A stretch of 64,000 nucleotides of DNA from a virus. The position numbers were made by a program, and so were the translations under genes. This document shows, in pieces, positions 1 through 64,000 of this stretch. The stretch covers positions 105,338-169,337 of the IMG/VR virus record IMGVR_UViG_3300018876_000008, one strand, 5' to 3'. A model generated the notes under the pieces. The model saw only the letters and a program-made list of their open reading frames with translations. It was not told where the DNA came from and made no database searches. Numbering within the stretch: the stretch's first letter is position 1; the number at the start of each line of letters is the position of its first letter.

Positions 1-346
1 TATTATGATTAATGGTCATCATCTTTCTGTCCTAAAAGAGTATGACTCTAAGGGTGTCAGTATATAAATTTCTAAATTTTTTTGTGTCTACATTTCTCAG
101 GCGGGGGGTCTTTAAAAAACTTTCTATTGTAAACCTCAAGGTTATAACTCCAAAGTTTCTTCAATATATTATATAAGAGATTCATTTATATAGAGTCCAT
201 AAGATAATACCCACTCTTTACATATACACAGTAAAAGAAAGGGGTATTGTATGGATATACATATAAAGGTTAAGAAAAGGGGGTATCTATATGAGTAAAC
301 ATATAATCCCTAATAAAAGGGTGTGGAGTATAGTCTATTATATAAT

Positions 347-394
347 ACACTACCTATAATTCTCCGTAAGGAGAAGAAAACCAAAGTGTAGTGT
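347..394. other. Nested stem-loop
   Basis: ACACTAC (347-353) pairs with GTAGTGT (388-394) and encloses a second perfect hairpin, TTCTCC-gtaa-GGAGAA (360-375). Read directly from the sequence; function unknown. Confidence 0.5.
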
Positions 395-539
395 GAGTAT
401 AGACTCATATAAGAACACCCTCTTAATAGAAAATCACCCAAAATCACGGTTTCATCTACGAAACACTCTACAAAACACCACTTAGAACACCATTAACCGA
501 TATATAGGGATGGTGCCCACTAGTATTTCTAAATAGGGG

Positions 540-653
540 ATTCCGACAGTAAGGGAGGGGGTTATGACCATTAGTGAACATAATCACCTAAAAGTATAAC
601 TAAATGGGGATTTCACCGATGAAAACAAAGATTTTTTAGGTATCTGTCGGAAT
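540..653. repeat. 10-bp inverted repeat pair
   Basis: ATTCCGACAG at 540-549 is the exact reverse complement of CTGTCGGAAT at 644-653. The spacer has near-repeated G-rich pieces (AAATAGGGGATT just left of the first arm and AAATGGGGATTT inside). Could be protein-binding arms or an RNA stem. Confidence 0.5.
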
Positions 654-731
654 AAACTCTTTGGAAATATTATTAAATGGTGTAAAACTAATGATTTAAT
701 ATACTTAATTAATCATTCATATGCCGGAATC

Positions 732-813
732 GGTTCCTTCGGACCTCTTTCTCGACCTTCGGTCGGTCTTTTTTCTTCTAAAAAATTTTTTTTTAACGGG
801 TCCTTCGTCCCGT
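732..813 (+). terminator. Three tandem CCTTCG hairpins
   Basis: Three hairpins, all with CCTTCG at the loop: 732-745, 753-765 (five-bp stem CGACC/GGTCG followed by a T-rich run) and 796-813 (ACGGG/CCCGT). They look like stacked intrinsic terminators insulating the gene at 874 from the left region, and they argue against translation from the in-frame ATG at 721. Confidence 0.6.
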
Positions 814-862
814 ATTATTTACACCTTTTTAAGAAAGTCTTTAAACATAAAGGGGTCACATA

Positions 863-870
863 TATTTATA
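863..870 (+). promoter_or_regulatory. Late-type motif TATTTATA
   Basis: Ends 3 nt before the ATG at 874; predicted leaderless start. Confidence 0.5.
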
Positions 871-873
871 GTT

Positions 874-1395
874 ATGGATTTTAATTTAATGAGTGACATG
901 TTTAATAGAATAATGCCTAAATCATATGAAGATTTATCTAAGTATTCTAATATGGTTATGGACCATACTTTATTAGATGGTAAGATAAAGAATATTGAAT
1001 TAAAGTTTGAACCTTCTAAAGAACCTATTAAATATGGTGGATGGGAAATGAGACAACCCGGTACTTTAGTTGTTAATGTATTTTTAAATACAGAAAATTT
1101 TTATGGAATATCTGATAGTATACCAGGGATAGAAAAGACATATGAATTAATGCCTGAACTTGAAGCCGACACTTTTTTAGAATTTAATGGATACGAATTT
1201 ATAAAAAACATAATCTTCCCATATATTTCAAAAAAGTTTCTTAGATTATTAGGGTTGTCATTTAATGATATCCCTTATATAGAATTTAATCTTATTAATC
1301 ACAAAGGTGATGTTTTAGTTAATTACGAAGAAGATTTGGATACGTATGTTAGACCTTATTTGTTTGACAAACGTTTGTGGAAAAAAATAGATTAA
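874..1395 (+). CDS. Unknown phage protein, 173 aa
   Basis: I do not recognise a family. The start is placed at 874 because the upstream in-frame ATG at 721 lies in terminator hairpins, while a TATTTATA motif sits 3 nt before 874. The product is acidic and soluble-looking, with no signal peptide or membrane helix; its most distinctive patch is GGWEMRQPGT (residues 55-64). The stop codon overlaps the convergent gene at 1392 by 4 nt. The late-type motif suggests expression with virion genes. Confidence 0.75.
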   Translation: MDFNLMSDMFNRIMPKSYEDLSKYSNMVMDHTLLDGKIKNIELKFEPSKEPIKYGGWEMRQPGTLVVNVFLNTENFYGISDSIPGIEKTYELMPELEADTFLEFNGYEFIKNIIFPYISKKFLRLLGLSFNDIPYIEFNLINHKGDVLVNYEEDLDTYVRPYLFDKRLWKKID

Positions 1396-2273
1396 AGTTC
1401 GTACTTACCTTTATTGGTTTCTAACCAATTAACAAACATATCTAATACTTCAAAGTCAACGTCCTCAAGGTATTCACCATAATTTAAATTATTTAAACCA
1501 TCATAAGATGGTAAAGTAACTTGAATTAATACTGATATATTTTCAGTGAAAATATTATCATAGACCATACCTGAATCGTATAGCATATCATAAAATGATG
1601 AGAATATATCACCATCAACGTTAAAGTGTCTATCTCTTGATTCTTCAGTAACTAAATTAGATATTAATTCAAAAATATAATCAGGAGAAACCTCTTCAGA
1701 TATACCTTCAACACTCTCTATAAAATCGTTAATAGTTTTACGAGTAAACGGATTACCATTTAATTTTAATAATTCAGGATTATTTATTATTGCATCAAAA
1801 CGAATAAAATCTTCATCCTCTAATTCAAAATAATAATTTATTTTACTATTGTATCCTTCTAATAGTAAACTCTTAACAGTAGAGTTTAAAGGGAGTGTAA
1901 CTTTAAAGTATTTAGTTATGTTTTTATAGTAATCTTGAATATTATTTTTAAGTTTATCACTTAAAGTTAAATTATTCCCAATTTTTTTACCATTTAAAAT
2001 CACATTTCTAATATAAAAAGTTTTATTTAGAACTTTAGGTATATTGAAATAGGGTGAGTCTTTCATAAAAAGAGAAACAAACATATCTGAAAACATGACT
2101 TTAGTTAATATTGGTACAGGAAAATCTCCTTCCACAAAGATATCGATTGGTCTCAAACCATTATCAGGTTCTTTCTCTCCCAATTCATAAGTTATATCCA
2201 TACCCATATACTTAGAACGAGTTTGGTTCATAAATTGAATTAACATGTCGAATTTGGTATCCATTTCACTCAT
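1392..2273 (-). CDS. Unknown phage protein, 293 aa
   Basis: No family recognised. Acidic, mixed alpha/beta-looking protein without signal peptide or membrane segment. It faces the gene at 874 tail to tail and is divergent from 2329; both divergent genes have their own TATTTAT motif 3-4 nt before the start codon. Like the 874 product it looks cytosolic and is probably in the late class. Confidence 0.8.
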   Translation of the reverse strand: MSEMDTKFDMLIQFMNQTRSKYMGMDITYELGEKEPDNGLRPIDIFVEGDFPVPILTKVMFSDMFVSLFMKDSPYFNIPKVLNKTFYIRNVILNGKKIGNNLTLSDKLKNNIQDYYKNITKYFKVTLPLNSTVKSLLLEGYNSKINYYFELEDEDFIRFDAIINNPELLKLNGNPFTRKTINDFIESVEGISEEVSPDYIFELISNLVTEESRDRHFNVDGDIFSSFYDMLYDSGMVYDNIFTENISVLIQVTLPSYDGLNNLNYGEYLEDVDFEVLDMFVNWLETNKGKYEL

Positions 2274-2277
2274 AACC

Positions 2278-2285
2278 TATAAATA
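2278..2285 (-). promoter_or_regulatory. Late-type motif TATTTATA
   Basis: 4 nt upstream of the minus-strand ATG at 2273; back to back with the motif for 2329. Confidence 0.5.
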
Positions 2286-2317
2286 GTTACGTAAAACATA
2301 TTTAACCGAACAACTAA

Positions 2318-2325
2318 TATTTATT
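2318..2325 (+). promoter_or_regulatory. Late-type motif TATTTATT
   Basis: 3 nt upstream of the ATG at 2329. Confidence 0.5.
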
Positions 2326-2328
2326 AAT

Positions 2329-2691
2329 ATGAGTAACAAAGTTGCATTAGAGTTATTAAGGGACTTTTTCATGATGCTTGGGCCCAAGAGACCTACCGAG
2401 TTTTATAACTTTGTGGTGACCCCTTATAAGGATTATAAGGAGGGTTCTCACGTTATATCTTTTAACCTATCAGATAAGTTAAAGGAAGAGTTGAATATTG
2501 ATATAAATATGTTACCATTAAGTGCCAGTTCTTTAGAGAATTTGATTTTGTCTCACATGACTAGTGAGACCGGAGTTAATCAAAAATTTATGAATCTAAT
2601 AGATTTTATTAAATCTTTACCTGATTTTAAAAAAAAGATTGACAACTATTTTGAAAAACAAAATATAGATATTATATTTGAGTTCCAATAG
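2329..2691 (+). CDS. Unknown phage protein, 120 aa
   Basis: No family recognised. Predicted mostly helical, with C-terminal charged helices (DFKKKIDNYFEKQ). No signal peptide or membrane helix. It ends in TAG, one of the observations showing that TAG is a true stop here. First gene of a short plus-strand run with 2720 and 2939. Confidence 0.75.
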   Translation: MSNKVALELLRDFFMMLGPKRPTEFYNFVVTPYKDYKEGSHVISFNLSDKLKEELNIDINMLPLSASSLENLILSHMTSETGVNQKFMNLIDFIKSLPDFKKKIDNYFEKQNIDIIFEFQ

Positions 2692-2719
2692 TATTCCATA
2701 AATTATTTAAACAGAAAGA

Positions 2720-2935
2720 ATGGGAAATGCAGAGAAAATTAATCAACTTGAAAAACAGATTAAAGTTTTGGAGGATGAGAAATCAACTATACAAGAACAG
2801 TGTAGTCATAAAGAAACTCGTGTCCAATTCGAAAAAGGTACCAGTAATATGAGATTGTACTGCTGTGAATGTAATAGACAATTAGGTTTTCCTTCACAGA
2901 GCGAAATCGATAAATTTTTAAACGTAAAAAAATAA
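2720..2935 (+). CDS. Coiled-coil zinc-binding small protein, 71 aa
   Basis: Residues 4-28 form a charged coiled-coil helix. After it come CSH (28-30) and, near residue 49, the cluster CCEC, a likely zinc site. Family unknown. It precedes the cysteine-rich mini-gene at 2939 with a 3-nt gap, so the two are probably co-transcribed and may share a metal-related role (inference). Confidence 0.7.
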   Translation: MGNAEKINQLEKQIKVLEDEKSTIQEQCSHKETRVQFEKGTSNMRLYCCECNRQLGFPSQSEIDKFLNVKK

Positions 2936-2938
2936 AAT

Positions 2939-3046
2939 ATGGCTTGTGAAAATTGTACGTGTAACAAAGACAAATGTCTTAACGAAGGTTGTACTTGCAC
3001 TAACTGTGAGTGTAAATTTATAGATAATACCTCTGAGGAGGTTTAG
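2939..3046 (+). CDS. Metallothionein-like 35-aa protein
   Basis: A 35-codon gene with 8 cysteines in its first 25 residues, at positions 3, 6, 8, 13, 18, 20, 23 and 25. They form CxxCxC and CxCxxCxC clusters typical of small metal-thiolate proteins. There are no aromatic residues in the cysteine region and the tail is acidic (DNTSEEV). The ATG is 3 nt after the stop at 2935 and a terminator follows at 3073. Family assignment is by composition and spacing only; a zinc-structural mini-protein is the alternative. Confidence 0.6.
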   Translation: MACENCTCNKDKCLNEGCTCTNCECKFIDNTSEEV

Positions 3047-3072
3047 GACCGCTTATGTTTATGGGCGATTTT

Positions 3073-3103
3073 AAGGGGGAAGGTTCGCTACCGTCTCCCT
3101 TTT
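3073..3103. terminator. Bidirectional terminator
   Basis: AAGGGGGA pairs with TCTCCCTT, with an inner GGT/ACC and T-rich flanks on both sides. It lies between the plus genes ending at 3046 and the convergent gene ending at 3104. Confidence 0.6.
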
Positions 3104-3862
3104 CTATTTTCTAAAACCTTTGATTTCTTTTCTGTTAACCACATCAATTAAACTCTTTAATTGGTTAACTCTATTAGATATAACTGATTGCATTAATTCT
3201 AAGGTTTCAATATCATATTCACCATTAACGAAGTTCATAAAATCCTCCGATTTTATTTCTGGCTGTACCTCAACATCTTCATTTAATTTTGATGTATCTG
3301 AGTTCATCGGTACTTCTTTAATGTCATCTACAATTTGTTCAGTATCCCAAGTGTCACCCCACTCCTCATATAAAAACTTACCATCAGATACGTCAATTTC
3401 ACGATAATCAATTTGTTTTTTGATAAACTCTTTTGAATATCCTTCAACAAATAATTTATAATAATCGCCTTTTCTACCGGTATATCTTTCTTCAGCTAAT
3501 ACTTCAAATTTTTTAAGAGTTGGTACGACATACTTAGTTTTATCAGTTTCACCATCACGAATTAGTTCAATATTTTCTAATATGAAATTTCCATATAAAT
3601 CTTCAATAATTCCATCAAATTTAGGTAAACCAAATAAAGATAAATTTTTAATAATTAAAGGTTTTAAACTTGTACTGTAATTTGAATCAGTAAAATCGAT
3701 ATCATCAAAATCTTCTACATAATCAAATGGTTCAGGGTTTTTTTCTTTTAAAAATAATAACATAGTTATAAGTGCGTCTATATTAATTGAAGGAGCAACA
3801 ACCTTTTTAAAACTTTGTTCTGTTATCATCATAATATTTTTGATTCTTTTAACTGTAGACAT
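3104..3862 (-). CDS. Candidate internal head protein with cleavable N-terminal tag, 252 aa
   Basis: No known domain. Residues 5-17 read RIKNIMMITEQS-like and match the N-terminal segment of the protein at 38990 (RIKEVMGLLNEQS): both end in (I/L)-x-E followed by Q. In T4-like phages the prohead protease cuts after such (L/I)-x-E sites, here predicted after E15. The rest is acidic with a C-terminal helical part (ISNRVNQLKSLIDVV). A late-type motif precedes the gene. Virion location is inference from the tag. Confidence 0.7.
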   Translation of the reverse strand: MSTVKRIKNIMMITEQSFKKVVAPSINIDALITMLLFLKEKNPEPFDYVEDFDDIDFTDSNYSTSLKPLIIKNLSLFGLPKFDGIIEDLYGNFILENIELIRDGETDKTKYVVPTLKKFEVLAEERYTGRKGDYYKLFVEGYSKEFIKKQIDYREIDVSDGKFLYEEWGDTWDTEQIVDDIKEVPMNSDTSKLNEDVEVQPEIKSEDFMNFVNGEYDIETLELMQSVISNRVNQLKSLIDVVNRKEIKGFRK

Positions 3863-3879
3863 GTATAGTTTTATTTTTA

Positions 3880-3887
3880 AATAAATA
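3880..3887 (-). promoter_or_regulatory. Late-type motif TATTTATT
   Basis: 17 nt upstream of the ATG at 3862. Confidence 0.5.
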
Positions 3888-3893
3888 TCTGAA

Positions 3894-3901
3894 TATTTAT
3901 A
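3894..3901 (+). promoter_or_regulatory. Late-type motif TATTTATA
   Basis: 16 nt upstream of the GTG start at 3918; divergent with the motif at 3880-3887. Confidence 0.5.
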
Positions 3902-3917
3902 TTAAAACAATACTAAA

Positions 3918-4772
3918 GTGAATTTTGAACAAATAGTACCCTTAATAAAAAAATTTATCGATAAGGTAGTTAATCTTGATAAAACATTATCAAAACCAAG
4001 CGCCGGATTTATTATTAATAGAATGTTAACACTACCAGGTGCTAGTAGATTAGTTAGGTCTTCTTTCAATAACAAAGAAATAGTTCAATTAGCATATGCA
4101 GTTTATTTCATGTTTAAAGGTAACAGTTTGGAAGCTGCAATATGGAAATCTAAAAATGATTTAAGTCTCTTAAAATTAAGAGAAGTTGGGGATTCATATA
4201 CATTAGAAATAGAATGTGAGGAATGTTATGGTGATGGCTATATAGATTGTGATGAATGTGAAGGTTCAGGTAATGAAGAATGTGAGGAATGTGAAGGTAC
4301 AGGGTTAGTTTATGACGTAGATGTATCTGATGAGGACATGGAGTGTCAGGAATGCGAGGGTACAGGACAACGTCCTTGTTGGACATGTTCGGAAAGTGGG
4401 GGACATGTTGATTGTGATAATTGTGTTGGTTCAGGGACTCATGATGATGATGAGGATACCGTATTTTATAATGATTCTGTTTGGGTAATCGGAAATCCTG
4501 AATTAAGTCAAAAATTAGATTCTTTAGAACAAGGTACATTTATTCCGAATATAGAGGAGTTATTAGATGAATATAAAGGGGATATAGTACTTTTATCGTG
4601 GGTTGAGGAAGCGGATAGTGAACCGATATATGATTTTGAAAGTACGTATGGAAATTATTCAGATTTACACAAAAGTGAATCTATTGAATTCTTAAGAGAT
4701 TATAAAGAGACTAGTCCATCTAGTTTTATAGAAAAACCCTCAAATAAAAATCTTATAGGTTATAGAATCTAA
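3918..4772 (+). CDS. DnaJ-type zinc-finger protein, 284 aa
   Basis: GTG start. The centre carries six CxxC pairs (residues 100/103, 111/114, 122/125, 143/146, 154/157, 166/169), most followed by xGxG as in the cysteine-rich domain of DnaJ (CEECEGTG, CQECEGTG). There is no J domain: the first 95 residues are an unknown helical part, and an acidic 110-residue tail follows. DnaJ zinc centres bind unfolded protein or act in thiol chemistry; a chaperone or assembly role is inference. The late-type motif upstream suggests expression during particle assembly. Confidence 0.75.
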   Translation: MNFEQIVPLIKKFIDKVVNLDKTLSKPSAGFIINRMLTLPGASRLVRSSFNNKEIVQLAYAVYFMFKGNSLEAAIWKSKNDLSLLKLREVGDSYTLEIECEECYGDGYIDCDECEGSGNEECEECEGTGLVYDVDVSDEDMECQECEGTGQRPCWTCSESGGHVDCDNCVGSGTHDDDEDTVFYNDSVWVIGNPELSQKLDSLEQGTFIPNIEELLDEYKGDIVLLSWVEEADSEPIYDFESTYGNYSDLHKSESIEFLRDYKETSPSSFIEKPSNKNLIGYRI

Positions 4773-4777
4773 ATATT

Positions 4778-5050
4778 TTAGATTGAATACTTACTTATAA
4801 ATCTTTTTATTTTATTAATATTACCAAATGATTTTAATACGATAGTTCCCCCATCTCTAGTTATAGATACTGATAAATTATCCATATCGTAAATAATTTT
4901 ATGTGTATCATTTTCCTTTATTAACTTTTTATTGTTAAACGTACTTAATTTAAATCCTAAATTAATAAGATATTCTTGTATGTCATCTTTAGGAATAAAA
5001 GATGGTTCACTCTTTTTAATTCCAAATAAATTTTTTAAAAAATTAATCAT
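4778..5050 (-). CDS. Unknown small basic protein, 90 aa
   Basis: No family recognised. Start taken at the internal ATG at 5050 (MINFLKNLFG), which overlaps the upstream stop by 8 nt; an ATG at 5059 is also possible. An N-terminal amphipathic helix is followed by a beta-rich part (LSVSITRDGGTIVLKSFG). Second gene of a minus-strand pair with 5043-5351. Confidence 0.65.
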   Translation of the reverse strand: MINFLKNLFGIKKSEPSFIPKDDIQEYLINLGFKLSTFNNKKLIKENDTHKIIYDMDNLSVSITRDGGTIVLKSFGNINKIKRFISKYSI

Positions 5051-5351
5051 CTCTCTCATCTATTAATGGGTATTCTTTATTGATGTGTTTTAGTCTGTTC
5101 TCCAACCAACTATTATAGGTTTCATCACTTTCTAAAATACCGTACCTATTTAATGTATCCCTTAAAATTGAAACTTCATTTCTAATATCATCCATTAATT
5201 TCCAAATGTAGGGAGGGGCTTTACTTACATTCTGAATACTTACACTGGTATGGTTTGCGGATTGCAAATATTTTCTTAATTCAGTATACATTTCGACAAT
5301 TTTATTGTCGGCTTTAGTTTTATCTAAAAATTTTTCCATTGAAGTACTCAT
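5043..5351 (-). CDS. Unknown helical protein, 102 aa
   Basis: No family recognised. Charged and mainly helical, no membrane segment. A TATTTATA motif ends 3 nt before its ATG, so a leaderless late-type transcript is likely. Overlaps the downstream gene slightly, suggesting coupled translation. Confidence 0.7.
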   Translation of the reverse strand: MSTSMEKFLDKTKADNKIVEMYTELRKYLQSANHTSVSIQNVSKAPPYIWKLMDDIRNEVSILRDTLNRYGILESDETYNSWLENRLKHINKEYPLIDERDD

Positions 5352-5354
5352 GAC

Positions 5355-5362
5355 TATAAATA
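5355..5362 (-). promoter_or_regulatory. Late-type motif TATTTATA
   Basis: 3 nt before the ATG at 5351, inside the palindrome-like GACTATATTTATAGTC. Confidence 0.5.
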
Positions 5363-5371
5363 TAGTCGAGT

Positions 5372-5626
5372 TTATAAAGTATGAAGTATATTTTTATAAA
5401 CTAATGAAAGATTTTCACCGCCAGTATTATTTTGATAAAATTCTAAATCTCCTGTATGTGTTGTGTCTTGAGACCAGTAAGTTTCTGTCTCATTTTTGAT
5501 AGTTTCGATAGTATAAGTTTCTATATTATCAATTTTAAGTACGTTAAATATTTCAGTTAAATCCTCTTTTGTGAATTTACCGTGTATTTGTATCGTTTTA
5601 GTTTTTAAATCTAATGTGAATTTCAT
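5372..5626 (-). CDS. Unknown protein, 84 aa
   Basis: No family recognised. Beta-rich N-terminus (MKFTLDLKTKTIQIHGKF), then a helix; no signal peptide. Its start overlaps the stop of the upstream gene at 5626, so the minus-strand genes from 6508 down to 5372 form a tightly packed operon. Confidence 0.65.
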   Translation of the reverse strand: MKFTLDLKTKTIQIHGKFTKEDLTEIFNVLKIDNIETYTIETIKNETETYWSQDTTHTGDLEFYQNNTGGENLSLVYKNILHTL

Positions 5627-5883
5627 TATTTTTCTTTAGTTTCTTTAGTTTCTATATTTTTAGTGAAACAATTACCTTCATTGATATTATTCCACAAATA
5701 GTATAGTAAAAAAACAGAAAGTAGTAAAGAAATTGATTCTACAATCCAAAATTCTTTGGAGTAACCACATTCACTTATAATATAACCTTTAAATGTATCA
5801 ACCACTGATAGTAGTGATAACCCAATAAAGATTAATATAACTTTTTGATACTTTAGACAAAATTTTAAATGTTTGTTAAACAT
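5626..5883 (-). CDS. Two-helix membrane protein, 85 aa
   Basis: Start chosen at 5883 (MFNKHLKF) rather than 5898 because a TATATTTG promoter lies 4 nt upstream of it. Two hydrophobic segments (VILIFIGLSLLSVV and ISLLLSVFLLYYLW) flank a short loop. Small inner-membrane protein of unknown function, encoded just after the membrane-anchored GAF-like protein. Confidence 0.65.
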   Translation of the reverse strand: MFNKHLKFCLKYQKVILIFIGLSLLSVVDTFKGYIISECGYSKEFWIVESISLLLSVFLLYYLWNNINEGNCFTKNIETKETKEK

Positions 5884-5884
5884 G

Positions 5885-6508
5885 TTACAAATATACATCT
5901 AATGTGTCAGCATCAGTACTAAATTCGTCTATGAAATCCTGAGTGAATTTACCATCTTTTCTTAGATATTCAACAGGTATGTTACTAAAAACCCAATCTA
6001 AACAAAGTATAGCTACTAAATGCTTGTCTTTATCATATATCGGTACGGCGCAATGTCCTTTAGTTCCACTAGAATAAGCCAATGACCTCAAACCAATATC
6101 ATTCATATCTTCGATATTTGGAAAATACATATTATTTTCCATAACATCTTTTATGTAACTAGTAAAACTAGTGATTAAATGATTTTGATTTTTTTCGGCT
6201 TTTCGTTCTAATCCATCAGAACATCTTTCATAAGTAATTGATAATTTTTGCATAGGTGAAGTAGTATAAAAACTACCACCATTATGAAATTGCCATATAT
6301 ATACTCTATCGGCGTTATATCTTCGCCTAACGTCTCTTATTGCGAGATGTACTATTTCATCTCTTTTGATTTGTTCCATTAGTTTTTCTTTAGACTTATT
6401 TTTTTCTTGTTTTTCTCTCATTTGTCTAAAGAAACCTGCACCAACTAAAGCGACAATAATTGATGTTATAGAGGTTATTAAAACTTCCGTTATTCTTATC
6501 CAGTCCAT
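5885..6508 (-). CDS. Membrane-anchored GAF-like domain protein, 207 aa
   Basis: An N-terminal membrane helix (residues 8-27) is followed by a charged linker and a domain with the motif RVYIWQFHNGG and the strand pair HCAVPIYDKDKHLVAILCLD, which resemble GAF/GAF-like sensor domains found in phage proteins. It probably sits on the inner face of the cytoplasmic membrane. Ligand unknown. First gene of the minus operon running to 5372; a late-type motif lies about 20 nt upstream. Confidence 0.65.
   Translation of the reverse strand: MDWIRITEVLITSITSIIVALVGAGFFRQMREKQEKNKSKEKLMEQIKRDEIVHLAIRDVRRRYNADRVYIWQFHNGGSFYTTSPMQKLSITYERCSDGLERKAEKNQNHLITSFTSYIKDVMENNMYFPNIEDMNDIGLRSLAYSSGTKGHCAVPIYDKDKHLVAILCLDWVFSNIPVEYLRKDGKFTQDFIDEFSTDADTLDVYL
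5888..5895 (-). promoter_or_regulatory. Host-type -7 element TATATTTG
   Basis: 4 nt upstream of the ATG at 5883; would give a leaderless message. Confidence 0.4.
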
Positions 6509-6527
6509 TAAATCGTAATTTATATCT

Positions 6528-6535
6528 TATAAATA
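6528..6535 (-). promoter_or_regulatory. Late-type motif TATTTATA
   Basis: 19 nt upstream of the ATG at 6508. Confidence 0.45.
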
Positions 6536-6541
6536 TGTGGT

Positions 6542-6781
6542 TTAGAGGACTTTTTTTGTTTTTTCAACTCTTTTAGTCCCAAAATTTACTTTGTACCACA
6601 ATCTCTCGTGTATAAAATAAAGAATCATCTTGGTTACAATCTCAAATGAACCGATAGTTAAACCAATTAGTGGGTCACCTGAAACAAACCATCCAATTAA
6701 CATTGTGTCAATAGTACCTACAATTCTCCATGTTATAGTTTTTAGTAGATGTCTTTTTACTGTTACTTTTGTTTTTACCAT
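6542..6781 (-). CDS. DUF2061 family membrane protein, 79 aa
   Basis: Matches the DUF2061 pattern: a basic N-terminus, then KTITWRIVGTIDTMLIGW, a glycine hinge, a second hydrophobic helix and the conserved IHERLWYKV end. Two membrane helices are predicted. Function of the family is unknown; members occur in phages and bacteria. It lies upstream of the GAF-like gene without clear coupling. Confidence 0.8.
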   Translation of the reverse strand: MVKTKVTVKRHLLKTITWRIVGTIDTMLIGWFVSGDPLIGLTIGSFEIVTKMILYFIHERLWYKVNFGTKRVEKTKKVL

Positions 6782-6818
6782 ATAGTATAAGTATCTAAGT
6801 AAAAAATACTAAGTAAAT

Positions 6819-6846
6819 AAATCCCCCACAATTAGGTGAGGGATTT
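6819..6846 (-). terminator. Terminator after clpP
   Basis: AAATCCC-C-CAC / GTG-A-GGGATTT hairpin, followed on the minus strand by a T-rich run; lies directly beyond the clpP stop. Confidence 0.65.
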
Positions 6847-6852
6847 AAAAAA

Positions 6853-7524
6853 TTACTTCTTACTACGAATCACCTCATCGATAATTCCATACTCTAAAGC
6901 CTCTTCCGATGATAACCACAAATCACGGGACGCATCCTGTTTTACTTTTTCGGGGTCTTTATCACAAAATTCACCAAGTAGGTTAAATAATGTGTCATTT
7001 AGTTTAGTCCATTCTTTCATTGTAATTTCAGCATCTTGAATGTTACCTACCGCACCTCCCGATGATTGATGTAACATTGTACGAGAAAATCTAAGTGATG
7101 AACGTTTACCTTTAGTTCCCGCTCCCAATAGAATTGAACCCATAGATGCCGCCATACCTGTATTTACTGTAACAATATCAGATTTAATGTAGTGCATAAC
7201 ATCGACCATTGAAAGTCCTGATTTAACCGAACCACCAGGTGAATCAATATGCATCGTTATATCCATATTATCGACAGAATCTAAATACATAAGTTGTGCT
7301 TGTACCACTGTTGACATTGCGTCATTAACAGGTCCTGCAACCCATAAAAGACGGTCTCTCATTAATCTTGAGAAGATATCTAATTGTACTGCCCTCATCT
7401 CTCTTTCTTCTAAAATGTAAGGGGTCATAGAACCCTCAAGTTCTTTTTTAATGTGATGCATTGTTAATGAAGATAAATTATGTTCACTCATTGCATACTT
7501 TTGAAAATCTTTTCCGTAATCCAT
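6853..7524 (-). CDS. clpP: ATP-dependent Clp protease proteolytic subunit
   Basis: Serine protease of the ClpP fold, full length at 223 aa. The catalytic triad is visible: Ser128 in GMAASMG, His152 in MLHQSSGG and Asp201 in ASRDLWLSS. The oxyanion-side SPGGS motif is at residues 95-99. A 30-residue N-terminal extension precedes the usual start of the fold. It should form a barrel fed by an AAA+ partner; the ClpC at 50230, with a VGF docking loop, is the obvious candidate. A TACCTTTG promoter lies 39 nt upstream and a terminator follows. Confidence 0.93.
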   Translation of the reverse strand: MDYGKDFQKYAMSEHNLSSLTMHHIKKELEGSMTPYILEEREMRAVQLDIFSRLMRDRLLWVAGPVNDAMSTVVQAQLMYLDSVDNMDITMHIDSPGGSVKSGLSMVDVMHYIKSDIVTVNTGMAASMGSILLGAGTKGKRSSLRFSRTMLHQSSGGAVGNIQDAEITMKEWTKLNDTLFNLLGEFCDKDPEKVKQDASRDLWLSSEEALEYGIIDEVIRSKK

Positions 7525-7551
7525 ATTTTTTTAATTTTAGTTCTACCGTTA

Positions 7552-7559
7552 TATTTATA
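7552..7559 (+). promoter_or_regulatory. Late-type motif TATTTATA
   Basis: Upstream of the plus gene at 7598 (38 nt), back to back with the clpP promoter. Confidence 0.4.
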
Positions 7560-7563
7560 GTAA

Positions 7564-7571
7564 CAAAGGTA
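7564..7571 (-). promoter_or_regulatory. Host-type -7 element TACCTTTG
   Basis: 39 nt upstream of clpP on the minus strand. Confidence 0.5.
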
Positions 7572-7597
7572 AGTAAAAAAAACCAAATAGAAAAGAT

Positions 7598-8662
7598 ATG
7601 AGTTTAAATTTGAAAGAAGCTGCTGGAGTACCTAAAGGTATTGTTGATGCGGGTGAAAAACTATATAATGATTTTAAACAAAAGGTAGTTCCTATGTTAA
7701 AGGATGGTCAAACTGAATATGAAGTTAATTTTAAACCATCAGAACCATACAAAATAGGTGATGAAGAAATTAGTGATGTTGAGATTAATTTAACCCTTAG
7801 ACCTGATAGCGATAGTTATGGGGAAGCTAACATGCAAGTATTTAGAAAAAATACTTTGAAAAAAGTTGGTAATGAATATGTTCTAATGAAGGTTAATAAG
7901 AATGGTAAAGTTATATTAACTATTGATAAACCTGTACCTGAAGATTGGAATGTAAAAGATGTGATAAATTCTATTAATAACTCAAAAGTTCAAACAGTTA
8001 GCGCCTTATCACACGAATTAAAACATGAGTATGACGATTTAAAAACACCTCATATGGGAGTTGAAAAAGTTTCAGAATATCAATCAAATACTGAAATGTT
8101 TAACTTTCCAATTGCGCCAATCCAAAGAATGTTTTTTGATTTATATTATTTAGATGAAATAGAAAATTCAGTTAGACCCACGGAACTTTATGCTAAATTA
8201 AAAACTTTAGGTATAGGTAAATCAGGATTTTTAGATTACTTGAAAAAAGAATATTTCATTATTATGGAATCTATGAGATTTAGTGTTAATGAAATGATAA
8301 AGGAAATATATGGTAATATGAATTCAGTTGATGAGTTATTAAGTCAGGTAGATGGTTTAGGGGTACCTGTTTCTGAACTTAGTGACGATGAAAAAGTAAA
8401 TTTAGTTTTGAGGATTGCTTATATATCTGCGTCTAATACTCGAAGACAGAATTATGGAGACTCATTAGTTGACAATGATATTGAAACTGAAATAGGGTTT
8501 TTCGGAGACAAAGCCGTACAATTTGATAAGTATGAAAAAAGTTTTGGTAAGTACGAAGAAGATATTATGAAATTTTATCAAGACATCGAAAAATACTTAA
8601 AAAGAAGTTCCGCAAAAGTTATGAAGAAACTAGGGAAAGTTTATTCTCTACTCCCTGACTAA
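7598..8662 (+). CDS. Zincin-like HExxH protein, 354 aa
   Basis: Carries HELKH at residues 139-143, the zinc-metallopeptidase HExxH signature, preceded by a helix (TVSALS) as expected for a zincin. No signal peptide, so it is not a secreted bacterial protease. The C-terminal half is helical and charged. A late-type motif lies upstream, like the two other HExxH proteins at 24855 and 36976. It overlaps the convergent gene at 8619 by 44 nt. Peptidase activity is inferred from one motif only. Confidence 0.7.
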   Translation: MSLNLKEAAGVPKGIVDAGEKLYNDFKQKVVPMLKDGQTEYEVNFKPSEPYKIGDEEISDVEINLTLRPDSDSYGEANMQVFRKNTLKKVGNEYVLMKVNKNGKVILTIDKPVPEDWNVKDVINSINNSKVQTVSALSHELKHEYDDLKTPHMGVEKVSEYQSNTEMFNFPIAPIQRMFFDLYYLDEIENSVRPTELYAKLKTLGIGKSGFLDYLKKEYFIIMESMRFSVNEMIKEIYGNMNSVDELLSQVDGLGVPVSELSDDEKVNLVLRIAYISASNTRRQNYGDSLVDNDIETEIGFFGDKAVQFDKYEKSFGKYEEDIMKFYQDIEKYLKRSSAKVMKKLGKVYSLLPD

Positions 8663-9125
8663 ACCATTTAGGGGTTTTTCTATTTTTCCATTTAGAAAAA
8701 TAAGCTTTATCTCCGAGATAATAGTTTCTATAAGATTCTACAACAGATTTAACCTTATATTGGTTTGGCATTGCTTTAGGTGGTTCAGTAAAACCTTTAT
8801 CGGAAATGTTAGGTTTATTTACCACACACCATTCAATAACCTCCTGAGATTTGTGCTTACGACCATAACGGTAAGTGTATTCATAACATAACTCTAATCC
8901 TAATTCGCACAACCACAGATAATTGGTGATACTTTCACGTGCCCAAATAGAACATGGATGATTCTTATGTGATAATTTATAAGGTATCTCATTACTGATT
9001 GATTCTGTCATGTGATGTACTCCGCAAAGTAGTTGGGCGGATTCAAGTATCATTTTAACTACATGTTTGTCGTTGTGATATTCGGCACATTTCTTTACGT
9101 CTAAATCTAATACAAATATATTCAT
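8619..9125 (-). CDS. Conserved phage protein with YHxDKHVVKM motif, 168 aa
   Basis: The opening MNIFVLDLD followed by AEYHNDKHVVKMILESAQLL is a pattern I know from many large-phage proteins, sometimes loosely annotated as pyrimidine-dimer glycosylase-like. Several histidines and aspartates (H-N-D-K-H, NHPCSIWAR) could form an active or metal site. I cannot confirm a DNA-repair role. A TATATTTG promoter precedes it, putting it in the early/metabolic class. Confidence 0.75.
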   Translation of the reverse strand: MNIFVLDLDVKKCAEYHNDKHVVKMILESAQLLCGVHHMTESISNEIPYKLSHKNHPCSIWARESITNYLWLCELGLELCYEYTYRYGRKHKSQEVIEWCVVNKPNISDKGFTEPPKAMPNQYKVKSVVESYRNYYLGDKAYFSKWKNRKTPKWFSQGVENKLSLVSS

Positions 9126-9143
9126 AGTGTTTATTTATTAATA

Positions 9144-9151
9144 CAAATATA
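9144..9151 (-). promoter_or_regulatory. Host-type -7 element TATATTTG
   Basis: 18 nt upstream of the ATG at 9125. Confidence 0.6.
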
Positions 9152-9162
9152 ATAAAAAATGT

Positions 9163-9396
9163 TTAATTAAAGCCTAACTCTATCGACCGAAATGCTATTT
9201 TTTCAGAAATTAAATTCCACCTCTCTATTTCATTTACATGTGTTGAGTTAAATAAATCTATAACATCACTTGATAAGTCATCATTCATTACAAAGGCGTC
9301 CGCATGACCTAAATAAGTTTTTATCTCAGTTATCCCCCCTCTCCTGTATTTTTCAACTAATACTTCTTCTGTAATCCATCTTTTATGAAATCCCAT
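9163..9396 (-). CDS. Unknown protein, 77 aa
   Basis: No family recognised. Soluble and mixed charge; helical C-terminus (NEIERWNLISEKIAFRSIELGF). Lies 13 nt downstream of the P-loop gene at 9410 in the same direction, so probably the last gene of the run that starts near 11168. Confidence 0.65.
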   Translation of the reverse strand: MGFHKRWITEEVLVEKYRRGGITEIKTYLGHADAFVMNDDLSSDVIDLFNSTHVNEIERWNLISEKIAFRSIELGFN

Positions 9397-9409
9397 AATT
9401 TTTATTTTT

Positions 9410-9949
9410 TTATAATCCTAAACTAAATGTTAATATGTAGTCAATAGTACTATCATTGACTTTTAAAGTTCGGTAATCTATAGAGTGTTTATCTAAGATA
9501 CCTTTAATTTTATTGTCGAACTCTAATGACTCTTTATAATCTTGAAATCTACCCTCATCTTGGAACACTTCAGGTCTATCTAAAAATATATTAATATTTT
9601 CGTATTGTTTAAAAATATTTAAAACCATATCGTCAAAAGTAGTATCGTATAATGCAGAGGGGTAACCATCTTCATAACCGTTTTTATAAGCTAACGACAA
9701 TAGTAGTGGAGAGTCTAAAATAATATAATCTACTTTACCATAAGACCTTACTATACCACGATGTTGACTTGCAAAAATAAAAAGTTGGTCATTTATTTGT
9801 GACGAGTTTTCTTCCCAAGCTACTTGTTTAGGGAATTCGTATGGATTATCACAGCTAATATTTCTTTTTTTTAATTCGTAAAATAATCCTGAAGTGATTG
9901 TTGATTTTCCTGAACCTGGACCACCGAATAGATTTATTATTTTAGTCAT
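9410..9949 (-). CDS. P-loop NTPase / kinase-like protein, 179 aa
   Basis: Walker A GGPGSGKST at residues 9-17 and a Walker-B-like strand with acid (VDYIILDSPLL). Overall layout resembles AAA_28/nucleoside-kinase-type ATPases common in large phages; an acidic lid-like region (RFQDYKESLEFD) follows. Substrate unknown; a nucleotide- or cofactor-kinase role is a guess. Six nucleotides from the 9956 membrane-protein gene, so one operon. Confidence 0.75.
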   Translation of the reverse strand: MTKIINLFGGPGSGKSTITSGLFYELKKRNISCDNPYEFPKQVAWEENSSQINDQLFIFASQHRGIVRSYGKVDYIILDSPLLLSLAYKNGYEDGYPSALYDTTFDDMVLNIFKQYENINIFLDRPEVFQDEGRFQDYKESLEFDNKIKGILDKHSIDYRTLKVNDSTIDYILTFSLGL

Positions 9950-9955
9950 CTTTTA

Positions 9956-10162
9956 TTAAAATATCTTGGTGAATAAATAAATAAGTCCCATTAAAAACAT
10001 ACCAACAAACCCAACAAATGCACCAATATAACTACTTCTCATCTGTAATTCAGTTTTACCTTGATTATCAAAAACACGTTCATCTACCGATTCTTTAGGT
10101 AATGGTTGTTTATATCCGTACTCTTTAGTCTGTCTTAATTCATTTATGGTTCTTTTCTTCAT
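9956..10162 (-). CDS. Single-span membrane protein, 68 aa
   Basis: Charged, basic N-terminal 40 residues and one C-terminal membrane helix (GAFVGFVGMFLMGLIYLF). A tail-anchored small protein of unknown role, between the NTPase and the oxidoreductase genes. Confidence 0.7.
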   Translation of the reverse strand: MKKRTINELRQTKEYGYKQPLPKESVDERVFDNQGKTELQMRSSYIGAFVGFVGMFLMGLIYLFTKIF

Positions 10163-10167
10163 CTTTT

Positions 10168-10758
10168 TTATTTTTTTAAGTCTCGTTTAATATCTTTTTT
10201 TACTGTCTCTAAATACTTTTTACGTTTTTTGTCGCTCACAAATGGTACTGACCAAAATTGTTTAGTTTTTCTCCATCTTGATGGGCTCCAACCAAATACA
10301 AAAGTATAAACCCCCATTACTAATCTTAATTTAACTGAATTTAAATAAAGGGTAATTACGGGTAACATTGGAGCTCCATGAGTTATATAAGTCCTCACCT
10401 TTTTATCACTTAGAAATGGTTTAGGGTAAGCATACATACCAAATAGGGGTACAAATTTATATGCGAATCCAGGAGTGAAAACTTCATCAAAAAACGTTTC
10501 CATTTTAGGTACCATTCTAAACCACCAAACAGGTGAAATAAAATAGATATGTGTTGACCATGTAACTAATTCTTGATAATCTTTAATTAAATCCTCTCTG
10601 TTCCTATGTAGTTTATCTTCATAAACGTCAATAACTTCATAAGTTTCATTTTTAGAATCTAATTCATTAATTATAGTCTTGAATATACCATTATAACAAA
10701 AGGATTTATGGTCAGGATGACCAACAACGACTAAATGTTTTTTATTTTTAGAGTTCAT
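10168..10758 (-). CDS. Flavodoxin-fold NAD(P)H oxidoreductase, 196 aa
   Basis: Fits the flavodoxin_2 / NAD(P)H:quinone oxidoreductase family: the N-terminal strand-loop HLVVVGHPDHKSF (FMN/FAD phosphate loop), the central IYFISPVWWFRMVPKMETFFDEVF and the glycine/hydroxyl loop YITHGAP. These enzymes reduce quinones or reactive carbonyl-type compounds with NAD(P)H in the cytosol. It follows the methylglyoxal synthase gene with a 23-nt gap, so both are probably made together. Substrate not predictable. Confidence 0.82.
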   Translation of the reverse strand: MNSKNKKHLVVVGHPDHKSFCYNGIFKTIINELDSKNETYEVIDVYEDKLHRNREDLIKDYQELVTWSTHIYFISPVWWFRMVPKMETFFDEVFTPGFAYKFVPLFGMYAYPKPFLSDKKVRTYITHGAPMLPVITLYLNSVKLRLVMGVYTFVFGWSPSRWRKTKQFWSVPFVSDKKRKKYLETVKKDIKRDLKK

Positions 10759-10781
10759 AATACTTTAATATTAGTAAAATT

Positions 10782-11168
10782 TTAGTTTATATTCAACTTA
10801 GATTTAAAATATTTAACCATAATATGTCCACTCCTATAATTTGTAGCAAGCGGTACATCATGAACATCACATAATCTCATTAACATTGAAATATCTACAT
10901 CATGTGGGTGTTTATCTAAAGGGTCCCTGAAAAATATAACCCCATCAATCTCACCGCGAGTTACCATAGCACCGATTTCCGCATCACCACCTAATGGTCC
11001 GCTATTTACCGCGTCAACTTTATCTATACCAGCATGTGTTATTTTTTTACCTGTAGTTCCTGTAGTTACTAAAGATACTTTATTATTATTAAAAAATTTT
11101 AAACGTTTCATTACAAACGCAACCATATCGGATTTTTTACCATCGTGGGCAATAAGTGCTAATTTCAT
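10782..11168 (-). CDS. mgsA: Methylglyoxal synthase
   Basis: Closely follows the MgsA pattern over its whole 128 aa: LALIAHDGKK (phosphate-binding start), TTGTTG, SGPLGGDAEIGA with the catalytic aspartate, and IFFRDPLDKHPHDVD with the conserved His and Asp pair. The enzyme turns dihydroxyacetone phosphate into methylglyoxal plus phosphate, a bypass of lower glycolysis in the cytosol. It is slightly shorter than the E. coli enzyme but keeps all key blocks. Host-type promoter 17 nt upstream. A phage copy is unusual. Confidence 0.92.
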   Translation of the reverse strand: MKLALIAHDGKKSDMVAFVMKRLKFFNNNKVSLVTTGTTGKKITHAGIDKVDAVNSGPLGGDAEIGAMVTRGEIDGVIFFRDPLDKHPHDVDISMLMRLCDVHDVPLATNYRSGHIMVKYFKSKLNIN

Positions 11169-11185
11169 ACTTTAATTATTTTATA

Positions 11186-11193
11186 CAAATATA
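11186..11193 (-). promoter_or_regulatory. Host-type -7 element TATATTTG
   Basis: 17 nt upstream of mgsA. Confidence 0.6.
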
Positions 11194-11230
11194 TTATAAA
11201 ATATAATATTGATAAAATCAAAAAAATAAA

Positions 11231-11494
11231 TTACTTTAACACATCTACTTTAATAATAATTGAATTAGTATCCTTTGGATTTTTTTCAATCCACCATACT
11301 CTATTTTGAATATCTACAAATTCTTCCCCGAACTTAACAGGTAAAACCCACTCTTTAACGGGATACTCACCATTCCATTGGGTGTCAACTATAATTGGTA
11401 CTCCCCACATACTTGGATTTTTAATTATTTTTGCGGGTGTTTGATTATAACATCCCGAAAATAGTATTGAACAAACTATTAATATTTTTTTCAT
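11231..11494 (-). CDS. Small lipoprotein, 87 aa
   Basis: A classical lipoprotein leader: KK, a hydrophobic stretch ILIVCSILF, then the lipobox-like FSGC with Cys15 as the lipidated residue. The mature part is tryptophan-rich and beta-like (WGVPIIVDTQWNGEYPVKEW). Probably anchored in the cell envelope of the infected host. No family recognised. Downstream of the two T9SS-type genes. Confidence 0.72.
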   Translation of the reverse strand: MKKILIVCSILFSGCYNQTPAKIIKNPSMWGVPIIVDTQWNGEYPVKEWVLPVKFGEEFVDIQNRVWWIEKNPKDTNSIIIKVDVLK

Positions 11495-11519
11495 ATCATT
11501 TAATTTTTATATAATTTAT

Positions 11520-12410
11520 TTATCTAAATAATGTCACATGTCCGTGAGTTTTTATCCCATAACCAGGACGAGTAGCCTCTAATTTCCAAGTATAAACACC
11601 ATCGGGACAATAATAATCTCCACTATATGGTAAAAACCAACTCAATTCGGGAAGAGGTGCCCCCGTCCAATTAGCTAAAGGATAGTCAGTTCTCCATACT
11701 AAATTGCCCCATCTATCGTAAATTTTCATATCCCACGTTAACCAACAATCAGCTTCAGTTACTACCCTAAATGATTCGTTTTTACCATCTCCGTTTGGTG
11801 TAAATGCGTTAGGAATATATAAGTCATCATCAACACATGGAACAACTGGTCCGTCATTGGATGAATTACAATCAGGGTTTGTTAGTGAGAAGGTAACTAT
11901 GTTATTTAAGGGTTCCACATCAGGATAGTCAAAGTTTCCTAAACCACTATCACTTTCGTATGGCCAAGTATTACTATCGTTTATTTGAGTTATGGAAAGA
12001 ATCCAACATTGTTCATCAAAGAATCCATCATTTATTGCCTCCTCCCAACAAAAGCTGGCGTCTGAACCGGTAACAAATGCGTCTACAATGTTAAAAGTAA
12101 CTTCATCACCTGTTTGTAACCAAGGACCTGGTGAATTAATATTGACTAAAGGAAAACTTACAGGGTAGATTAAAAGTGCCCAACCATTATCATAAAAACA
12201 CGGATATGGGTAGGTATCTAATTGTGGTTCTGTAGTTATACCTAATAAAAATTCACCGATTGAATCAGAAGGTGAACCACAATTTACTCCTGAATTCACG
12301 TATAAAGTAATATCCATGGTTTGAGGGTCAAATGACACAATTTCCATATCACATTGACCTTTCACTATGAATGAAATAAATAATAAAATTAATGTAAGTG
12401 GGTTTTTCAT
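11520..12410 (-). CDS. Secreted protein with gliding-motility/T9SS C-terminal domain, 296 aa
   Basis: Signal peptide at residues 1-18 (hydrophobic LTLILLFISFIVKG, cleavage near GQC). The last ~95 residues match the gliding-motility-associated C-terminal domain (PF13585 type): IPNAFTPNGDGKNE, then IYDRWGNLVW, PDGVYTWKL and the ending GHVTLFR. In Bacteroidota this domain directs type IX secretion and surface attachment. The middle part is beta-rich and unknown. The ATG overlaps the stop of the gene at 12407 by 4 nt, so the two are translationally coupled. Confidence 0.87.
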   Translation of the reverse strand: MKNPLTLILLFISFIVKGQCDMEIVSFDPQTMDITLYVNSGVNCGSPSDSIGEFLLGITTEPQLDTYPYPCFYDNGWALLIYPVSFPLVNINSPGPWLQTGDEVTFNIVDAFVTGSDASFCWEEAINDGFFDEQCWILSITQINDSNTWPYESDSGLGNFDYPDVEPLNNIVTFSLTNPDCNSSNDGPVVPCVDDDLYIPNAFTPNGDGKNESFRVVTEADCWLTWDMKIYDRWGNLVWRTDYPLANWTGAPLPELSWFLPYSGDYYCPDGVYTWKLEATRPGYGIKTHGHVTLFR

Positions 12411-14266
12411 CTGAATATAGTTATATGTCCCCTTTCTTCAATTATCAATGCACTATTTACTTTCTTACCTGTAACTACATAAACGTATAGCCCGTCAGAA
12501 ACGTAATGATTTCCTCCATTCACACTTCCATCCCAATAAGGATAGTCGTCAAAATTATCACCAGTATTGTAATACACTTCATTTCCCCATCGGTTAAAAA
12601 TTCTAAATTCAACGTTTTCCCAACAGTTTAAATCATAGATTAGTTTCCACACATCGTTAATTCCATCATTATTTGGTGTAAAAGTATTAGGAATATGGAT
12701 AGTTGTCCAATCAGGACATATTAAACCTGGTGGGTCTTCATCACAAGGTAATCCCGTTTCACAGTCAATCCAAATTTCTTGTACAACATACTCGGTAACT
12801 GTGTCAGTTAGGTATATGTAATTATCAATAAAGACTGTATCTGTAAGATACTCTGTTATGTAAAGGGTGTCAGTTATGAATTCTGTTTCAGTTAAATAAA
12901 TCGTATCTGTAACTACTTCTGTAATATACAGTGTGTCTATAATGTATTCTGTTTCTGTAATATAGAGTGTATCTGTGACGTATTCTGTGATATATTCATA
13001 AACAGTATCTGTTACATACTCTGTTACATACTCAGTTATATATTCATAAACTGTATCCGTTAAGTAAATATAATTATCCACATACTCAATTAAAGTATCA
13101 GGTGGTGACTCAACATAAAGAGTGTCTATAATAGTATCAGTTATAAAGATAGAATCGATTTCATAGATATAAGTTACCGTTTCAATTTCAATAGTATCTG
13201 GCTCACAAACCTCAGGACAGATTAAATCTTCTAATTCATCAGGATAGTAAACGGTAGTGTTATTGTTACCCGTTACAATCTCATCATTAACATTATCAAC
13301 AGTCATTGTAAAGAAACTACCTAATGCGTCATATTCAAAGAAAGGTGAGGTGAATTGTTGACCCTCACCTACAGGAATATCATACCCACCAAACATAGAA
13401 TCATCAAAGCATTGATAGTAATCTTCATTCCATATCTCAATACAGTAATTTGTGATAGGTTCATTACCGTAATTGTAAACGGTATAAGTTATTTGATATG
13501 AGGGAATATCACCAATACACCCTATTTCAAATTCTATATTATCAATAACAGCATCAGGGGCATCGGGAGGACAATCAAAATCGGGAGAGGCTACTGCCGC
13601 ACCGGGATTCTCATCTCTACATAGGTACCAAGAATTATTACAATTTTGGTCTTGATATGTATTTGGTGCGAAATCGGGATTAGTTGACGAACTTGCCCAA
13701 CCTCCGTTTCCAACATACCAAGAAGAACCATAATTTACCTGCCACACAACAAATTCAATACACTCATCTTCAGATAACCAATAATCTATTAAGTCATCAC
13801 CACACTCGGCAAGTGGATATGGATATGTATCATAATCTCCAGGTGGGTTTAAAGGGATATTTACAACATCTCCTGTTACTAAACCGTCTCCCATTATCTC
13901 TTCCTGAAAAGTAACAGACGCTGAAGGACTGTACCACCAACCCGGATGATTATTATCGGGATTCTGACCCAAGTAGTATCCATTAGCATCCCATCCTGGA
14001 CTACATGGTGGTAATCCAAATGTTTCATTAAAATCTTCAATGACTTCATTATCGGGATTTATAGGTTCAGGAAGATGATAACCTATCTGTAATTGTGTAA
14101 CTTTACCGTTTACACCACCAGGACCGTTTGATAAACATCCTAGTGAATTAATTACCTCAATGGTGACTTCGTATGTGTTAAGGTCAACAGCGGTAATTGC
14201 GACATCACATTGTCCTTGTATAAAAAAGGCATGTAGATATGCTATAAGAAATAATAGTCTTTTCAT
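12407..14266 (-). CDS. Large surface protein with repeat stalk and T9SS-type C-terminus, 619 aa
   Basis: Signal peptide 1-19. Residues ~240-350 look like a CARDB-type beta domain (ITYTVYNYGNEPITNYCIEI). Residues ~355-500 are a low-complexity run built from repeats such as DTLYITE and YVTDTVYEYITE, probably an extended stalk. The last ~95 residues are the gliding-motility C-terminal domain (IPNTFTPNNDGIND, IFNRWGNEVYY, SDGLYVYVV, GHITIFR). Predicted to leave the cell by the host type IX system. Role in the phage is unknown: surface masking, cell adhesion or superinfection exclusion are inferences. A TATTTATA motif lies ~100 nt upstream. Confidence 0.87.
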   Translation of the reverse strand: MKRLLFLIAYLHAFFIQGQCDVAITAVDLNTYEVTIEVINSLGCLSNGPGGVNGKVTQLQIGYHLPEPINPDNEVIEDFNETFGLPPCSPGWDANGYYLGQNPDNNHPGWWYSPSASVTFQEEIMGDGLVTGDVVNIPLNPPGDYDTYPYPLAECGDDLIDYWLSEDECIEFVVWQVNYGSSWYVGNGGWASSSTNPDFAPNTYQDQNCNNSWYLCRDENPGAAVASPDFDCPPDAPDAVIDNIEFEIGCIGDIPSYQITYTVYNYGNEPITNYCIEIWNEDYYQCFDDSMFGGYDIPVGEGQQFTSPFFEYDALGSFFTMTVDNVNDEIVTGNNNTTVYYPDELEDLICPEVCEPDTIEIETVTYIYEIDSIFITDTIIDTLYVESPPDTLIEYVDNYIYLTDTVYEYITEYVTEYVTDTVYEYITEYVTDTLYITETEYIIDTLYITEVVTDTIYLTETEFITDTLYITEYLTDTVFIDNYIYLTDTVTEYVVQEIWIDCETGLPCDEDPPGLICPDWTTIHIPNTFTPNNDGINDVWKLIYDLNCWENVEFRIFNRWGNEVYYNTGDNFDDYPYWDGSVNGGNHYVSDGLYVYVVTGKKVNSALIIEERGHITIFR

Positions 14267-14365
14267 TAATGGAAAGTTTAGTTGTTTTATATAAGAATCG
14301 TATGTCTAATTTTTAATTTGTAGAAGATTATAATTAAAAAGTTAGACAAGTATAACAGTGTTTCC

Positions 14366-14373
14366 TATAAATA
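14366..14373 (-). promoter_or_regulatory. Late-type motif TATTTATA
   Basis: Within 14267-14418, about 100 nt upstream of the ATG at 14266; distance is larger than usual. Confidence 0.3.
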
Positions 14374-14418
14374 TATAACTAAACTTGTTAATACTATACT
14401 TTTTTAACACTAAAAAAG

Positions 14419-14706
14419 TTAAATTGTTAACATAACTAGAGCTCTATCAAAATCTGCAAACTCTTTATAGGTTTTGGCTCTACGAACGGTATTAGGGTTT
14501 ACACGAAGACGAACATGTGTAGGGTATTTTTTTTCAGACTCTTTCCTTTCTCTATTAACTTTAGAAATTGCCTCACGTTTAGTTTTTGCCCAAACATTAT
14601 TACCCCCTGTGGTTGGTTGGAAGTCTTTATTTCCCGTTGTCCCTGCGGGTGCTTCCAACCAACCAAACATATAAAGGTTCTCACCTTTTTGATTCTTGTA
14701 TGCCAT
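14419..14706 (-). CDS. Small basic phage protein, 95 aa
   Basis: No family recognised, but the layout (LYMFGWLEAPAGTTG, later NVWAKTKREAISKVNRER) resembles small basic hypothetical proteins of large phages. No membrane segment. Encoded 8 nt downstream of the 14715 mini-gene, same strand. Confidence 0.65.
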   Translation of the reverse strand: MAYKNQKGENLYMFGWLEAPAGTTGNKDFQPTTGGNNVWAKTKREAISKVNRERKESEKKYPTHVRLRVNPNTVRRAKTYKEFADFDRALVMLTI

Positions 14707-14714
14707 ATTACTAC

Positions 14715-14894
14715 TTAGTTTAAAATTGATTTACCCAATACCAAAGGAGATGCGTCAGGATGCGACGATACTAAAAAGCAATTATCTCTTTCAGTAATGT
14801 AAAGTGTTTTGTTTTTGAACATTTTGTAGTTGTTGTATGCGTACTCCTCAACTTTTGATTTCACTTCCGGTGCGATTGTTTCTTCTTTACCCAT
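14715..14894 (-). CDS. Small protein, 59 aa
   Basis: An open frame of 59 codons from the ATG at 14894: an N-terminal helix (EETIAPEVKSKVEEYAYNNY), then beta-like LYITERDNCFLVSSHPDASP. It fits tightly before the 14706 gene and shows normal codon use. No family recognised. Confidence 0.55.
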   Translation of the reverse strand: MGKEETIAPEVKSKVEEYAYNNYKMFKNKTLYITERDNCFLVSSHPDASPLVLGKSILN

Positions 14895-14981
14895 GATTTT
14901 TAATTTTTAAATGTTTAACTGTTTTGATGATACAAATATAAGTAATAATTCTTTAAGTTTTACTAAAAATATTATTTTTTT

Positions 14982-15119
14982 TTAAATTCCTATAACAACT
15001 TCTTTATTAATCCAACCTACACATAATTCTAAATCACCATTTAGAAATCTATCGTAAGTTATTTTGATATATGGTATAATATAAATTTGAGATACTATAG
15101 TTGATATTGATATTTTCAT
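14982..15119 (-). CDS. Small protein, 45 aa
   Basis: A 45-codon frame starting 4 nt after the stop of the membrane-protein gene at 15124. The N-terminus is moderately hydrophobic (ISTIVSQIYIIPYIKI). Coding status rests on position and length only. Confidence 0.4.
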   Translation of the reverse strand: MKISISTIVSQIYIIPYIKITYDRFLNGDLELCVGWINKEVVIGI

Positions 15120-15123
15120 AATT

Positions 15124-15423
15124 TTAAAATAAAAGTGTTAAATAATAAGCTAATTTATATCCTACAAACGCCCCTATTGCGGTTGGTACGGGAAATATGA
15201 TAAATTTACCTAAACTTGTCACGTATTTAGGTCTATTAACTACTCTCCCTAAGAAAAAATAGTAAATCATATAACCTAATAGTACTAATATATCTACTCT
15301 TTCCGCAATAAAAACAACTAATATTGCCCCAAGTAGACCAAATATAAAGTTATCCAAAACAGCAGTTGTTAATTCGATTGTTGGTGTTTCTCGATACTCT
15401 TCTTGTATTTTTTTAAGACTCAT
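15124..15423 (-). CDS. Three-helix membrane protein, 99 aa
   Basis: Three hydrophobic stretches: FIFGLLGAILVVFIA, ILVLLGYMIYYFFLG and PVPTAIGAFVGYKLAYYL, after a 20-residue charged N-terminus. Inner-membrane protein without known family. A TATTTATA sequence abuts the ATG, and tRNA-Thr lies immediately upstream, so it may be read through from the tRNA transcript. Confidence 0.65.
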   Translation of the reverse strand: MSLKKIQEEYRETPTIELTTAVLDNFIFGLLGAILVVFIAERVDILVLLGYMIYYFFLGRVVNRPKYVTSLGKFIIFPVPTAIGAFVGYKLAYYLTLLF

Positions 15424-15431
15424 TATAAATA
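15424..15431 (-). promoter_or_regulatory. Late-type motif TATTTATA
   Basis: Directly adjacent to the ATG at 15423 with no spacer; may be chance. Confidence 0.25.
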
Positions 15432-15437
15432 AATTTT

Positions 15438-15513
15438 GAGCTTCCTGAGGGACTCGAACCCACGACCTGCTGATTACAAATCAGCTGCTCTAGCCAACTG
15501 AGCTAAGGAAGCT
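15438..15513 (-). tRNA. tRNA-Thr(TGT)
   Basis: Seven-bp acceptor AGCTTCC/GGAAGCT, D and T arms normal, anticodon loop TTTGTAA with TGT. CCA not encoded. Last gene of the minus-strand tRNA run. Confidence 0.95.
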
Positions 15514-15515
15514 TT

Positions 15516-15731
15516 TTATACTAATTTCCATTTTTTGGCAGATTTGACTATCGCCTCTTCATTTGTTAAATTTGGTTCCTCTCTAATTATATCCATTGCA
15601 GTATACATTATTTGACCCTTTAATCCTTTTTTACTTGCTAAGTCTAAAACGTCAACATAATAATTAGGGTCAAATTTTGGTAGTGTACCGTCTTCTTCCA
15701 TGTCTGCAATTTTACTAAGTATATTACCCAT
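15516..15731 (-). CDS. Unknown protein, 71 aa
   Basis: Start set at 15731 (MGNILSKIADMEEDG) because a TATATTTG promoter lies 22 nt upstream; the longer frame to 15773 would begin inside that promoter. Helical and acidic, ending KSAKKWKLV. Its stop is 2 nt from tRNA-Thr, so protein gene and tRNA probably share a transcript. No family recognised. Confidence 0.65.
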   Translation of the reverse strand: MGNILSKIADMEEDGTLPKFDPNYYVDVLDLASKKGLKGQIMYTAMDIIREEPNLTNEEAIVKSAKKWKLV

Positions 15732-15753
15732 AAATGTTTTTTTTATTAGAGTA

Positions 15754-15761
15754 CAAATATA
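15754..15761 (-). promoter_or_regulatory. Host-type -7 element TATATTTG
   Basis: 22 nt upstream of the 15731 start; probably also drives tRNA-Thr. Confidence 0.6.
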
Positions 15762-15862
15762 TGATAAATGCATGAAAAAACCAACATTAAGTATAAAAAA
15801 GTTACCTAATGATGGTTTTTTACTGCATAATTAAAAAAGTGAATTCTTTAACGGTTTATTGA

Positions 15863-16198
15863 TTATCCGTTAATGACGGAATTATTGTTTTCATCTAATT
15901 GTCTATAAATTTCTGATACGTGTTCGCTCATAATATTTATAGTTTTATCAACTCTACTGTCAATATGACTATAAAGTCTCTCATTCTCTTCTTTACAATT
16001 ACGGTCAATGTTATTCCCAAAATCATAAAGTTCAGAACTTCTTTTCTCCAAATCCATATGGGTATATTCCAATTCTTTTTGGAGTAGGTTTATTTCCTCT
16101 TTCAAGGACTTTGTTGTCAAATAATTCACAAACGTACCCACAACCATTAATAATACAATGACTGCACATACACCTAAAATAAATGATGTTATTTCCAT
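15863..16198 (-). CDS. Membrane-anchored coiled-coil protein, 111 aa
   Basis: An N-terminal membrane helix (residues 4-26, FILGVCAVIVLLMVVGTFV) followed by about 70 residues of charged coiled coil (KSLKEEINLLQKELEYTHMDLEKR is within it). Such topology is seen in phage spanin-like or membrane-tether proteins, but no lipoprotein partner is adjacent, so I do not name it. Lies between tRNA-Tyr and the 15731 gene. Confidence 0.65.
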   Translation of the reverse strand: MEITSFILGVCAVIVLLMVVGTFVNYLTTKSLKEEINLLQKELEYTHMDLEKRSSELYDFGNNIDRNCKEENERLYSHIDSRVDKTINIMSEHVSEIYRQLDENNNSVING

Positions 16199-16245
16199 AA
16201 TTTCTAATTTTTAATTTAAATTTTATGTCAAAGAACTCACCTCGT

Positions 16246-16326
16246 TGGAGAGGAGGGACTCGAACCCCCAAGGTCGAAAGACGGCAGATTTACAGTCTGC
16301 TGAGCCAACCAATTGCTCAACTCTCC
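16246..16326 (-). tRNA. tRNA-Tyr(GTA)
   Basis: Anticodon loop CTGTAAA within stem GCAGA/TCTGC; has the long variable arm typical of bacterial tRNA-Tyr. T arm GGGGGTTCGAGTCCCTC. Acceptor has one mismatch at position 7. Confidence 0.93.
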
Positions 16327-16332
16327 ATTTAA

Positions 16333-16455
16333 TTATTTAAATTTTGATTTAATGAACAGGTAGAGACTTTCGAAGATATGATACAACAATAATCCAACCA
16401 TCCACGATACTAAACCAAATACTAATGATGCAATAATAAATCTAAATATTTCCAT
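16333..16455 (-). CDS. Single-span membrane mini-protein, 40 aa
   Basis: Start at 16455 (MEIFRFIIASLVF). The longer frame to 16566 runs through tRNA-Ser and is an artefact. Nearly the whole protein is one hydrophobic segment with a basic end (FIKSKFK). Its place between tRNAs suggests co-transcription; function unknown. Confidence 0.5.
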   Translation of the reverse strand: MEIFRFIIASLVFGLVSWMVGLLLYHIFESLYLFIKSKFK

Positions 16456-16487
16456 GATTTTATTTTTTTTATAGTTTAAGAGTTTAG

Positions 16488-16572
16488 CGGAAGATGTAGG
16501 ATTCGAACCTACGGTACATTGCTGTACGCTGGTTTTCAAGACCAGTGCATTCGACCACTCTGCCAATCTTCC
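16488..16572 (-). tRNA. tRNA-Ser(TGA)
   Basis: Anticodon loop CTTGAAA in stem CTGGT/ACCAG, long class II variable arm, T arm GTAGGTTCGAATCCTAC, acceptor GGAAGAT pairing with its 3' partner. Confidence 0.95.
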
Positions 16573-16577
16573 GTCTG

Positions 16578-16651
16578 TGGACCTTGTAGGGCTCGAACCT
16601 ACGACCTACGCATTATGAGTGCGGTGCTCTAACCAACTGAGCTAAAAGTCC
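16578..16651 (-). tRNA. tRNA-Met(CAT) or tRNA-Ile(CAT)
   Basis: Anticodon loop CTCATAA. D arm AGCTCAGTTGGTTAGAGC and T arm GTAGGTTCGAGCCCTAC are normal. Whether it is elongator Met or lysidine-modified Ile2 cannot be told from these features alone. Confidence 0.93.
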
Positions 16652-16674
16652 GTTATTCAAAAATATCTACTCCA

Positions 16675-16746
16675 CTTAGACTCCGTCTTTCGACTTGTAG
16701 GCGTGAGATTTGACGCCTCGTTGTTCGGTTGTTAAACCTATCTAAG
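16675..16746 (-). ncRNA. 72-nt cloverleaf-like element without T-loop
   Basis: On the minus strand CTTAGA (5') pairs with TCTAAG (3') and encloses three hairpins: GGTT-taac-AACC, AGGCGT-caaatctc-ACGCCT and GTC-gaaa-GAC. Size and layout mimic a tRNA, but the TTCGA T-loop is absent and the middle loop has 8 nt. It sits between tRNA-Met and the aberrant tRNA. Either a decayed tRNA or a distinct structured RNA. Confidence 0.4.
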
Positions 16747-16749
16747 AGC

Positions 16750-16866
16750 GGGGGAGTAGGGGATTCGAACCCCCACCTCTTCTCAACAAGCCTAATCGTA
16801 TCTCGTAACTAGTATGATATTTTCGGCCTTATAGTTGGAGCGTCGTACCACTTTGACTAACTCCCC
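16750..16866 (-). tRNA. Aberrant tRNA with enlarged anticodon domain
   Basis: Acceptor GGGGAGT/ACTCCCC pairs perfectly, the D stem GTC/GAC and T arm with loop TTCGAAT are intact, but positions 27-31 (CTCCA) cannot pair with a nearby 3' strand. Instead an ~80-nt segment folds as a long imperfect hairpin (CTCCAAC with GTTGAG; AAG-G-CC with GGCTT; TATC with GATA). No reliable anticodon; total ~117 nt. Could be a tRNA with an insertion or a tRNA-like RNA. Confidence 0.55.
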
Positions 16867-16874
16867 GTATTTAG

Positions 16875-16948
16875 TACACCCATCAGGATTCGAACCTGAG
16901 ACCGTCTGCTTAGAAGGCAGATGCTCTATCCAGCTGAGCTATGGGTGC
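16875..16948 (-). tRNA. tRNA-Arg(TCT)
   Basis: Anticodon loop CTTCTAA in stem TCTGC/GCAGA, normal D and T arms (TCAGGTTCGAATCCTGA); first acceptor pair is G-T. Confidence 0.95.
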
Positions 16949-16958
16949 ATGTGAAAAA

Positions 16959-17015
16959 GATAGGGTTCTTTTTTAAAGTTACATAGTTCCAACGCGTATT
17001 GTGTAACTCCCTATC
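16959..17015 (-). other. Long hairpin between tRNA genes
   Basis: GATAGGG pairs with CCCTATC and, stacked inside, AGTTACA with TGTAACT, with an 11-nt A-rich bulge; on the minus strand the 3' arm is followed by TTTTTC. Looks like a processing or attenuator/terminator element between tRNA-Leu and tRNA-Arg. Confidence 0.5.
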
Positions 17016-17020
17016 TATAG

Positions 17021-17106
17021 TACCCGGAGACGGGCTCGAACCGTCACGGACCGTTCGGTCCAACAGATTTTAAGTCTGTCGTGTCTACCAATTCCACCAT
17101 CCGGGC
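17021..17106 (-). tRNA. tRNA-Leu(TAA)
   Basis: Anticodon loop CTTAAAA in stem CAGA/TCTG, class II variable arm GGACCGAACGGTCC, T arm GACGGTTCGAGCCCGTC. Confidence 0.95.
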
Positions 17107-17212
17107 ATGTGGTACTAATTTATAATTTCAAATAACGTTTTTGTCTTTCAACAATGTAAATGTACGATACAAAAGATTAAGTAACAACTATTTTTTTAAA
17201 ATAATTTAATTG

Positions 17213-17286
17213 TAGGGATGGAGGGACTTGAACCCCCGACCTTGACTATATAAGAGTCCTGCTCTAACCAACTGAGCTACATCCCC
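17213..17286 (-). tRNA. tRNA-Ile(TAT)
   Basis: Anticodon loop CTTATAT in stem GACT/AGTC; normal D arm and T arm. Reads the rare ATA codon, which is common in this AT-rich genome. Confidence 0.9.
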
Positions 17287-17296
17287 ATGTTGAAAA

Positions 17297-17319
17297 CACC
17301 TATATTTTATGTAGAGGTG
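17297..17319 (-). terminator. Hairpin with T run between tRNAs
   Basis: CACCT/AGGTG hairpin followed on the minus strand by TTTT, between tRNA-Lys and tRNA-Ile; attenuator or processing signal. Confidence 0.4.
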
Positions 17320-17339
17320 CAAAACTCGATTTGTATTGG

Positions 17340-17415
17340 TGGTGACCCCTCAGGGGTTCGAACCCTGGACCCTCACATTAAAAGTGTGATGCTCTACCAG
17401 CTGAGCTAAGAGGTC
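17340..17415 (-). tRNA. tRNA-Lys(TTT)
   Basis: Anticodon loop CTTTTAA in stem TCACA/TGTGA; acceptor GACCTCT with partner AGGGGTC. CCA appears encoded (17340-17342), unlike the other tRNAs here. First tRNA after the promoter at 17668. Confidence 0.95.
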
Positions 17416-17481
17416 AATTTACCGAATACTGTGTCGTTACTTAATCCCGATGTCAAAGAACACTACTAATATAAAATAAGA

Positions 17482-17505
17482 AACCCAAACATTTCTGTTC
17501 GGGTC
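17482..17505 (-). terminator. Intrinsic terminator-like hairpin
   Basis: CCCGAAC pairs with GTTTGGG (one G-T), loop agaaat, followed on the minus strand by TTTCTTATTTT. With the promoter at 17668 it bounds a possible ~170-nt transcript. Confidence 0.5.
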
Positions 17506-17667
17506 TCTTCTTCTTCATAGCTTTAAGTCTATTTTTATTATATCATGTTTACCGAACTTTTACATAATATTATAGAACCTTATTATTGATAAGCTTCTTA
17601 ATATTGATATGTATGTTTTCGATTTGTACATTTTAAAATAGTCTTTTAATTGTCTGTTTGTATACTA
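17506..17667 (-). ncRNA. Possible short RNA leader upstream of tRNA array
   Basis: This gap between the 17700 gene and the tRNAs has no convincing gene except a 21-codon frame (MKKKRPEQK...) overlapping the terminator hairpin. A promoter at 17668 and the hairpin at 17482 would yield a ~170-nt RNA or a leader attenuating the tRNA operon. Confidence 0.3.
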
Positions 17668-17675
17668 CAAATATA
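17668..17675 (-). promoter_or_regulatory. Host-type -7 element TATATTTG
   Basis: Upstream of the tRNA array, pointing into it. Confidence 0.55.
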
Positions 17676-17699
17676 CTCCATTTATTTCTATTGTCAAAT

Positions 17700-18080
17700 T
17701 TATTTTGAGATATTTCTTCTTCTAAACCAAATTTTTGCACCAAATACTACTAATGTAATAAACACAAGACCGATAAGGAGGAAGAAACCACGATATGAAT
17801 CTGTAGGTGAAAGTTCGTAAGTTAGTAAAGTCCATCCTGAAATGTAACCAAACCACAAAGTGACCCAAATAAAATCAGGAATTCTCTTAGTTTTTTTCTC
17901 AATCTTTAAAACTCTTTCATCATGTACTACACGACTAAGTGCGTCCTGTAAATCTTTACCATATGCGGGTACGGTCTCAAATGTACCGTCTATATTTTGA
18001 ATAGTAACTTCATACTTCAACCATCCTTCAAAAGTTTCACTTTCCTTTCTAAGTTCAACTTGAACCGCCTTTCTTTTCAT
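17700..18080 (-). CDS. Two-span membrane protein, 126 aa
   Basis: The first 70 residues are a soluble charged domain (QVELRKESETFEGWLKYEVTIQ). Two membrane helices follow (FIWVTLWFGYISGWTLLTY and GFFLLIGLVFITLVVFGAKIW), ending with RRRN. No family recognised. It lies 18 nt downstream of the 40-aa gene at 18099 in the same operon. Confidence 0.7.
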   Translation of the reverse strand: MKRKAVQVELRKESETFEGWLKYEVTIQNIDGTFETVPAYGKDLQDALSRVVHDERVLKIEKKTKRIPDFIWVTLWFGYISGWTLLTYELSPTDSYRGFFLLIGLVFITLVVFGAKIWFRRRNISK

Positions 18081-18098
18081 AATATTATATTTTTTACT

Positions 18099-18221
18099 TT
18101 AACTTAATCTAAAACCTATAAACCATAAATCAACTCTAAAAAATTTATTTCCTTTATTTAATCCAAAACCAATACGTAACATACGATTTTGTTTATCTAA
18201 AATTATTTTAGTTAGTTTCAT
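18099..18221 (-). CDS. Basic mini-protein, 40 aa
   Basis: Its ATG overlaps the stop of the 18221 gene as TAATG, a classic translational-coupling layout. The product is basic (KLTKIILDKQNRMLRIGFG, then FFRVDLWFIGFRLS) and beta-like. No family recognised. Confidence 0.55.
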   Translation of the reverse strand: MKLTKIILDKQNRMLRIGFGLNKGNKFFRVDLWFIGFRLS

Positions 18222-18835
18222 TAATTTATGATTCTACCATCTTGAGTATAAATTTCTACCGTTGCTGCTTTACCCATATTATCCATCCATTCATGAATTT
18301 CTAAGAGTTGGTCTTTGAAGAAAATTCTAGAAACAAAATCCCATTCACCGTCAGGTGTGTCAATAGAACCTCCCATAACCGAGAAATCCTGTGCAACCGG
18401 AATTTGTTCTGATTCAAACATCATTTCGTAAATCCCTCCTTTTTGTTCATCAATAATGAGTAAAACATGTTCGACACCATCGTCACGATAATGAGGAGAT
18501 GCTAGAAAAGATTGGTACGGGTACATCTCGTCTACATCTCCAACATTCTCATATTCATCACCTAAGTCTTTTTCCTCAAATTCGGCAACTACATTATCAT
18601 TTTCATCTATAACTTTAAAAAAAAGTCTACCGTTATAAAATGGTGCGGACATTTGGAACATATCGGGGTCCCACATATCATCTATAATATCATCCTCCAT
18701 AAGGTGCCTAACTTCCCATAGTTCGTCACTATTATTATCTCTCATAAGGATATCCACCTTTTCTAATTGTTCATCATTTAAAGAATGTGCCACGGATTCC
18801 ATAGACCATCCATAAACTTCCAACTTGTACTTCAT
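18221..18835 (-). CDS. Unknown acidic protein, 204 aa
   Basis: No family recognised. Strongly acidic with many tryptophan and methionine residues (RHLMEDDIIDDMWDPDMFQM). Two similar-looking beta parts may exist. No membrane segment. Followed with TAATG overlap by the 40-aa gene and preceded by the phosphoesterase gene at 18848 (12 nt). Confidence 0.7.
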   Translation of the reverse strand: MKYKLEVYGWSMESVAHSLNDEQLEKVDILMRDNNSDELWEVRHLMEDDIIDDMWDPDMFQMSAPFYNGRLFFKVIDENDNVVAEFEEKDLGDEYENVGDVDEMYPYQSFLASPHYRDDGVEHVLLIIDEQKGGIYEMMFESEQIPVAQDFSVMGGSIDTPDGEWDFVSRIFFKDQLLEIHEWMDNMGKAATVEIYTQDGRIIN

Positions 18836-18847
18836 TTTGATTTACTG

Positions 18848-19540
18848 TTAATTTAAAAATTTAATTTGATTTGTATTTGGGTCCCAATCCACTGTTAAGG
18901 GTTTGTTTTTAAAAATATAATCTTCACCCAATACTGAAGCGTTAATGTAATGGGTTCCATTATCGAACTTATAACCGTATCCGCTATGAATATGGCCAAA
19001 AACGTGTATCTTAGGTTTAACGACCTTTAAACGTTCTGCCAATAGTTCACAACCAAGATTATCATATCGACCTACTACAGTATCTAAACATCCTTTAGGG
19101 GGTCCATGAGTGATAAGAATATCAATATCATTAGGTATGATACTCCATTTATGTTTTAATTCTTCACTGTTACGTGGTAGATTAAAAGCCCAATTGTAGA
19201 ACTCAGGTTGCCATGGAGTTCCCCATACTTTTACTGATGACTGATAATCGTCCCCAATAATTTGTAAGTCATCTTCAAGATAACTTACATTAAGGTAATT
19301 AGAAACAATTTCTTTAGCCAATTTAGGGTTATCCTCAAACATAAGGTCATGATTACCTGCAATAACAATTTTATTTGTGTAATTCTCTAAATCATTAAAC
19401 CAATCCATAAAACCATCAACCTCATGTTCATAACCTCGTGAAGTAAAATCACCCGCATGGATTAGTAAATCACCACCTGGTAATTGAGATGTCACTTGAC
19501 GATGTTTCGTGTGTGTATCGGATATGAATGTGATTTTCAT
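18848..19540 (-). CDS. Calcineurin-like metallophosphoesterase, 230 aa
   Basis: All metal-binding blocks are visible: DTH near residue 8, HAGDF, GNHD, THGPP and FGHIHSG. The arrangement and the short length resemble MPPED-type single-domain phosphoesterases. Start taken at 19540 (MKITFISDTHTKH); an ATG at 19567 adds nine unlikely residues. Acts on phosphomonoesters or diesters with two metal ions; substrate unknown. Same direction as the glucosaminidase gene upstream. Confidence 0.88.
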   Translation of the reverse strand: MKITFISDTHTKHRQVTSQLPGGDLLIHAGDFTSRGYEHEVDGFMDWFNDLENYTNKIVIAGNHDLMFEDNPKLAKEIVSNYLNVSYLEDDLQIIGDDYQSSVKVWGTPWQPEFYNWAFNLPRNSEELKHKWSIIPNDIDILITHGPPKGCLDTVVGRYDNLGCELLAERLKVVKPKIHVFGHIHSGYGYKFDNGTHYINASVLGEDYIFKNKPLTVDWDPNTNQIKFLN

Positions 19541-19577
19541 TTTATTTCTTTTGGCTAATATAAACATAGAATTTTAA

Positions 19578-20177
19578 TTAATAAAACTTTTCTTTTAATT
19601 TTTGTTTTTTCACCATAGATTTTAAAAGGTTAACATAATTATCCGCTTCAGCATATGATTTATCTAAGTATATATAATATTCTTCTTCAGTTTTTATTGT
19701 GGAAAGATACCTACATTGATAAAAGGCGTAGTCGTAGACAGATTCTCTCCAGTGAACATAAAATGCGTGATTATATTGTGTTCCTTTTGATGTGTGTACT
19801 CTAACTTTAGCTTCTTTCATACCGAATAGATTGTGGTTCTCTAAAAAGATTTTAGACTTATAGTGTCCACTCTCCAACTGAGCTTGGGCTAAAACAATAT
19901 GAGGAAATTTAACGTTTAGGGATTTTAATAATAAAATTAATTTTTCTTCAGAAAAATCATTTAGAGTGTCTTTAACATTAAGGACAACAATATCAGATTC
20001 TATATTATCTAAATTGTTTAAGTTGGTAGGTGTACTACATTTATTATTAGTTAAAAAATATACAGATAACAAGAATAATATACTTAATATTGGTATTAAA
20101 AATTTAAATGTATTAATTTTTTTGAATTGTAATGTTTTACTACAATAATAGTATAATTCTTTTTTATTTAATTTCAT
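19578..20177 (-). CDS. Membrane-anchored glucosaminidase (cell-wall hydrolase), 199 aa
   Basis: Residues 25-43 are a membrane helix (FLIPILSILFLLSVYFL), then a linker, then a glucosaminidase domain (FlgJ/Bax type): AQAQLESGH with probable catalytic Glu102, ENHNLFGMK at 114-121 and YVHWRESVYDYAFYQ. It would cleave peptidoglycan glycan strands from the periplasmic side, as a signal-anchor lysin or for remodelling. Encoded among metabolic genes, far from the amidase at 23356. Confidence 0.85.
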   Translation of the reverse strand: MKLNKKELYYYCSKTLQFKKINTFKFLIPILSILFLLSVYFLTNNKCSTPTNLNNLDNIESDIVVLNVKDTLNDFSEEKLILLLKSLNVKFPHIVLAQAQLESGHYKSKIFLENHNLFGMKEAKVRVHTSKGTQYNHAFYVHWRESVYDYAFYQCRYLSTIKTEEEYYIYLDKSYAEADNYVNLLKSMVKKQKLKEKFY

Positions 20178-20205
20178 ATTTTTAGCTCATTAATTTTAAA
20201 AATAA

Positions 20206-20231
20206 GGCCCATTTAAATTAATAAATGAGCC
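20206..20231 (-). terminator. Terminator after the 20244 gene
   Basis: GGC-N-CATTTA / TAAATG-N-GCC hairpin followed on the minus strand by TTATTTTT. Confidence 0.6.
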
Positions 20232-20243
20232 GTAATGTTTAAT

Positions 20244-20636
20244 TTAAAGACCCATTTCTTTACGAATCTTAGTTGCCGAGATATCTCCGATATCAGAAGG
20301 TGGGGTATGTTCAATAATATCATATCCAACACCTCTTCCAAACTCTATTGAACAAATATCAGGTATAATTGTTACTGCTATTTTACCTGACTCAACTTCA
20401 GTTTCATAATGGTTGATAATATTCTCCTTAACTTCTGAAGCGGTAAACGGATTCTTTTCATTGGGTTTACCGTCCCTAATACAAATTAAGACATTCTTAC
20501 CTTTATCCAAAGCTTGTTTGAATAACTCTTGATGGCCTTTGTGTAAAGGTTGCCATCGACCTACAAACATCGCGTACTGACCTTCTCTAGCCGGCATCGA
20601 TGACTCTACATGAAATTTACTATTCCATTCACTCAT
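20244..20636 (-). CDS. Cytidylyltransferase-like nucleotidyltransferase, 130 aa
   Basis: Has the HxGH signature (HKGH, residues 32-35) after FVGRWQPL, and the C-terminal ISATKIR (119-125), as in NMNAT/cytidylyltransferase-fold enzymes that join a nucleotide to a phosphorylated substrate. No extra domain. Third gene of a three-gene set with the HAD phosphatase (20646) and APS-kinase-like protein (21014), separated by 9 nt, so the three probably act in one small-molecule pathway. Substrate unknown. Confidence 0.85.
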   Translation of the reverse strand: MSEWNSKFHVESSMPAREGQYAMFVGRWQPLHKGHQELFKQALDKGKNVLICIRDGKPNEKNPFTASEVKENIINHYETEVESGKIAVTIIPDICSIEFGRGVGYDIIEHTPPSDIGDISATKIRKEMGL

Positions 20637-20645
20637 AATTTATAA

Positions 20646-21017
20646 TTAAAAATATTTAGACCAATCGATACTTTTAAAACCCTCGTCCCTATTAAGGTTT
20701 ACTCCAAAAGCTCTTTGACCTGGTTTATTAGGGTCCATATCATTTATTAATATTCTAGGACCTCTCTCGATTCCTGTGATTAGACGGTCATATACAATTC
20801 CATTTTCTTTTAGTTCTTTAACCGTATGGTCATGGAGATAATCAGGTCTTGCAGTTGTTAATATAACCATATGACCTTCTTTACTCCATAACTCTAACCT
20901 TTCTTTAACCTCAGGTAAGACCTCAACAGATGAGGTTTCATACGTTTCAAACTTTCTATATTTAAATAGTGTACCGTCAATATCACAGAATATTGTTGAT
21001 TTTTTTTCTACCATCAA
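20646..21017 (-). CDS. HAD-superfamily phosphatase, 123 aa
   Basis: HAD motif I DIDGT (residues 12-16), motif II threonine in ILTTARPD and motif III/IV acids in ILINDMDP. No large cap domain, so it may act on small phosphoesters or phosphorylated polymer ends. Its start overlaps the stop of the 21014 kinase by 4 nt (ATGA), showing tight coupling to that enzyme. Confidence 0.85.
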   Translation of the reverse strand: MMVEKKSTIFCDIDGTLFKYRKFETYETSSVEVLPEVKERLELWSKEGHMVILTTARPDYLHDHTVKELKENGIVYDRLITGIERGPRILINDMDPNKPGQRAFGVNLNRDEGFKSIDWSKYF

Positions 21018-21454
21018 GATAAATTTAACTGTTTTACTAATTTATCGATTGACTCCTCCGGTGTGTCAATTGTGGTATCAATATCAATAAAGTTTTCTTT
21101 AGGTGCAACATACGCTTCTGACCTAAAATGGTCTCTTTCTCTTGGTTCAGAGGTATGGACGTATACTTCAACTAAATCTTCCCCTAATAATTTTTTAAAT
21201 TCTTCTCTTTGGTCCACGTAAGGTGAAACTAAAGATACTATTACATCTTTTCCTTGGTTGTGTAAATAATGTGATATTTTTTGAGCTGCATCTACATTAG
21301 TTACTCTACCTTTAATTGAATAGTCTTTATTGGTAAATAATTCTCTCATTTCATCACCATCAATTCTAAACGCTTTTGGGAGAAATCTTTCTTTAAACAT
21401 ATTAGCCAACACGGTCTTACCGTGAGAAGGCTGTCCTGTAAACCAATATACCAT
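21014..21454 (-). CDS. Adenylylsulfate-kinase-like enzyme, 146 aa
   Basis: Resembles CysC: P-loop GQPSHGKT (7-14), FRIDGDEMRELF, VSLVSPYVDQREEF and EVYVHTSEPRERDHFRSEAY. APS kinases phosphorylate adenylylsulfate, but phage relatives may use another hydroxyl substrate; no sulfurylase gene is adjacent. Coupled to the HAD and nucleotidyltransferase genes downstream. It starts just after the FKBP gene (2 nt), so it lies in the same long operon. Confidence 0.85.
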   Translation of the reverse strand: MVYWFTGQPSHGKTVLANMFKERFLPKAFRIDGDEMRELFTNKDYSIKGRVTNVDAAQKISHYLHNQGKDVIVSLVSPYVDQREEFKKLLGEDLVEVYVHTSEPRERDHFRSEAYVAPKENFIDIDTTIDTPEESIDKLVKQLNLS

Positions 21455-21456
21455 TA

Positions 21457-21885
21457 CTATCCGATTTCTACTAATTCGATATTAAAGTTTAGTGACTTAC
21501 CAGCTAAAGGGTGGTTCATATCTAAAATAAGGTTTTCCTCATCTTCACCAATAATAGTTGCTTGAATTGGCATACCTTGTTCGGTTTGTCCTTGAACCAT
21601 TCCTCCGATTTCAACTTTAAAATCTTCAGGAAAGTTTTTACGACTTACCGGCATAACCGCCTCTTCTTTTCTCTCCCCATAAGCTTGAGTTGAGTCAAGA
21701 GTAATATCTTTTACTTCACCAACAGTCATACCTTCTACCGCCGAGTCAAAACCTGGAATCATTTGACCTGTTCCTACTGTGAAATTTAATGTTTCACCTC
21801 TTTTACGTGAACTGTCAAATTCTTGACCATCTTCTAAAGTTCCTGTATAATGAACTTTTACATTATTTCCTTTTTCTACTTTCAT
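21457..21885 (-). CDS. SlyD-type FKBP peptidyl-prolyl isomerase, 142 aa
   Basis: FKBP half-motifs KVHYTGTLEDGQEFDSS and PGFDSAVEGM bracket an insert-in-flap region (residues ~70-120: VMPVSRKNFPEDFK, GQTEQGMPIQATI), and the fold closes with DMNHPLAGKSLNF. This is the SlyD layout: proline isomerase plus chaperone activity, cytosolic. The His-rich metal tail of E. coli SlyD is absent. It may help fold phage proteins (inference). Confidence 0.9.
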   Translation of the reverse strand: MKVEKGNNVKVHYTGTLEDGQEFDSSRKRGETLNFTVGTGQMIPGFDSAVEGMTVGEVKDITLDSTQAYGERKEEAVMPVSRKNFPEDFKVEIGGMVQGQTEQGMPIQATIIGEDEENLILDMNHPLAGKSLNFNIELVEIG

Positions 21886-21903
21886 TTTTTTTTGTTATTT
21901 AAT

Positions 21904-22305
21904 TTATTTAATGTACTTATTTTTAACCCTTTGTGAAATTGGGATAGGGTCCCCAGATTCGTCAATCCTAACAAATGTTATGTTAGTTGATAATATAATA
22001 GTTTGATTACCTGAATAAACATTATGTGAACGTGCCTCCATGTAAATAGTTAATGACGTACTTCCAATACTTTCAACCTCACCATAAATTTTGATTAGTT
22101 GACCTTCTTTAGCGGGTTTTTTAAAGGTACATTCATCTATTTTTAATGTCACCATTCTTGGTGTGTCTGCAACTTGCATAGCAAATGCTGCCGCACTTGC
22201 ATCTAACCACGCCAATAGTTTACCACCGAACAAATTTCCGTGAAATCCTAAATCACTTTTCTTTATTGGATGAGTATTTAAAAGTTCCATTGGTTTTAAC
22301 TCCAT
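21904..22305 (-). CDS. Hotdog-fold acyl-CoA thioesterase, 133 aa
   Basis: Typical YciA/acyl-CoA hydrolase pattern: GNLFGGKLLAWLDASAAAFA (helix with the catalytic Asp) and CTFKKPAKEGQLI. Such enzymes hydrolyse acyl-CoA to fatty acid and CoA in the cytosol. Unusual as a phage gene; it might alter host lipid or CoA pools. Lies between the secreted nuclease and FKBP genes in one minus-strand operon. Confidence 0.88.
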   Translation of the reverse strand: MELKPMELLNTHPIKKSDLGFHGNLFGGKLLAWLDASAAAFAMQVADTPRMVTLKIDECTFKKPAKEGQLIKIYGEVESIGSTSLTIYMEARSHNVYSGNQTIILSTNITFVRIDESGDPIPISQRVKNKYIK

Positions 22306-22309
22306 ATTA

Positions 22310-22891
22310 TTATTCTATTATTTTAAAATGTCCCCAGTCTTGTCCCGAAACATTTGTATTAGGAAAGTAGAACATTATTTCATTATTGTCAAATTTTATT
22401 TTCTTTTTAAACCCTGAGGGTATAGTTGCCCCTCCTATAACTTTCTGTAAGTCACCATCAAAACAAACTGTAATCTCTACAATGACATCTTCAAAAACTT
22501 TAGCGAGACCCACTTCAAAACGTTCTAATTCTTTCCACGGACCCCTATTAAGTCCTTCGTGTTGTAAAACACAATTTAAATAGGTAAATGTCTTTTTCAA
22601 TGTTTCCCTATCACAATTAAATGCGGAAGCAGGGGCTAAATGACCTTTATCCCATACATTATCAACGTAGTCATAATTGTCCGATGTTTGTATACTATCT
22701 ACCACACGGAAATCTAAACCGTCTCTTGATTCTTCCCCTAAAGGGCACTTAACTTCATATTTAATCCATAATGGTTGTTCTAATTCTTCGGAATAAATAA
22801 CCTCAAAAATATCAGTTTTAATTGTTTTTGTTTGAGCTAAAGTGGTATGTGTAAAAAACACACACACCACTATTTGTAATAATTTTATCAT
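22310..22891 (-). CDS. Secreted DNA/RNA non-specific endonuclease, 193 aa
   Basis: Signal peptide (residues 1-19, LLQIVVCVFFTHTTLAQ). The nuclease motif DKGHLAPASAF corresponds to the DRGH active site of the NucA/EndA family, with His as general base; the downstream NCVLQHEGLNRGPWKELE provides the metal-binding Asn. It would act outside the cytoplasm. A phage might use it to clear extracellular DNA or block rival phage DNA (inference). Its start overlaps the upstream stop by 4 nt. Confidence 0.85.
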   Translation of the reverse strand: MIKLLQIVVCVFFTHTTLAQTKTIKTDIFEVIYSEELEQPLWIKYEVKCPLGEESRDGLDFRVVDSIQTSDNYDYVDNVWDKGHLAPASAFNCDRETLKKTFTYLNCVLQHEGLNRGPWKELERFEVGLAKVFEDVIVEITVCFDGDLQKVIGGATIPSGFKKKIKFDNNEIMFYFPNTNVSGQDWGHFKIIE

Positions 22892-23319
22892 AGTTTAATG
22901 TTATAAATTTGACTGAACAAATCCTTAGTTTCATCTAAAACTCTAGATTTAGGCCACACTTTAGGGTTATCACCAGAATGAGAAGTATCAAATCCTACCC
23001 AATGACCTTCAGGCCATTTATCACCGTTAGGGATAACTTCTGAAAATGTTAATCCTCCGTGTACACTTACATCAATATCATCATAATGTTTTCCGTAGTC
23101 TTTATGTGATGGAATAATTTTTACATATCCATTGCCCCATCCTGTAGGGTAACTATCATTGGCCCATGTATTTTTTCTAAGCATAATTGGTGACTGTAAT
23201 CCGCTAATATCATAAGCGAGTAAAACATCATCTACTGTTAAATTTAAGTACATCGCCTCTTTAAGTGCCTCATCACCTATTGTGTTTAACCTATCCGAAA
23301 AAAAATTAATATTGTCCAT
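22888..23319 (-). CDS. Conserved phage protein with vHGGLTFS motif, 143 aa
   Basis: Start at 23319 (MDNINFFSDRLN), supported by a TATCTTTG promoter 29 nt upstream; the frame extends to 23382 without support. The core GYVKIIPSHKDYGKHYDDI, SVHGGLTFSE and GHWVGFDTSHSGD is a pattern I associate with a widespread phage hypothetical family; function unknown. First gene of the long minus operon down to 17.7 kb. Confidence 0.75.
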   Translation of the reverse strand: MDNINFFSDRLNTIGDEALKEAMYLNLTVDDVLLAYDISGLQSPIMLRKNTWANDSYPTGWGNGYVKIIPSHKDYGKHYDDIDVSVHGGLTFSEVIPNGDKWPEGHWVGFDTSHSGDNPKVWPKSRVLDETKDLFSQIYNIKL

Positions 23320-23324
23320 AGTTA

Positions 23325-23332
23325 TATTTATT
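23325..23332 (+). promoter_or_regulatory. Late-type motif TATTTATT
   Basis: 23 nt upstream of the amidase start at 23356. Confidence 0.45.
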
Positions 23333-23348
23333 ATTATATAATAGACTA

Positions 23349-23356
23349 CAAAGATA
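23349..23356 (-). promoter_or_regulatory. Host-type -7 element TATCTTTG
   Basis: 29 nt upstream of 23319 on the minus strand; overlaps the amidase ATG on the other strand, so the two units interfere by position. Confidence 0.5.
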
Positions 23357-24207
23357 TGAAAAAAATTGAGATAAAAAAGCAATATTTAGAGGGGGATGAA
23401 TATTATTCAGATAAAACAGATAAAAAAACAATAGTTCTACACCATACAGCAGGAAGTCATAGACCTGATTGGGTTGTTAGTTCATGGGATAGAGATAGAA
23501 CTAAAGGTGGAAGACCTTTAAGGGTTGCTACACAATTTGTTATTGGAGGTAAATCCACAAGGGACGGTAATACAGATTGGGACGGAGTTATAATAGAGTG
23601 TTTACCTGTAGACATGTGGGCTCATCACTTAGGAACTAAGAATTCTAATAATGTCATGTTAAATAAACAATCGATAGGTATTGAGATATGTAATTACGGT
23701 CCACTTACTAAATCTGCAAAAGGTGAATATTTTACATATGTTAATAGTAAGGTACCTGAAGAAGATGTTATCGATTTAGGTAAAAATTGGAGAGGATATA
23801 GATACTATCAAAGATACACAAACAAACAAATAGAATCAGTTAAATATATAATTGAAAAATATAGTTCAGAATATAATATTGATGTTTGTAAGGGAATGGT
23901 CGAGTTATTTGATAGTAAACAATCAATAGACAAGTTAGATACCTTAGAAAAACAACGGTTTTTAAATGATAAAGGTTATTTGGGATTAAACGGTAAAATA
24001 CTAACTGAAGACGGTATCATGGGTGGTAATACAAAATATGCTGAAAGAACATATAACGACGCTAAAAGAGGTAAATGGGGCGCTTTTGAATATAATAAAT
24101 TGGCTAATCACGGTGGTGTTGGAATATGGTCACACACTAACTATCGGAAGGATAAGTTTGATGTGTATCCTTATCCTCCGTTGATTGAGATGTTAAAGAC
24201 TCTTTAA
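23356..24207 (+). CDS. N-acetylmuramoyl-L-alanine amidase endolysin, 283 aa
   Basis: Amidase_2/PGRP-type fold: VLHHTAGS with zinc-ligand His (29/30), a second His cluster WAHHLG (89-91) and SIGIEICNYG. The C-terminal ~90 residues (after KLDTLEKQRFLNDKGYLG) look like a separate wall-targeting part. No signal peptide, so it needs a holin or another route. Cleaves the amide between MurNAc and the peptide. Late-type motif upstream fits a lysis gene. It overlaps a small convergent frame at 24137. Confidence 0.9.
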   Translation: MKKIEIKKQYLEGDEYYSDKTDKKTIVLHHTAGSHRPDWVVSSWDRDRTKGGRPLRVATQFVIGGKSTRDGNTDWDGVIIECLPVDMWAHHLGTKNSNNVMLNKQSIGIEICNYGPLTKSAKGEYFTYVNSKVPEEDVIDLGKNWRGYRYYQRYTNKQIESVKYIIEKYSSEYNIDVCKGMVELFDSKQSIDKLDTLEKQRFLNDKGYLGLNGKILTEDGIMGGNTKYAERTYNDAKRGKWGAFEYNKLANHGGVGIWSHTNYRKDKFDVYPYPPLIEMLKTL

Positions 24208-24304
24208 TTTCGTATTCTTGTGATTCATAGAATAAATGATATGCTATTTCATTTATTTCTTCATCTGTTAAGTTGTTAAGTCTATATTCTTTTAATTTAC
24301 CCAT
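24137..24304 (-). CDS. Possible small acidic protein, 55 aa
   Basis: A 55-codon frame, ATG at 24304, product starting MGKLKEYRLNNLTDEEINEIA, with amphipathic helices. Its 3' end overlaps the amidase gene by 71 nt tail to tail. Sequence outside the overlap looks coding, but no promoter motif is visible. Confidence 0.45.
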   Translation of the reverse strand: MGKLKEYRLNNLTDEEINEIAYHLFYESQEYEIKESLTSQSTEDKDTHQTYPSDS

Positions 24305-24327
24305 TTGTTTATTTAAATTATTACACT

Positions 24328-24335
24328 TATATTTG
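24328..24335 (+). promoter_or_regulatory. Host-type -7 element TATATTTG
   Basis: 23 nt upstream of the ATG at 24359. Confidence 0.55.
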
Positions 24336-24358
24336 TTATAATAAAATAAAAAACAATT

Positions 24359-24841
24359 ATGAGAGTATCAACATTAATCATTACATTATTTATTTCTATA
24401 AATTCTGTTTTTTCACAATCATCTACAGTTGGTGTGTTATTCAGTAGTGGAGACTTATTTCTTTCAACTGATAACATTAACACTTCAGTAATTAATAGTC
24501 GTAATCCATATGCCCCATGGGGGATATATACCACAGGTCAATTAAACATAATTAATACTGGTGGGGTACCGATAATTAATCAAACGGGGGCGTACCCAAA
24601 TAGGTTAGGGATTAATTATGGTTTTTTAAGGAATGGTTTAAATTTAGGTGTCGGAGGTAAGATGGTACTATATAATACTGAACCTGCAGATTTTTATCCT
24701 GATTTGATGATAAGATTACACCCAATAAAACTACTATCTCAAAATCCTCGTGCTATTGATATTGCAATTATATTTAATGTATCAAATACTGTAGAATTTG
24801 GTGCGGGATTGTCAATACCTTTTCTACTTAATAGATACTGA
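24359..24841 (+). CDS. Secreted beta-rich protein, 160 aa
   Basis: Signal peptide 1-19 (STLIITLFISINSVFSQ). The mature part is rich in glycine, asparagine and alternating beta strands (LNLGVGGKMVLYN, IDIAIIFNVSNTVEFGAGLSIPF) and ends in an aromatic residue, which suggests a small outer-membrane or periplasmic beta protein. No family recognised. Ends in TGA. Overlaps nothing; host-type promoter. Confidence 0.7.
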   Translation: MRVSTLIITLFISINSVFSQSSTVGVLFSSGDLFLSTDNINTSVINSRNPYAPWGIYTTGQLNIINTGGVPIINQTGAYPNRLGINYGFLRNGLNLGVGGKMVLYNTEPADFYPDLMIRLHPIKLLSQNPRAIDIAIIFNVSNTVEFGAGLSIPFLLNRY

Positions 24842-24843
24842 TA

Positions 24844-24851
24844 TATTTATT
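24844..24851 (+). promoter_or_regulatory. Late-type motif TATTTATT
   Basis: 3 nt before the ATG at 24855. Confidence 0.5.
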
Positions 24852-24854
24852 AGT

Positions 24855-25712
24855 ATGTTAAGTAATGAGTTTGAAGATTATTACAATGGTATAATAGAAA
24901 CCATATCACAAAATACAGGTTCAAGTTCCTATGCTAAAAACTTAGGTAAAAAAAACTATTTCAGAATTAAAACAGGATTTTATGAAGATGAAAATCCAAA
25001 AAATATTTCAGACGAATTACTATTAACTGTAAAAGAAAGTATAACAGAATCAAAGTTATTAACCGAAGCCAAAGGTATAAATGAACCCATAAGACGAATA
25101 GTTAGAGATATTACTAACATAGTTAAAAGTCAAAATTATGGAGAATATAATTTACCTGAAGATGTAACGTCAACTAACGAAATCGAATATGATTTTGATG
25201 TAGACTTTAAAAAGTTAAATGTTAGTAGGTCATATAATATACCCCCATTTTCAATAGAGTTAAATTATGATGCAAATTTCAATATGGATGAACCATATAT
25301 GATTAATGGGGCTTTAATGTCTGATGGTGATACAATTTCTATAGTTATTATTATTAACCCCAATTATTATCCTTCATTGATGTATGATTTGATTGCTGAT
25401 ATTAATGATATTGTGGCTCATGAGATAGAGCATGTATTTCAAGAAAACTTTATGAGACCTGATGAAGAAACTCATTGGGAGGAAGAAGGATGGGAAGCAC
25501 CTAAAGATAAAAATTATTATAAGCAACCACATGAAGTACCTGCAGAACTTAAAGGTATAATCCGAATGGCCAAACTACGTAAACAACCAATTAAACAGGT
25601 AATTGGTGATTGGTTTAAAAGAAGTAAATATGCTCACCAATTAAATGACAAGGATGTAGAAGAATTGGTATTATTTTTAACTAACGAATACGAAAAAAGA
25701 TATGGTATTTAA
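24855..25712 (+). CDS. HExxH zincin with possible prohead-protease site, 285 aa
   Basis: Start at 24855, given by the late-type motif 3 nt upstream. HEIEH at 189-193 in DIVAHEIEHVFQENF is a good zinc-metallopeptidase signature; an acidic cluster with E in PHEVPAELKG downstream could supply the third ligand. Residues 69-71 LTE followed by A form a candidate (L)xE cleavage site, which would remove a 71-residue propeptide. No signal peptide. Likely a virion or maturation-related enzyme (inference). Overlaps the next gene by 11 nt. Confidence 0.72.
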   Translation: MLSNEFEDYYNGIIETISQNTGSSSYAKNLGKKNYFRIKTGFYEDENPKNISDELLLTVKESITESKLLTEAKGINEPIRRIVRDITNIVKSQNYGEYNLPEDVTSTNEIEYDFDVDFKKLNVSRSYNIPPFSIELNYDANFNMDEPYMINGALMSDGDTISIVIIINPNYYPSLMYDLIADINDIVAHEIEHVFQENFMRPDEETHWEEEGWEAPKDKNYYKQPHEVPAELKGIIRMAKLRKQPIKQVIGDWFKRSKYAHQLNDKDVEELVLFLTNEYEKRYGI

Positions 25713-26145
25713 AGATAAACAAGAATTTGATAAAGTAGCAAAAAGAGCGGTACAGATATTATTATTTATTGCCGAGACTAAATCTGAAATTTTTAGAGGA
25801 GCGAAAGCTAGTAATTTTATAACTTATTTAGATAACAATCCTAAATCTAGTATCAACCAACAAACAGGAAGTGTTTATTTTGAGATTACAGTATATTTTA
25901 TGAATGATGACCCCGACCACGGACCATTTTGTAAAAAGTTAGATGATATATTGACAGCAATTCTTAACACATTTGGAGGATTTTATTTAAACTCTAATTT
26001 AGAGTTTGTTGATAAAAAAGAAGAGGGGGACGATATGGTTGGGTTCTTTAAGTCTTGTTCTTATGATTGGAATAACCATGAAGAATCCAATAATTCACAA
26101 GCAACTTATGGGTTTGAATACTACTGGTATTCAGACGAAGATTAG
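25702..26145 (+). CDS. Unknown protein, 147 aa
   Basis: No family recognised. Mixed alpha/beta, acidic second half (DDPDHGPFCKKLDDILTAIL, later YEYYWYSDED-like aromatic-acidic end). Overlaps the HExxH gene by 11 nt and is therefore probably co-translated with it. Confidence 0.7.
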   Translation: MVFKDKQEFDKVAKRAVQILLFIAETKSEIFRGAKASNFITYLDNNPKSSINQQTGSVYFEITVYFMNDDPDHGPFCKKLDDILTAILNTFGGFYLNSNLEFVDKKEEGDDMVGFFKSCSYDWNNHEESNNSQATYGFEYYWYSDED

Positions 26146-26178
26146 TAACGTACATTTTTTTATTTAATAAAAAATCCT

Positions 26179-26186
26179 TATCTTTG
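26179..26186 (+). promoter_or_regulatory. Host-type -7 element TATCTTTG
   Basis: 4 nt before the ATG at 26191; predicted leaderless. Confidence 0.5.
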
Positions 26187-26190
26187 TTGT

Positions 26191-26523
26191 ATGGAACATA
26201 CAAGAGAAAATTTAAATAAATTATCATTAGTTGAAATTAAGCTTATATGTAAAGAATATAATTTACATAGAACAGGGACTAAATCGGTTTTGATAAAACG
26301 AATCTTAGATTTTATAAAACCTATTCCTATTACAATTAATATACCTACCGAATATAAACCACCAAAAGGACAAAAAGTAATTGGGGTTTTATTAACTGAT
26401 AGTGAAAAACACAAACAGATAGGTAAGTTGAGAGAAAAAAATAAAGTAAAAGATTTATATTACTCTATGGGGGCACACTATTATTTGGTAGATAAAGAGT
26501 TTCAATTTGTAGATAATGGTTGA
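26191..26523 (+). CDS. SAP-domain protein, 110 aa
   Basis: Residues ~8-42 (LNKLSLVEIKLICKEYNL, then GTKSVLIKRILDFI) match the helix-turn-helix SAP motif that binds AT-rich DNA. The C-terminal half is basic and unknown. A DNA-binding or chromatin-like role is inferred. Overlaps the next gene by 8 nt. Confidence 0.75.
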   Translation: MEHTRENLNKLSLVEIKLICKEYNLHRTGTKSVLIKRILDFIKPIPITINIPTEYKPPKGQKVIGVLLTDSEKHKQIGKLREKNKVKDLYYSMGAHYYLVDKEFQFVDNG

Positions 26524-26830
26524 TTTTAGTGATTTACCTGAAAAAATATTAAAAGAATTTATTATTTTAGAGGATAGACATTCTGATGGTAATCGATTAT
26601 TCATAATTAAAAGAAAAGTACCTTTCAATAAAAGAGGAATGTTAAAGAAAAAATATACCTCAAAAAATATACCTCACAAATATCAACAAAATAATACCCT
26701 TGAGGAGGCCAATTTATCAATAAGAAATTATTTGATTGAAGTTGAAGGTATTGTACCTTCAGATACATATGGTAAAAGTATATCTATTTTTTCGAGATTG
26801 TCTTTGCTATTTTTTGGACCACGTCTCTAA
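26516..26830 (+). CDS. Unknown basic protein, 104 aa
   Basis: No family recognised. Basic centre (IIKRKVPFNKRGMLKKKYTSKNIPHKY) could bind nucleic acid, matching its SAP-domain partner upstream (8-nt overlap). The last 16 codons overlap the convergent gene at 26784. Confidence 0.65.
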   Translation: MVDFSDLPEKILKEFIILEDRHSDGNRLFIIKRKVPFNKRGMLKKKYTSKNIPHKYQQNNTLEEANLSIRNYLIEVEGIVPSDTYGKSISIFSRLSLLFFGPRL

Positions 26831-27407
26831 ATACTACAGAAGAAACCGTTATAAGTCCTGAGGAAAGTAATGTCTGCATTAACTTATTAAATTCTACAGA
26901 CTCAACACCAAACGTATTAACTACATTAATCAACATACCTAAGATAGGTAATAGGAAAGTATATGCTAGTATGTCACCAGCCCTATAGACACTTACACCT
27001 AAAACATTTAACATGTCTGAAAATTTTACTTTAAGTTGGTTGACCTTGTCAATGGCGGATTTTAACTCATCAGATAACCCTTGATTATCGATATCTTTTT
27101 TCATTTTATCGTACTCTTTACCTTCAAAGTAAACTATTGATAACGCCGCAATAACTAAAGAAGAAACTTGCCAAGGTTCTAAACCAGTAAACTCACTGTT
27201 AAGATATTTTTCAACGGGTTCCATCAGAGCTCCAATACCCGCACCGTAAGTCAGTGCGAATTTTGTACTAATACCAAACTGTTTATTAACATCTGATATT
27301 ATCTTCTTTGCTAATGAATCTAATCTTTTTAAAATTGAATTAATTTTATCTCCAATCCTTTCATTTAAAATTATTTGATATTGTTCTTCTGTAATTAAAA
27401 CTTTCAC
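26784..27407 (-). CDS. Tagged hydrophobic protein, candidate ejected virion protein, 207 aa
   Basis: GTG start. The N-terminus MKVLITEEQYQIILNE closely resembles that of the 63392 protein (MKVIITENQLLRLFE); both end in L-x-E, the T4-type prohead cleavage pattern, here predicted after E16. The rest has several hydrophobic helices (VSSLVIAALSIVYF, AYTFLLPILGMLINVV, SSGLITVSSVVF), so it could insert into a membrane after ejection. Late-type motif upstream. Virion location is inference. Confidence 0.72.
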   Translation of the reverse strand: MKVLITEEQYQIILNERIGDKINSILKRLDSLAKKIISDVNKQFGISTKFALTYGAGIGALMEPVEKYLNSEFTGLEPWQVSSLVIAALSIVYFEGKEYDKMKKDIDNQGLSDELKSAIDKVNQLKVKFSDMLNVLGVSVYRAGDILAYTFLLPILGMLINVVNTFGVESVEFNKLMQTLLSSGLITVSSVVFRDVVQKIAKTISKK

Positions 27408-27421
27408 TTTTAATGTTTTAT

Positions 27422-27429
27422 TATAAATA
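27422..27429 (-). promoter_or_regulatory. Late-type motif TATTTATA
   Basis: 14 nt upstream of the GTG at 27407. Confidence 0.5.
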
Positions 27430-27458
27430 TGCGGTTTAACCTAAACTGTTATTGTATA

Positions 27459-27466
27459 TATTTATC
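27459..27466 (+). promoter_or_regulatory. Late-type motif TATTTATC
   Basis: 15 nt upstream of the ATG at 27482; divergent with 27422-27429. Confidence 0.45.
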
Positions 27467-27481
27467 TTAAAAGAGTTTAAT

Positions 27482-29107
27482 ATGAATCCTAAGTTAAAAG
27501 GTGGAGACAATATTGTTTTAATTTATATGAAAGACCCTTATTCCCCTATTGCAGGTGGAACTAAAGGAGTTGTTAATTATGTCACTAAAGACCCATTTGA
27601 TAAAAATGAGGAAATAATATCTGTTGATTGGGAGAATGGTAGAAGTCTTAATTTGGTTTCTTCAGAGGATATATGGATAAAGGCGGAGGATATTGATAAG
27701 CCAATAAATGAAAGTCTTGAAAAGTTGGTAAATAGATTAGATGATAATAATTTAAATCCTGAAGATTTTGAGGATTTAATTTCACAATTAGACGATATTA
27801 ATGTCACCGATTCTTTTTTAAGAAATTTAGATAGAAAGTTACTAAAGTCAGGAGATAAAAATGAAAATGTCAGGAAATACCTCAACAAATACTTGGACTC
27901 CCTCGGAAAAAGAGGAGAGGTTGAATCGGACCCATCGGATGATTTCGATGTTGAAGATGAATTTTTATATGGAGGAGTTGAACCAGAAAAATCGAAAATA
28001 GGTAGGAAACAATTTAAAAAAGAGTTACTACCACTTCAAGTAGAACTATTAAAATTACAGGAACACGTAAAGGATAGTAATATACCTGTGGCAATTGTTA
28101 TGGAAGGGAGAGACTCTGCCGGTAAGGGTTCCACAATACGTAAGATGACCGAATACTTAGACCCTAAATATTACAAAGTAGTCGCGTTGGGTATACCAAC
28201 AAAAGAAGAAAGAAAAAATTGGTTTAAGAGATATGAACAATATATTGAACCAGGTAAAATTACATTTTTTGACCGTAGTTGGTATAACAGAGGAATTGTT
28301 GAACCTGTTATGGGTTATGGTAGTGAGGAAGAATATTTTAACTTTATGAATAATGTTAATGACTTTGAACAGTCTTTAATTGACAGAGGAGTATTATTAT
28401 TCAAATTTTGGTTATCTATAACTTCTGATACTCAGAAGAGAAGGTTTGAACTTAGAAAAAATTCACCATTAAAGTATTGGAAATTCTCACCTAATGATGA
28501 AAAGTCTATTGATAAGTGGGATGACTATACGGAGTATAAAGAAAAAGTACTAACTCAAACTAAAGAAGCCCAACCGTGGACTGTGGTTGATACTAATGAT
28601 AAAAGAGTTGGTACACTTAACCTTTTAAGACATATATTAAAAAATGTAAACTATAAAGATAAGGATGAAAGTAACTTCGGTATGGGATTTCCTGAAGTTG
28701 TAACAACTGTAAATGAAAATAAAAACCCTGAATTAGACAGTCTAATAGCACTTAAAGATATTTTCAAATATTCTAATGAAAAAATATTTTTTGACTTCTT
28801 AAGTAAAATTAGAGAATCAGGAATTGTTAATATGTTTGAATCTGGTCAATTTTTATTCTCAGGTCCGCAATATTTAAAAAAGTTTTTAGAGTTCGAAGAA
28901 TTAAAAAGAGGGGAAGAATACGATGAAGATATGGTTGAGGAGTTATTAGACTTATCACAAAAAACACGAGACGAATTTATTAGAATGGCCATGAAAATGG
29001 TACAAGACGAAGGTAGTGAAGACTATTCTAATAGAAATTTAGAGACAAAAATAAGAGCCCTCACAAGGAAGGCTCTTTTGTACTACATACAAATGTTCGG
29101 GAGATAA
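27482..29107 (+). CDS. ppk2: Polyphosphate kinase 2 fused to extra domains, 541 aa
   Basis: Residues ~170-395 are a PPK2 kinase domain: Walker A GRDSAGKGS (209-217), lid basic stretch, Walker B FFDRSWYNR (262-270) and the helical LKYWKFSPNDEKSIDKWDDY. PPK2 uses polyphosphate to phosphorylate nucleotides, or the reverse. Before it, residues ~5-66 resemble the small DUF4314 SH3-like domain (MKDPYSPIAGGTKGVV), then an acidic helical linker. A 145-residue helical C-terminus follows. Usual PPK2 enzymes are ~230-300 aa, so this is a large fusion. Late-type promoter. Confidence 0.88.
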   Translation: MNPKLKGGDNIVLIYMKDPYSPIAGGTKGVVNYVTKDPFDKNEEIISVDWENGRSLNLVSSEDIWIKAEDIDKPINESLEKLVNRLDDNNLNPEDFEDLISQLDDINVTDSFLRNLDRKLLKSGDKNENVRKYLNKYLDSLGKRGEVESDPSDDFDVEDEFLYGGVEPEKSKIGRKQFKKELLPLQVELLKLQEHVKDSNIPVAIVMEGRDSAGKGSTIRKMTEYLDPKYYKVVALGIPTKEERKNWFKRYEQYIEPGKITFFDRSWYNRGIVEPVMGYGSEEEYFNFMNNVNDFEQSLIDRGVLLFKFWLSITSDTQKRRFELRKNSPLKYWKFSPNDEKSIDKWDDYTEYKEKVLTQTKEAQPWTVVDTNDKRVGTLNLLRHILKNVNYKDKDESNFGMGFPEVVTTVNENKNPELDSLIALKDIFKYSNEKIFFDFLSKIRESGIVNMFESGQFLFSGPQYLKKFLEFEELKRGEEYDEDMVEELLDLSQKTRDEFIRMAMKMVQDEGSEDYSNRNLETKIRALTRKALLYYIQMFGR

Positions 29108-29500
29108 TTAAATTGAATCTTTAATATTCAACTTACCGATGTTAACTTTCCACTTCTCAACACCATAAAGTACGAGTTCACGTGCGACTGATTTTTCGAT
29201 AAGACGCCGAATTTCTCGGTTTCGATAGATAGCACTTCGGAAATTCCTATCATCATCAATTCGACACAACCCATCCGAATCGGTTCTCCAACCCCAACCC
29301 TTCATTCTTCCTGAGATATTAACATTTACCTTAAGTGTACTACTATACTCACAATCTTTTTTAATGTGAGTAATTTTAAAATCAAGGTCATGAGAATCAT
29401 ACCTCCAAGTCGCAATCAGGTTTTTTGAGTTAAACGTTTTACGTTTAATCAAATCTCTAACTTTTTTATCATTTTGGTACTGTTCGATGAAGTTGGACAT
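29108..29500 (-). CDS. Unknown basic protein, 130 aa
   Basis: No family recognised. Rich in Arg, Lys and Trp (GRMKGWGWRTDSDG, AIYRNREIRRLIEKSVAREL), no membrane segment. Its stop directly abuts that of the PPK2 gene. Host-type promoter 22 nt upstream puts it in the early class. Confidence 0.7.
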   Translation of the reverse strand: MSNFIEQYQNDKKVRDLIKRKTFNSKNLIATWRYDSHDLDFKITHIKKDCEYSSTLKVNVNISGRMKGWGWRTDSDGLCRIDDDRNFRSAIYRNREIRRLIEKSVARELVLYGVEKWKVNIGKLNIKDSI

Positions 29501-29522
29501 ATTTCCTTTGTTTTGTGTTATA

Positions 29523-29530
29523 CAAATATA
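29523..29530 (-). promoter_or_regulatory. Host-type -7 element TATATTTG
   Basis: 22 nt upstream of the ATG at 29500. Confidence 0.6.
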
Positions 29531-29541
29531 AGGATAAACTT

Positions 29542-29799
29542 TTAAACTGCCATAGATGTAGTCAAAAAAATAGGATTTCTTTCACCAAAATATCCACCAA
29601 CCATATTAAAATAATAATAGTCCACAGCTTCTTCTTCTGTCATATGACCAGTTTTAACTAGTTTTTGTATAATTCTTTGTTTTGAGTATGCGATACAGGT
29701 TTCATGTCCAAATGATTCACTTATACCTATAATACAATCATCAAAACCATCTAACACTATTGCCCCTTCCGCAATTTCATCAATATCTTCTCTATTCAT
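29542..29799 (-). CDS. Conserved small phage protein, 85 aa
   Basis: The pattern MTEEEAVDYYYFNMVGGYFGERNP near the C-terminus recurs in small hypothetical proteins of many phages, as far as I recall. Acidic N-terminus. Function unknown. Confidence 0.7.
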   Translation of the reverse strand: MNREDIDEIAEGAIVLDGFDDCIIGISESFGHETCIAYSKQRIIQKLVKTGHMTEEEAVDYYYFNMVGGYFGERNPIFLTTSMAV

Positions 29800-29863
29800 A
29801 ATTTTTATTTAAAATATAATTTATTCTACATACATAGTCAAATGAGAAATGATAATTACGGTA

Positions 29864-29871
29864 TATTTATA
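29864..29871 (+). promoter_or_regulatory. Late-type motif TATTTATA
   Basis: 14 nt upstream of the ATG at 29886. Confidence 0.5.
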
Positions 29872-29885
29872 GTAAAAACAAGATT

Positions 29886-30863
29886 ATGAGAAATTATATG
29901 ACTATATCAGACGAAGAAAAAAATTCAATACTTCAATCACATTCATCTTTTTATAATGGATATGCCACAGGTAATGTACCGACAAACGTACAACCTTTGA
30001 GAGTTGATAAGAGTATTAATGATAGTAACGGTATTACTGTTGATAACAAAGGAAATGTAAAAACATACAAAAACCATAAGATTAATGAATCTGTAATATC
30101 TGAACAAGAAGGTAAAGGATGTGCAGAATCTGAAGGTGGTTCAGGATGTATTAAGAAAAAAGATGGTGAATGGGTTATTATGAATAATAAAAAAGGTGGT
30201 ATTTTTAAAAAATGTTCATCTAAAAAAGATTGTGAAGAAATATTGGCAGGATATCACGCTAGTGTTAATGAAGTACAACATAATGGGCCTGAAGAAAGAG
30301 ACGAATTTGACGGTAGACCAGGGGAAGTTATTGGTGTTGATTCTAACATTAAAAAACAACGTAAAGAAATGGGTGAAATGGAAGCTAACGATATGGACGT
30401 ATCTGATGTTGATTCAGCTTATGATTTTGACTCAGGAGGTCCTGAACAATTTGATAGTTCTTACACAGACGACTCATACGGTTTAGATATTGATTCAATA
30501 ATGAAAATGTTTGGTACTGATATGTCACCCGCACAATATCATGATGAAGAAGATATGATGAATGGTAGTTTAGATGGTAAAGAAAAGTTTAACGATGAAG
30601 ATTCAGCTTATGAATTTGATTCACAAGGTGGAAATGCGGCAGTTTACTACGAAGAAGAACAATGTGAAGGATGTGGTGAAAAGTACGAAGAAGAAGTAAA
30701 AGAGAAAGAAGTATGTGAAGGTTGTGGAAGTGAAATGTATGAAGGAGAATGTGTAGAATGTGGTTCTTTATATGAAGAGATTGACGAGGAAATTCACGAA
30801 TCTTTTACACAAAATAGAAAAATGATAAAAGAAATGTTTAATAGAATAGGAAGATTTAATTAA
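29886..30863 (+). CDS. Acidic zinc-ribbon protein with ISE-Q site, 325 aa
   Basis: Very acidic. The C-terminal part has zinc-ribbon-like pairs (CEGCGEKYEEE, CEGCGSEMYEGECVECGS). At residues 71-74 the sequence is ISE followed by Q, the same (I/L)xE-Q pattern seen in other late proteins here; cleavage would release a 73-residue propeptide. Repeated acidic modules (DSAYDFDSGG and DSAYEFDSQG) occur in the middle. Late-type motif upstream and a strong terminator downstream. Candidate head protein. Confidence 0.72.
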   Translation: MRNYMTISDEEKNSILQSHSSFYNGYATGNVPTNVQPLRVDKSINDSNGITVDNKGNVKTYKNHKINESVISEQEGKGCAESEGGSGCIKKKDGEWVIMNNKKGGIFKKCSSKKDCEEILAGYHASVNEVQHNGPEERDEFDGRPGEVIGVDSNIKKQRKEMGEMEANDMDVSDVDSAYDFDSGGPEQFDSSYTDDSYGLDIDSIMKMFGTDMSPAQYHDEEDMMNGSLDGKEKFNDEDSAYEFDSQGGNAAVYYEEEQCEGCGEKYEEEVKEKEVCEGCGSEMYEGECVECGSLYEEIDEEIHESFTQNRKMIKEMFNRIGRFN

Positions 30864-30881
30864 ACAAAAGTATAACCAAAC

Positions 30882-30911
30882 AAAAAACCCATGTTATCAT
30901 GGGTTTTTTTA
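30882..30911. terminator. Bidirectional terminator
   Basis: AAAAACCCATG-ttat-CATGGGTTTTT hairpin between the convergent genes ending at 30863 and 30909. Confidence 0.75.
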
Positions 30912-32585
30912 TATATTCTTATATAGAATACCTTCCTCAACCAACCTTCGATTTTTTGGAAAATAATCCCAATCTAAAGTTACCATTTTTTCACCGTCAA
31001 ATAGGTAACCCTCATTAATCATTTTCTTTAGTTCATTTTCAGTTGTATGTGATAGTTCTTGATGTGCGAAATTTCTTAATTTATGTAAATTAAATTCCAC
31101 ATTACCAAACCAAGATAAATGCCAACCATTAATGTCATTTAAATGTGTTGACTGTTCATATCTTTGATTTCTAATTTCTTGAGGTGTTGTTGTTTTTAAA
31201 TATGACCATCTACTACAGGCGGGACCTGGCCATCTTAAATTCTTAAAGTCCCAATTAAAATTCCAATACATCCATCTCTGTAGTATTGTTCTAAAGGTTT
31301 TAAATTCTATGTGATTATTCTTTAGTCTATGTAAGATATCATCATCCCATATTTCATCGACATCTGATATGAGTACTATATCATTATCGTGAGGGTTAAT
31401 TTTTTCTAAGACAGTTTTAATACTATTTCTATGATAGTTTTCTCTAAACCAATTTATCCTGTCATCTTCATTTTTTGGTTCAGGATTGGGCTCGTACAGT
31501 ACTTCATTTGGTAAATCAACAACAACATGTTCTATTTTATGTAAAAATTTATCAAATAAATGTCTATTTTTTTGAAATATTAGTTCTTTATCTTTTCCTG
31601 TATGTGTATTTCTTGACTCAATTAATACAAAACGGTCAACATGATGATTCATTTCATGTAGTCTTAAATTTAACATATCTAATTCATGGTCAAATAAAAA
31701 ACAGTCGTATATCATTGATGATTTATTTCTAATTCCTAAACCTGATATTCTATCCCATACTTTAGGTTTATCATAACCTTCATAATCTGCTATTTTTAAT
31801 TTACCTGTAACTCCATTCTTATCTAATCCATTTGATGCGTACCCATCATTTATTAAACTAATTATATTGTCATTACTCTTCCAAAAATCAGTTGCAATTT
31901 CACTATGTGCGAAAGAATAAACTTTATCACGAATAAAATCAAAATCACCAAACCAAGAAAAGTGGTATCCTCCATTGTCTTTTATATAAAATTCAGTTGA
32001 TTTCTCATCCCACCTTTTATCTCTAATAGTTTGAAAAATCCTATTATCATTTATGTAATGAGAATAGTAAAAAGCGGAGCTACCCATCCAATGATGCATT
32101 TTTTCTAACGAACTATTCCATACCAACCATTTTTGTTTAAAAATAACAGGAGAAAATGGTAAGTTACGATTCAGTTCATCAATGTTATCTAAGTTAGGAA
32201 ATTCGTCAACATCTGATACTATAATAATATCGTCAAAATTTAAATCTAATGTTTTTAAAGCTTTACCGATAGATAATCTTTGGTGGTTTTCTCTAACCCA
32301 ATTCATTGTCCTTAAATCGGGTACCTTAACTAATTTAGTTATCTCTTCTTGAGATAAATTATTTGGCATATCATCAACAACACATATGTGTATTTTATCA
32401 AACCATTTTTTAAATCTATCAATATTATTACTAAAAAACAGTTCTTTTTTTACACCAGTAAATGTTTTAGTTGATTCCACAATCACAAACTTATCTACTT
32501 GTTCATAGTACTCTTCAAGTCTAAGTTCTAACAAATCTAACTCATTAAAAAAAAGTACAGTATCTATTATTTTTTGTTTAATCAT
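30909..32585 (-). CDS. Tandem double GT17 glycosyltransferase, 558 aa
   Basis: Two full copies of a GT17-like (beta-1,4-GlcNAc transferase type) domain in one chain. Copy 1 (~1-280): FFNELDLLELRL, FVIVESTKTFTG, WVRENHQR, IIVSDVDEFP. Copy 2 (~285-555): LFDHELDMLNLRL, FVLIESRNTHTG, WFRENYHR, VLISDVDEIW. Each has a DVD metal/nucleotide-sugar motif. No membrane helix. It probably modifies a surface glycan or phage protein; acceptor unknown. Overlaps its upstream small gene by 8 nt. Confidence 0.85.
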   Translation of the reverse strand: MIKQKIIDTVLFFNELDLLELRLEEYYEQVDKFVIVESTKTFTGVKKELFFSNNIDRFKKWFDKIHICVVDDMPNNLSQEEITKLVKVPDLRTMNWVRENHQRLSIGKALKTLDLNFDDIIIVSDVDEFPNLDNIDELNRNLPFSPVIFKQKWLVWNSSLEKMHHWMGSSAFYYSHYINDNRIFQTIRDKRWDEKSTEFYIKDNGGYHFSWFGDFDFIRDKVYSFAHSEIATDFWKSNDNIISLINDGYASNGLDKNGVTGKLKIADYEGYDKPKVWDRISGLGIRNKSSMIYDCFLFDHELDMLNLRLHEMNHHVDRFVLIESRNTHTGKDKELIFQKNRHLFDKFLHKIEHVVVDLPNEVLYEPNPEPKNEDDRINWFRENYHRNSIKTVLEKINPHDNDIVLISDVDEIWDDDILHRLKNNHIEFKTFRTILQRWMYWNFNWDFKNLRWPGPACSRWSYLKTTTPQEIRNQRYEQSTHLNDINGWHLSWFGNVEFNLHKLRNFAHQELSHTTENELKKMINEGYLFDGEKMVTLDWDYFPKNRRLVEEGILYKNI

Positions 32586-32772
32586 CTAAACTAAGTTCGT
32601 AATATAGTTTATTATATTTTCTAAGAAGTATCTCATATCCACAGTAGTCACCACTTAATTTATAATAAAGTTTAATATAGTTTAAAGAGTTATTTAGTTG
32701 TAATATGTCATTACATGACATTAATACTGATTCCGCTCGAAAATAATAATTTGTTATGTTGATATCTTTCAT
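32578..32772 (-). CDS. Tyrosine-rich small protein, 64 aa
   Basis: Ten or so tyrosines in 64 residues (NYIKLYYKLSGDYCGYEILL, KLYYELSLDD). No family recognised. Overlaps the glycosyltransferase gene by 8 nt and holds the promoter-proximal position, so possibly a partner of that enzyme. Confidence 0.65.
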   Translation of the reverse strand: MKDINITNYYFRAESVLMSCNDILQLNNSLNYIKLYYKLSGDYCGYEILLRKYNKLYYELSLDD

Positions 32773-32795
32773 ATGTTTATTACTTTTATATTCTA

Positions 32796-32803
32796 CAAAT
32801 ATA
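32796..32803 (-). promoter_or_regulatory. Host-type -7 element TATATTTG
   Basis: 23 nt upstream of the ATG at 32772. Confidence 0.6.
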
Positions 32804-32824
32804 ATAAAAAAAACCTAAAAGAAT

Positions 32825-33406
32825 ATGTCTGAAATTGAAATACCATCATCTTTAAAAGAATCTAAAGTAGATATGTTAAATTACTATTACTTTACTGATG
32901 TTTTTACATCTGAAGAAATCAACGAAATAATAAATTTATGTGAAGATTTAAAATTAAATGATGTTATTGAGGAGGATAGTTTACGTAGAAGTAAAGTAGG
33001 GTATTTATCACCACAAGAAGAAACATTGTGGATTTACGAAAAAATATTTTTATTATCAGAAACCGCGAACGAGGAAATGGGTTGGGATTTTCAGATTGAC
33101 GGAATATATGATGATATAGAATACTCAATTTATGAAAATGGTTCAGGTCAGTACATATGGTATGCCGACATTAATAGTTCCCCTAATAATAAATTACATA
33201 TAACTATAAATCTTTCGACAGATAAAGAGTACAGTGGTGGTGAGTTAGAATTTAATCTCGGTGGTGATGAGTCCTTAGTGAATCCTTCTAGTGAGGTGGG
33301 AAGTATGGTTGTAGTACCATCATATATATTAGGTAGAACTACACCAATATTATCAGGAGTAAAAAGAACATTAAAATTATCAATATCAGGAATTAAATTT
33401 AGATAA
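32825..33406 (+). CDS. 2OG-Fe(II) oxygenase-fold protein lacking iron histidines, 193 aa
   Basis: The fold pattern of prolyl-4-hydroxylase/PKHD-type oxygenases is clear: HITINLSTDKEYSGGELEFNL, GSMVVVPSYILGRTTPILSGVKRTLKLSISG. But where the family has HxD it reads YAD (in YIWYADINSS), and where the distal iron His should stand (HRVTPV) it reads GRTTPI. Only the Asp and the 2OG-binding Arg region remain, so it is probably not an iron enzyme. It overlaps the next gene as TAATG. Confidence 0.72.
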   Translation: MSEIEIPSSLKESKVDMLNYYYFTDVFTSEEINEIINLCEDLKLNDVIEEDSLRRSKVGYLSPQEETLWIYEKIFLLSETANEEMGWDFQIDGIYDDIEYSIYENGSGQYIWYADINSSPNNKLHITINLSTDKEYSGGELEFNLGGDESLVNPSSEVGSMVVVPSYILGRTTPILSGVKRTLKLSISGIKFR

Positions 33407-33798
33407 TGACACACATTATAAACGAAGATAATTTAACAGAATATATTTTAAAATATGATAGAATCATATGGTTTATGTTTTTTGATGGTCAAGATAACCG
33501 TTCACTCTCTATAAAACCAAATTCTGATTTACTAAATGAAGTACTCACAGAATTTCCTGACGTTACGTTTTTTGAAACAAATTTAACTCATAATCCTAAA
33601 ATAATAGAACATTTTAAATTAACCGATAAATTTATATGGGATTATAATGAGAATAGGTTTAACCCTAGAATAATAACAGTAAAAGATGGTAAAAAAATAT
33701 ATGACCAATCAGGTACGGAATGTTATTGTTTAGAAACTTTATTAAAAATGATTTTTGATTTACATCCTGAATTAATTCCTGTACCACCCAGTGAGTGA
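33406..33798 (+). CDS. Unknown, possibly thioredoxin-fold protein, 130 aa
   Basis: Strand-helix order (IIWFMFFDGQDN, LLNEVLTEFPDVTFFETNL, PRIITVKDGKKIYDQSG) resembles a thioredoxin fold, but no CxxC motif is present; the only cysteines are in TECYC. Coupled by a TAATG overlap to the oxygenase-fold gene. Ends in TGA. Fold assignment is tentative. Confidence 0.6.
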   Translation: MTHIINEDNLTEYILKYDRIIWFMFFDGQDNRSLSIKPNSDLLNEVLTEFPDVTFFETNLTHNPKIIEHFKLTDKFIWDYNENRFNPRIITVKDGKKIYDQSGTECYCLETLLKMIFDLHPELIPVPPSE

Positions 33799-34488
33799 TA
33801 ACCTAATTTCAGGTGTTCCGGGGTTAACGTGAGATACGTAATGTAATTTACCTTTATCTTCAGGTAGTAAAAATAACGTTAAACTATTAAATGTCGGTAC
33901 TTCAATATTTTCAACAACATTACCATCATCATTAAGAAAATGTAATAACCCTCCATACTCAGGTTTCCAATCTTTTGTTAATTGTAATACAAATCCTACA
34001 ATACCATTAGGACTATCTTGATGTGGAGATAAAAAATCACCAGGAACGTAACAAGCCGCAAATACTTCATTAGAACCTGTTATTTTTAAATCGGTGACTT
34101 TGGAAACCAAATCGTGAGATTCTTTATCGTTTAAATAATTTCTAATTTGACACTCTGTACAGTCACAATCATCGTAGTGATTATCTAATGTTCTATGAAA
34201 AGAATAGGAAAATTCATTATTACCAAAAGATTCGGTAGAGAACTGTCTGGCTCTTTCTATATTACTATATTCTTGAGGTGTATTTCTAAAATAACTAACA
34301 CCGTCAATATTTTCTGAAGGATAAGTTGCGACAGACCACCAATCACTTGGCATCTCATAACTAAAAAAGTTATGTAAATTTTCAGCTACATCTTCTTTTA
34401 AGTAATTATCAATAACAACATAACCTTTTTCTTTAAAGGTTTCATTAAGTTTAGTTAAATCTAAATTAGGGTTAATTAAATCTTTCAT
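33772..34488 (-). CDS. 2OG-Fe(II) oxygenase, 238 aa
   Basis: Complete iron site: HQD in FLSPHQDSPNG and the distal His in HYVSHVNPGT, followed by RLSLTGWYRN with the 2OG-binding Arg. Strands VGFVLQLT and YGGLLHFL fit the double-stranded beta-helix. It uses O2 and 2-oxoglutarate to hydroxylate a substrate, probably protein or a small molecule. A Cys cluster (CDCTECQ) near residue 110 is unusual. Downstream of the DUF6445 gene. Confidence 0.85.
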   Translation of the reverse strand: MKDLINPNLDLTKLNETFKEKGYVVIDNYLKEDVAENLHNFFSYEMPSDWWSVATYPSENIDGVSYFRNTPQEYSNIERARQFSTESFGNNEFSYSFHRTLDNHYDDCDCTECQIRNYLNDKESHDLVSKVTDLKITGSNEVFAACYVPGDFLSPHQDSPNGIVGFVLQLTKDWKPEYGGLLHFLNDDGNVVENIEVPTFNSLTLFLLPEDKGKLHYVSHVNPGTPEIRLSLTGWYRN

Positions 34489-34510
34489 ATGTTATATATT
34501 AATAAAATGT

Positions 34511-35089
34511 TTAATAATCTGTAGTAAAAAAGAAAACTTGGAACAACCTACCGTCATACATATCTTGACCAAAATAGTCCATAGATACATGATAGTTATC
34601 TGACCTATACATCACCAAACGATTAAATTTATTACCTAAACGGTCAACTAACTCCCATTTAGTATAATCTCTGGGTTCAATCATATGAGGAGCTTTGAGA
34701 GTCTCTTCTTCACTGTGTAAATTATTATCCCACCCACAAAGACCTGTTTCTTTATGTTTATATAAACCAGTTCCCGAACTTACAGGTGCGTCAGGAGTTA
34801 AATATAAAACTGCTGCCCAACCTGTAGTACTGTCAGAATGAATCCATGACCTATCATAAGCTGTAGTGTATTGGTAAGAACCTGAATAATCTCCACCCCA
34901 ATGTGTTACCTCACCGGCAAAAGGTCTAATTATTTCTTGAATAGACTTTTTTAAGTCATCAGTTAAAAAAGATACTGTACGGTGACCAGGATAATTACCG
35001 TCCACATTGAAATCTTGAGAAAGAGCGAACTCTCTCACTTCTTCAGGGTTACGATAAAAGTCATCAATTATTAAAGTGTTAACTCTCAT
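34511..35089 (-). CDS. DUF6445-type oxygenase-like protein, 192 aa
   Basis: Matches DUF6445: IIDDFYRNPEEVREFAL at the start, WIHSDSTTGWAAVLYLTPDAP with an HxD pair, GTGLYKHKETG, and NRLVMYRSDNYHVSMDYFG near the end with a distal His. The HxD...H set is consistent with a 2OG-oxygenase-like metal site. Substrate unknown. Its start is 1 nt from the 35091 gene, so the run 35408-33772 is an operon. Confidence 0.82.
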   Translation of the reverse strand: MRVNTLIIDDFYRNPEEVREFALSQDFNVDGNYPGHRTVSFLTDDLKKSIQEIIRPFAGEVTHWGGDYSGSYQYTTAYDRSWIHSDSTTGWAAVLYLTPDAPVSSGTGLYKHKETGLCGWDNNLHSEEETLKAPHMIEPRDYTKWELVDRLGNKFNRLVMYRSDNYHVSMDYFGQDMYDGRLFQVFFFTTDY

Positions 35090-35090
35090 A

Positions 35091-35408
35091 TTATTCTTCT
35101 GTTAATTTTGGATAATCTTTATCTGAAAAGTAATCATAAATAAAATCTAGTAAATCACTACTCTCTAAATAATCTTCAATATATTCATCGGCACTTATAA
35201 CCCAATCTTTAGTGTAGTGACTTTCGGTGGCGTAGTCCCACTCATCGCTAAACATTTCTAAATGGCCACCATTTTCTAAATATTCGTGAAAAACATCTTC
35301 ACAAATTTCTAAATCTCTGTATCCTTCTTCATTATTAACGGAAAAACTAATACTTAATTCACCGTTAAAAAAGATATAATCAAGTATCTCTATTTGGTCT
35401 TTACTCAT
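35091..35408 (-). CDS. Acidic protein, 105 aa
   Basis: No family recognised. Strongly acidic and aromatic (EDVFHEYLENGGHLEMFSDEWDY). Similar in size and composition to the divergent neighbour at 35456 without clear homology. Heads the oxygenase operon. Confidence 0.68.
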   Translation of the reverse strand: MSKDQIEILDYIFFNGELSISFSVNNEEGYRDLEICEDVFHEYLENGGHLEMFSDEWDYATESHYTKDWVISADEYIEDYLESSDLLDFIYDYFSDKDYPKLTEE

Positions 35409-35455
35409 TTTTTAGATATTTGTATATAAAATAAAACATTTATTTAATTAAGGAA

Positions 35456-35761
35456 ATGGAAATTAGAGAAATAATATCCTCATATATAAACAAAGATAGT
35501 AACATTTTAAGGGTTGAGTTCCAAATGTTAGAGGACGAAGGTACTAGAACCGATGTAATCGAATATGAATATATTGTGGAGTTCGGTTATGATACTGAAA
35601 GTACTATGGATGTGTTTGAGGATTATGATACAGATTATGATGAATGGGAAACTTGGGATGACGATGGTGAGGTCTTTATTGATGACGAAACACTTATTTT
35701 ATTTTTAAATGAATATTATGTTGTTTTTCCTGATAGAATTCCTGACGAAGAATACAATTAA
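35456..35761 (+). CDS. Highly acidic protein, 101 aa
   Basis: No family recognised. About a third Asp/Glu, with a DYDTDYDEWETWDDDGE stretch. Could be a DNA-mimic or ion-binding protein, but nothing specific supports that. Divergent from 35091. Confidence 0.68.
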   Translation: MEIREIISSYINKDSNILRVEFQMLEDEGTRTDVIEYEYIVEFGYDTESTMDVFEDYDTDYDEWETWDDDGEVFIDDETLILFLNEYYVVFPDRIPDEEYN

Positions 35762-35764
35762 GAC

Positions 35765-35772
35765 TATTTATT
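35765..35772 (+). promoter_or_regulatory. Late-type motif TATTTATT
   Basis: 3 nt before the ATG at 35776. Confidence 0.5.
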
Positions 35773-35775
35773 GAT

Positions 35776-36285
35776 ATGTCAGGTATGATTCCACAAAATA
35801 ATAATAATAGTGAAGAAAACGAAAAAGTTTACTCACCTATGGTTAGGTTAATGACCCAACTATTAGGTAAGATATTTTTAACTAAACCCGTATTCTTCGG
35901 TATCGATGAGCAAAAAATAACTGTTGTAGTTAGTCCAAGCTTAAAGGTATTTGGTATCTACGCTTCACCTAATAGACTTATGAAAAAGTTTCCGTTTGAG
36001 GAAAAGAAAATATTAAGTCTTAGAGAGTTAAAGAGATGGGCGGAAGAAAATGATTTTGAAATATCATTTACTGCAGAAACGGGAAAACTTAAAAGAGACT
36101 TACTTATGGGATTAGGTGATGTTATGGTCGAATCTAAGAAACCTAAAGAAAGAGAACTTAACGTTGTGGTAATGGAAGAATTGAACAAATCTAAATTACC
36201 TGAGTCTATTAAAGAGTGGGCTAAAGACAATCCTGAAAAATTTATAAAGAATATAAGACACGTTCAAAACTTACTTAAAAAATAA
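35776..36285 (+). CDS. Unknown late protein, 169 aa
   Basis: No family recognised. Basic helical protein with a short disordered Asn/Glu start (PQNNNNSEENE) and a central hydrophobic beta part (VFFGIDEQKITVVVSP). No membrane helix. Late-type motif in leaderless position; strong terminator right after the stop. Confidence 0.72.
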   Translation: MSGMIPQNNNNSEENEKVYSPMVRLMTQLLGKIFLTKPVFFGIDEQKITVVVSPSLKVFGIYASPNRLMKKFPFEEKKILSLRELKRWAEENDFEISFTAETGKLKRDLLMGLGDVMVESKKPKERELNVVVMEELNKSKLPESIKEWAKDNPEKFIKNIRHVQNLLKK

Positions 36286-36310
36286 AAAGTGGTCGATTGA
36301 CCACTTTTTT
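36285..36310. terminator. Bidirectional terminator
   Basis: AAAAAGTGGTC-gatt-GACCACTTTTTT between the convergent genes ending at 36285 and 36319. Confidence 0.75.
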
Positions 36311-36318
36311 AGTATATA

Positions 36319-36885
36319 TTAAAGTCTATGTAAGGTGATTTCTAAATGCGATACAATCGCCTTATCATATTGATTATTATTAACCATTATGTTTGTATAA
36401 AATGTTTGAGAAGTTAATTTCAAAACATTAGATGGCATCGCTCCATAAGTGTCAATTGAAAATGTATACCTATTATCATTACCTCCGATGTACATTACTG
36501 TAGATTCGGTACAGTAAGTACAAGGAAAATCAACTGTAGTAGTTTGGTCACCTAAACTATCTGTAATTCTGAGACTACCGTAATCAAACTCCCATTGAGT
36601 ATAATCAATATCAAATCGTCTTTTGATATCGGTACCTTCAAAATTTTGAGTGAGCAATAGGTTACCACTTGAATCTTGTCCTGTAACTACAAATGCCGAT
36701 ACGGATGCTTGGTCTTCAGACAGTACCTCGATTTCACTATCATAGTTAACCTCATCGATTACAACATTAATATCTACAACATCCCACCATCCATTAAGGT
36801 TAAGTTGAGGGTCACTAGTTAGTTCGTATTTCTCACATCCAACGAGAATTAGGGCTAAAGATAAAAGGTATAGTATATTTTTCAT
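36319..36885 (-). CDS. Lipoprotein, 188 aa
   Basis: Lipoprotein leader with lipobox LVGC (Cys17) after ILYLLSLALI. The mature protein is a beta-rich, lipocalin-like chain (LNGWWDVVDINVVID; RRFDIDYTQWEFDYGSLRI) as in many Bacteroidota envelope lipoproteins. Host-type promoter 24 nt upstream. Likely displayed on the envelope of infected cells; function unknown. Confidence 0.8.
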   Translation of the reverse strand: MKNILYLLSLALILVGCEKYELTSDPQLNLNGWWDVVDINVVIDEVNYDSEIEVLSEDQASVSAFVVTGQDSSGNLLLTQNFEGTDIKRRFDIDYTQWEFDYGSLRITDSLGDQTTTVDFPCTYCTESTVMYIGGNDNRYTFSIDTYGAMPSNVLKLTSQTFYTNIMVNNNQYDKAIVSHLEITLHRL

Positions 36886-36909
36886 AATGTTTATGTATTT
36901 TATTTAGTA

Positions 36910-36917
36910 CAAATATA
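36910..36917 (-). promoter_or_regulatory. Host-type -7 element TATATTTG
   Basis: 24 nt upstream of the lipoprotein ATG at 36885. Confidence 0.6.
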
Positions 36918-36962
36918 AGCCTTTTTATTTAACCACAAAAGAAAGATAATGCTTTTTTATAA

Positions 36963-36970
36963 TATTTATT
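36963..36970 (+). promoter_or_regulatory. Late-type motif TATTTATT
   Basis: 5 nt before the ATG at 36976. Confidence 0.5.
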
Positions 36971-36975
36971 GAATT

Positions 36976-37656
36976 ATGGGTCAGTTAATAAACGAAATAT
37001 CACGTATTAAAGGAATAATGGGTCTTATTAATGAGGGAGAGTCACAGTTTGATTCTTCTGAAAAAAAGACTATTGATGACTTTGTAGACTTTGTTAAAAA
37101 AGAACTTAAAATCGATAATGATGTTGAAATAAAACTTCAAAACGATAAAGATGGAATAAAGACAACTGCGGTATACAAATACGAAGATGGTGACGATAAA
37201 GAAATAGAAAACTCAGAAATAAGAGTATTCACTTTAGGGAGAGCATTAGTTGATGTACTTCGTTCAATTGCACATGAGTTAGTACACCATAAACAAAATG
37301 AAGATGGTGACCTTGAGGGAAAACATTCTAATGTTGGTGGACCTATTGAGGATGAAGCAAATTCAGTTGCTGGTGAGATGATTAAAAAGTATGGGATAAA
37401 AGACCCTGAAATTTATGGTGACGACAATAAAGAAGAAATGGGTGAACAAGAAGATGGAGGGGGAACTGGAGGTGATTCAGATTCTGCTAACTCAACAGTT
37501 ACCACATGGGAAACGGGATTAACAAGAGGACCTGCAAATACCTTAACAATAAGTGTATGGAACACAGGTGTTAACAGAGGTAAAGCCAATCATATTGATT
37601 CTACAGGTACGTGGGAGTCAGGATTATCAAGAGGTAAGGCAAATCCTCTTAACTAA
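36976..37656 (+). CDS. Tagged zincin-like protein with C-terminal repeats, 226 aa
   Basis: N-terminal tag RIKGIMGLINEG (residues 10-21) ends in I-N-E, predicted prohead-protease site after E20, and matches the tags at 38990 and 3104. HELVH at 100-104 in LRSIAHELVHHKQNEDG plus a downstream E in PIEDEAN gives a likely HExxH...E zinc site. The C-terminus has three repeats of the form W-x-[ST]-G-[LV]-x-R-G-x-A-N. Late-type motif upstream. Candidate virion metalloprotease. Confidence 0.75.
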   Translation: MGQLINEISRIKGIMGLINEGESQFDSSEKKTIDDFVDFVKKELKIDNDVEIKLQNDKDGIKTTAVYKYEDGDDKEIENSEIRVFTLGRALVDVLRSIAHELVHHKQNEDGDLEGKHSNVGGPIEDEANSVAGEMIKKYGIKDPEIYGDDNKEEMGEQEDGGGTGGDSDSANSTVTTWETGLTRGPANTLTISVWNTGVNRGKANHIDSTGTWESGLSRGKANPLN

Positions 37657-37658
37657 CA

Positions 37659-37666
37659 TATTTATA
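37659..37666 (+). promoter_or_regulatory. Late-type motif TATTTATA
   Basis: 14 nt upstream of the ATG at 37681. Confidence 0.5.
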
Positions 37667-37680
37667 TATAAAACCTACAA

Positions 37681-38997
37681 ATGAGAAATAATGATATCAT
37701 ATTAGAGCAGGAACTTAAAAAAATAGGTTCTTTAATTGATTATGATAGGTCCAAAACCTTGATGGAACAAGACCCAGCTTGGACACGTAATATTGGTAGA
37801 CCCGGCACTACATCAATAACAGGAACAAAGATTCCTGGTAATTTAGGTGATGATAATATATTTAAAAATGTAGATATAGATTTACACGACATATTAATGG
37901 GTGTAGAAATTGCTTCAATGATAATCGCACCTTTTACAGGTCCATTAGCTCCGGTCTTTTTAGGTGTTAGTGTTGCTGCGGGTTTAGCGGACTCTGCAGT
38001 TTATTATTTTGTAGATGATGACCCACATTCAGCCCTTATCGCGGCGGCTTTGACTGTGATACCTCAAGCTAAATTAGGTAAAGTATTTAAAAATAGTAAA
38101 TGGTTTATAAATAAATACGGTAGAAAGGCAACTGGTGAATTATTAGAAAAATACAATAAATATAAAAAAGGTAATACCTCAATAAAGTTTACTGATGATG
38201 AAATTAAATTTTTAAAAGAGGCGGGTAAAGATGTTGTTTCAGAATCTTCACAACAAATTATTAAACAAGAAACTAAAGCGATGGTCAAAAAAGGTTTATT
38301 AAAGAATCTGTCTGAAAAATCACTTAAAGTATTAGTTGCTATGGTTTATAATATATTAAAGTATTCAGGTAAAACAGCTAAATTTATAGGTACTTTAGGA
38401 TTACAGGTGGGTGGAATTTATATCTCATTTGACAAACTATATCTTTTCTTGTGGGGAGATGACGAGGATAGACAAAAATCCGAATTTAAACAAATTGCAG
38501 ATTTAGTTGTAGAATTTAGTGGTGATATTAAGAAATGGTTAATTGGTTTATATGGTGATACCGTAGATGAAATGTCGGACGAACAGTTAACTGATTATCA
38601 AGAAAAAATTGCATCTGTTGATGAGGCAATTATTACACCATCGGAGTATGAAGAAATGGAAAGAAGAGAATACGAATACAGACAGGAAAATTTACCAGGT
38701 AAAAAAATAACTTTAGACGATATTAGAAAAGGTAAAGCAGATTTACACTACGGAGACCAAGGAACATCTGTTAAACAGATACAAAACATGTTACTTAAAA
38801 TTGGTCTAAATTTAGGTGAAGGAGGTGCTGACGGATTTTTTGGTGACGATACTAAAGAAGCTGTAGAAGATTTTCAAACATATCCTGATGATTATGGTGT
38901 TGAAGATATTATCATGTTAAAAAAAGTTGACGGAATTATCGGTAGAGAAACTTTAAAAGCAATTGAAAAAGCAGTTAAAAACAAAAACAATGAGTAA
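37681..38997 (+). CDS. Tagged membrane-spanning protein with peptidoglycan-binding domain, 438 aa
   Basis: Residues 27-30 read LME followed by Q, a candidate cleavage site like those of its neighbours. Residues ~75-135 hold hydrophobic segments (IASMIIAPFTGPLAPVFLGVSVAAGLA; SALIAAALTVIP), with another near 222-245. Residues ~355-432 are a PG_binding_1 domain (LHYGDQGTSVKQIQNML, DGFFGDDTKEAVEDFQ, VDGIIGRETLKAIE). Wall binding plus membrane helices suits a protein ejected through the envelope with the DNA (inference). Overlaps the next gene by 8 nt. Confidence 0.78.
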   Translation: MRNNDIILEQELKKIGSLIDYDRSKTLMEQDPAWTRNIGRPGTTSITGTKIPGNLGDDNIFKNVDIDLHDILMGVEIASMIIAPFTGPLAPVFLGVSVAAGLADSAVYYFVDDDPHSALIAAALTVIPQAKLGKVFKNSKWFINKYGRKATGELLEKYNKYKKGNTSIKFTDDEIKFLKEAGKDVVSESSQQIIKQETKAMVKKGLLKNLSEKSLKVLVAMVYNILKYSGKTAKFIGTLGLQVGGIYISFDKLYLFLWGDDEDRQKSEFKQIADLVVEFSGDIKKWLIGLYGDTVDEMSDEQLTDYQEKIASVDEAIITPSEYEEMERREYEYRQENLPGKKITLDDIRKGKADLHYGDQGTSVKQIQNMLLKIGLNLGEGGADGFFGDDTKEAVEDFQTYPDDYGVEDIIMLKKVDGIIGRETLKAIEKAVKNKNNE

Positions 38998-40909
38998 TAA
39001 AAAAGTATTAAACGAAGTAGATAGAATAAAAGAGGTTATGGGTTTGTTAAATGAACAATCCCGTCCTAAGATAGTCAAAGGACTTATTAGTGTTATTGAT
39101 GATTTATTAGGTATTAGCGCTAAAAATGTTGATGTTTTAGCGAGAGAATATGGTGATGATGGTGCTAAACTATTGAAAGAATTATCTGAAAGTAACCGTG
39201 GTGTAGGTGACATTTTAGATGACATGAGAAAATTATCAAACCAAAAAGCCTTTAGTGACACTTTTGAAGGTTTAAAATCTGCGTTCGATGAGGTTGTAGA
39301 TGATAGTGGAATAAGTATAACTGAAAAAATTAATACTGTAAGGAGGGGAGTAAAAGAGTTATTAGATAAAGGTCAAAAAACAAAAGCTGCTGAATATTTT
39401 AAAAATGAATCTAAAAAGATTGCTGAGTTTGGGGACGAAACCATAGAAAGATTTATGAAAGACGAATTCTTTTTTAATGACATTCCTAATTTTTCAAGGG
39501 CAGATTATAACTCAGCTTTAAAATTAGGTTCTGAAACCGTTAGAGGTAAGGGTACTGTCGGAGGTAAGGTTGGTAGGTTTATGGACACATTAAAAAGTTA
39601 TTTTAAATCAGTTAAAAAAATAGAAGCAAAAATAGTTGATGATACCGATAATTATTTAAAATTAAAAGATGAGGTAAGTAAATTACCTATAGATGACCCT
39701 ACAAGAATGGAGTTAATAAAAAGAGCGAATAGATACTTAGACCGAGTAGATTTTAATCTTGGAGTTTTAAAAAGAAAGAATAGAGAAACTTTAGACGCTT
39801 TAATTGAAGAAATTACTCAAAAAAGAAATTCATTACCTAGAACTTCACCCGAAAGAGCAAAACTAAATGATTTAATACAAAGGGCATCTAAAGAGGATGC
39901 GGATGTTGTTAGTGTATGGAATTACCTACCACAAGGAGGTTATAAACCTGAAGGTAGTATGTACCAAGAACTGAAAAAATTAAGACAAGATAGGGTAGAT
40001 GCAATAAGAAAATTAATTATGCCTAGAAAGTGGATGAAACCTGAAACGTTAAACAGAATTTCTAAACTAAGTTATGGAGGTTCTGCAGGAAGATTCCTAA
40101 CAGGTAATGTAGGACCTCCACTTAAAAAGTTATTTACAGACCCTAAAAAGGCGCCTCGTATTTTAGCTACTGAAATTGGTTCTAGATTATTCAGTATACC
40201 ATTGGTATTCGGTGCTACTGAAACTCTTATGGATTGGATAGCCTCGATGGTACTACAAGATTCTGAGTTCATGTCCGAAGAATGGATTAAAGAACACCCT
40301 GATTTGGCAAATGTCATTGCAGGTTTTGGTTTTGACTATAAAGATTATGAAGATAGTTATTGGGCGACAGATTTCGTCATTAATACTGTTGAAAATACTT
40401 TACAAAATTTTGGTATTACGATACCTGCTTTGGCAATTAAAAATTGGATGGACGATAACTCAAAACCAGGAGGTGGTTACGCATGGTGGAATCAACAATT
40501 CAATAAATTAGAAGAGATGCAAAAAAGTGAAAGCTTTAAAAATGCAAGTGAAGAAGAGAAATTAAAGATTCTTGAGGACATTATAGAGGAAACAGATACT
40601 TGGGTGACAAAAACATCCTCTTGGTGGTATGATGGTTTACCACCAACGGTGGACAGTGAAATTAATAAAGTACTAGCTCAAATAGAATCAGAAACAACAA
40701 CGGATGATACTGAGGTATCACCTTCACCTAATGGAGTAGAGGGTGATAACCAACAAGATGACTCATCCTCTTCAAGTTCAGGAGAACCTGGTAGTTTATC
40801 ACATGCAAATGAAGTGTTTGGTGGTGGGGTTACTCAAGAAGGGGAACTATTTATATATGAGGGTGATAAATTTAAATTTAATGGTACTGACTACGAATGG
40901 GTACCTTAA
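38990..40909 (+). CDS. Tagged candidate internal head protein, 639 aa
   Basis: Start at the ATG at 38990 inside the previous gene's end (ATGAGTAA). The N-terminus contains RIKEVMGLLNEQS, with predicted cleavage after E22. The body is mostly helical (long coiled-coil-like parts at ~60-300), then a hydrophobic stretch (SRLFSIPLVFGATETLMDWIASMVL, about 410-435) and a low-complexity Ser/Asp-rich region. No known domain. Same operon as 37681. Confidence 0.75.
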   Translation: MSNKKVLNEVDRIKEVMGLLNEQSRPKIVKGLISVIDDLLGISAKNVDVLAREYGDDGAKLLKELSESNRGVGDILDDMRKLSNQKAFSDTFEGLKSAFDEVVDDSGISITEKINTVRRGVKELLDKGQKTKAAEYFKNESKKIAEFGDETIERFMKDEFFFNDIPNFSRADYNSALKLGSETVRGKGTVGGKVGRFMDTLKSYFKSVKKIEAKIVDDTDNYLKLKDEVSKLPIDDPTRMELIKRANRYLDRVDFNLGVLKRKNRETLDALIEEITQKRNSLPRTSPERAKLNDLIQRASKEDADVVSVWNYLPQGGYKPEGSMYQELKKLRQDRVDAIRKLIMPRKWMKPETLNRISKLSYGGSAGRFLTGNVGPPLKKLFTDPKKAPRILATEIGSRLFSIPLVFGATETLMDWIASMVLQDSEFMSEEWIKEHPDLANVIAGFGFDYKDYEDSYWATDFVINTVENTLQNFGITIPALAIKNWMDDNSKPGGGYAWWNQQFNKLEEMQKSESFKNASEEEKLKILEDIIEETDTWVTKTSSWWYDGLPPTVDSEINKVLAQIESETTTDDTEVSPSPNGVEGDNQQDDSSSSSSGEPGSLSHANEVFGGGVTQEGELFIYEGDKFKFNGTDYEWVP

Positions 40910-40924
40910 TAAATAACAAATAAT

Positions 40925-41992
40925 ATGGAACAATATAAATTTTGTAAAAAATGTAAATTAGACTCAGGAGAGGAAAAAGAAGTTGCCGCATTATGTCATG
41001 CAAGATGTAGTCAGGGAAAGGCTGAATGTCTTGAATATGATTTATCGCAAGTGGTAAGTGACTTTCCAGAAATAAAAAAGAAAGACGGTGAAACAGTTAC
41101 ACCAAAGAAAAAAATGATAAAGTTTGATAACGGTAAACTATATCTTAAAGGTGAAAGTAGAACTACCGATGGTACAGATAAAGACTTTGAATTGAAAAAA
41201 GAAAACGGTGAATGGTCTTTTTATGATGATGAAAAAGACGGTGGTGCAGGATGGATTAAACTATCAGAATACTTCACAACATCTTTACATGAAAATAAAT
41301 TATTTGAACAAAAAGAAATGAAATCATTATCAGACAAAATAAAAGATAAATTAAGAGACATATATTTTTATACTGTTTCTGAAAAAGGAAAAGAGAGAGT
41401 TATCTTTGATATGGAAGACTCTAAAAACATAGAACAACATTTAAAAGATTTACATAGCCAAAATATTACAGGTGACCAAGGATTTGTCATGGCAGTTGTA
41501 AGGGCTAAAGGTTCTGATAAAGAAGACGGACAACTAATTAAATTAGGTTCTTATCCTAAAAACTCTAATGTTGATTTAGGATTTGGAGAAGAAAAAGGGT
41601 TAGGTAGTCTCATAGGTACACAATATTTTTCAATAAAAAATAATGATGGTCCTGATGATAGAGACTTCGAAATTGTAAAGGGAGATATTCATGGTGATAT
41701 TGATTTTAAGAAAGAAGTTGAAGTGGAAGAACCTAAAGAAGCTGTAAATCAACCTGTTAAAGAAGAACCATATGAAGAGGTAATGAAACAAAAAGAATCT
41801 AAAGGATTAGCATCATTATTGGACACAAATGAGGTTGGTAATGATTTTACAAAAAAACAAAAAGAAATATTGGAAAAACTCAAGAGTCAGGGATATTTAT
41901 TTAAGAGACCTGTTGAAAACTCGGAGTATAATCGAAAAAAAGTGAAAAGTTCAGAATTCTTAGAATCCTTTCACGTATGGAAAAAAAAGTAA
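40925..41992 (+). CDS. Cys-rich N-terminus protein with LFE-Q site, 355 aa
   Basis: The first 36 residues carry five cysteines (FCKKCKLDSG, LCHARCSQGKAEC), suggesting a metal-binding knot. At 126-129 the sequence LFE followed by Q gives an internal candidate prohead cleavage site, so the Cys-rich part could be removed. The remainder is acidic and charged. No known domain. In the 36976-42600 plus operon of candidate head proteins. Confidence 0.72.
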   Translation: MEQYKFCKKCKLDSGEEKEVAALCHARCSQGKAECLEYDLSQVVSDFPEIKKKDGETVTPKKKMIKFDNGKLYLKGESRTTDGTDKDFELKKENGEWSFYDDEKDGGAGWIKLSEYFTTSLHENKLFEQKEMKSLSDKIKDKLRDIYFYTVSEKGKERVIFDMEDSKNIEQHLKDLHSQNITGDQGFVMAVVRAKGSDKEDGQLIKLGSYPKNSNVDLGFGEEKGLGSLIGTQYFSIKNNDGPDDRDFEIVKGDIHGDIDFKKEVEVEEPKEAVNQPVKEEPYEEVMKQKESKGLASLLDTNEVGNDFTKKQKEILEKLKSQGYLFKRPVENSEYNRKKVKSSEFLESFHVWKKK

Positions 41993-41997
41993 TAAGA

Positions 41998-42600
41998 ATG
42001 GGTATTAAGACTTCAATAATAAAAAACATTAAAATCTTACAAGAAGAGAAGAAAGTATCTTTAACTGAAGAAAAAATAGTTAAGGGTAGATTCTCTGTTG
42101 TACCCACAAAAATAAACAAATACTCTACAATACAAAATAATAAAACGTTTAATGTACTGTTTAATGAAGTGAGAACATTAAAAACTCATGGAATTAATCA
42201 AAAACTAATTAATGAAAATTTAGTTCAAGTTTTAAGTCAAATGTTTGATGAGGAAGGTCCTCGTTTTCTTGACGTAGTTAAAGAAAAGTTAGCAGAATAC
42301 TTAAAAAGTAAGTTACAACTTACAGATATTGAACAAGAGATTTTAGTTAGTGCAATAGGTAACACTGAAATGGATGATGTTCCTGAGTTATTTAATGACC
42401 CAAGATTTTTGGCTCAAAAGATATCTCAAGCATACTCCGAAGATATGGGTAGTAAGTATTCTATGGTGAATACTGATAACTCAGAGATGGTTAAGAAACT
42501 TGAAGACACATTTGTCGATAAGTTAAAGCCTGTAATCGGGGACGTTAATTCCAAAATGGAATTGAAGTTGAAAGACATTAGAGATAATATGCTTTCATAA
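41998..42600 (+). CDS. Tagged helical protein, 200 aa
   Basis: I use the ATG at 41998 (MGIKTSIIKNIKILQEE), just after the previous stop; an ATG at 41977 would overlap it. The N-terminus ends in LQE, similar to the other tags (IIKNIKILQE versus VKRIKNIMMITE). The rest is a helical, charged protein without known domain, ending DNMLS. Terminator follows. Confidence 0.7.
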   Translation: MGIKTSIIKNIKILQEEKKVSLTEEKIVKGRFSVVPTKINKYSTIQNNKTFNVLFNEVRTLKTHGINQKLINENLVQVLSQMFDEEGPRFLDVVKEKLAEYLKSKLQLTDIEQEILVSAIGNTEMDDVPELFNDPRFLAQKISQAYSEDMGSKYSMVNTDNSEMVKKLEDTFVDKLKPVIGDVNSKMELKLKDIRDNMLS

Positions 42601-42634
42601 ACTTTTAAAGAAAAAGGGGGTAAGACAATCTAAT

Positions 42635-42663
42635 AAAAGGTATCGGAAACGGTACCTTTTTTT
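42635..42663. terminator. Bidirectional terminator
   Basis: AAAGGTA-N-CG-gaaa-CG-N-TACCTTT with T run, between convergent genes ending at 42600 and 42662. Confidence 0.7.
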
Positions 42664-43156
42664 ATTTATAGAGTTTTTTAACAAAATCATCCCATATAGT
42701 TTCTACCTCTTCATTTATTATATGTGAGAATATATTTGGAACATAAGGTTTGGTTTTAAGTTTCATACCCGCTTCCGAAAGTGTTTTATCACCCTTTTTA
42801 GAGTTACATCTAAAACAAGAGGTCACCAAGTTACCCCATGTATTCTTACCCCCTTTAGAACGAGGTATAACGTGGTCTATAGTAAGATTTCTTTTAGAAC
42901 CACAGTACTGACATGTATTTCTATCTCTTTTTAAAATTTTTTTCCTATTAACTTTAATCGTTTTAGGTCTAAATTTTATATAATTTAATAGTCGGATAAT
43001 AATTGGACGTGCGAAATTACCTATAGTGGTTATAATATCGTTTTCTCCTTTTTTAATAATTTCAGCTTTACCCTTATCGACCAAAACGAACCCTCGTTTT
43101 AGGGATGTTACGTTAAGTGGAGAGTAATCTGAGTTTAATACTAGTACGGAACTCAT
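42662..43156 (-). CDS. HNH endonuclease, 164 aa
   Basis: HNH fold with zinc cysteines CQYC (82-85) and CFRC (114-117) and the core DHVIPRSKGG (94-103), N in GNLVTSC. The N-terminal part (VLVLNSDYSPLNVTSLKRGFVLV) is the usual leader of the stand-alone bacterial HNH family. Cuts DNA in the cytoplasm; it may aid recombination, host degradation or packaging. Not inserted in another gene, so not an obvious homing enzyme. Confidence 0.9.
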   Translation of the reverse strand: MSSVLVLNSDYSPLNVTSLKRGFVLVDKGKAEIIKKGENDIITTIGNFARPIIIRLLNYIKFRPKTIKVNRKKILKRDRNTCQYCGSKRNLTIDHVIPRSKGGKNTWGNLVTSCFRCNSKKGDKTLSEAGMKLKTKPYVPNIFSHIINEEVETIWDDFVKKLYK

Positions 43157-43230
43157 TAAAATGTTATTTTGTGTAAACTAATTATTGAATTTAATAATAA
43201 GTAATATATTTTATAAGAAAAAGTATTTTT

Positions 43231-43980
43231 ATGAAATTTGACCAAGTTTATGTTATTTCACTAGACCATAGTGAAGAATATATAAAAGATTTATATAATA
43301 GGTTAAGTAAAATTCCTTTACCTTACAATACTCCTGTTTTTATTATTGATGCGTTTTTAGGTACTCGTTTAAAAAATGAAACCGATTTAGGTTATGAGTT
43401 ATATAATAATTGGAATATTTCAGATTTAAACCCTAATTGGCATTGGTGGGAAAGACCTACAACTTATGGTGAAGCAGGTGGGATGATATCTCATACTATG
43501 TGTTGGGAAGATGCGTATTTAAACGGATATGAAAATATTATGATACTTGAAGATGATTTTGACACAGACGGTACTTTAGATTGGAATATTTTTGAAGAGT
43601 TAGACGGTTATGATTGGGATTTATGTTTAATGTCACATAACCCATTACACGGAAACTTTTCAAATATACACGGTTCATATGAAATTGGTAAAGAACATTT
43701 TTTAAGACCTTCTTATTTTTACAATACACATACTTACATTTTACAAAAAGATGGAATTAGGAAGTTGGTTGAGGACCATTTAGATACTCTAAAAAAGAAT
43801 ATAATAGTGTCTGACGAGTTTTTATCTGCCGTTACGACTACTCACCCCCGAAAAGATTTAAGAGAGCTCTACACATCTAATTTGAACGCTATAGCAACTA
43901 AAGAGGATTATACTTATCAGACTCGTTACATGAGTGCGGGGAATTCCTTAACTGAACCTACTGAAGATGATTTAAAATAA
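43231..43980 (+). CDS. GT25-like glycosyltransferase, 249 aa
   Basis: Pattern of glycosyltransferase family 25: start VYVISLDHSEEYIKDLYNRL, central TYGEAGGMISHTMCWEDAYL and the acidic motif IMILEDDFD. Such enzymes move a sugar onto LPS, capsule or protein. No membrane helix. Probably modifies phage or host surface glycans. Upstream element TATTTTATAA is a weak form of the late-type motif. Confidence 0.78.
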   Translation: MKFDQVYVISLDHSEEYIKDLYNRLSKIPLPYNTPVFIIDAFLGTRLKNETDLGYELYNNWNISDLNPNWHWWERPTTYGEAGGMISHTMCWEDAYLNGYENIMILEDDFDTDGTLDWNIFEELDGYDWDLCLMSHNPLHGNFSNIHGSYEIGKEHFLRPSYFYNTHTYILQKDGIRKLVEDHLDTLKKNIIVSDEFLSAVTTTHPRKDLRELYTSNLNAIATKEDYTYQTRYMSAGNSLTEPTEDDLK

Positions 43981-43982
43981 AA

Positions 43983-44004
43983 TGGGGGGTCATCACTCCC
44001 CCCA
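43983..44004 (-). terminator. Terminator after the DUF6011 gene
   Basis: TGGGGGG / CCCCCCA hairpin followed on the minus strand by ATTTTATTTT. Confidence 0.65.
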
Positions 44005-44010
44005 TTCATC

Positions 44011-44760
44011 TTACCATCTTAACATTACTCCTGCCGTTCCTTTCCACTCGATGATTGCTCGTTTTGGAATCCAAAATTCGAATTCTCCGATTTCATCGAT
44101 TTTAGAAGACATGTCTTCTTTGAACTTGGCAACTTCGTCAGAGTTCTTTGGGTGTTTAATACCCACGTACCCTGCACATACTGGTCCGATACCTGTTATT
44201 TGGGACATCTCATCAGTAAGAGTTCGTCCACAACAACGGCAGATACCAGCGTTGTCTTTTGTGAGTTTCGCTTTCAATTTGAAAGCTTTGTTAGAGATAG
44301 TCATCACTTCGGTAACATCAACCAAGATTGGGTGGAAATCTAGGTCGTAGTTTTCTTTGATACCTAAAGCGACCTTACGACCGAGTTTAATAGTGTTACC
44401 TACCAATTTCAAGTTCAACTCTTTCTGAGAGTCTTTTTGAATTTCACGGTCGATTGCTTTGTAACCTGCAGAAACCTGTTTTTCAGTCAACTGACGGTAT
44501 TTCTTGTATTTCATCTTTAAGTCATTTACGAATTTAGACTCACCTGTGTATTCTACAATTGCTTTGAGTTCAGTTGGTAGTTCTTCTACCTTTAACTCAC
44601 TGTTACGTACTTCTTGCATGATAAGTTTCTCTGCCACTGCGTATTGTTTTGGTGTTAAGCGACCCCACTTATTAAGTGATGGTTGTAGTTTTTTAATGAA
44701 TGAATTTACTCCTTCGTAGTTTCTTACTTTTTCTTCGATGTTGATACCTGTTACTGTCAT
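44011..44760 (-). CDS. DUF6011-type zinc-finger protein, 249 aa
   Basis: Start at 44760 (MTVTGINIEEKV); the frame extends to 44829 but runs into a TATCTTTG promoter. The zinc finger CRCCGRTLTDEMSQITGIGPVCAGYVG-like block (about residues 185-212) matches DUF6011, seen in phages and plasmids. The rest is helical and basic. A role in nucleic-acid handling is likely but unproven. GC-richer codon choice than neighbours suggests high expression or separate origin. Confidence 0.78.
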   Translation of the reverse strand: MTVTGINIEEKVRNYEGVNSFIKKLQPSLNKWGRLTPKQYAVAEKLIMQEVRNSELKVEELPTELKAIVEYTGESKFVNDLKMKYKKYRQLTEKQVSAGYKAIDREIQKDSQKELNLKLVGNTIKLGRKVALGIKENYDLDFHPILVDVTEVMTISNKAFKLKAKLTKDNAGICRCCGRTLTDEMSQITGIGPVCAGYVGIKHPKNSDEVAKFKEDMSSKIDEIGEFEFWIPKRAIIEWKGTAGVMLRW

Positions 44761-44800
44761 GATGATTTTTTTTTTTAGTTTCTTACTGATGATTACAATA

Positions 44801-44808
44801 CAAAGATA
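44801..44808 (-). promoter_or_regulatory. Host-type -7 element TATCTTTG
   Basis: 40 nt upstream of the ATG at 44760. Confidence 0.5.
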
Positions 44809-44837
44809 AGCCAATTTTTTAGATATCAAAAAAAAAT

Positions 44838-44862
44838 GCCAATTAAAATTAATTTAATTGGC
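44838..44862 (-). terminator. Terminator of tmRNA
   Basis: Perfect GCCAATTAAA / TTTAATTGGC-type hairpin followed on the minus strand by A and nine Ts. Confidence 0.8.
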
Positions 44863-44868
44863 ACTTAT

Positions 44869-45252
44869 TGGTGGAGGTGGCGGGATTCGAACCCGCGTCT
44901 TGCTCGTATTACCCTATAAAGGACTACACGTTTAGGACAATATTGATTCTCAATATTCCGAAATATGTGATTGAATTTTTACATCCTCCATCACCAATAG
45001 ATGTACGACTCGATTTAAGGTTCGGTCGTTTTTCCACCTTTGTAAGACTTCTGTTCCTAGGTTATATGTCCCGACCCGTTGTGGTGTAACGTCTTACGCT
45101 ACAGCCACTTCTTCAGTACGAACAAGTCCGATAGCCTGAAGTTTTGCGATAGTTTCGCCAGATAAAAATTGCGTCCATAGATTTAAGTGATAGGATACAT
45201 CTCACTACGTGCCCCGTATAACTAATTCCGCCAATCAATTCCATTCACCCCC
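44869..45252 (-). ncRNA. ssrA: tmRNA with encoded CCA
   Basis: The 5' end GGGGGTG pairs with the 3' acceptor strand; the 3' part has the T arm GCGGGTTCGAATCCCGC and ends CCACCA. Length 384 nt is normal for a one-piece tmRNA. It rescues stalled ribosomes and tags the nascent chain. The tag frame lies at 45159-45094. Own host-type promoter and strong terminator. Phage tmRNAs are known but uncommon. Confidence 0.93.
45094..45159 (-). other. tmRNA tag-peptide frame, 21 codons
   Basis: Read from GGC at 45159 to TAA at 45094. The tag starts GETIAKLQ, as Bacteroidota tags start GET, and ends TEEVAVA instead of the common ALAA. The other two frames end in KKWL and CSY. At 21 residues it is longer than most tags. 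Resume codon inferred, not proven. Confidence 0.65.
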
Positions 45253-45281
45253 ATATTTTCAAAGAACTTACTTTATAGGTA

Positions 45282-45289
45282 CAAATATA
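45282..45289 (-). promoter_or_regulatory. Host-type -7 element TATATTTG
   Basis: 29 nt upstream of the mature tmRNA 5' end. Confidence 0.65.
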
Positions 45290-45313
45290 AATACTTTTTT
45301 TCTTATAAGAAAC

Positions 45314-45321
45314 TATTTATA
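45314..45321 (+). promoter_or_regulatory. Late-type motif TATTTATA
   Basis: 16 nt upstream of the ATG at 45338. Confidence 0.5.
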
Positions 45322-45337
45322 GTAAAAATACACGGAA

Positions 45338-46579
45338 ATGGGTAAAAATATTATTAAATTAACTGGAGAAGATATTGAAAATATTGTAAGAACTGTTATT
45401 GAAGAACAGAAAAGAGGAGATTTAGGTCGAGGTAAAAAGAAAAAAAGAAAAAAGGACAAAACTGACCGTAACTCATCGGATTGGAATGGTGGTGATTCAG
45501 GTACACTTAATTTCGATGTAATGGAACAAGAAATGACTCCATTAGCCATAAACGTCACTGAGTATGATTTTGACGTTAGACTTTCCGTTAATTTAACACG
45601 AACAGGTAGGTCTGTCACACCAACAGAAACCCCTCCGACTCCACCTCCACCTGTAACAATACCACAATATACTATACAGGGAAGTGGATTACCTTACGCA
45701 GATAATATGGTTATGCCTTACTTTGATAAGTATCCTGAGTCTAATGAGCAGTTTACAAATATAGTTAAAAGTTTCGTCGCATATATTAAAGCGGGTGGTG
45801 GAGACCAACTTGATAATATCACAATTAAAGGTAGTGCGGATTCAGGAAGACCAACACTAAAAGTGCCAAGTGGTTATTCTAAATTAGACCATCCCGATAC
45901 TGAACCTTATGGAGGAAAAACAGACCCAAAAGAGATGAATCAATATTTGGCTGACATGAGAGCCAAGCAATACGCAAGAGCATTAATAAGTGAAGTTAAA
46001 AAACAAACAGGACTTGTACTAAACATAAATGTACTAAAAGGTGATAACTTCTATGGTCAAGGTGACACTAAAAGAGGTCAAGAATTTAGAAAGATAACTT
46101 TATCGCCAAACGCACCTACATTCCAACCTGAAGTTGAAGGTGGTGAGGGAACTGCCGGTACTAAGACACCAGGAAAATTAGTTAAAGGTGGTGGTATACC
46201 TTATGACGTAGCGGTTTATTGGGACGGAAAAGGTAGATATGTTGAAGGATTTAGAGTTTTAGATTTTTATAATAATAAAAGATTATCCGTTAGTAAGGAG
46301 GTTGCAGAAAAATTAGACCTACCTACAAAATATTTAAAAGGTAAAATAAATTCTGAAATAAAAGGTCAAGATTTTTATGTGAATGGTAAATTAATTGGTC
46401 CAATAAGACCAATAGGTGAGAGTCCTGTAAAATTTACTACAATGAATTATAATGTTATAGGTAGACCGAGATATTTCGCTGGACCAATAACCACTATAGA
46501 TGCTTATAGAACACATAAAATTGGTAATGAAGAGCTAACCGTAGCGTATTTATCTGAAAATTACTTCACTTTTACTTAA
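45338..46579 (+). CDS. Tagged protein with OmpA-like segment, 413 aa
   Basis: The N-terminus MGKNIIKLTGEDIENIVRTV continues IEEQ: an (I)xE-Q site after E23, like the other tagged proteins. A basic linker (GRGKKKKRKKDK) and a Pro/Thr-rich hinge follow. Residues ~150-225 (ITIKGSADSGRP, YLADMRAKQYARALISEV) resemble an OmpA-like peptidoglycan-binding fold. No signal peptide. A virion protein touching the cell wall is a plausible inference. Late-type motif upstream. Confidence 0.7.
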   Translation: MGKNIIKLTGEDIENIVRTVIEEQKRGDLGRGKKKKRKKDKTDRNSSDWNGGDSGTLNFDVMEQEMTPLAINVTEYDFDVRLSVNLTRTGRSVTPTETPPTPPPPVTIPQYTIQGSGLPYADNMVMPYFDKYPESNEQFTNIVKSFVAYIKAGGGDQLDNITIKGSADSGRPTLKVPSGYSKLDHPDTEPYGGKTDPKEMNQYLADMRAKQYARALISEVKKQTGLVLNINVLKGDNFYGQGDTKRGQEFRKITLSPNAPTFQPEVEGGEGTAGTKTPGKLVKGGGIPYDVAVYWDGKGRYVEGFRVLDFYNNKRLSVSKEVAEKLDLPTKYLKGKINSEIKGQDFYVNGKLIGPIRPIGESPVKFTTMNYNVIGRPRYFAGPITTIDAYRTHKIGNEELTVAYLSENYFTFT

Positions 46580-47100
46580 TAGTCGTATTTTAAAATAGGG
46601 AACATCTGAACTGCCATTATGTAGTTTAATTTTTTATTATATGTCACATAATGTCCATAGTATGATGGAAAAGTAATTGTTCCATCTGAAACTTCGTTTA
46701 GTAAATTCATTCGATGATATTTAGAATTCATAAAATTATTATGAATTTCTTTTGCAATTTCTAAATCTGATTTACTACTGTCATAAAAAAATGCTGTTAT
46801 ATTCTCAGATGATACATCATATTTTAAATTACTACCTACTCTAATTCTATCAGTTGCATTTCTATACTTTAACTTAGGGTTTGTGTGTTTTACTTCTGAA
46901 ATATTAGTGATTAAACTTAAATAGTCAGCTTGTATTTTTGAACTTTTATTAATTAATGGGTCCGTCACAAAAGTACTCAGACCTCTACTACTTCTTTCTT
47001 CATTTACTAAATTTAACAAATGTCTTTGTATTTCACCTAAGTTTTGTGAGTAACCTACGCTACAAATAAGAGTTAGTAATATTAATAGTATATTTTTCAT
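46576..47100 (-). CDS. Secreted CAP-domain protein, 174 aa
   Basis: Signal peptide 1-18 (ILLILLTLICSVGYSQ). The mature part fits the bacterial CAP/SCP superfamily: LLNLVNEERSSRGL, the conserved SEN and FMNSKYHRMNLLN with His. Function of bacterial CAP proteins is poorly known. A TATATTTG element sits 4 nt before the ATG, so a leaderless transcript is possible. The stop overlaps the convergent gene by 4 nt. Confidence 0.82.
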   Translation of the reverse strand: MKNILLILLTLICSVGYSQNLGEIQRHLLNLVNEERSSRGLSTFVTDPLINKSSKIQADYLSLITNISEVKHTNPKLKYRNATDRIRVGSNLKYDVSSENITAFFYDSSKSDLEIAKEIHNNFMNSKYHRMNLLNEVSDGTITFPSYYGHYVTYNKKLNYIMAVQMFPILKYDY

Positions 47101-47104
47101 ATAA

Positions 47105-47112
47105 CAAATATA
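47105..47112 (-). promoter_or_regulatory. Host-type -7 element TATATTTG
   Basis: 4 nt upstream of the ATG at 47100. Confidence 0.5.
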
Positions 47113-47144
47113 AGGAATAAAAATTAATTATACAAACAATCAAC

Positions 47145-47152
47145 TATTTATT
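47145..47152 (+). promoter_or_regulatory. Late-type motif TATTTATT
   Basis: 13 nt upstream of the ATG at 47166. Confidence 0.5.
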
Positions 47153-47165
47153 ATAAAAGTTTTAA

Positions 47166-49070
47166 ATGAAATTTAGTACAATATTAAACGAAGGTAAAAA
47201 GGAAAATCTTATTTCTAAGTATGGTGATGAGCCAATATTCAAAGATAATGATTTTATTTCAACTATAGTTGATAGTGACCCATCTAGTACTAAGAAGTAT
47301 TCTGAATGGACCATTAAACAAGTAATTGATTTCATGAAAGTTAATGATGGGGCATCACTTCCAGATGTCGTTATCCAAATTACCGATTTAATTAAGAATT
47401 TTCACGACTTATCACTAACGATTACTGATGAGGATATTGATTTTGCCAAAAAATTACACTCAAGTATTAATGACACATATATAAAGGGAGCGCCTAAAGA
47501 TATACACAGATATAAATCATATTGGGAACTACAAACAGTCTTATCTGCACTTGAAAAAAAGAAAAAAGATAGAGAACAAGAAAAAGAAGCTTTAAAAGAT
47601 GTGGATAAACTTTATGAGGACAGTAGATTTTTAGTGGTGAGACCTTATAGTCATGATGCTTCGTGTTATTACGGTTCAAATACTAAATGGTGTACCGCAT
47701 CTAAAAATAATCGAGGATATTTTAATCGTTATGTAGATTCGGGAATATTAATTTATGTAATTGATAAAAAGTCCAATGATGAAACTTTAGGTAAAATGGC
47801 CATCAATATTAATGAAAATGGTAATATTTGGATTTACGACCAAAAAGATAATCAAAGGAGTGAAGACTTTTTACTTGATAGATTTGAACCTATTTCTGAG
47901 GTGATTAAAAAAATACTCAAAGGTGACACCGATTATGAGAAATTAATTAGAATAAAAGAAGGTAAAATAAGGGCTTCACAACAAAAACTTACTGCCCCGT
48001 ATTTTGAAGATATGAATGAAAATGATATTTTTTTACGTTTTGATGATGTGAGAGAATATCTTTCATTAATGAATGAGGCTTTAGAAGATTATGAAATAGA
48101 TGCTTATGCGAACGGTATTGAGTTACCTTATGGTATGGACAATTATTACTACGATTCATACAATTTTGATGAGGATTTGAAAGAAGGATACCCTCTTTAT
48201 AAATTAAATTCAGACCAGTTAAAAATTCTTAAAGATATATTAACTATTATTTCCCCTGACAAACTAAAAGGATTATTTAAAACTACCCCTAATGTATCTA
48301 GAGAGAAATTAAATAAATTTAAATCTATGGATAAGGGGTCACAAGATTATTTTGATTTATACAACTTATCAATTGTTGACAATAATAATTTACTCCCTGA
48401 TATTGGTAAGTTTTTATTAGGATTTGACGATAAATTTATAGAAGATTTTGGATATGCCTATGGGACTGCCGAAGATGAGTCAATGAAAAAAGGTGTTCAA
48501 GACGTATTAGAGGATGAATTGTGTAACTTCTATGAACCAATAGGGTTTGAATTAGTAGGTTCCGATTGTTTTTATAAGTATTCAGTATCAGTAGATAAGG
48601 TTATCAGTATGTATGAATCAAATATAGAATACTCAAAAAATTTATCTTTAAAAGAATTATTTGAATGGTTTGCCGAAGAAAACTTAGCATGGAGTCTTGA
48701 TGAACCTCATAATATGGCCTATGAGAATGCAGACGAAGAAACGTTTAATTACTATTTTAATTCAGATATGGAAAGTGCTTTGGAATCGTTACTTGAAAAA
48801 ATAGAAAGTGACGAAACATATGAAGATATTGAAGAATATAATAAAATAGTAAAATTAATTAGTAATAAGTACGGGTTTGATAAAAAAGTTGATATTCCAA
48901 CTACAGACGGTACTCAAATTACAATACAAAAAGTAAATCCACTAAATAATAAAGTTGAGTTTATGTTAAATAAAAAAGGTGATTGGAGAGGTAAAAAGGG
49001 TATAGCTAAACTATCCACAATCGAAAAAATGTTTACAAACTACCAACTATTTGACCCGTTCGAAGATTAA
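47166..49070 (+). CDS. Tagged large protein with TKWCTAS domain, 634 aa
   Basis: The N-terminal tag is short: MKFSTILNEGKK, predicted cleavage after E9. Residues ~155-235 form a compact domain with SCYYGSNTKWCTASKNN, FNRYVDSGILIYVID and GKMAININENGNIWIYD, a pattern I have seen in phage proteins of unknown function; Cys, Trp and Thr could be catalytic. The rest is acidic and helical. If packaged, it would be an effector delivered early (inference). Late-type motif upstream. Confidence 0.72.
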   Translation: MKFSTILNEGKKENLISKYGDEPIFKDNDFISTIVDSDPSSTKKYSEWTIKQVIDFMKVNDGASLPDVVIQITDLIKNFHDLSLTITDEDIDFAKKLHSSINDTYIKGAPKDIHRYKSYWELQTVLSALEKKKKDREQEKEALKDVDKLYEDSRFLVVRPYSHDASCYYGSNTKWCTASKNNRGYFNRYVDSGILIYVIDKKSNDETLGKMAININENGNIWIYDQKDNQRSEDFLLDRFEPISEVIKKILKGDTDYEKLIRIKEGKIRASQQKLTAPYFEDMNENDIFLRFDDVREYLSLMNEALEDYEIDAYANGIELPYGMDNYYYDSYNFDEDLKEGYPLYKLNSDQLKILKDILTIISPDKLKGLFKTTPNVSREKLNKFKSMDKGSQDYFDLYNLSIVDNNNLLPDIGKFLLGFDDKFIEDFGYAYGTAEDESMKKGVQDVLEDELCNFYEPIGFELVGSDCFYKYSVSVDKVISMYESNIEYSKNLSLKELFEWFAEENLAWSLDEPHNMAYENADEETFNYYFNSDMESALESLLEKIESDETYEDIEEYNKIVKLISNKYGFDKKVDIPTTDGTQITIQKVNPLNNKVEFMLNKKGDWRGKKGIAKLSTIEKMFTNYQLFDPFED

Positions 49071-50167
49071 TAAAAATAATCGTTTGATTCAGTCATACCT
49101 GAAAGTAATTTCTCTCTCAGTATTTCATACAACTCCCCAATCTCACTTTCATCCATGTAAACTACATCACCTGTAAATTTAGATTCAATGGAGATACCTT
49201 CTTTAGTATCAGTAACAATTACATTTTCCAATTCGTAACTTTCCTCATCGTAATCAATATCATCTACATCAGATTCCCAACCATCTAAAGTGTCATCAGT
49301 AACATCGAATAATGTACCATAATTGTTCCAATTAGGTTTTACATAATCATATACGTACTTTTGATTACCTAACTCATCTACCAATTTAATAGAAAACTCA
49401 ATAGCCTTAGATACGTCATCCACAACTACAAATTCATTAGCGGTATGCATGTTATAATATCCACATGAAAAATTAATACAACTAAAATCACCCTTACGTT
49501 TAATTTGAGAAACGTCAGTGTAAGGATGAGACTGAGGGTCGGCATTTACACCCATAATTTCATTAAATAGTGGAAGTGTTTTATTAATGAACTCACCACC
49601 TTTTTCATATAGTCTTGTCCCTGAACAAACTTCAGTAATTAAATTATTGCCAGGAGCATCGAATTGTACTGCATAACCCACATCGTTCAAGAAGTTGATG
49701 TCACATTTACTTGAACCATGACACCCTGTTTCTTCAGATACAAATAACCCTACTTTTACTTTAGAAAGGGTCCTGAGAAGTTCAAGTGCAATAAAGACAC
49801 CACACTTATCATCACCACCAATACCAGTTGGAATACCATCAGGTGTATAACCTTTAAGGGATAGAAATTCTTCATCTCCATAGGTATGACCAAAAGTATT
49901 TGGTTTAACAAGTGATTCTTCTTGAACGATTATTTTATCGACCAGTTGATGTACTGTGTCGGTATGGGCAATAAACATTGGATAATACTCTCCTTCGTCT
50001 AATGTACCTTTAGTGGCGTAAACATTATCCATTTCATCCGTATAATACTCAACATCGGGCATTGCCTCCAATACGTCGCGTAGGTATTGTACCATATTAT
50101 CTTCTTGATATGTTTTGGTTGGTACCGACAGTACTTCTTTTAGTCTATTGAGTTGTGTATTATCCAT
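49067..50167 (-). CDS. M20-family zinc peptidase-like protein, 366 aa
   Basis: Metal-binding blocks of the M20/peptidase T group: HTDTV (68-72), GGDDK (117-121), EETGCHGSS (145-153), DAPG and MHTANEFV. About residue 290 on, an acidic extension (DDTLDGWESDVDDIDYDEESYE) not usual in the family. Predicted cytosolic aminopeptidase or amide hydrolase. It shares a 4-nt convergent overlap with the 47166 gene. Host-type promoter 19 nt upstream; downstream of clpC but separately promoted. Confidence 0.85.
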   Translation of the reverse strand: MDNTQLNRLKEVLSVPTKTYQEDNMVQYLRDVLEAMPDVEYYTDEMDNVYATKGTLDEGEYYPMFIAHTDTVHQLVDKIIVQEESLVKPNTFGHTYGDEEFLSLKGYTPDGIPTGIGGDDKCGVFIALELLRTLSKVKVGLFVSEETGCHGSSKCDINFLNDVGYAVQFDAPGNNLITEVCSGTRLYEKGGEFINKTLPLFNEIMGVNADPQSHPYTDVSQIKRKGDFSCINFSCGYYNMHTANEFVVVDDVSKAIEFSIKLVDELGNQKYVYDYVKPNWNNYGTLFDVTDDTLDGWESDVDDIDYDEESYELENVIVTDTKEGISIESKFTGDVVYMDESEIGELYEILREKLLSGMTESNDYFY

Positions 50168-50186
50168 TTGTTTATTATTTAGAATA

Positions 50187-50194
50187 CAAATATA
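50187..50194 (-). promoter_or_regulatory. Host-type -7 element TATATTTG
   Basis: 19 nt upstream of the peptidase ATG at 50167. Confidence 0.6.
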
Positions 50195-50215
50195 CTACTT
50201 TTTTTTAGAATAAAG

Positions 50216-50243
50216 AAAAAAAGGGAAAATTAATTTCCCTTTT
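50216..50243 (-). terminator. Terminator of clpC
   Basis: AAAAAGGGAAA / TTTCCCTTTTT hairpin overlapping the clpC stop codon. Confidence 0.7.
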
Positions 50244-52251
50244 TAATGATTAATTCTTCATCGTTTTTCATTTCTACAGTAAAAGGTTTGTTTACTACAA
50301 TAGTACCTCTAAGAACTTCTTCAGAAATTAAATCTTCAATTTTTTCCTGTATTGCTCTTTTAATAGGTCTCGCCCCGTACTTTTCATCAAATCCAACTTT
50401 AGAAATAAATTCTTTAACTGAATCACTAAAATTAATATTATATTCCATTTCTTCTAAACGATTAGTTAATTTAAGTAATTCAATATCCACAATCTCAGAA
50501 ACTTCTTTTTCTTTTAGAGGGTTAAATACAACAACCTCATCTACACGATTTAAGAATTCAGGGGTAAAATGATTCTTTAATTCTTTTTGAAGTAACGCCT
50601 TTTTCATCTCTTCATTATTTGACATTCTATTAGAAGTCTCAAAACCAACACCTGTACCAAAATCTTGAAGTTTCTTAACCCCTAAATTAGATGTCATAAT
50701 AATCAAACAGTTCTTAAAATTAATTTTACGACCAAAACTATCGGTTAAGTGTCCATCATCCATCATTTGAAGTAATAATGAAAAAATATCTTTGTTAGCC
50801 TTCTCAATTTCATCGAACAAAACAACAGAATAAGGTTTGTTCTTAACCGCTTCAGTTAATTGACCTCCTTGGTCGTGACCAACATATCCTGGAGGAGAAC
50901 CAATTAATCTTGACATAGTGTACTTCTCTTGATATTCTGACATATCTACTCTAATTAAAGCGTCTTCAGCCCCAAATATCTCTTTTGCCAATTGTTTAGC
51001 TAAATGGGTTTTACCGATACCTGTAGAACCTAAGAATATAAAAGAACCGATAGGTCGATTAGGGTCTTTAATCCCAACTCTATTTCTACGAATAGCTTTA
51101 GAGATTTTTTCTACTGCAACTTTTTGACCGATTACAGAGCTATTAAGATTACCTTCTAAATTAAGTAGGGATTCTTTATCGTCAGAATTAAGTCTTGTAA
51201 CAGGTATTTTAGTCATAGTTGAAACAACCTCAAATACCATATCTTCAGTAATTGGTTTACGTTTTTGGTCTTTAGATAACTCAAACTTTTCTTTTTCATT
51301 ATCTAATTTTTTTAAGATTTTCTTCTCTTTATCACGTAATTCTGCTGCCTTTTCGTACTGCTGAGATTTTACTACTTCAATTTTTTCTTCTTTAATTTTA
51401 ACCGCATCTTCCTTTAACTTTTCAATTATTTCAGGAAGTTTGACGTTGATTTGAGCGCGGGCACCAACCTCATCCATAATATCGATAGCCTTATCAGGAA
51501 ATTCACGGTCAGTAATATATCTATCAGCAAGTGTTACACATGCTTTAAGTGAATTTTCACTATAAGTTACTTTATGATGTGATTCATAACGAGACTTTAA
51601 ATTTTCAAGAATGATTAAGGTTTCTGATGGAGTGGCACCATCAACAACAACTTTTTGGAACCTACGTTCAAGTGCACCATCTTTTTCTATGTTTTCACGG
51701 TATTCGTCAAGTGTTGTAGCTCCAATACATTGTAGTTCACCTCTTGCTAGTGCGGGTTTAAAAATATTAGAAGCGTCTAATGAACCTGAAGAATTACCTG
51801 CACCTATAATTGTGTGTATCTCATCAATAAAGACGATAATATCAGGATTCTCATAAAGTTCATCTAAAATAACTTTTAATCTTTCCTCAAATTGACCTCT
51901 ATATTTTGTACCTGCAACGATTGATGTCATATCCAAAGAGACGATACGTTTATCACATAAATTTTGGGGACAATCACCTTCGAAGATTTTCATTGCCAAT
52001 CCCTCTACAATTGCAGTTTTACCTGCACCTGGCTCACCTATAATAATTGGGTTATTCTTCTTTCTACGAGAAAGAATTTGAGCGATTCTATTAATTTCAT
52101 TTTCACGACCAACAACAGGGTCAAGTTTACCTTGTTCCGCATGTCTAATAAGGTCACGAGAAAAATTGTCTAAAACAGGTGTTTTAGAGTTACTCATTTC
52201 TTTAGGAGCTCTTCCTCCATCTTTTTCATTAGGGTCTAATGGTTCTATCAT
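50230..52251 (-). CDS. clpC: ClpC-type AAA+ unfoldase lacking the N-domain, 673 aa
   Basis: Two AAA+ modules: Walker A GEPGAGKT (72-79) and Walker B IIVFIDE (138-144); Walker A GSTGIGKT (408-415) and Walker B VVLFDE (476-481). Between them a ClpC-type middle domain with a UVR motif (QQYEKAAELRDKEKK, ~298-311). The VGF loop in FGTGVGFETS (~535-537) is the ClpC dock for ClpP, so it should feed the phage ClpP at 6853. The usual ~150-residue Clp N-domain is replaced by a ~25-residue acidic start. Two host-type promoters upstream. Confidence 0.93.
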   Translation of the reverse strand: MIEPLDPNEKDGGRAPKEMSNSKTPVLDNFSRDLIRHAEQGKLDPVVGRENEINRIAQILSRRKKNNPIIIGEPGAGKTAIVEGLAMKIFEGDCPQNLCDKRIVSLDMTSIVAGTKYRGQFEERLKVILDELYENPDIIVFIDEIHTIIGAGNSSGSLDASNIFKPALARGELQCIGATTLDEYRENIEKDGALERRFQKVVVDGATPSETLIILENLKSRYESHHKVTYSENSLKACVTLADRYITDREFPDKAIDIMDEVGARAQINVKLPEIIEKLKEDAVKIKEEKIEVVKSQQYEKAAELRDKEKKILKKLDNEKEKFELSKDQKRKPITEDMVFEVVSTMTKIPVTRLNSDDKESLLNLEGNLNSSVIGQKVAVEKISKAIRRNRVGIKDPNRPIGSFIFLGSTGIGKTHLAKQLAKEIFGAEDALIRVDMSEYQEKYTMSRLIGSPPGYVGHDQGGQLTEAVKNKPYSVVLFDEIEKANKDIFSLLLQMMDDGHLTDSFGRKINFKNCLIIMTSNLGVKKLQDFGTGVGFETSNRMSNNEEMKKALLQKELKNHFTPEFLNRVDEVVVFNPLKEKEVSEIVDIELLKLTNRLEEMEYNINFSDSVKEFISKVGFDEKYGARPIKRAIQEKIEDLISEEVLRGTIVVNKPFTVEMKNDEELIIKKGN

Positions 52252-52275
52252 ATTCTTTTAATTAATTTATAGTTA

Positions 52276-52283
52276 CAAAGATA
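52276..52283 (-). promoter_or_regulatory. Host-type -7 element TATCTTTG (clpC P1)
   Basis: 24 nt upstream of the clpC ATG. Confidence 0.6.
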
Positions 52284-52318
52284 ACAAAAATTATGTAGTT
52301 ATCAACTACTTGACATTT

Positions 52319-52359
52319 TGTCATACTAATTTTATTTTAAGTGTCATAATGTCATACTA
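52319..52359. repeat. TGTCATACTA direct repeats
   Basis: TGTCATACTA occurs at 52319-52328 and 52350-52359, with a further TGTCATAA at 52342. The 31-nt spacing is three helix turns. They lie between the two clpC promoters and could be an operator. Confidence 0.45.
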
Positions 52360-52425
52360 TAGGTTTTATAACCGTAATAAAGACAGTATTTAATTGATGG
52401 CACATTTTTCGTCAATGGTTAAGTA

Positions 52426-52433
52426 CAAAGATA
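52426..52433 (-). promoter_or_regulatory. Host-type -7 element TATCTTTG (clpC P2)
   Basis: Second candidate promoter, 174 nt upstream of the clpC ATG, beyond the TGTCATACTA repeats. Confidence 0.4.
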
Positions 52434-52460
52434 AACAATAAATTTTAAAAAAGTAATAAT

Positions 52461-52832
52461 ATGTTTGGAAAAAGAAAATTTAACAACTTGTTCGGTGAAT
52501 TTGATTCTATGTTTAATGAATTCGATTCTTTATTTAATAATATGAAACCAACCTATTATAGAGTAGGTCCTAATGGTTACGTTTTATATTATGGTTCTGA
52601 AACCGATAAAAATACCACTGATGAAATAACAACACTTAAAGATGAGTTAGAGATTTGTGTTGAAAATCAAGACTTTGAAAAAGCTGTTGAACTTAGGGAT
52701 AAAATTAAATCCTTAGAGGAGAACGGTGAAAAAATAAATAAACTTAGAAAGGATTTAAAAAAATCTATCGATGAACAGAATTTTGAAGAATCTATTAAAT
52801 TAAGAGATAAACTAAATAAGTTGACAAAGTAA
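52461..52832 (+). CDS. Double UVR-motif protein, probable ClpC adaptor, 123 aa
   Basis: Two UVR motifs: ENQDFEKAVELRDKIKSLEE (68-87) and DEQNFEESIKLRDKLNKL (104-121). UVR motifs occur in UvrB/UvrC, in the ClpC middle domain and in the ClpC activator McsA. The N-terminal 60 residues (FGEFDSMFNEFDSLFNN, then YRVGPNGYVLYYG) are not zinc fingers. Divergent neighbour of clpC, whose own UVR motif survives while its N-domain is gone, so an adaptor or regulator of ClpC is the best reading (inference). Confidence 0.75.
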   Translation: MFGKRKFNNLFGEFDSMFNEFDSLFNNMKPTYYRVGPNGYVLYYGSETDKNTTDEITTLKDELEICVENQDFEKAVELRDKIKSLEENGEKINKLRKDLKKSIDEQNFEESIKLRDKLNKLTK

Positions 52833-52836
52833 TTTT

Positions 52837-52863
52837 AAACCCTCCCATACGGAGGGTTTTTTA
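52837..52863 (+). terminator. Terminator
   Basis: AAACCCTCC-catac-GGAGGGTTTTTT after the UVR gene. Confidence 0.75.
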
Positions 52864-52869
52864 TTTATT
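52862..52869 (+). promoter_or_regulatory. Late-type motif TATTTATT
   Basis: 31 nt upstream of the ATG at 52901, overlapping the preceding terminator T run. Confidence 0.35.
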
Positions 52870-52900
52870 AAACTTTTATATACTTATAAAAAAATGTATT

Positions 52901-53149
52901 ATGGGAATTAAAAGTGAAAAAATAAAAGGTAAACTCATTATAAATGAGATTGAGTCATCTAACTTAAAAAAGACAGTATATGATACTGGTAATGAAAAGT
53001 TAGTAGTAACATTTAACAACGGTATGGAGTATGAATATGAAAAAGTTCCACACTCAATGTACACTAAATTTAGAATGGCGGAATCGCAAGGTAGTTTCTT
53101 TAATAAAGAGATAGGGAGGAAATACAAATACAAAAAAATCACAAAGTAA
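52901..53149 (+). CDS. KTSC-domain protein, 82 aa
   Basis: Residues ~14-78 match the KTSC pattern: IESSNLKKTVYDTGNEKL, VTFNNGMEYEYEKVP, FRMAESQGSFFNKEI. KTSC domains are small, frequent in phages and beside RNA-related enzymes; function unsettled. Complete as a stand-alone domain. Next gene starts 23 nt later. Confidence 0.85.
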   Translation: MGIKSEKIKGKLIINEIESSNLKKTVYDTGNEKLVVTFNNGMEYEYEKVPHSMYTKFRMAESQGSFFNKEIGRKYKYKKITK

Positions 53150-53159
53150 AAAACTTAAC

Positions 53160-53167
53160 TATTTATT
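53160..53167 (+). promoter_or_regulatory. Late-type motif TATTTATT
   Basis: 4 nt before the ATG at 53172. Confidence 0.5.
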
Positions 53168-53171
53168 ATTG

Positions 53172-53924
53172 ATGGAAACATTTAATAACATTATTTCTAG
53201 CTTCGATGTTAAGGACGAATTAAATCCCGTTATATGGGATAACCCTGATGACCCTTCAAGTGCCGTAATGAAAGAGGATATAAGATTACAACTAATTGAG
53301 ATTGCAAATAAATTCATAGATTTTTTAGGTTACGATATCTTTGTACAAGATATTACAATGACGGGTTCTTTGTCTAATTACAATTGGTCTAAATTTTCTG
53401 ATATCGATTTACATGTAATGTATGACTTTAATGAATCAGGAGATGAAAAAGAGTTATACCAAGATTTATTTAAATTAAAAAAGACTTTATTTAATTCTAC
53501 ACACGATATTACTGTCAAAGGATATGAGGTGGAATTATATGTTCAAGACACTAATGAACCACACATATCTACAGGCGTATATTCAGTTTTATTTAATGAA
53601 TGGTTAGTTGAACCATCAAAAGAAGAAGTTACTATTGACCAAAAAATAATCAAAGATAAAGTGGAACAATGGCAAGATATAATCGATATAGTCATTGAGG
53701 ATATTGAAAGTGGTGATGAAGAATTAGAAATAGGTTTAGAGAAAATTAGTAAAGTAAAAGATAAATTAAAAAAATATCGAGGTTGTGGATTAGAAAGGGA
53801 AGGTGAATATTCTTATGAAAATTTAGTATTTAAATTTTTAAGAAGAAATGGATACATACAAAAACTTTTTGATTTTCAAAATAATTTAATTGATAACCGT
53901 CTTTCTTTAGCCGAACAAAAATAA
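53172..53924 (+). CDS. Nucleotidyltransferase-fold protein, 250 aa
   Basis: The NTase signature GS...DxD is present: TGSLSNYNWSKFSDIDLHVMYDF around residues 60-80, with a third acid likely in VELYVQD. The C-terminal half is helical. Such enzymes transfer NMP to RNA, protein or antibiotics; nothing shows which. No toxin-antitoxin partner adjacent. A late-type motif in leaderless position suggests expression with virion genes. Confidence 0.75.
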   Translation: METFNNIISSFDVKDELNPVIWDNPDDPSSAVMKEDIRLQLIEIANKFIDFLGYDIFVQDITMTGSLSNYNWSKFSDIDLHVMYDFNESGDEKELYQDLFKLKKTLFNSTHDITVKGYEVELYVQDTNEPHISTGVYSVLFNEWLVEPSKEEVTIDQKIIKDKVEQWQDIIDIVIEDIESGDEELEIGLEKISKVKDKLKKYRGCGLEREGEYSYENLVFKFLRRNGYIQKLFDFQNNLIDNRLSLAEQK

Positions 53925-53976
53925 ACTATAATTATATCGTAAGATAAGAAAAAGTGGAAATTCTTAACTTATCGTA

Positions 53977-53984
53977 TATTTATT
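53977..53984 (+). promoter_or_regulatory. Late-type motif TATTTATT
   Basis: 13 nt upstream of the ATG at 53998. Confidence 0.5.
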
Positions 53985-53997
53985 ATAAAAAACTATT

Positions 53998-54153
53998 ATG
54001 GCGCAAACTGGATGTACATCGACACAATACGTAATTCCTGTGTCAGGAACTACAGGATTTACACCGTATCATGCTGTTTATACAGGTGATAACGGAAAGG
54101 ATAAAGTACAATGTACTACTGTAAGACTTGGTGGTAATGGTTTATATAGTTAA
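53998..54153 (+). CDS. Small late protein, 51 aa
   Basis: A 51-codon gene rich in Thr, Gly and Tyr (TSTQYVIPVSGTTGFTPYH) with two cysteines and no charge clusters. Beta-like and compact, as in small capsid decoration proteins, but no family is recognised. Strong late-type motif upstream and head genes downstream support coding status. Confidence 0.62.
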   Translation: MAQTGCTSTQYVIPVSGTTGFTPYHAVYTGDNGKDKVQCTTVRLGGNGLYS

Positions 54154-54182
54154 AACTAAAAAAATATTAAAAATATAGAGAT

Positions 54183-55397
54183 ATGGCAGATTTAAAACCT
54201 CTAGGTAGTGAAAAATTAGAAGGTCAAGAAAAAATTAGTAGAATTCTTGAGATAGCTAATTATGGTTCCAAACCATCTACCGTGAATGAAAGTAAAAACT
54301 CCGCAGCCGAATATTCAATTCAATTGGCGGATGGAAATTATTATGGGATTGTAAAAGAAAAATTAGGATACATCGTTAAAAAAGGAATTAACGAATCAGA
54401 ACTTGATTATATCGAACCAATGCAAAACCGTAAATATCATAAATCTTTTTCACAAGCAATGAAAAAAGTTAATTTAACCGCAGGTGAATTAAATAGATTA
54501 CATGAAAATGAAGAAGGGTTAAACCTAATAGGTGAACAAAAAAAGTTTGTTTTAAAAACACCTAAACCTGAAGTTGAGGTTGATGTTGAAGAACCTGTAG
54601 TTGAACCTGAATTAGATATGGATGTTGATGCTGATTTAGACCTTGATTTAGACGCTGATGAACCTGAAATGGATGGTGATTTAGATTTAGACTTAGATAT
54701 GGATGTAGATACACCTGAAGGTGAAGAAGAAGTTGATGTTGAAGTTGAAGATGAGGAAGGTTCATTTAAAATGATTCAAAAATTAACAGGTAAATTAGGT
54801 CAAAAACTAAGAACTTTTGACAAAAATCAAGGATTATCTTCTGAAGATATAAAGTATGTTTTAAATTCAATAATATCTGCCGTTGATTTAAACAAACTAT
54901 CAGAAGAAGATAAAGAAGATATATTAGATAACTTTGAAGAAGAAGAAGTCGAATATGACGTTGAAGGTGAAGTTGATATTGATATTGATGCAGGTGAAGA
55001 TGAATTAGACTTAGACTTAGATTTAGACATGGAAGAAGAACCAATGGGTGATGAAGAATTATCTGAAGAAGATAATATGTCAGCTATTGTTGATGAAATG
55101 TTTGGAGAGTCTAAAGTAGATAAAGTTTTAGAAAAGTATTTTGTAATTACAGAAGACGAGAAAAAAATAACTGAATCTAAAAAAGTTAAAAAGTTTTTAT
55201 TTGAAAAAATAAAAAACGTTTCAGTAAAAAAAGAAATAAAAAGACTATCAGAAACTGTAGAACAAGAATTAACTTCTGAGTTTTTAGTTAAGGAAAATGA
55301 TAATATTAAATTTTTAGGTAAAACTAATAAAGGAAATTTAGTATTTGAGGCTGATGGTAAACAACTTAAAGTATCTTCTAAAGGTGAGTTACTATGA
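54183..55397 (+). CDS. Acidic low-complexity head protein candidate (scaffold-like), 404 aa
   Basis: Residues ~125-200 and ~265-300 are dominated by Asp alternating with Leu, Met or Val (DLDLDLDADEPEMDGDLD). A helical segment between them and a basic C-terminus follow. LIGE then Q (115-119) gives a candidate prohead cleavage site. Position just upstream of terminase and portal, acidity and the cleavage site suggest a scaffold/core component like the acidic T4 core proteins (inference). Overlaps the next gene by 4 nt. Confidence 0.72.
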   Translation: MADLKPLGSEKLEGQEKISRILEIANYGSKPSTVNESKNSAAEYSIQLADGNYYGIVKEKLGYIVKKGINESELDYIEPMQNRKYHKSFSQAMKKVNLTAGELNRLHENEEGLNLIGEQKKFVLKTPKPEVEVDVEEPVVEPELDMDVDADLDLDLDADEPEMDGDLDLDLDMDVDTPEGEEEVDVEVEDEEGSFKMIQKLTGKLGQKLRTFDKNQGLSSEDIKYVLNSIISAVDLNKLSEEDKEDILDNFEEEEVEYDVEGEVDIDIDAGEDELDLDLDLDMEEEPMGDEELSEEDNMSAIVDEMFGESKVDKVLEKYFVITEDEKKITESKKVKKFLFEKIKNVSVKKEIKRLSETVEQELTSEFLVKENDNIKFLGKTNKGNLVFEADGKQLKVSSKGELL

Positions 55398-55804
55398 AGT
55401 TAGTTTATGTAAATGAACTAGGTCCCAACTATAAAGGGGATAATATATACGAATTCATCTTTTCAGATGTAGACGAAGTATGGGGTGATGAATGGGATGC
55501 TCAACCAGCTAATGGTAACCCTTCACCACCCCAAATTCATTTTATAAAGAAAGTGGGAGTATTAAGAAATGTGGATATAGATTTACACTTAATTCAAAAT
55601 TCTGACTTTTTTGGTGTGTATGATTCTATTGATGGAGTAATTGCGTTAGCATGGGAGGATGAAGACAGTGATTTTATACTTAACAAAAAATTTAAAAGAT
55701 TAGTTTTCCACTACGGTGACAGTGTTAAATCTGTTGAAGATAAACTTTACGAAAGAGACATTGTATTAAGTTACGAAAAAAGTTTTAGTGAACATGAAGA
55801 ATAA
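55394..55804 (+). CDS. Unknown head-operon protein, 136 aa
   Basis: No family recognised. Beta-rich and acidic (YEFIFSDVDEVWGDEWDAQP; FKRLVFHYGDSVKSVEDKLYERD). ATGA overlap with the acidic gene upstream; its stop overlaps the start of the 55794 gene. Constant placement in the head operon suggests a structural or assembly role. Confidence 0.75.
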   Translation: MKLVYVNELGPNYKGDNIYEFIFSDVDEVWGDEWDAQPANGNPSPPQIHFIKKVGVLRNVDIDLHLIQNSDFFGVYDSIDGVIALAWEDEDSDFILNKKFKRLVFHYGDSVKSVEDKLYERDIVLSYEKSFSEHEE

Positions 55805-56897
55805 AGTAAGAATAATGGATTTATTAAAGGAGGGTTTTAAACTTAATACTCTTAAAAAACTAAACTCTAAACAGATTGGTCTATTACATAGTAGATTAAT
55901 TAAAGAGCAAGATGCCGCTTCTGATAAGACAGAAAAAATTAAAAATGATTTACTACAGGCGAATCAATTGGCCGATGAATTAAAGTCAGAGTTAGGTGAA
56001 GAAGAATTAAATGAGTGGGGAAGTTCTGACCAATACTTTTTTAATCAATCAATACACAAACAATTAGGTGAACCTAAAGAAATGCCAAGTCCATTTAATC
56101 GTGAACTCGAAGACGCTGCCGAAAGTGCGGTTGACTTCTATTGGGATGAATGGGAAGAGTATCAAACAGATAGACAGGGATTAATTGACCACGCTAAACG
56201 TGGTTATCTAAGAAGTTACTTTAGGGACCAATTCAATATGTTAGTTAAGATGTTTGAACCTATATCTGATGATGAAGGTGAAATTGATGAAAATATAACA
56301 TCATCTAACGCTTTAGGTGACTTAGCCATGCAAAAACTAACAGGTCAGGAAACACCTCACGATGAGGATGATATGGCACCTGATGGTATGGATGATGATT
56401 CAGACAATAACAGAAAGATGATGAAGAATGAGGTGAAAACTATGAAAATGAAAACACCTATTACAACTTTAGGTATGTTTGAAGAAGATAACGAATATGC
56501 TATTTGTATGGATAGTATTCAAGATAAGTACGGACCTAAAAAGACATGGAATAAAAATGCTGAAAAGAAATTTGATGCGTGTGTTTCACAAGTTGGTAAA
56601 AAAATAAAAGAACGTAAAGAATCTATTAGAAAAATTGAAGAAAGTATCGTATCTTTAATAAAAGATATAAATAAACCTTCTATGAGTAAAAAAGATTTAA
56701 TGGATATTATCGAACAAACACCAGGAACGAAAGAGGCGCCGGTTAAAACACCGACACGTACTCGCCCGAAAAGAAAGACTCCGTATCAACCTAAACATAA
56801 ACCAGCACCTAAAGCCAAGGTCGAGGATAAAGATTTACCTGAATTTCTTAAATTCGATAATCTAAATATTTCATTCAAAGATGAAGAAAAAAATTAA
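55794..56897 (+). CDS. Unknown head-operon protein with IKE-Q site, 367 aa
   Basis: ATG at 55794 (a GTG two codons upstream is possible). The N-terminal ~38 residues are basic and helical and end in LIKE followed by Q, a candidate prohead-protease site. The middle is acidic with DEDDMAPDGMDDDSDNN, and the C-terminus Pro/Lys-rich (KAPKHKPAPKAKVED-like). No known domain. Overlaps 56881 by 17 nt. Confidence 0.75.
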   Translation: MKNKVRIMDLLKEGFKLNTLKKLNSKQIGLLHSRLIKEQDAASDKTEKIKNDLLQANQLADELKSELGEEELNEWGSSDQYFFNQSIHKQLGEPKEMPSPFNRELEDAAESAVDFYWDEWEEYQTDRQGLIDHAKRGYLRSYFRDQFNMLVKMFEPISDDEGEIDENITSSNALGDLAMQKLTGQETPHDEDDMAPDGMDDDSDNNRKMMKNEVKTMKMKTPITTLGMFEEDNEYAICMDSIQDKYGPKKTWNKNAEKKFDACVSQVGKKIKERKESIRKIEESIVSLIKDINKPSMSKKDLMDIIEQTPGTKEAPVKTPTRTRPKRKTPYQPKHKPAPKAKVEDKDLPEFLKFDNLNISFKDEEKN

Positions 56898-58152
56898 AGA
56901 ACAAATAGAGTATGATGGACCTGAAAGAATGGACCAAGGAATTCAGTCTAAATTAGAGAAAGGAGAAACACCATTATCTGATAACCCTGCACTACCGAGA
57001 AAAGACGATGATGAATTTGATAATTCATTTGAACAATTAATTGCATCGAAAAGATTTAGAGATGTAGTTGAAAAAGTAAAAAGATATACTGGTGTACAAG
57101 AAGTGACTCAGAATCAATTAATGAATCTTCAAGGTATGATGATGCAGGCAGTACAACAAGTAAAACAAATTGAATCTAATAATGAGGGTTATTTAGAACA
57201 ATTAGCAGTTGAGCTCGTTAAAAAAGAATTATCTTTACCTGATGACGCATTTCAATACGATGTAGAGTTAACATCTATGCCGGGTCAAATTGATATGTCA
57301 GGAATGAAAAAAGATTCAGAGGAACCTGAAGATGAAGACGTTATTGAACAGTTTGGTGTTAGTGAAGATGAAGCTGAGGATGACTTAGAAAACTTTATGG
57401 CTGCATTTGAAAAGTTTGATTTAGAAAAGGCTAAGAGGAGATTTATTAATTCACTTATTCAGGGAGCATCTAAAAAAGGACATTACATGTTCCATTTAGT
57501 TAAGGATGAATTAGAAAATATAAATCCTCAACTATTAAATCTTTATGGTGTTTTAATGTCAGTAAACGATTTACTTTATTGGATTTTACCTGACCAAATG
57601 GTTATGATGGCGGCAGAAAGTGGACAAGGTATGGAAGGTAAAGAAGAAGTTGATGAAACTACTGACCCACCAACAATAAAAGCCAAAGGATTATTTTTCC
57701 CTATATTGGTTCATGAATTACTAAAAGGAGTATACGAAGTATTAGGAACTCAAGGATTACCTGATGACCCTAAAGCTGCCGAAATGGTTATGGCTTCACA
57801 AGATACATTACCTTATGAAATATGGGATTTACGTTTAGGTCCTGTAATTTGGGAAAAGTTTATGGAATCTTATCCTGACAAACTTTACCAAGAAGATTTA
57901 AGAGAAATTCAAAACTATTTATTTTCAAGATTTTCTTCATTAACAACTGACGAGTTTTTTGATGTTGCAAAAATGATAATGTCAGGGTCAGATGAAGGTA
58001 AGAAAATTGTAGAGAAAATGGTTGATGAGATTATTGAAGAGTTAAAATCTCAAGATTATGAAGACGCGATGTCACAGTATGATGACGATGATGATGACGA
58101 TGATGATGGTCTTGCGGGTCTTTTAGATGGTTTGGGTATTTCTTTATCATAA
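56881..58152 (+). CDS. Unknown head-operon protein with Asp tail, 423 aa
   Basis: Starts MKKKIKEQ, with an IKE-Q site at residues 5-8. Mostly helical and acidic; a run of nine aspartates near the C-terminus is followed by GLAGLLDGLGISLS. No known domain. It sits directly before the terminase, so a structural or packaging accessory role is likely. Confidence 0.75.
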   Translation: MKKKIKEQIEYDGPERMDQGIQSKLEKGETPLSDNPALPRKDDDEFDNSFEQLIASKRFRDVVEKVKRYTGVQEVTQNQLMNLQGMMMQAVQQVKQIESNNEGYLEQLAVELVKKELSLPDDAFQYDVELTSMPGQIDMSGMKKDSEEPEDEDVIEQFGVSEDEAEDDLENFMAAFEKFDLEKAKRRFINSLIQGASKKGHYMFHLVKDELENINPQLLNLYGVLMSVNDLLYWILPDQMVMMAAESGQGMEGKEEVDETTDPPTIKAKGLFFPILVHELLKGVYEVLGTQGLPDDPKAAEMVMASQDTLPYEIWDLRLGPVIWEKFMESYPDKLYQEDLREIQNYLFSRFSSLTTDEFFDVAKMIMSGSDEGKKIVEKMVDEIIEELKSQDYEDAMSQYDDDDDDDDDGLAGLLDGLGISLS

Positions 58153-58172
58153 AAAAAACTTATTATGTATAG

Positions 58173-59945
58173 ATGGGACTGTCAAGAGAACAAGCTTTAT
58201 TGGAGTATGCTAAATGTGTAAAGGATACACCTTACGCTCTTAAAACCTATCTACAAACTTACGATAACACACAATCACAATACGTTCCTTTAGAATTATT
58301 TTCTGACCAAAAGACACTCATAAATGACTATGACAATTATGAGGAAAATATTGCATTGAAGTATAGACAGGCGGGAGTATCTACAGTAACGGCCGCTTGG
58401 TCATCTAAAAAATTAGTAACCGCTTCTAAGAAAAAACCTGAAAAGATACTGATTATTGCAAATAAGTTAGACACTTCTCAAGAATTTGCAAATAAAGTTA
58501 GAAGTTTTATAGACCAATGGCCATCATGGTTTGGAATATCTTATTCTAATGAAAAGAATTCACAAAGACATTTTAAATTATCTAACGGGTGTGAAGTAAA
58601 AGCAGTTGCAACCTCAAAAGATGCACTTCGTGGTTATACTCCAACAATACTTATTTTTGATGAGGCAGCGTTTATCGATGCCGATGATGACTTTTGGTCT
58701 GCATGTATGGCCTCACTTTCTACAGGTGGTAAGGTAATAGTTATTTCTACACCTAATGGATTTGACCCAATTTATTATACCATATATGACCAAGCGTTAA
58801 GAGGTATGAATGATTTCAAAATAACTGAAATGTATTGGTACCGTGACCCTCGTTATGCCAAAGATTTAAAACTTATAAAATGTAATGATATAATACATTA
58901 TATGTTAAATCGTGAAGATTATGACGATAATAAAATTGTTGTCGATTATACTCACATTAACCCCCGTGAAAGAGATTATGATGAAATTAAGCAAAAAATC
59001 GCAGACGGATACAAAGTTTATTCTTCGTGGTTCGAAGGAATGGCTAAAAAACTTAAATTCGATAGGAGAAAAATCTCACAGGAATTGGAATGTAATTTCT
59101 TGGGTTCAGGTGATAACGTCATCCCAAGTACAACGATTGAAATAATTAAGCAAAACTTTATACAAGAACCTAAGAATAAATTTATTGGGGGTTCATTATG
59201 GCAATGGAAAGAACCCGTACAAGGACATAAGTACATAATGGGTATTGATGTATCTCGTGGTGATAGTGAAGATTATACTACATTTACTATAATTGATTTT
59301 GAAACAAGAGAACAGGTTTTAGAATATTTAGGTAAAGTACCACCAGATGTCATTGCAGAAATTGCATTTAAATGGGCCACTATGTATTCAGCCTTTGTTG
59401 TAATTGATATTACAGGAGGTATGGGTGTATCAACATCAAGAAAACTACAAGAATTGGGTTATAAAAATTTATATGTTGAAGGATTAAATACTGCAAACAA
59501 ATGGAAATATAATCCTAAGGCACTTGAAAAAATACCGGGGTTAAACTTTAATAACAAAAGGGTTCAGATTGTTGCGTCATTTGAAGAGGCTTTGAGACAT
59601 AATTTTGAGATACGTTCTTCAAGATTATTAAATGAACTTAATACGTTTGTTTATATAAACGGAAGACCTGACCACCAAAAAGGTCAACATGATGATTTAA
59701 TTATGGCAATTGCTATGGCGATATATGTTGGTGAAAATTCATTTACACAGTTAGAAAAAGTGACTGAACAAACTAAAGCAATGATGGAAAGTTGGATGGT
59801 AAATGAAACTCCTGTAAAAAACACCTCTAACGATTTTAATCCAGGTATACCTGTTATGCCAGGAGGAATAAACCACCATAGAAGAAACGGACAGGCTAGT
59901 AAGCAAGACTATCAGGATAATTCATGGTTATTTGGAAGATTTTAA
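58173..59945 (+). CDS. terL: Terminase large subunit (T4 gp17-like), 590 aa
   Basis: ATPase part: Walker A-like RQAGVST (65-71), Walker B ILIFDEAAF (159-167) with catalytic Glu, coupling motif STPNG (192-196). Nuclease part: MGIDVSRGDSEDYTTF, VVIDITGGMG and HDDLIMAIAMA supply the metal-binding acids. This is the motor that packages DNA into the prohead and cuts it. Full length for the family. No small-subunit gene recognised nearby. Confidence 0.96.
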   Translation: MGLSREQALLEYAKCVKDTPYALKTYLQTYDNTQSQYVPLELFSDQKTLINDYDNYEENIALKYRQAGVSTVTAAWSSKKLVTASKKKPEKILIIANKLDTSQEFANKVRSFIDQWPSWFGISYSNEKNSQRHFKLSNGCEVKAVATSKDALRGYTPTILIFDEAAFIDADDDFWSACMASLSTGGKVIVISTPNGFDPIYYTIYDQALRGMNDFKITEMYWYRDPRYAKDLKLIKCNDIIHYMLNREDYDDNKIVVDYTHINPRERDYDEIKQKIADGYKVYSSWFEGMAKKLKFDRRKISQELECNFLGSGDNVIPSTTIEIIKQNFIQEPKNKFIGGSLWQWKEPVQGHKYIMGIDVSRGDSEDYTTFTIIDFETREQVLEYLGKVPPDVIAEIAFKWATMYSAFVVIDITGGMGVSTSRKLQELGYKNLYVEGLNTANKWKYNPKALEKIPGLNFNNKRVQIVASFEEALRHNFEIRSSRLLNELNTFVYINGRPDHQKGQHDDLIMAIAMAIYVGENSFTQLEKVTEQTKAMMESWMVNETPVKNTSNDFNPGIPVMPGGINHHRRNGQASKQDYQDNSWLFGRF

Positions 59946-59973
59946 TTATTTAGTTTAATTCAAAAACTCTTAC

Positions 59974-59981
59974 TATTTATG
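59974..59981 (+). promoter_or_regulatory. Late-type motif TATTTATG
   Basis: 11 nt upstream of the portal ATG at 59993. Confidence 0.45.
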
Positions 59982-59992
59982 TAAAAAGAAGT

Positions 59993-61855
59993 ATGGCAGA
60001 AAATTATACTATATGGCAACGACTTACTAAAGTGTTCGGTCCTGACTCAACGTTAGACCAACAAGCGCCTACATTTAAGTTTGATAAGAAAGAACTTTTA
60101 AAGACTCCTGATAAAAAGGAGTATGAAAGAGAAAGGTTACAAGCACAACAAACTTTATATCTTGGTCAACAATGGCAAAAGATAGAAAATAATCTATATA
60201 CACAAGCAGTATATTACGAACCTACAAGATTAGCGTCATTTTATGATTATGAGAGTATGGAATATACTCCTGAAATATCTGCAGCTTTAGATATATACGG
60301 TGAAGAATCAACAACAGCAAATGAAGATGGATACATATTACAAATTTATTCAGAAAGTAAACGTATTAAATCAGTACTTGGAGACTTATTTAACAATAGA
60401 CTCGACATTAGTACTAACCTACCTATGTGGACGAGAAATACTTGTAAATATGGAGATAATTTTGTCTACCTAAAGTTAGACCCTGAAAAGGGTGTTGTAG
60501 GTTGTCAACAATTACCTAATATTGAAATTACTCGACAAGAAAGGGGTATGAAGATGAAGCCTGAGAGAAACAGTACTGATACTGAGAACGACGCATTAAA
60601 GTTCTTATGGCAAAATAAAGATATGGTTCTTAATACATGGGAGATGGCTCACTTTAGATTATTAGGTGATGACCGTAAATTACCTTATGGTACTTCTATG
60701 TTAGAAAAAGCGAGAAGAATTTGGAAACAACTAATTCTTTCTGAAGATGCTATGTTAGTATATCGTACATCAAGAGCACCTGAAAGAAGAGTATTTAAAG
60801 TGTTTGTAGGTAATATGGATGATAAGGATGTTGAACCATATGTACAAAGAGTCGCCAACAAATTTAAAAGAGACCAAGTAGTTGATTCCAATAACGGTAA
60901 TGTTGATTTAAGAATGAATCAAATGGCAGTAGACCAAGATTATTTCATTCCTGTTAGAGATGCTAATGCACCTAACCCAATTGATACTTTACCAGGAGCT
61001 CAGAACTTATCTGAAATAGCAGATATTGAATATATTCAAAAGAAATTATTAACCGCACTTAGAGTCCCTAAAGCATTTTTAGGGTTTGAAGAGGTTGTTG
61101 GTGATGGTAAAAACTTAGCTTTACAAGATATTAGATTTGCACGTACTATTAATAGAATACAAAAATCTATGATTCAAGAACTTAATAAGATTGCTATCAT
61201 ACACTTATATTTATTAGGTTTTGAAGATGAGTTAAATAATTTTACTTTAGGATTAACAAATCCATCTACTCAGGCGGATTTACTTAAAGTTGAACAATGG
61301 CAACAAAAAATACAATTGTATCGTGACGCAGTGTCTGACCCAGGTAATGGGATACAACCTGTATCTTCTTCGTGGGCTAAGAAACATATACTCGGTTTTT
61401 CTGATGAAGAAATTAAATTAGATTTACAACAACAAAGAATTGAAAAGGCTGTTGGAGCAGAACTTGAAAAAACTTCAGAAACTATTTCTAAAACAGGAAT
61501 ATTTGCAAACATAGATAAATTATACGGTAATAAACCTGGAGAAGGTGGTGCACCTGAAGGGGAAGTTACTGAACCTTCCGATACAGGTTTTGGCGGAGGT
61601 GACTTCGGTGGCGGGGGAGACTTCGGTGGTGGAGGTGATTTAGGTGGTGACTTAGGTGGAGATTTAAGTGATACAGGAACTGATACGGGTGGAGACACTG
61701 GTGGTGAAGTAACACCTGAAAGTATTGAAAATAAAGATTTAAATATGATTTTAGAAAATGATATGATTAATGGTATATCTGAAATAGATTTATCAAAAGG
61801 TAGAGTTTCATTAGGTAAAATCGAAGATGAATTGAAAACATTACTAGATGACTAA
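59993..61855 (+). CDS. Portal vertex protein (T4 gp20-like), 620 aa
   Basis: Typical myovirus portal elements: YDYESMEYTPEISAALDIYGEES, CKYGDNFVYLKLD, LPYGTSMLEKARRIWKQL, DAMLVYRTSRAPERRVFKVFVG and IQKKLLTALRVPKAFLGFEE. It forms the dodecameric ring for DNA passage and terminase docking. An extra C-terminal stretch (~545-590) is glycine/aspartate-rich (GGGDFGGGGDLGG), followed by a helical end; this is not usual for portals. Confidence 0.95.
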   Translation: MAENYTIWQRLTKVFGPDSTLDQQAPTFKFDKKELLKTPDKKEYERERLQAQQTLYLGQQWQKIENNLYTQAVYYEPTRLASFYDYESMEYTPEISAALDIYGEESTTANEDGYILQIYSESKRIKSVLGDLFNNRLDISTNLPMWTRNTCKYGDNFVYLKLDPEKGVVGCQQLPNIEITRQERGMKMKPERNSTDTENDALKFLWQNKDMVLNTWEMAHFRLLGDDRKLPYGTSMLEKARRIWKQLILSEDAMLVYRTSRAPERRVFKVFVGNMDDKDVEPYVQRVANKFKRDQVVDSNNGNVDLRMNQMAVDQDYFIPVRDANAPNPIDTLPGAQNLSEIADIEYIQKKLLTALRVPKAFLGFEEVVGDGKNLALQDIRFARTINRIQKSMIQELNKIAIIHLYLLGFEDELNNFTLGLTNPSTQADLLKVEQWQQKIQLYRDAVSDPGNGIQPVSSSWAKKHILGFSDEEIKLDLQQQRIEKAVGAELEKTSETISKTGIFANIDKLYGNKPGEGGAPEGEVTEPSDTGFGGGDFGGGGDFGGGGDLGGDLGGDLSDTGTDTGGDTGGEVTPESIENKDLNMILENDMINGISEIDLSKGRVSLGKIEDELKTLLDD

Positions 61856-61863
61856 TATTTATA
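61856..61863 (+). promoter_or_regulatory. Late-type motif TATTTATA
   Basis: 13 nt upstream of the ATG at 61877. Confidence 0.5.
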
Positions 61864-61876
61864 ATAAAAAAAGATT

Positions 61877-62611
61877 ATGAATAAATTTGGACAAATAAAA
61901 TCAAATATAGAATCTTTAATGACTGAGTCATATGGTAAAGGTTCATTTAAGAACCACATGAAATCTTTCAAAAAGAATATAATAGAGAATGAAAAACTTG
62001 CCGAAGCGTATTTTTTGTACGATGAACTAAGTAAGAAAAAAGGTCTTTCAAAGGATATTGTTGATGATTATGTTAACGAAAGTATTGAAACAATTAAAAA
62101 CATCATAGTATCTGAATCTAAAAATTTAAAAGAACTTAACATGTGGATTTCAGAAAATGTTACCAAAAATGTAACTAACGAATATTCTGATATTGATACT
62201 GTAGTATATAGTAAATCAGTTAAGAACTTAGAAAAAGTTTTAGAATGTAAAAATAATATAAAGAATTTAATTGGTCAAAATTTAGAAAATGTAACTGTTT
62301 CTGAATCTTTAAACATACCTTTAAGTTCAATGTTAAAAATTGCAACTAATACGTTTAACAAAGAATATGGTAATATTAGTGAAGAGGATAAGAAAGAATT
62401 GAAAAATCTTTTATCCTTAAACAAAAGTCAATTATCTGAAGAGATAACAAAATCAAAAGAAATTGTTTTAGAAAAATTATCCGAAAAAGTAAATGAATCT
62501 AATGATGAGGATTTAAAACAAAAAGTTACTCAAACAATTGAAAGGATTAATGAAACAAAAGACTCTTTAGTTTCTTTATATAAGTTAAGACAGTTAGAAC
62601 AAGGTTTATAA
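61877..62611 (+). CDS. Helical head-operon protein, 244 aa
   Basis: All-helical, charged, Asn/Lys/Glu-rich; no known domain. N-terminus IKSNIESLMTESYGKG is similar in style to the tagged proteins but lacks a clean (L/I)xE. Between portal and protease, the place of small core proteins in T4-type head clusters; such a role is inference. Confidence 0.78.
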   Translation: MNKFGQIKSNIESLMTESYGKGSFKNHMKSFKKNIIENEKLAEAYFLYDELSKKKGLSKDIVDDYVNESIETIKNIIVSESKNLKELNMWISENVTKNVTNEYSDIDTVVYSKSVKNLEKVLECKNNIKNLIGQNLENVTVSESLNIPLSSMLKIATNTFNKEYGNISEEDKKELKNLLSLNKSQLSEEITKSKEIVLEKLSEKVNESNDEDLKQKVTQTIERINETKDSLVSLYKLRQLEQGL

Positions 62612-62622
62612 TATTAGATATA

Positions 62623-62653
62623 AAAAAAGGATTCAGTCTTCTGAATCCTTTAT
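62623..62653. terminator. Bidirectional terminator
   Basis: AAAGGATTCAG-tctt-CTGAATCCTTT between the convergent head gene and rpsU; covers the rpsU stop. Confidence 0.75.
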
Positions 62654-62824
62654 TTTTTGTATATAAATGGCTTTTTGTTTTTGTTTCCTTCGTTTGGATG
62701 ATTTCTTTGTAAATTCTTTTTCACTTCTAAGCCTATCCAATTGCTTAGTCTTGTAAACTTTGTTTTTGTACCTTTTAAGGGCCCTTTCTATATTTTCTTT
62801 TTTTCCAACTTTGATTATTAACAT
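62633..62824 (-). CDS. rpsU: Ribosomal protein bS21
   Basis: Matches bS21 end to end: LIIKVGKKENIERALKRYKNK, then KQLDRLRSEKEF and the basic tail RRKQKQKAIYIQK. Length 63 aa is typical for Bacteroidota bS21. The protein joins the 30S platform near the anti-Shine-Dalgarno sequence. Tyr54, the position implicated (from memory) in hiding the anti-SD in Bacteroidota ribosomes, is kept. It is encoded antisense within the head cluster under two overlapping late-type motifs. Confidence 0.92.
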   Translation of the reverse strand: MLIIKVGKKENIERALKRYKNKVYKTKQLDRLRSEKEFTKKSSKRRKQKQKAIYIQKIKDSED

Positions 62825-62835
62825 ATACTGTCTAT

Positions 62836-62847
62836 TATAAATAAATA
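62836..62847 (-). promoter_or_regulatory. Overlapping late-type motifs
   Basis: TATTTATT and TATTTATA overlap, ending 11 nt before the rpsU ATG. Confidence 0.5.
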
Positions 62848-62930
62848 TATTGTAATAGTCAATATTTTGACATCCACCCTTTTTATGGTTATATTTTTGG
62901 TGTAAATAAACATTAGAATTATGAAATTAT

Positions 62931-63368
62931 ATGAAAAAAGGAAAAACGTCCCAATTACAGGGATACGAACATGCAAAATGCAGTTATGGAACAGTTGATG
63001 CAAAAAAATTAAAATCAGTATATGTTCTAATACAGAGTTGGGTTGAACCTACAGTAAATGTAAGTAATTGGTCAAGAACAACAGGTATGTTAGAAAGAAA
63101 TATAAAACATCACTTATTAGAGGTGGTGGACCCTATAATATTTGAAAAACATAATATTGTAGATTTAGATTTAAGGAGTAGTGGAATTCAATTAGGTAAA
63201 AGAAGTTTTATGAATTTAGAAATTACTTTATTCTTAAAAGAACACATGGACTTTAAATCTATAATATTAAGGGATAGAATAAAACAAATAGTAAACACAA
63301 TATATGGTTATCCATTAATGAAATCACAACATTTCATTTTACATAAAACTAAAAAACAGTCAGTTTAA
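62931..63368 (+). CDS. Unknown head-operon protein, 145 aa
   Basis: No family recognised. Basic, mixed fold, with a C-terminal helix (FKSIILRDRIKQIVNTIYGYP). No membrane helix. Divergent from rpsU; no clear promoter motif immediately upstream. Confidence 0.7.
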   Translation: MKKGKTSQLQGYEHAKCSYGTVDAKKLKSVYVLIQSWVEPTVNVSNWSRTTGMLERNIKHHLLEVVDPIIFEKHNIVDLDLRSSGIQLGKRSFMNLEITLFLKEHMDFKSIILRDRIKQIVNTIYGYPLMKSQHFILHKTKKQSV

Positions 63369-63370
63369 AC

Positions 63371-63378
63371 TATTTATA
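63371..63378 (+). promoter_or_regulatory. Late-type motif TATTTATA
   Basis: 13 nt upstream of the ATG at 63392. Confidence 0.5.
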
Positions 63379-63391
63379 GTAAAACTAGTAA

Positions 63392-63772
63392 ATGAAAGTT
63401 ATTATCACAGAAAATCAATTACTAAGATTATTTGAAGCAAATACAGTTTTAGATAATCTTAATAATTTGATTGACCCTAAAAAGTTGATATATAAATATG
63501 GTTACAAAGATTCAGTTGTGATACCAAGTGAAGTTTTTATGGAAGGTAGTATTGAAGATGAGGATATTACAATTCATGTAAGTATTGGTGAAGTAAGGTA
63601 TAATGGAGAGGATGTTACTGAATTTGCAAACAATTATGTTTTTTGGTCAGGGGAAGGTGATGATAGTGAGTTGGCATATAAATATAAAATGTTTATTAGT
63701 GACGAAATAAATAAAATATTAAGGGTAACACCCATTAAAACAAATGAATGGGATGTTCATTTAGGAATATAA
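63392..63772 (+). CDS. Tagged candidate internal head protein, 126 aa
   Basis: N-terminus MKVIITENQLLRLFEA: predicted prohead cleavage after E15. It is nearly the same tag as in the minus-strand gene at 26784. The remaining ~110 residues are acidic beta/alpha without known domain. Its position right before the protease gene suits a small internal protein. Confidence 0.72.
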   Translation: MKVIITENQLLRLFEANTVLDNLNNLIDPKKLIYKYGYKDSVVIPSEVFMEGSIEDEDITIHVSIGEVRYNGEDVTEFANNYVFWSGEGDDSELAYKYKMFISDEINKILRVTPIKTNEWDVHLGI

Positions 63773-63774
63773 CA

Positions 63775-63782
63775 TATTTATT
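63775..63782 (+). promoter_or_regulatory. Late-type motif TATTTATT
   Basis: 12 nt upstream of the ATG at 63795. Confidence 0.5.
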
Positions 63783-63794
63783 AAATAAAAAGAT

Positions 63795-64000
63795 ATGAAA
63801 ATATTAGGACCAAATGATACGGGTAAAGGAATTTTAATCGAGTGGGACGCTGGATTTATAAACCCAAACGATAAACGTAACGCCGACATTATAAAAGAAT
63901 CGTATGGTCAGTTAGACCATTCTAAACCTTTCGAGTTCTATGCCGTATTACAGAAATACGACACCCCAAATAGAAATGGAAGAATTTACCCTGAACAAAT
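63795..64000 (+). CDS. Prohead core protease (gp21-like), partial
   Basis: Only the first ~68 codons are in the window. The stretch KPFEFYAVLQKYDTPNRNGR followed by IYP is typical of the N-terminal part of T4-type prohead proteases, serine enzymes that cut head proteins at (L/I)xE sites and then degrade themselves. Catalytic residues lie beyond the edge. Location after portal matches T4 order. Confidence 0.85.
   Translation, partial: MKILGPNDTGKGILIEWDAGFINPNDKRNADIIKESYGQLDHSKPFEFYAVLQKYDTPNRNGRIYPEQ

Follow-up and report, generated by a model that had tools for sequence, protein, structure and literature searches.

The tmRNA gene and its flanking signals

The window, the whole stretch of 64,000 nucleotides analysed here, was taken from a 169,337-base IMG/VR virus record. 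It contains one tmRNA gene, which is accompanied by several flanking signals.

44869–45252, minus strand: tmRNA gene, mature form with encoded CCA end
45257–45267, minus strand: GTTCTTTGAAA element
45282–45312, minus strand: putative Bacteroidota-like promoter, TTTC-N19-TATATTTG
44834–44866, minus strand: predicted intrinsic terminator

The tmRNA gene matched the Rfam model RF00023 over its entire length (model positions 1–374 of 374) with a score of 77.7 bits, the cut-off being 47. It is the single full-length tmRNA found in the window by Rfam; ARAGORN made no tmRNA call at 44869–45252. Syntenic relatives share 75–88% identity with it. The acceptor stem is GGGGGUG/CACCUCC in sequence, its third pair is a G·U (G3·U70), and it is followed by ACCA; by sequence, the window tmRNA thus possesses both an alanine-type acceptor stem and a CCA end. 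When the gene was compared with deposited phages by BLAST, only the tRNA-like 3′ end was matched, in unrelated phages; therefore, the window tmRNA has no deposited close relative.

The promoter consensus of Bacteroidota is TTTG-N19-TAnnTTTG. Of 73 distinct relatives, 55 have the promoter-like motif 5′ of the tmRNA, in most cases between −25 and −38; it reads TTTG-N19-TATATTTG in some relatives and TTTC in the window copy. The GTTCTTTGAAA element, which is kept in nearly all the relatives listed, lies just 5′ of the mature 5′ end. It resembles the boxA of rRNA leaders and may be one. On the other side, 3′ of the CCA end, the predicted terminator is composed of a 14-pair stem followed by a T run.

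Part of the family contains one conserved leader RNA of ∼80 nt (GAAATCAC..GTGGCTCCC...GGGGGCGAAAGTGATTT) between the promoter and the tmRNA. It was seen at L061:13190–13265 and also in L027, L030, L058, L059, L062, L075, L078, L131 and L257. RNAalifold folded it with 24 pairs, four of them with double changes, and an Rfam search gave no significant match; it could be a riboswitch or an antitermination element. One relative, the tmRNA at L014:9531–9914 (on the same contig as L022 and L136), appears to be a recombinant: over the first 137 nt it shares 99% identity with L011, and from mid-tag onward it is window-like. Elsewhere, the window carries a cluster of eight tRNA genes (15438–17415, minus strand) and two glycosyltransferases of Pfam families 17 and 25 (30909–32585 and 43231–43980).

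Reading frame of the tag

45094–45159, minus strand: tag frame GETIAKLQAIGLVRTEEVAVA plus stop, 21 codons (GGC at 45159, TAA at 45094–45096)
45160–45164, minus strand: U(−5)A(−4) frame signal, the five bases TATCT before GGC

The first-pass annotation of this DNA had described a tag that starts with GET, runs for 21 codons and ends in VAVA. Translation from 45159 to 45094 gives GETIAKLQAIGLVRTEEVAVA*, in full agreement with that description. Together with the alanine carried by the tmRNA, the full tag would consist of Ala plus 21 encoded residues, with VAVA at the C-terminal end. A resume codon in some other frame, which the annotation had raised against its own reading, was tested for in relatives and was not found.

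The relatives were gathered through a neighbouring gene, the nearby ClpC gene, a pattern of the tmRNA 3′ end and a pattern of the tag. The set comprises 85 tags, with 50 distinct 21-codon DNAs that encode 35 distinct peptides; one further member, L163, has a tag of 22 codons. All 50 distinct DNAs keep 21 codons followed by a stop in the tag frame. Frame +2 is closed by an earlier stop in 50/50 of them and frame +1 in 45/50, at scattered positions. In plain pairwise counts, which use no tree and leave relatedness uncorrected, single-base codon differences are synonymous or non-synonymous in a ratio of 4929:2324 in the tag frame, compared to 2781:6797 and 593:8235 in the other two. The corresponding pN/pS value is 0.48 in the tag frame (0.39 in codons 7–18), and 0.80 and 1.91 in the others. 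Mean entropy is lowest at the second codon position (0.31) and highest at the third (1.08).

In Escherichia coli, the frame of the tmRNA is set by U85/A86 (PMC2481249). Following this rule and conservation, we assigned the U(−5)A(−4) signal of the window: base −4 before GGC is A in 85/85 related tmRNAs, and base −5 is a pyrimidine in 84/85. Taken together, the stops in the other frames, the synonymous bias confined to the tag frame and the A at −4 support the frame proposed earlier, and another reading frame was rejected on the 50/50 kept frame, the closed alternatives and the bias. ARAGORN begins some of the relatives' tags four codons later (AKLQ...), in the same frame. We regard it as very likely that the tag is translated.

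Comparison of the phage tag with host and other phage tags

In nearly all bacteria, stalled proteins receive one short tag ending in LAA, which delivers them to ClpXP. The tags of the phage family follow the pattern G[E/N]TxAKLxxxGL[I/L/V]RTEEVx[V/A]A and end in V[AST]VA, VYAA or VVAA, never in LAA. Among 30 genomes of Bacteroidota, the likely hosts of the window phage, 29 have a tmRNA over the cut-off, and for 28 of these ARAGORN gave a tag of 9–10 residues, such as GENNYALAA, GESNYAMAA, GETRYAMAA and GNTQYAMAA; one ARAGORN tag call among the Bacteroidota genomes, L428, looks wrong. The phage tag shares the host-type start with these chromosomal tags, whereas its middle is longer and its end is different. 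A degenerate form of the phage-tag pattern had no match in 84,980 prokaryote species genomes and 97 matches in IMG/VR.

The earlier view of the tag as a Bacteroidota-type GET start joined to an altered end is borne out, and the tags of Bacteroidota are indeed short, with LAA or MAA at the end. Length by itself is less special than the earlier view held: long tags also occur in other phage tmRNAs. The other phage tmRNAs fetched for comparison mostly have tags of 10–15 residues ending in LAA or similar. Unrelated long tags of 19–33 residues were called by ARAGORN in L124, L125, L161, L168, L175, L205 and L112 (for example, GKNKVSELFAKVADMFQATPKQELALA), and Gordonia phages have the long tag EEANAPVVTEADFAEIEAFANSEAAALV in their annotation. 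The C-termini of 162 phage ORFs were also scanned for mimics of the tag, and none was found; by our estimate, only ∼2 would be expected by chance, so that their absence carries no weight.

ClpC-type unfoldase, metallopeptidase and ClpP

50230–52251, minus strand: ClpC-type AAA+ unfoldase, 673 aa (Pfam AAA_2, AAA_lid_9, ClpB_D2-small and UVR; VGF loop)
49067–50167, minus strand: M20/M42-type metallopeptidase adjoining ClpC (PF05343 at 1.7e-6; PHROG 4191 peptidase)
6853–7524, minus strand: phage ClpP peptidase, 223 aa, with a Ser-His-Asp triad (PF00574 at 1.5e-58)

The nearest solved relatives of the phage unfoldase are ClpC proteins. It contains two AAA+ modules with Walker motifs and a short middle domain with the UVR match; KYRG and GYVG pore loops were recognized in the alignment, and the [VI]GF loop for ClpP docking is present in 15/15 ClpC sequences aligned. 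No Pfam match to the Clp_N domain was obtained, and the protein starts only ∼20 residues before the first AAA+ module; the phage unfoldase is thus ClpC-like rather than a full ClpC. Among the matches listed, its closest bacterial relatives are ClpCs of Bacteroidota, with 56–60% identity. Like the phage proteins, Bacteroidota ClpC and ClpP have both AAA+ modules, a short middle domain, the [VI]GF loop and the ClpP triad; unlike Bacteroidota ClpC, the phage ClpC lacks the N-domain and is phage-borne.

The metallopeptidase adjoins ClpC in nearly all relatives with enough flanking sequence. In L071–L074, the gene order is ClpC, peptidase and tmRNA, within ∼1.2 kb after ClpC. As for the phage ClpP, its triad shows in an alignment with solved ClpP as the motifs ASMG, LHQ and RDLW. 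It scored 233.6 bits with the NCBIfam ClpP model, which is below the curated equivalog cut-offs, versus 71.3 bits with the model of the ClpP-related head protease; on these scores, a head-maturation protease was rejected for 6853–7524. ClpP was found in 9/16 and 2/12 records of two sets that have three records in common, and several long records lack it, so host ClpP would have to serve where the phage enzyme is absent. No SmpB was detected in any of 16 phage records. The record of L163 (L231) has two ClpP-like genes close together, one ordinary and one diverged.

Association between the tag and ClpC

Viewed from the ClpC side, the tmRNA is located 1.1–6.5 kb downstream on the same strand in 52/80 loci; the remaining 28 end within 4.6 kb of ClpC and therefore provide no clear counter-example. 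Viewed from the tag side, ClpC is present in 25/25 records found by the tag alone, in one of which (G048) it is cut by the contig end. In an earlier set of seven tag-bearing records, ClpC was present in six, the seventh being a 64-kb fragment. In another of the 25 records (G036:C1:51525–53506, the record of L268), a frame break disrupts the ClpC gene and the tag is still present.

As a control, we searched 24 phage records with other tmRNAs; none has a full-length ClpC, and one gave a partial match of 36%. These control phages probably infect other phyla. The genes flanking the tag–ClpC neighbourhood are also partly conserved, and the co-occurrence may reflect shared ancestry. The records of L124 and L175, which have unrelated long tags, encode a longer ClpC-like protein with 42–45% identity.

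Close relatives of ClpC and ClpP were also observed in LR745206.1 and LR756502.1 (L440 and L441), two huge uncultured phages of 635 and 642 kb, with identities of 57–58% for ClpC and 44–68% for ClpP. No tmRNA over the Rfam cut-off was found in either record, which indicates that ClpCP has work to do without the tag.

RNA folds and alternative explanations

45111–45141, minus strand: predicted mid-tag hairpin CUUCAG...CUGAAG, in the long middle of the tag
45081–45108, minus strand: predicted P5-like hairpin, with the last tag codons as the 5′ arm and the stop codon at the loop

In ordinary tmRNAs, including those of the hosts, the last tag codons lie in P5 with the same layout. Folded one by one, 46/46 segments from the phage family enclosed the stop codon in a hairpin, and each position showed several kinds of pair. 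The register of the helix varies from clade to clade, so RNAalifold yielded no consensus from a gap-free P5 alignment. Shuffled 3′ sides were beaten at p ≤ 0.05 in only 23/46 segments; the case for P5 therefore comes mainly from where it lies and from its changing pairs, not from energy. The mid-tag hairpin was more stable than shuffles at the same threshold in 29/45 tags. Both the stability of that hairpin and the use of P5 for the last codons in host tmRNAs would fit the idea that the long tag middle is kept for RNA folding and not for the peptide. We consider this improbable: variation is lowest at the second codon position and highest at the third, the synonymous excess is found in the tag frame only, and part of the family keeps the peptide pattern although it has no mid-tag hairpin. 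Even less credible is a functionless gene, left by decay or capture of a host tmRNA. ARAGORN did miss the window copy, but the tRNA-like ends, the frame and P5 persist in dozens of diverged copies, and the window copy has a promoter-like region and a terminator of its own. A decayed gene was rejected on the conserved ends, frame and P5.

If the tag is translated, its fate may still differ from destruction by a phage protease. It might be stabilizing or neutral: ribosomes would be freed, destruction of the chains would be avoided or slowed, and host ClpXP would spare partial phage proteins. The replacement of the ClpX-recognized LAA end in all members would agree with this. However, a neutral tag would not need a middle conserved as protein (pN/pS of 0.39 in codons 7–18), and the small hydrophobic end is conserved with a ClpP-compatible unfoldase alongside; we regard this fate as unlikely, if somewhat less so than a tag kept for its RNA. 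A stronger competitor, though still a minority view, is a genuine degradation tag that is handed to host ClpXP or host ClpCP. In this case, the hydrophobic-Ala end would suffice and the middle would bind a host adaptor, while phage ClpC would be a neighbour with another job, for example remodelling phage or host proteins. The tag ends do stay small and hydrophobic (VA or AA), those such as YAA or xVA could be readable by host ClpX, and in E. coli, degrons are in use whose last three residues are altered, for example to LVA (PMC9382460); the synteny is also partly general, and the huge phages have ClpCP without a tmRNA. Against this, the hosts keep short LAA/MAA tags, whereas conservation of the phage tag extends across 21 residues and its end departs from the host type in every member, and ClpC is in its constant company.

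Possible phage trans-translation module

The tmRNA tag together with an unfoldase that is always nearby, and here also ClpP, indicates that these viruses probably run their own tag-and-destroy system in the host. The first-pass annotation had mentioned reading by another protease as one outcome of the altered tag end. We favour this outcome, with ClpC, a candidate that the annotation had not named, beside the tag in every record tested and a phage ClpP in the window, and infer that phage ClpC is the reader. Escape from host ClpXP, the other outcome it had mentioned, may or may not occur. More specifically, the arguments for and against a phage trans-translation module with a private degron read by the phage's own ClpC(P) appear evenly balanced, and the same holds for phage ClpC as the main reader of the tag. 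With slightly more reserve, we suggest that Bacteroidota viruses have a private degron–protease pair, in which a viral ClpC, joined in some by a viral ClpP and a peptidase, reads a virus-only tag of 21 residues. Equally tentative is the proposal that such a pair sets the virus's clearance of stalled chains, and its salvage of amino acids, apart from host quality control.

As far as sequence can tell, the tmRNA gene is intact, the tag is conserved as protein, ClpC is constant and the loop for ClpP docking is intact. In the proposed module, the phage tmRNA would be expressed, charged with alanine by AlaRS and bound by host SmpB, and would enter stalled host ribosomes, which should be many during the destruction of host mRNA. 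Tagging would then add Ala and the 21-residue phage-specific degron to the unfinished chain, and the tagged chain would be taken mainly by the ClpC-type unfoldase of the phage.

The N-domain of ClpC is the place where adaptors bind. Its absence suggests that phage ClpC engages the tag directly, which would explain the long conserved middle; the unfoldase would grip both the middle and the hydrophobic end. The chain would be cut by phage ClpP, or by host ClpP in relatives without the phage enzyme, and the resulting peptides could be broken down to amino acids by the metallopeptidase that adjoins ClpC. The likely benefit is that ribosomes would be kept free during mRNA destruction and that unfinished chains would be turned into amino acids under phage control.

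Comparison with known systems

A known exception to the LAA tag and ClpXP is one tag rewired to Lon after the loss of ClpXP. PMC3985003 and PMC9382460 describe it in Mycoplasma and Mesoplasma, where Lon reads an extended tmRNA tag (Gur and Sauer 2008; Ge and Karzai 2009). By analogy, it is the closest precedent: like the phage tag, which has 21 codons and ends in VAVA, it is long, has given up the LAA ending and goes with an AAA+ protease other than the usual one. Unlike the phage case, the Mycoplasma tag is described there as chromosomal, in bacteria without ClpXP and with Lon as the reader; the phage tag is viral and unrelated to it in sequence, and the candidate for reading it is a viral ClpC next to a host system that is intact.

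Phage tmRNAs have been known from mycobacteriophages and Bacillus phage G (PMC4131195), from the OM43 phage Melnitz, for which amino-acid recycling was already suggested (PMC9004378), and from huge phages (PMC7162821). The window shares with them a tmRNA in a phage genome, but the pairing of a tag with a phage unfoldase is absent from these three papers. Both SPO1 and the window phage would steer ClpC proteolysis. SPO1 Gp53 is a phage adaptor of Bacillus ClpCP (PMC6873191) and redirects host ClpC as a protein adaptor, whereas the window phage brings an unfoldase and a tag. In the Chryseobacterium phage MA9V-3, a phage of Bacteroidota, parts of PMC13120357 give an annotated tmRNA and a Clp ATP-binding subunit ∼4 kb apart; the subunit is annotated as ClpX (840 bp), and those parts draw no link between it and the tmRNA. 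In the mostly open-access literature covered on phage tmRNA with ClpC or with a phage degron, the pairing was not reported earlier.

If the proposed reading is true, trans-translation would be duplicated and re-addressed inside the infected cell, and the very presence of tmRNA genes in phages would have an explanation open to testing. The pair would also be a natural candidate for an orthogonal degron with its cognate unfoldase, for use in protein-control tools in Bacteroidota.

Follow-up and report, generated by a model that had tools for sequence, protein, structure and literature searches.

A ClpC-like ATPase without N-terminal domain and its candidate double-UVR cofactor in large T4-like phages

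Background

The N-terminal domain (NTD) of ClpC is the docking site for MecA, McsA/B, MdfA, and phosphoarginine substrates. M-domain contacts of S. aureus ClpC are made by the residues F436, R443, and D444, the first of which MecA also requires (PMC5699869). In the silent state these tip residues join two spirals head to head, and it is by covering the tip that MecA switches ClpC on (PMC5699869, PMC12583610). McsA/B acts through the NTD (PMC12583610). An artificial S. aureus ClpC without NTD (dN-ClpC) binds ClpP and is held by its M-domain contacts (PMC12583610, PMC5699869); it is proteolytically inactive until these are broken and forms ClpP-linked rods via head-to-head contacts of the M-domains (PMC12583610). 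McsA, an activator of protein-arginine kinase, is small and has a UVR hairpin; its gene, in the ctsR-mcsA-mcsB-clpC operon, lies near clpC and is a stress gene under operator control. In plastids, UVR proteins are trapped by CLPC1 (PMC8889267). ClpF, which is a Clp adaptor, EXE1/EXE2, and UVR2-4 were recovered with CLPC1, which retains its NTD; their partner domains are YccV and DUF151.

Links to phages are also known. SPO1 Gp53 is an adaptor-like protein that modulates ClpCP of B. subtilis (PMC6873191); it acts on the ClpC of the host, and SPO1 brings no ClpC of its own. In Moraphage and bS21-phage, which are large Bacteroidota phages, a ClpA-like ATPase and a peptidase belong to the core genes, HSP20, DnaK, and DnaJ have been noted, and ClpC-like ATPases, ClpP, HSP20, and DnaK have already been listed for such phages (PMC12619734, PMC9723584). 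The available portions of these accounts mention neither a missing NTD nor a UVR partner, a shared operator, or a mutual replacement of genes (PMC12619734, PMC9723584). Likewise, we did not find the missing NTD, a double-UVR partner, or an operator uniting UVR, HSP20, and DnaK genes described in the available portions of the literature searched.

Here, we analyse a stretch of 64,000 nucleotides (the window), which comprises bases 105338-169337 of a 169-kb IMG/VR virus record; genes for terminase and portal are found at 58-62 kb. That the host belongs to the Bacteroidota is inferred from the family match of ClpP, the type of promoter, and the published relatives. A single scan of genomes for a host-side UVR counterpart gave UVR relatives in Clostridia and other phyla and, by title, no Bacteroidota among the matches listed.

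Results and discussion

The phage ClpC and the missing N-terminal domain

The clpC gene (50230-52251, minus strand) encodes 673 residues in the order AAA1, M-domain with UVR, and AAA2. The Pfam families found in the product are AAA, AAA_lid_9, UVR (residues 285-313), AAA_2, and ClpB_D2-small; Clp_N is absent among the 25 Pfam families listed. A direct search for Clp_N in the whole 169-kb record came back empty, while nine of 14 control genomes score. Residue 17 of the phage protein is aligned to residue 154 of S. aureus ClpC, and therefore the NTD of about 150 residues is absent. These three lines of evidence agree with the preliminary description, which had reported a ClpC without Clp_N. A free-standing Clp_N protein that would restore the docking platform was also considered and rejected, none scoring over the cut-off in 11 records. 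Both AAA+ modules have their Walker A and B motifs and both pore loops, and the VGF motif of the putative ClpP-docking loop is found at residues 535-537 (50641-50649, minus strand), so that the two modules, the UVR-bearing M-domain, and the VGF loop of the earlier account are all confirmed by Pfam and alignment. The M-domain hairpin (51265-51432, minus strand; helices 274-295 and 299-329) was placed with an AF2 model of modest confidence (pLDDT 66.4) and the alignment to S. aureus ClpC, in which Y299, R306, and D307 are the equivalents of the tip residues F436, R443, and D444.

These features are shared by the relatives. All 60 distinct phage ClpC sequences compared are without room for an NTD, their tip triad is invariant or nearly so, and their P-loop motif for ClpP (VGF/IGF/IGL type) reads VGF or IGF throughout the alignment. 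Full-length open frames span 659-689 residues in the 26 large ClpP-bearing phage records, and the N-less ClpCs of the huge phages LR745206 and LR756502 have 701 and 707 residues, respectively. To judge from these comparisons, the loss of the NTD is a family trait rather than a truncation. Because Clp_N is missing and the other hallmarks of ClpC are present, the protein is by its domain content ClpC-like and N-less, not a full ClpC (Hsp100 class I). It has the same domain content as dN-ClpC, which is, however, a laboratory construct, whereas the phage protein lacks the NTD by nature and has a candidate mimic of the M-domain encoded beside it. In another genome (G042:C1:63264-66876) clpC consists of two open pieces separated by about 1.6 kb, with the break between AAA1/M-domain and AAA2, for which an insertion element or an intron is possible.

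ClpP and the adjacent peptidase

The clpP gene noted before at 6853 extends to 7524 on the minus strand and encodes 223 residues with an intact catalytic triad (Ser127, His152, and Asp197), which is conserved in 57 of 57 phage ClpPs. ClpC is present in 22 of the 26 large ClpP-bearing phage records, being split in two in one record. All 57 phage ClpPs have a histidine (His92) in the strand lining the docking pocket for the ATPase, at a position that is tyrosine in the bacterial homologues shown. Because of this replacement docking of the phage ClpC to ClpP is called plausible here; the same histidine might reserve the phage ClpP for the phage ClpC.

Directly downstream of clpC lies a peptidase gene (49067-50167, minus strand) of phrog_4191 with weak M42/PepT similarity. 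In almost every relative it directly adjoins clpC at the 3' end: among the 71 loci with enough sequence the two genes are on the same strand in 50, and in 19 the peptidase gene is convergent and within about 45 nt. Perhaps this peptidase trims the ClpCP peptides to amino acids.

The double-UVR protein

Divergent to clpC, a gene at 52461-52832 (plus strand) encodes a protein of 123 residues with a Phe-rich N-terminal helix, a β-hairpin, and two UVR hairpins. The two UVR motifs (Pfam, E = 1.2e-17) are located at 52620-52721 with F72, R79, and D80, and at 52728-52829 with F108, R115, and D116, both on the plus strand, which bears out the two motifs already described for this neighbour. UVR hairpins and ClpC M-domain share the tip motif aromatic-x6-Arg-Asp. 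Among 63 rows the aromatic residue of motif 1 is Phe in 52 and Tyr in 10, and the Arg and the Asp are each found in 62; the conservation of motif 2 is nearly equal. The best profile match is McsA, followed by the M-domain of S. aureus ClpC, both above UvrB. The fold search gave the same order (McsA 8wtb/8wtc, then the S. aureus M-domain), all Foldseek E-values being above 0.3. In the AF2 model, which is of modest confidence (pLDDT 69.8, pTM 0.37), the predicted UVR hairpins superpose on the S. aureus M-domain 9qcl_B with 1.0 Å over 42 columns (probability 0.90, E 1.8).

The likeness to McsA had been taken further than the data allow. A C-terminal UVR motif is found in both proteins, but the solved McsA structure has a single matching UVR stretch (residues 142-176), and therefore the comparison of the two motifs with "McsA-type regulators" is not exact. 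In addition, the phage protein has another N-terminal part without the zinc-binding CxxC motifs of McsA, containing one Cys in its 123 residues, and reaches 41.9 bits with NCBIfam NF053706 against a cut-off of 210, so that an identification as McsA was rejected. Also in contrast to McsA, its gene is divergent to clpC, and the NTD through which McsA/B works is absent in the phage (PMC12583610). The proposed role resembles that of MecA, which covers the M-domain tip (F436) and thereby activates ClpC, but MecA has an unrelated fold and needs the NTD as well. A derivation of the N-terminal part from HSP20 was dismissed because the profile comparison gave no homology (hhalign probability 1%). A partner in DNA repair within the phage was also dismissed: UVR matched no frame of UvrB/UvrC length in the records tested, in which it occurs in ClpC and in small proteins.

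A slot shared with HSP20 and DnaK

Dozens of other phage contigs show the same arrangement of clpC with a divergent UVR gene, which is therefore more than chance. When the loci that include a clpC frame were clustered at 95% ClpC identity, 29 clusters resulted, of which 23 have a UVR gene nearby, four an HSP20 gene, and two neither. In loci that have it, the UVR gene almost always adjoins clpC in divergent orientation; at one locus (L041) two genes are inserted between them. An HSP20 gene occupies the slot of the UVR gene in L048, L063-L066, and L084, and a DnaK gene in L275. The 26 large records contain the double-UVR protein in 11 cases, HSP20 in six, and both in none, although this mutual exclusion does not represent independent events because the records are related. 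Together, the comparisons support the UVR protein as the genomic partner of the N-less ClpC, and the ClpC/UVR system is by sequence conserved among large T4-like phages. The suggestion that ClpC is controlled through UVR contacts only is too strong: the slot is held by HSP20 or DnaK in relatives, and one clade has neither UVR nor HSP20 there and the same M-domain tip. The tip being equally conserved in the clade without a UVR gene, it does not co-vary with the presence of the UVR gene and is invariant in both groups.

Other types of UVR proteins are found in huge phages. LR745206 and LR756502 encode BFN/DUF151-UVR proteins (L195:1961-2569 and L196:2517-3107) besides the N-less ClpC; UVR proteins of this type were also recovered with plastid CLPC1. 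Small single-UVR proteins are encoded in ClpP-bearing huge phages (L192:2360-2749, L194:2395-2856, L193:2286-2585, and L425:1052-1588); among the huge phages with single-UVR proteins, LR745206 and LR756502 also have the N-less ClpC.

A mobile operator and promoter element

The intergenic regions between clpC and the UVR gene are 60-215 nt long and contain two TGWCA-N3-TGWCA operators and a TTGGYAY box (TTGGCAC). In the window, the motif matches are TGACATTTTGTCA (52311-52323) and, 31 bp from it, TGTCATAATGTCA (52342-52354), neither with an assigned strand; these are the only two sites in the 64 kb, where 0.31 are expected by chance. Operator 1 lies directly upstream of a promoter motif towards clpC, TTG-N19-TATCTTTG (52276-52305, minus strand), which we take to be of the Bacteroidetes housekeeping type. 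Towards the UVR gene, the box TGGCACATTTTTC (52398-52410, plus strand) resembles the -24 element of sigma54 promoters and is conserved in 37 aligned upstream segments. Its GG is present in 37 of 37 segments, which had been selected by it, and the -12 GC is not conserved in them. Therefore, a canonical sigma54 promoter was discarded and the box is only called sigma54-like. Because a family search for sigma54 activators in eight phage records matched only ClpC itself, a phage-encoded activator was dropped, and the regulator of the element, if the box is of the sigma54 type, is probably not phage-encoded. The spacing of the operators is 31 bp in 26 of the 35 distinct upstream regions with two matches and 21 bp in three, and the distances to the box peak at 24, 35-36, and 55-57 bp. 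By these distances, the operators are helically phased to the box, in steps of about one turn and on one helix face. A terminator-like hairpin with T-run (52839-52862, plus strand) follows directly after the UVR gene, which is thus probably monocistronic.

Similar operators, mostly with the box, are present at the HSP20 loci; the freshwater clade with neither UVR nor HSP20 has neither operator nor box. A blind scan of 2.9 million IMG/VR contigs with the operator pair alone retrieved 118 loci; the neighbouring gene encodes a UVR protein at 64 of them, HSP20 at 20, and DnaK at three. Of the remaining 31, many belong to unrelated contigs, which are often GC-rich, or are truncated by the end of a contig. 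In one phage (G032: L419, L426) a UVR gene about 50 kb away from clpC retains operator and box, and clpC there has neither, which assigns the element to the cofactor gene and not to clpC. At four loci (L206, L256, L269, and L310), apparently outside the Clp phages, the operator pair stands in front of a small, unrelated phage gene (MRNAPLNYVNLPQQNKRG...). In L202, L242, and L303 it directly precedes a gene for 81 residues, whose homologue in the window (52901-53149) comes after the UVR gene; this is perhaps a remnant of a loss of the UVR gene. A close relative (L026:7303-7770) has kept the operators, has an unrelated gene for 155 residues in the slot, and lacks the TTGGCAC box.

Proposed mechanism and alternatives

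With the NTD absent, the M-domain tip is the remaining known control point of the phage ClpC. We lean towards the view that the UVR protein is a tailor-made activator and loader, a stress-type cofactor that would cap this tip. The phage would assemble its own ClpC-ClpP protease, and the UVR hairpins would pair with the M-domain tip of ClpC in place of another M-domain and so release the repressed assembly. The Phe-rich helix and the β-hairpin may bring misfolded or aggregating protein, and the UVR gene would be switched on from the operator/box unit that drives HSP20 or DnaK in related phages. That UVR protein and ClpC touch each other, that the effect is activation rather than inhibition, that the N-terminal part binds substrate, and that stress induces the gene is what we infer from the features above.

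An inhibitor or storage factor would fit the same data. It could be that the UVR protein bridges the M-domains of two hexamers and keeps ClpC as a silent store, which is released when the UVR protein is degraded or titrated by substrate; the conservation of the aromatic/Arg/Asp triad applies equally here, and two tandem UVR motifs suit bridging. However, the slot is otherwise held by HSP20 or DnaK, and these work with Hsp100s by presenting substrate, not by inhibiting them. The replacements thus favour loading and activation, and we regard storage as unlikely, even though dN-ClpC/ClpP forms rods via head-to-head M-domain contacts (PMC12583610) and active ClpC is toxic (PMC5699869).

The chaperones in the slot also bear on the two other explanations. 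If UVR protein, HSP20, and DnaK were just stress chaperones in a common regulatory cassette, the UVR gene would be located beside clpC without any contact of the products. This would agree with the operator unit moving with the chaperone-type gene and not with clpC, as in G032, and with HSP20 and DnaK not being mimics of the M-domain. We give it very little credence: the UVR protein, a non-chaperone alternative, has two copies of the very motif by which M-domains of ClpC make contact, and LR745206 and LR756502, in which the N-less ClpC is elsewhere in the genome, also have separate UVR proteins. UVR motifs of UvrB and UvrC pair with each other, and a host target of the phage protein is therefore possible. 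In that case it would be an anti-host factor acting on the M-domain of the host ClpC or on host UvrB/UvrC, in the manner in which SPO1 Gp53 serves as a phage adaptor-like modulator of ClpCP (PMC6873191), and the adjacency to clpC would be incidental. This seems quite improbable, given that in most lineages the UVR gene has stayed linked to the ClpC of the phage itself, that chaperones replace the UVR gene under the same operator type, and that the profile scores favour McsA and ClpC over UvrB. The capping of the M-domain tip by a dedicated activator is thus the explanation that we prefer.

Conclusions

It is conceivable, and we propose it tentatively, that these phages have a stand-alone proteolysis without the adaptor-docking NTD, combined with an interchangeable module (UVR, HSP20, or DnaK) that a single mobile operator of the stress type governs, and controlled by a dedicated mimic of the M-domain. 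The analysis uncovers a phage proteostasis regulon, since among 2.9 million contigs the DNA element alone is sufficient to find genes for HSP20, DnaK, and UVR proteins. The phage ClpC is a natural counterpart of the dN-ClpC construct for dissecting the repression of ClpC. Because the candidate activator bears only the contact surface of the M-domain, it can be tested whether M-domain contacts alone control an Hsp100 protease. It is also testable whether UVR hairpins are a general tag for docking to ClpC, in McsA as well as in the plastid and phage UVR proteins. If the proposal of a stand-alone system holds, Hsp100 proteins would be controlled in a novel way, being activated purely by an exchange of the partners of the M-domain.

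Follow-up and report, generated by a model that had tools for sequence, protein, structure and literature searches.

No ribosomal protein turns up in phages more often than bS21, whose purpose there is still unproven. The question at stake is whether a phage bS21 serves ribosome supply or ribosome selectivity. We addressed it at a locus in a stretch of 64,000 nucleotides (the window), positions 105,338 to 169,337 and thus the last part of the 169,337-base virus record IMGVR_UViG_3300018876_000008 of IMG/VR, which is possibly a fragment. The virus is a large, T4-like virus of flavobacteria that carries its own copy of bS21, reversed among head-building genes. Its family offers a testable case: the host rpsU has a strong Shine-Dalgarno (SD) sequence and the phage copy has none, and in one naturally occurring lineage the gene is missing from this site. 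What is added here concerns how the viral bS21 gene may escape the host's own control of bS21. Two earlier studies, Chen et al. 2022 (PMC9723584) and McNutt et al. 2023 (PMC9976891), are cited throughout from excerpts.

A bS21 gene reversed among head genes

The bS21 open reading frame (Table 1) matches PF01165 over residues 4–54 (E 6.5e-10; profile positions 2–52 of 55) with a score of 39 bits, above the Pfam gathering cut-off of 27. It aligns to the F. johnsoniae bS21 (PDB 7jil, E 3e-12) over residues 1–61, nearly the whole length, with Tyr54 in register, so that the full bS21 gene retaining Tyr54 called by the first-pass annotation is confirmed. The dN/dS value is about 0.04 against the close relatives L014 and L036, similar to that of the portal gene; dS was saturated in five other pairs, which gave no ratio. 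By this measure the gene is under strong purifying selection, which together with the PF01165 match led us to reject a chance open reading frame. Genes were called as simple open reading frame picks rather than with a trained gene finder. This is the only bS21 in the whole record.

The gene had also been described as embedded antisense in the head cluster, between portal-region genes and the protease. The location is borne out by a gp20-type portal gene upstream and an S77 prohead protease downstream. As the window stops within the protease gene, this enzyme and the Gp23 capsid protein that follows it were identified on the relative L034. The term antisense holds for orientation only: bS21 lies on the reverse strand among the head genes but fills a 319-bp intergenic gap, and an overlap with a sense gene was rejected since none overlaps it.

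Table 1. Features of the bS21 locus, with coordinates in the window.
Feature	Position	Strand	Basis
Terminase large subunit	58173-59945	+	PF03237 E 3.7e-13; phrog_2
gp20-type portal protein, with late motif	59993-61855	+	PF07230 E 3.1e-77; late class
orf244, conserved 244-aa gene between portal and bS21, with late motif	61877-62611	+	synteny; late class
Bidirectional terminator hairpin common to bS21 and head genes	62626-62651	.	z -5.4
bS21 (rpsU) gene, 63 aa	62633-62824	-	PF01165 and PDB 7jil matches, Tyr54, SD-less leader
Sigma-70-like TTGACT-17-TATAAT overlapping the late motifs, 11/12 consensus positions	62834-62862	-	consensus scan
Two overlapping late motifs TATTTAT (62847-62841 and 62843-62837)	62837-62847	-	23 and 19 nt before bS21 ATG
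Inverted repeat GTCAATATTTTGAC between bS21 and CN	62858-62871	.	leader comparison; sequence
Host-type promoter of CN: TTG (62867-62869), 22 nt, TATTTTTG (62892-62899)	62867-62899	+	sequence; host-type class
bS21_CN-like gene (CN), 145 aa, divergent neighbour of bS21	62931-63368	+	syntenic in relatives
126-aa gene with late motif	63392-63772	+	synteny; late class
Prohead protease gene, start only (cut by window end)	63795-64000	+	L034 orthologue Peptidase_S77, E 5.9e-24

Residues typical of the ribosomal protein are retained across the phage copies. Position 54 is Tyr in 71, His in six and Phe in two of 79 distinct sequences; the aromatic residue here stacks on A1534 of the 16S rRNA (PMC9723584). 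K40, R46, K51 and A52, like the aromatic residue 54, are present in all copies or nearly so, and the C-terminal anchoring residues are host-like. Positions 23–28 carry a nearly fixed phage signature (V23, K27 and Q28), where the host has F23, G27 and T28. The F. johnsoniae protein (PDB 7jil; PMC9976891) is thus of the same family and length and shares Tyr54 but differs within residues 21–28, and only the host gene has an extended SD.

A recent acquisition from a present-day host is unsupported, as the syntenic phage bS21s separate from host sequences, weakly (64/74) and on only 64 columns. An origin from the host's SD-free paralog is likewise unsupported: the largest SD-free host group forms a clade of its own (100/98).

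Conservation of the locus and comparison with known phages

In a comparison of 150 loci from viral contigs, some of which were fetched twice, the order terminase, portal, orf244, reversed bS21, CN, protease recurs at nearly every locus that covers the site, even where the portals are only ~60–70% identical. The exceptions are L150 (6830–6969) and L156 (8566–8704), near-identical to each other at the bS21 site, in which CN follows orf244 directly with about 138 bp between them; both retain a terminator-like hairpin as well as CN with its promoter. bS21 was not found in either record (47.7 and 17.2 kb, which may be incomplete). With no bS21 at this site in L150 and L156, the gene would not be indispensable in all relatives. 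A search of the phage collection for cultivated relatives yielded a single bS21 match, weak and partial, and none to CN.

The arrangement is that of the Bacteroidetes phages of clades a–e described by Chen et al. 2022 (PMC9723584), in which a T4-like head cluster likewise comprises the genes for terminase, portal, prohead protease and capsid protein. They also have a reverse-strand bS21 between two conserved hypothetical genes, an aromatic residue 54 and phage-type residues at positions 21, 23 and 28, and for which late transcription was proposed. Their complete genomes span 293–331 kb and come mostly from freshwater lakes; the record here is 169 kb, possibly a fragment, and is likened to them by description. 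That paper already contains the arrangement, the conservation of an aromatic residue at position 54, late expression and a proposed ribosome substitution. The central idea is therefore not new, and the window phage is another member of the same kind. The promoter motif is not described in the excerpts of PMC9723584, and the SD contrast, the leader spacing, the cases of CN without bS21 and the terminator overlap were not found in those of PMC9723584 and PMC9976891, which is no proof of their absence elsewhere.

Two further phages share parts of the arrangement. The T4-like phage Mel-JY01 (PP395634; host given as Microcystis) also has rpsU near the prohead protease but, unlike here, two genes after it and on the head-gene strand (9057–9284 of locus L289); the portal of this cyanophage is related to that of the window. 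In the cultured Flavobacterium phage vB_FspM_immuto (MW353175), whose portal is related (38% identity), terminase, portal and protease follow one another as here, but no bS21 is annotated in that region.

A late promoter class and its leaders

The first-pass annotation had placed bS21 in a late class on the strength of two overlapping motifs, and both TATTTAT copies stand at the distances given in Table 1. The motif belongs to a class found across the record: of its 39 TATTTAT-N1-3-TAA sites, 26 are followed within 45 nt by a start codon on the sense strand, against 1.2 expected, and dinucleotide shuffling of upstream regions left a mean of two genes with the motif compared with 23 observed. 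Within 60 nt, the late-type motif occurs at 34 genes and the host-type TAnnTTTG at 29, with only one gene having both. TATTTAT is a real promoter-like class, almost exclusive of the host-type class; for Bacteroidota promoters the consensus is TAnnTTTG and not TATAAT. As in T4-like phages, individual late-class genes have a promoter element of their own: TATTTAT precedes orf244 and the genes for the portal, protease, tail fibre and endolysin. Host-type promoters precede, among others, genes for a DNA methyltransferase and for ATP-dependent and ClpP-like proteases. No gp55-like late sigma factor was found among 20 mid-sized phage proteins scanned.

In relatives, TATTTAT is found nearly always before orf244 and the protease gene, mostly before the portal gene and never before CN. 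For bS21 itself, the late class holds with a qualification: the exact motif precedes the gene in 29 of 31 distinct close leaders versus 14 of 40 distant ones, which carry a related but different sequence near the ATG, so that late control is less certain from sequence in distant relatives. Chen et al. 2022 (PMC9723584) measured late-phase bS21 transcripts in freshwater phages that share this arrangement, and related phages transcribe the gene highly, together with capsid genes (PMC9723584). bS21 is probably switched on late, as its promoter motif indicates, and we infer late synthesis of the protein as well.

An early action at takeover appears improbable, given that the late motif is kept in close relatives and that TATAAT is not the Bacteroidota element. 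It would have the protein made early from a host-type promoter, for which the TTGACT-17-TATAAT site before bS21 and the GATATTTGTA-like sequences near the ATG in distant relatives, which resemble the host -7 element, could be taken as candidates. Alternatively, bS21 could be packed in the virion, a possibility raised in PMC9723584.

Between the first base of the last TATTTAT and the ATG, the spacing in the record is 11–13 nt in 16 genes, 14–18 nt in none, 19–25 nt in 23 and otherwise in 13. This two-peaked distribution extends over the whole record, with examples at window starts 2329, 24855, 35776 and 53172, and spacings of 13–16 nt are nearly empty in relatives. Short spacings recur in orthologues of the portal (L107) and terminase (L054, L063 and L131) genes, whose starts are fixed by homology. 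Read most simply, the spacing would place the transcription start some 11 nt past the beginning of the motif, in which case late messages would be leaderless or carry leaders of about 9 nt. Late messages thus seem to have very short leaders or none, and little mRNA would reach the bS21 platform. If the leaders are this short, how much bS21 matters for their translation would itself come into question.

The Shine-Dalgarno contrast

The extended SD of F. johnsoniae rpsU serves autoregulation, and bS21, which is needed for growth of this organism, also affects initiation: ribosomes free of bS21 are quicker to initiate on rpsU and slower on mRNAs without an SD (PMC9976891). We computed pairing of each leader with the 16S 3′ tail alike for all genes, assuming the common Bacteroidota tail rather than the host's own. 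On this scale the window bS21 leader pairs at −1.3 kcal/mol, against about −17.6 kcal/mol for host rpsU; canonical Flavobacteriaceae rpsU leaders range from −17 to −23 kcal/mol. The window leader lacks the extended SD (below −13 kcal/mol) that marks host rpsU. A strong SD is absent from 80 of 81 distinct phage bS21 leaders, the one value below −10 kcal/mol being −12.2 in L128. SD sequences are rare among the genes of this phage generally (2/223 below −10 kcal/mol).

Two or more bS21 genes are present in 41 of 100 Flavobacteriaceae genomes in an even draw. In a separate set of 22 genomes with two or more bS21 genes read, picked as query matches and hence not a random sample, exactly one bS21 has a strong SD in every case.

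The divergent neighbour and the shared terminator

The TTTTGAC half of the inverted repeat between bS21 and CN is found again in most relatives and is likely the -33 element of the CN promoter. The structure model of bS21_CN is confident (pLDDT 90.7). No PDB entry matched it in a fold search at E below 0.001, the best Z being 7.6. An uncharacterised Myoviridae phage protein gave the one strong match (TM 0.84); the weak matches include some tail-terminator and neck proteins.

The fixed position of bS21 among head genes, and the similarity of the bS21 and bS21_CN phylogenies (PMC9723584), would suit a non-ribosomal function, for example in head assembly or jointly with bS21_CN. We consider such a function very improbable: in L150 and L156 CN persists with its promoter although bS21 is missing, the promoter class of CN differs from that of bS21, and residues typical of ribosomal bS21 are conserved.

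On the minus strand, the last part of the bS21 coding sequence forms the 5′ arm of the terminator hairpin. Among ten close relatives, a small comparison set in which one position is often unpaired, 94.5% of cells are paired and two pairs are changed on both sides.

Proposed role of the phage bS21

We read the phage bS21 as a working ribosomal protein that replaces host bS21 on the 30S subunit late in infection, and we give about an even chance to this replacement, with the anti-Shine-Dalgarno (ASD) sequence kept sequestered and synthesis outside the host loop. The phage protein would take the place of host bS21 on 30S subunits in the late phase, the 3′ tail of the 16S rRNA would stay sequestered, and ribosomes would stay competent for SD-less phage late messages when the host supply of bS21 lags. 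In the host loop, bS21-free ribosomes preferentially translate rpsU; phage bS21 synthesis would be uncoupled from it because the gene lacks the extended SD and belongs to the phage late promoter class. Since phage messages lack an SD, the phage would need bS21-replete ribosomes. Exchange of host for phage bS21 was discussed by McNutt et al. 2023 (PMC9976891). The one demonstrated case of incorporation into 30S, cited in both PMC9723584 and PMC9976891, concerns the bS21 of another phage in E. coli. We infer, in repetition of the published proposal, that the phage protein alters ribosomes. Counted against replacement are the bS21-less L150 and L156, the exact late motif mostly missing in distant relatives and the overlapping sigma-70-like site.

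Under the reading of Chen et al. 2022, the N-terminally divergent phage protein would instead yield specialised ribosomes that prefer phage over host messages. The selectivity model keeps a place because the phage signature at positions 23–28 is nearly fixed, and V23, K27 and Q28 agree with the divergent positions that PMC9723584 lists. It is nevertheless doubtful in our view: late leaders that look leaderless or about 9 nt long would give bS21 little to recognise, host messages likewise lack an SD and so offer no evident feature to discriminate by, and the host-like C-terminal anchoring residues speak against specific selection of phage leaders.

Set beside replacement on the 30S subunit, we tentatively entertain a further possibility, namely that the phage sidesteps host bS21 feedback. 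An SD-free, late bS21 together with messages whose leaders, at about 9 nt or none, hardly touch the bS21/ASD platform might sustain late translation whatever host bS21 does. The same split into autoregulated and unregulated copies would then exist in those Flavobacteriaceae whose second bS21 is SD-free and often neighbours a primary-sigma-factor gene.

A protease that would remove host bS21 is raised as a speculation by McNutt et al. (PMC9976891). The window encodes a ClpP/head-protease-like gene (6853-7524, minus strand) and an ATP-dependent protease gene (50230-52251, minus strand), both with host-type promoters, and the two are possible candidates for such an activity.

Many Flavobacteriaceae have, besides the SD-bearing rpsU, a second, SD-free bS21 of the KHRNVKVMQNLR type (SD status from L158–L287). 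In L163, L180, L190 and L194 it lies directly downstream of a primary-sigma-factor-like gene (RpoD type, by eye). Rare third types occur in L275, L281, L282 and L283, some with a phage-like KTKQ or similar segment, and that of L275 sits among cold-shock-like genes.
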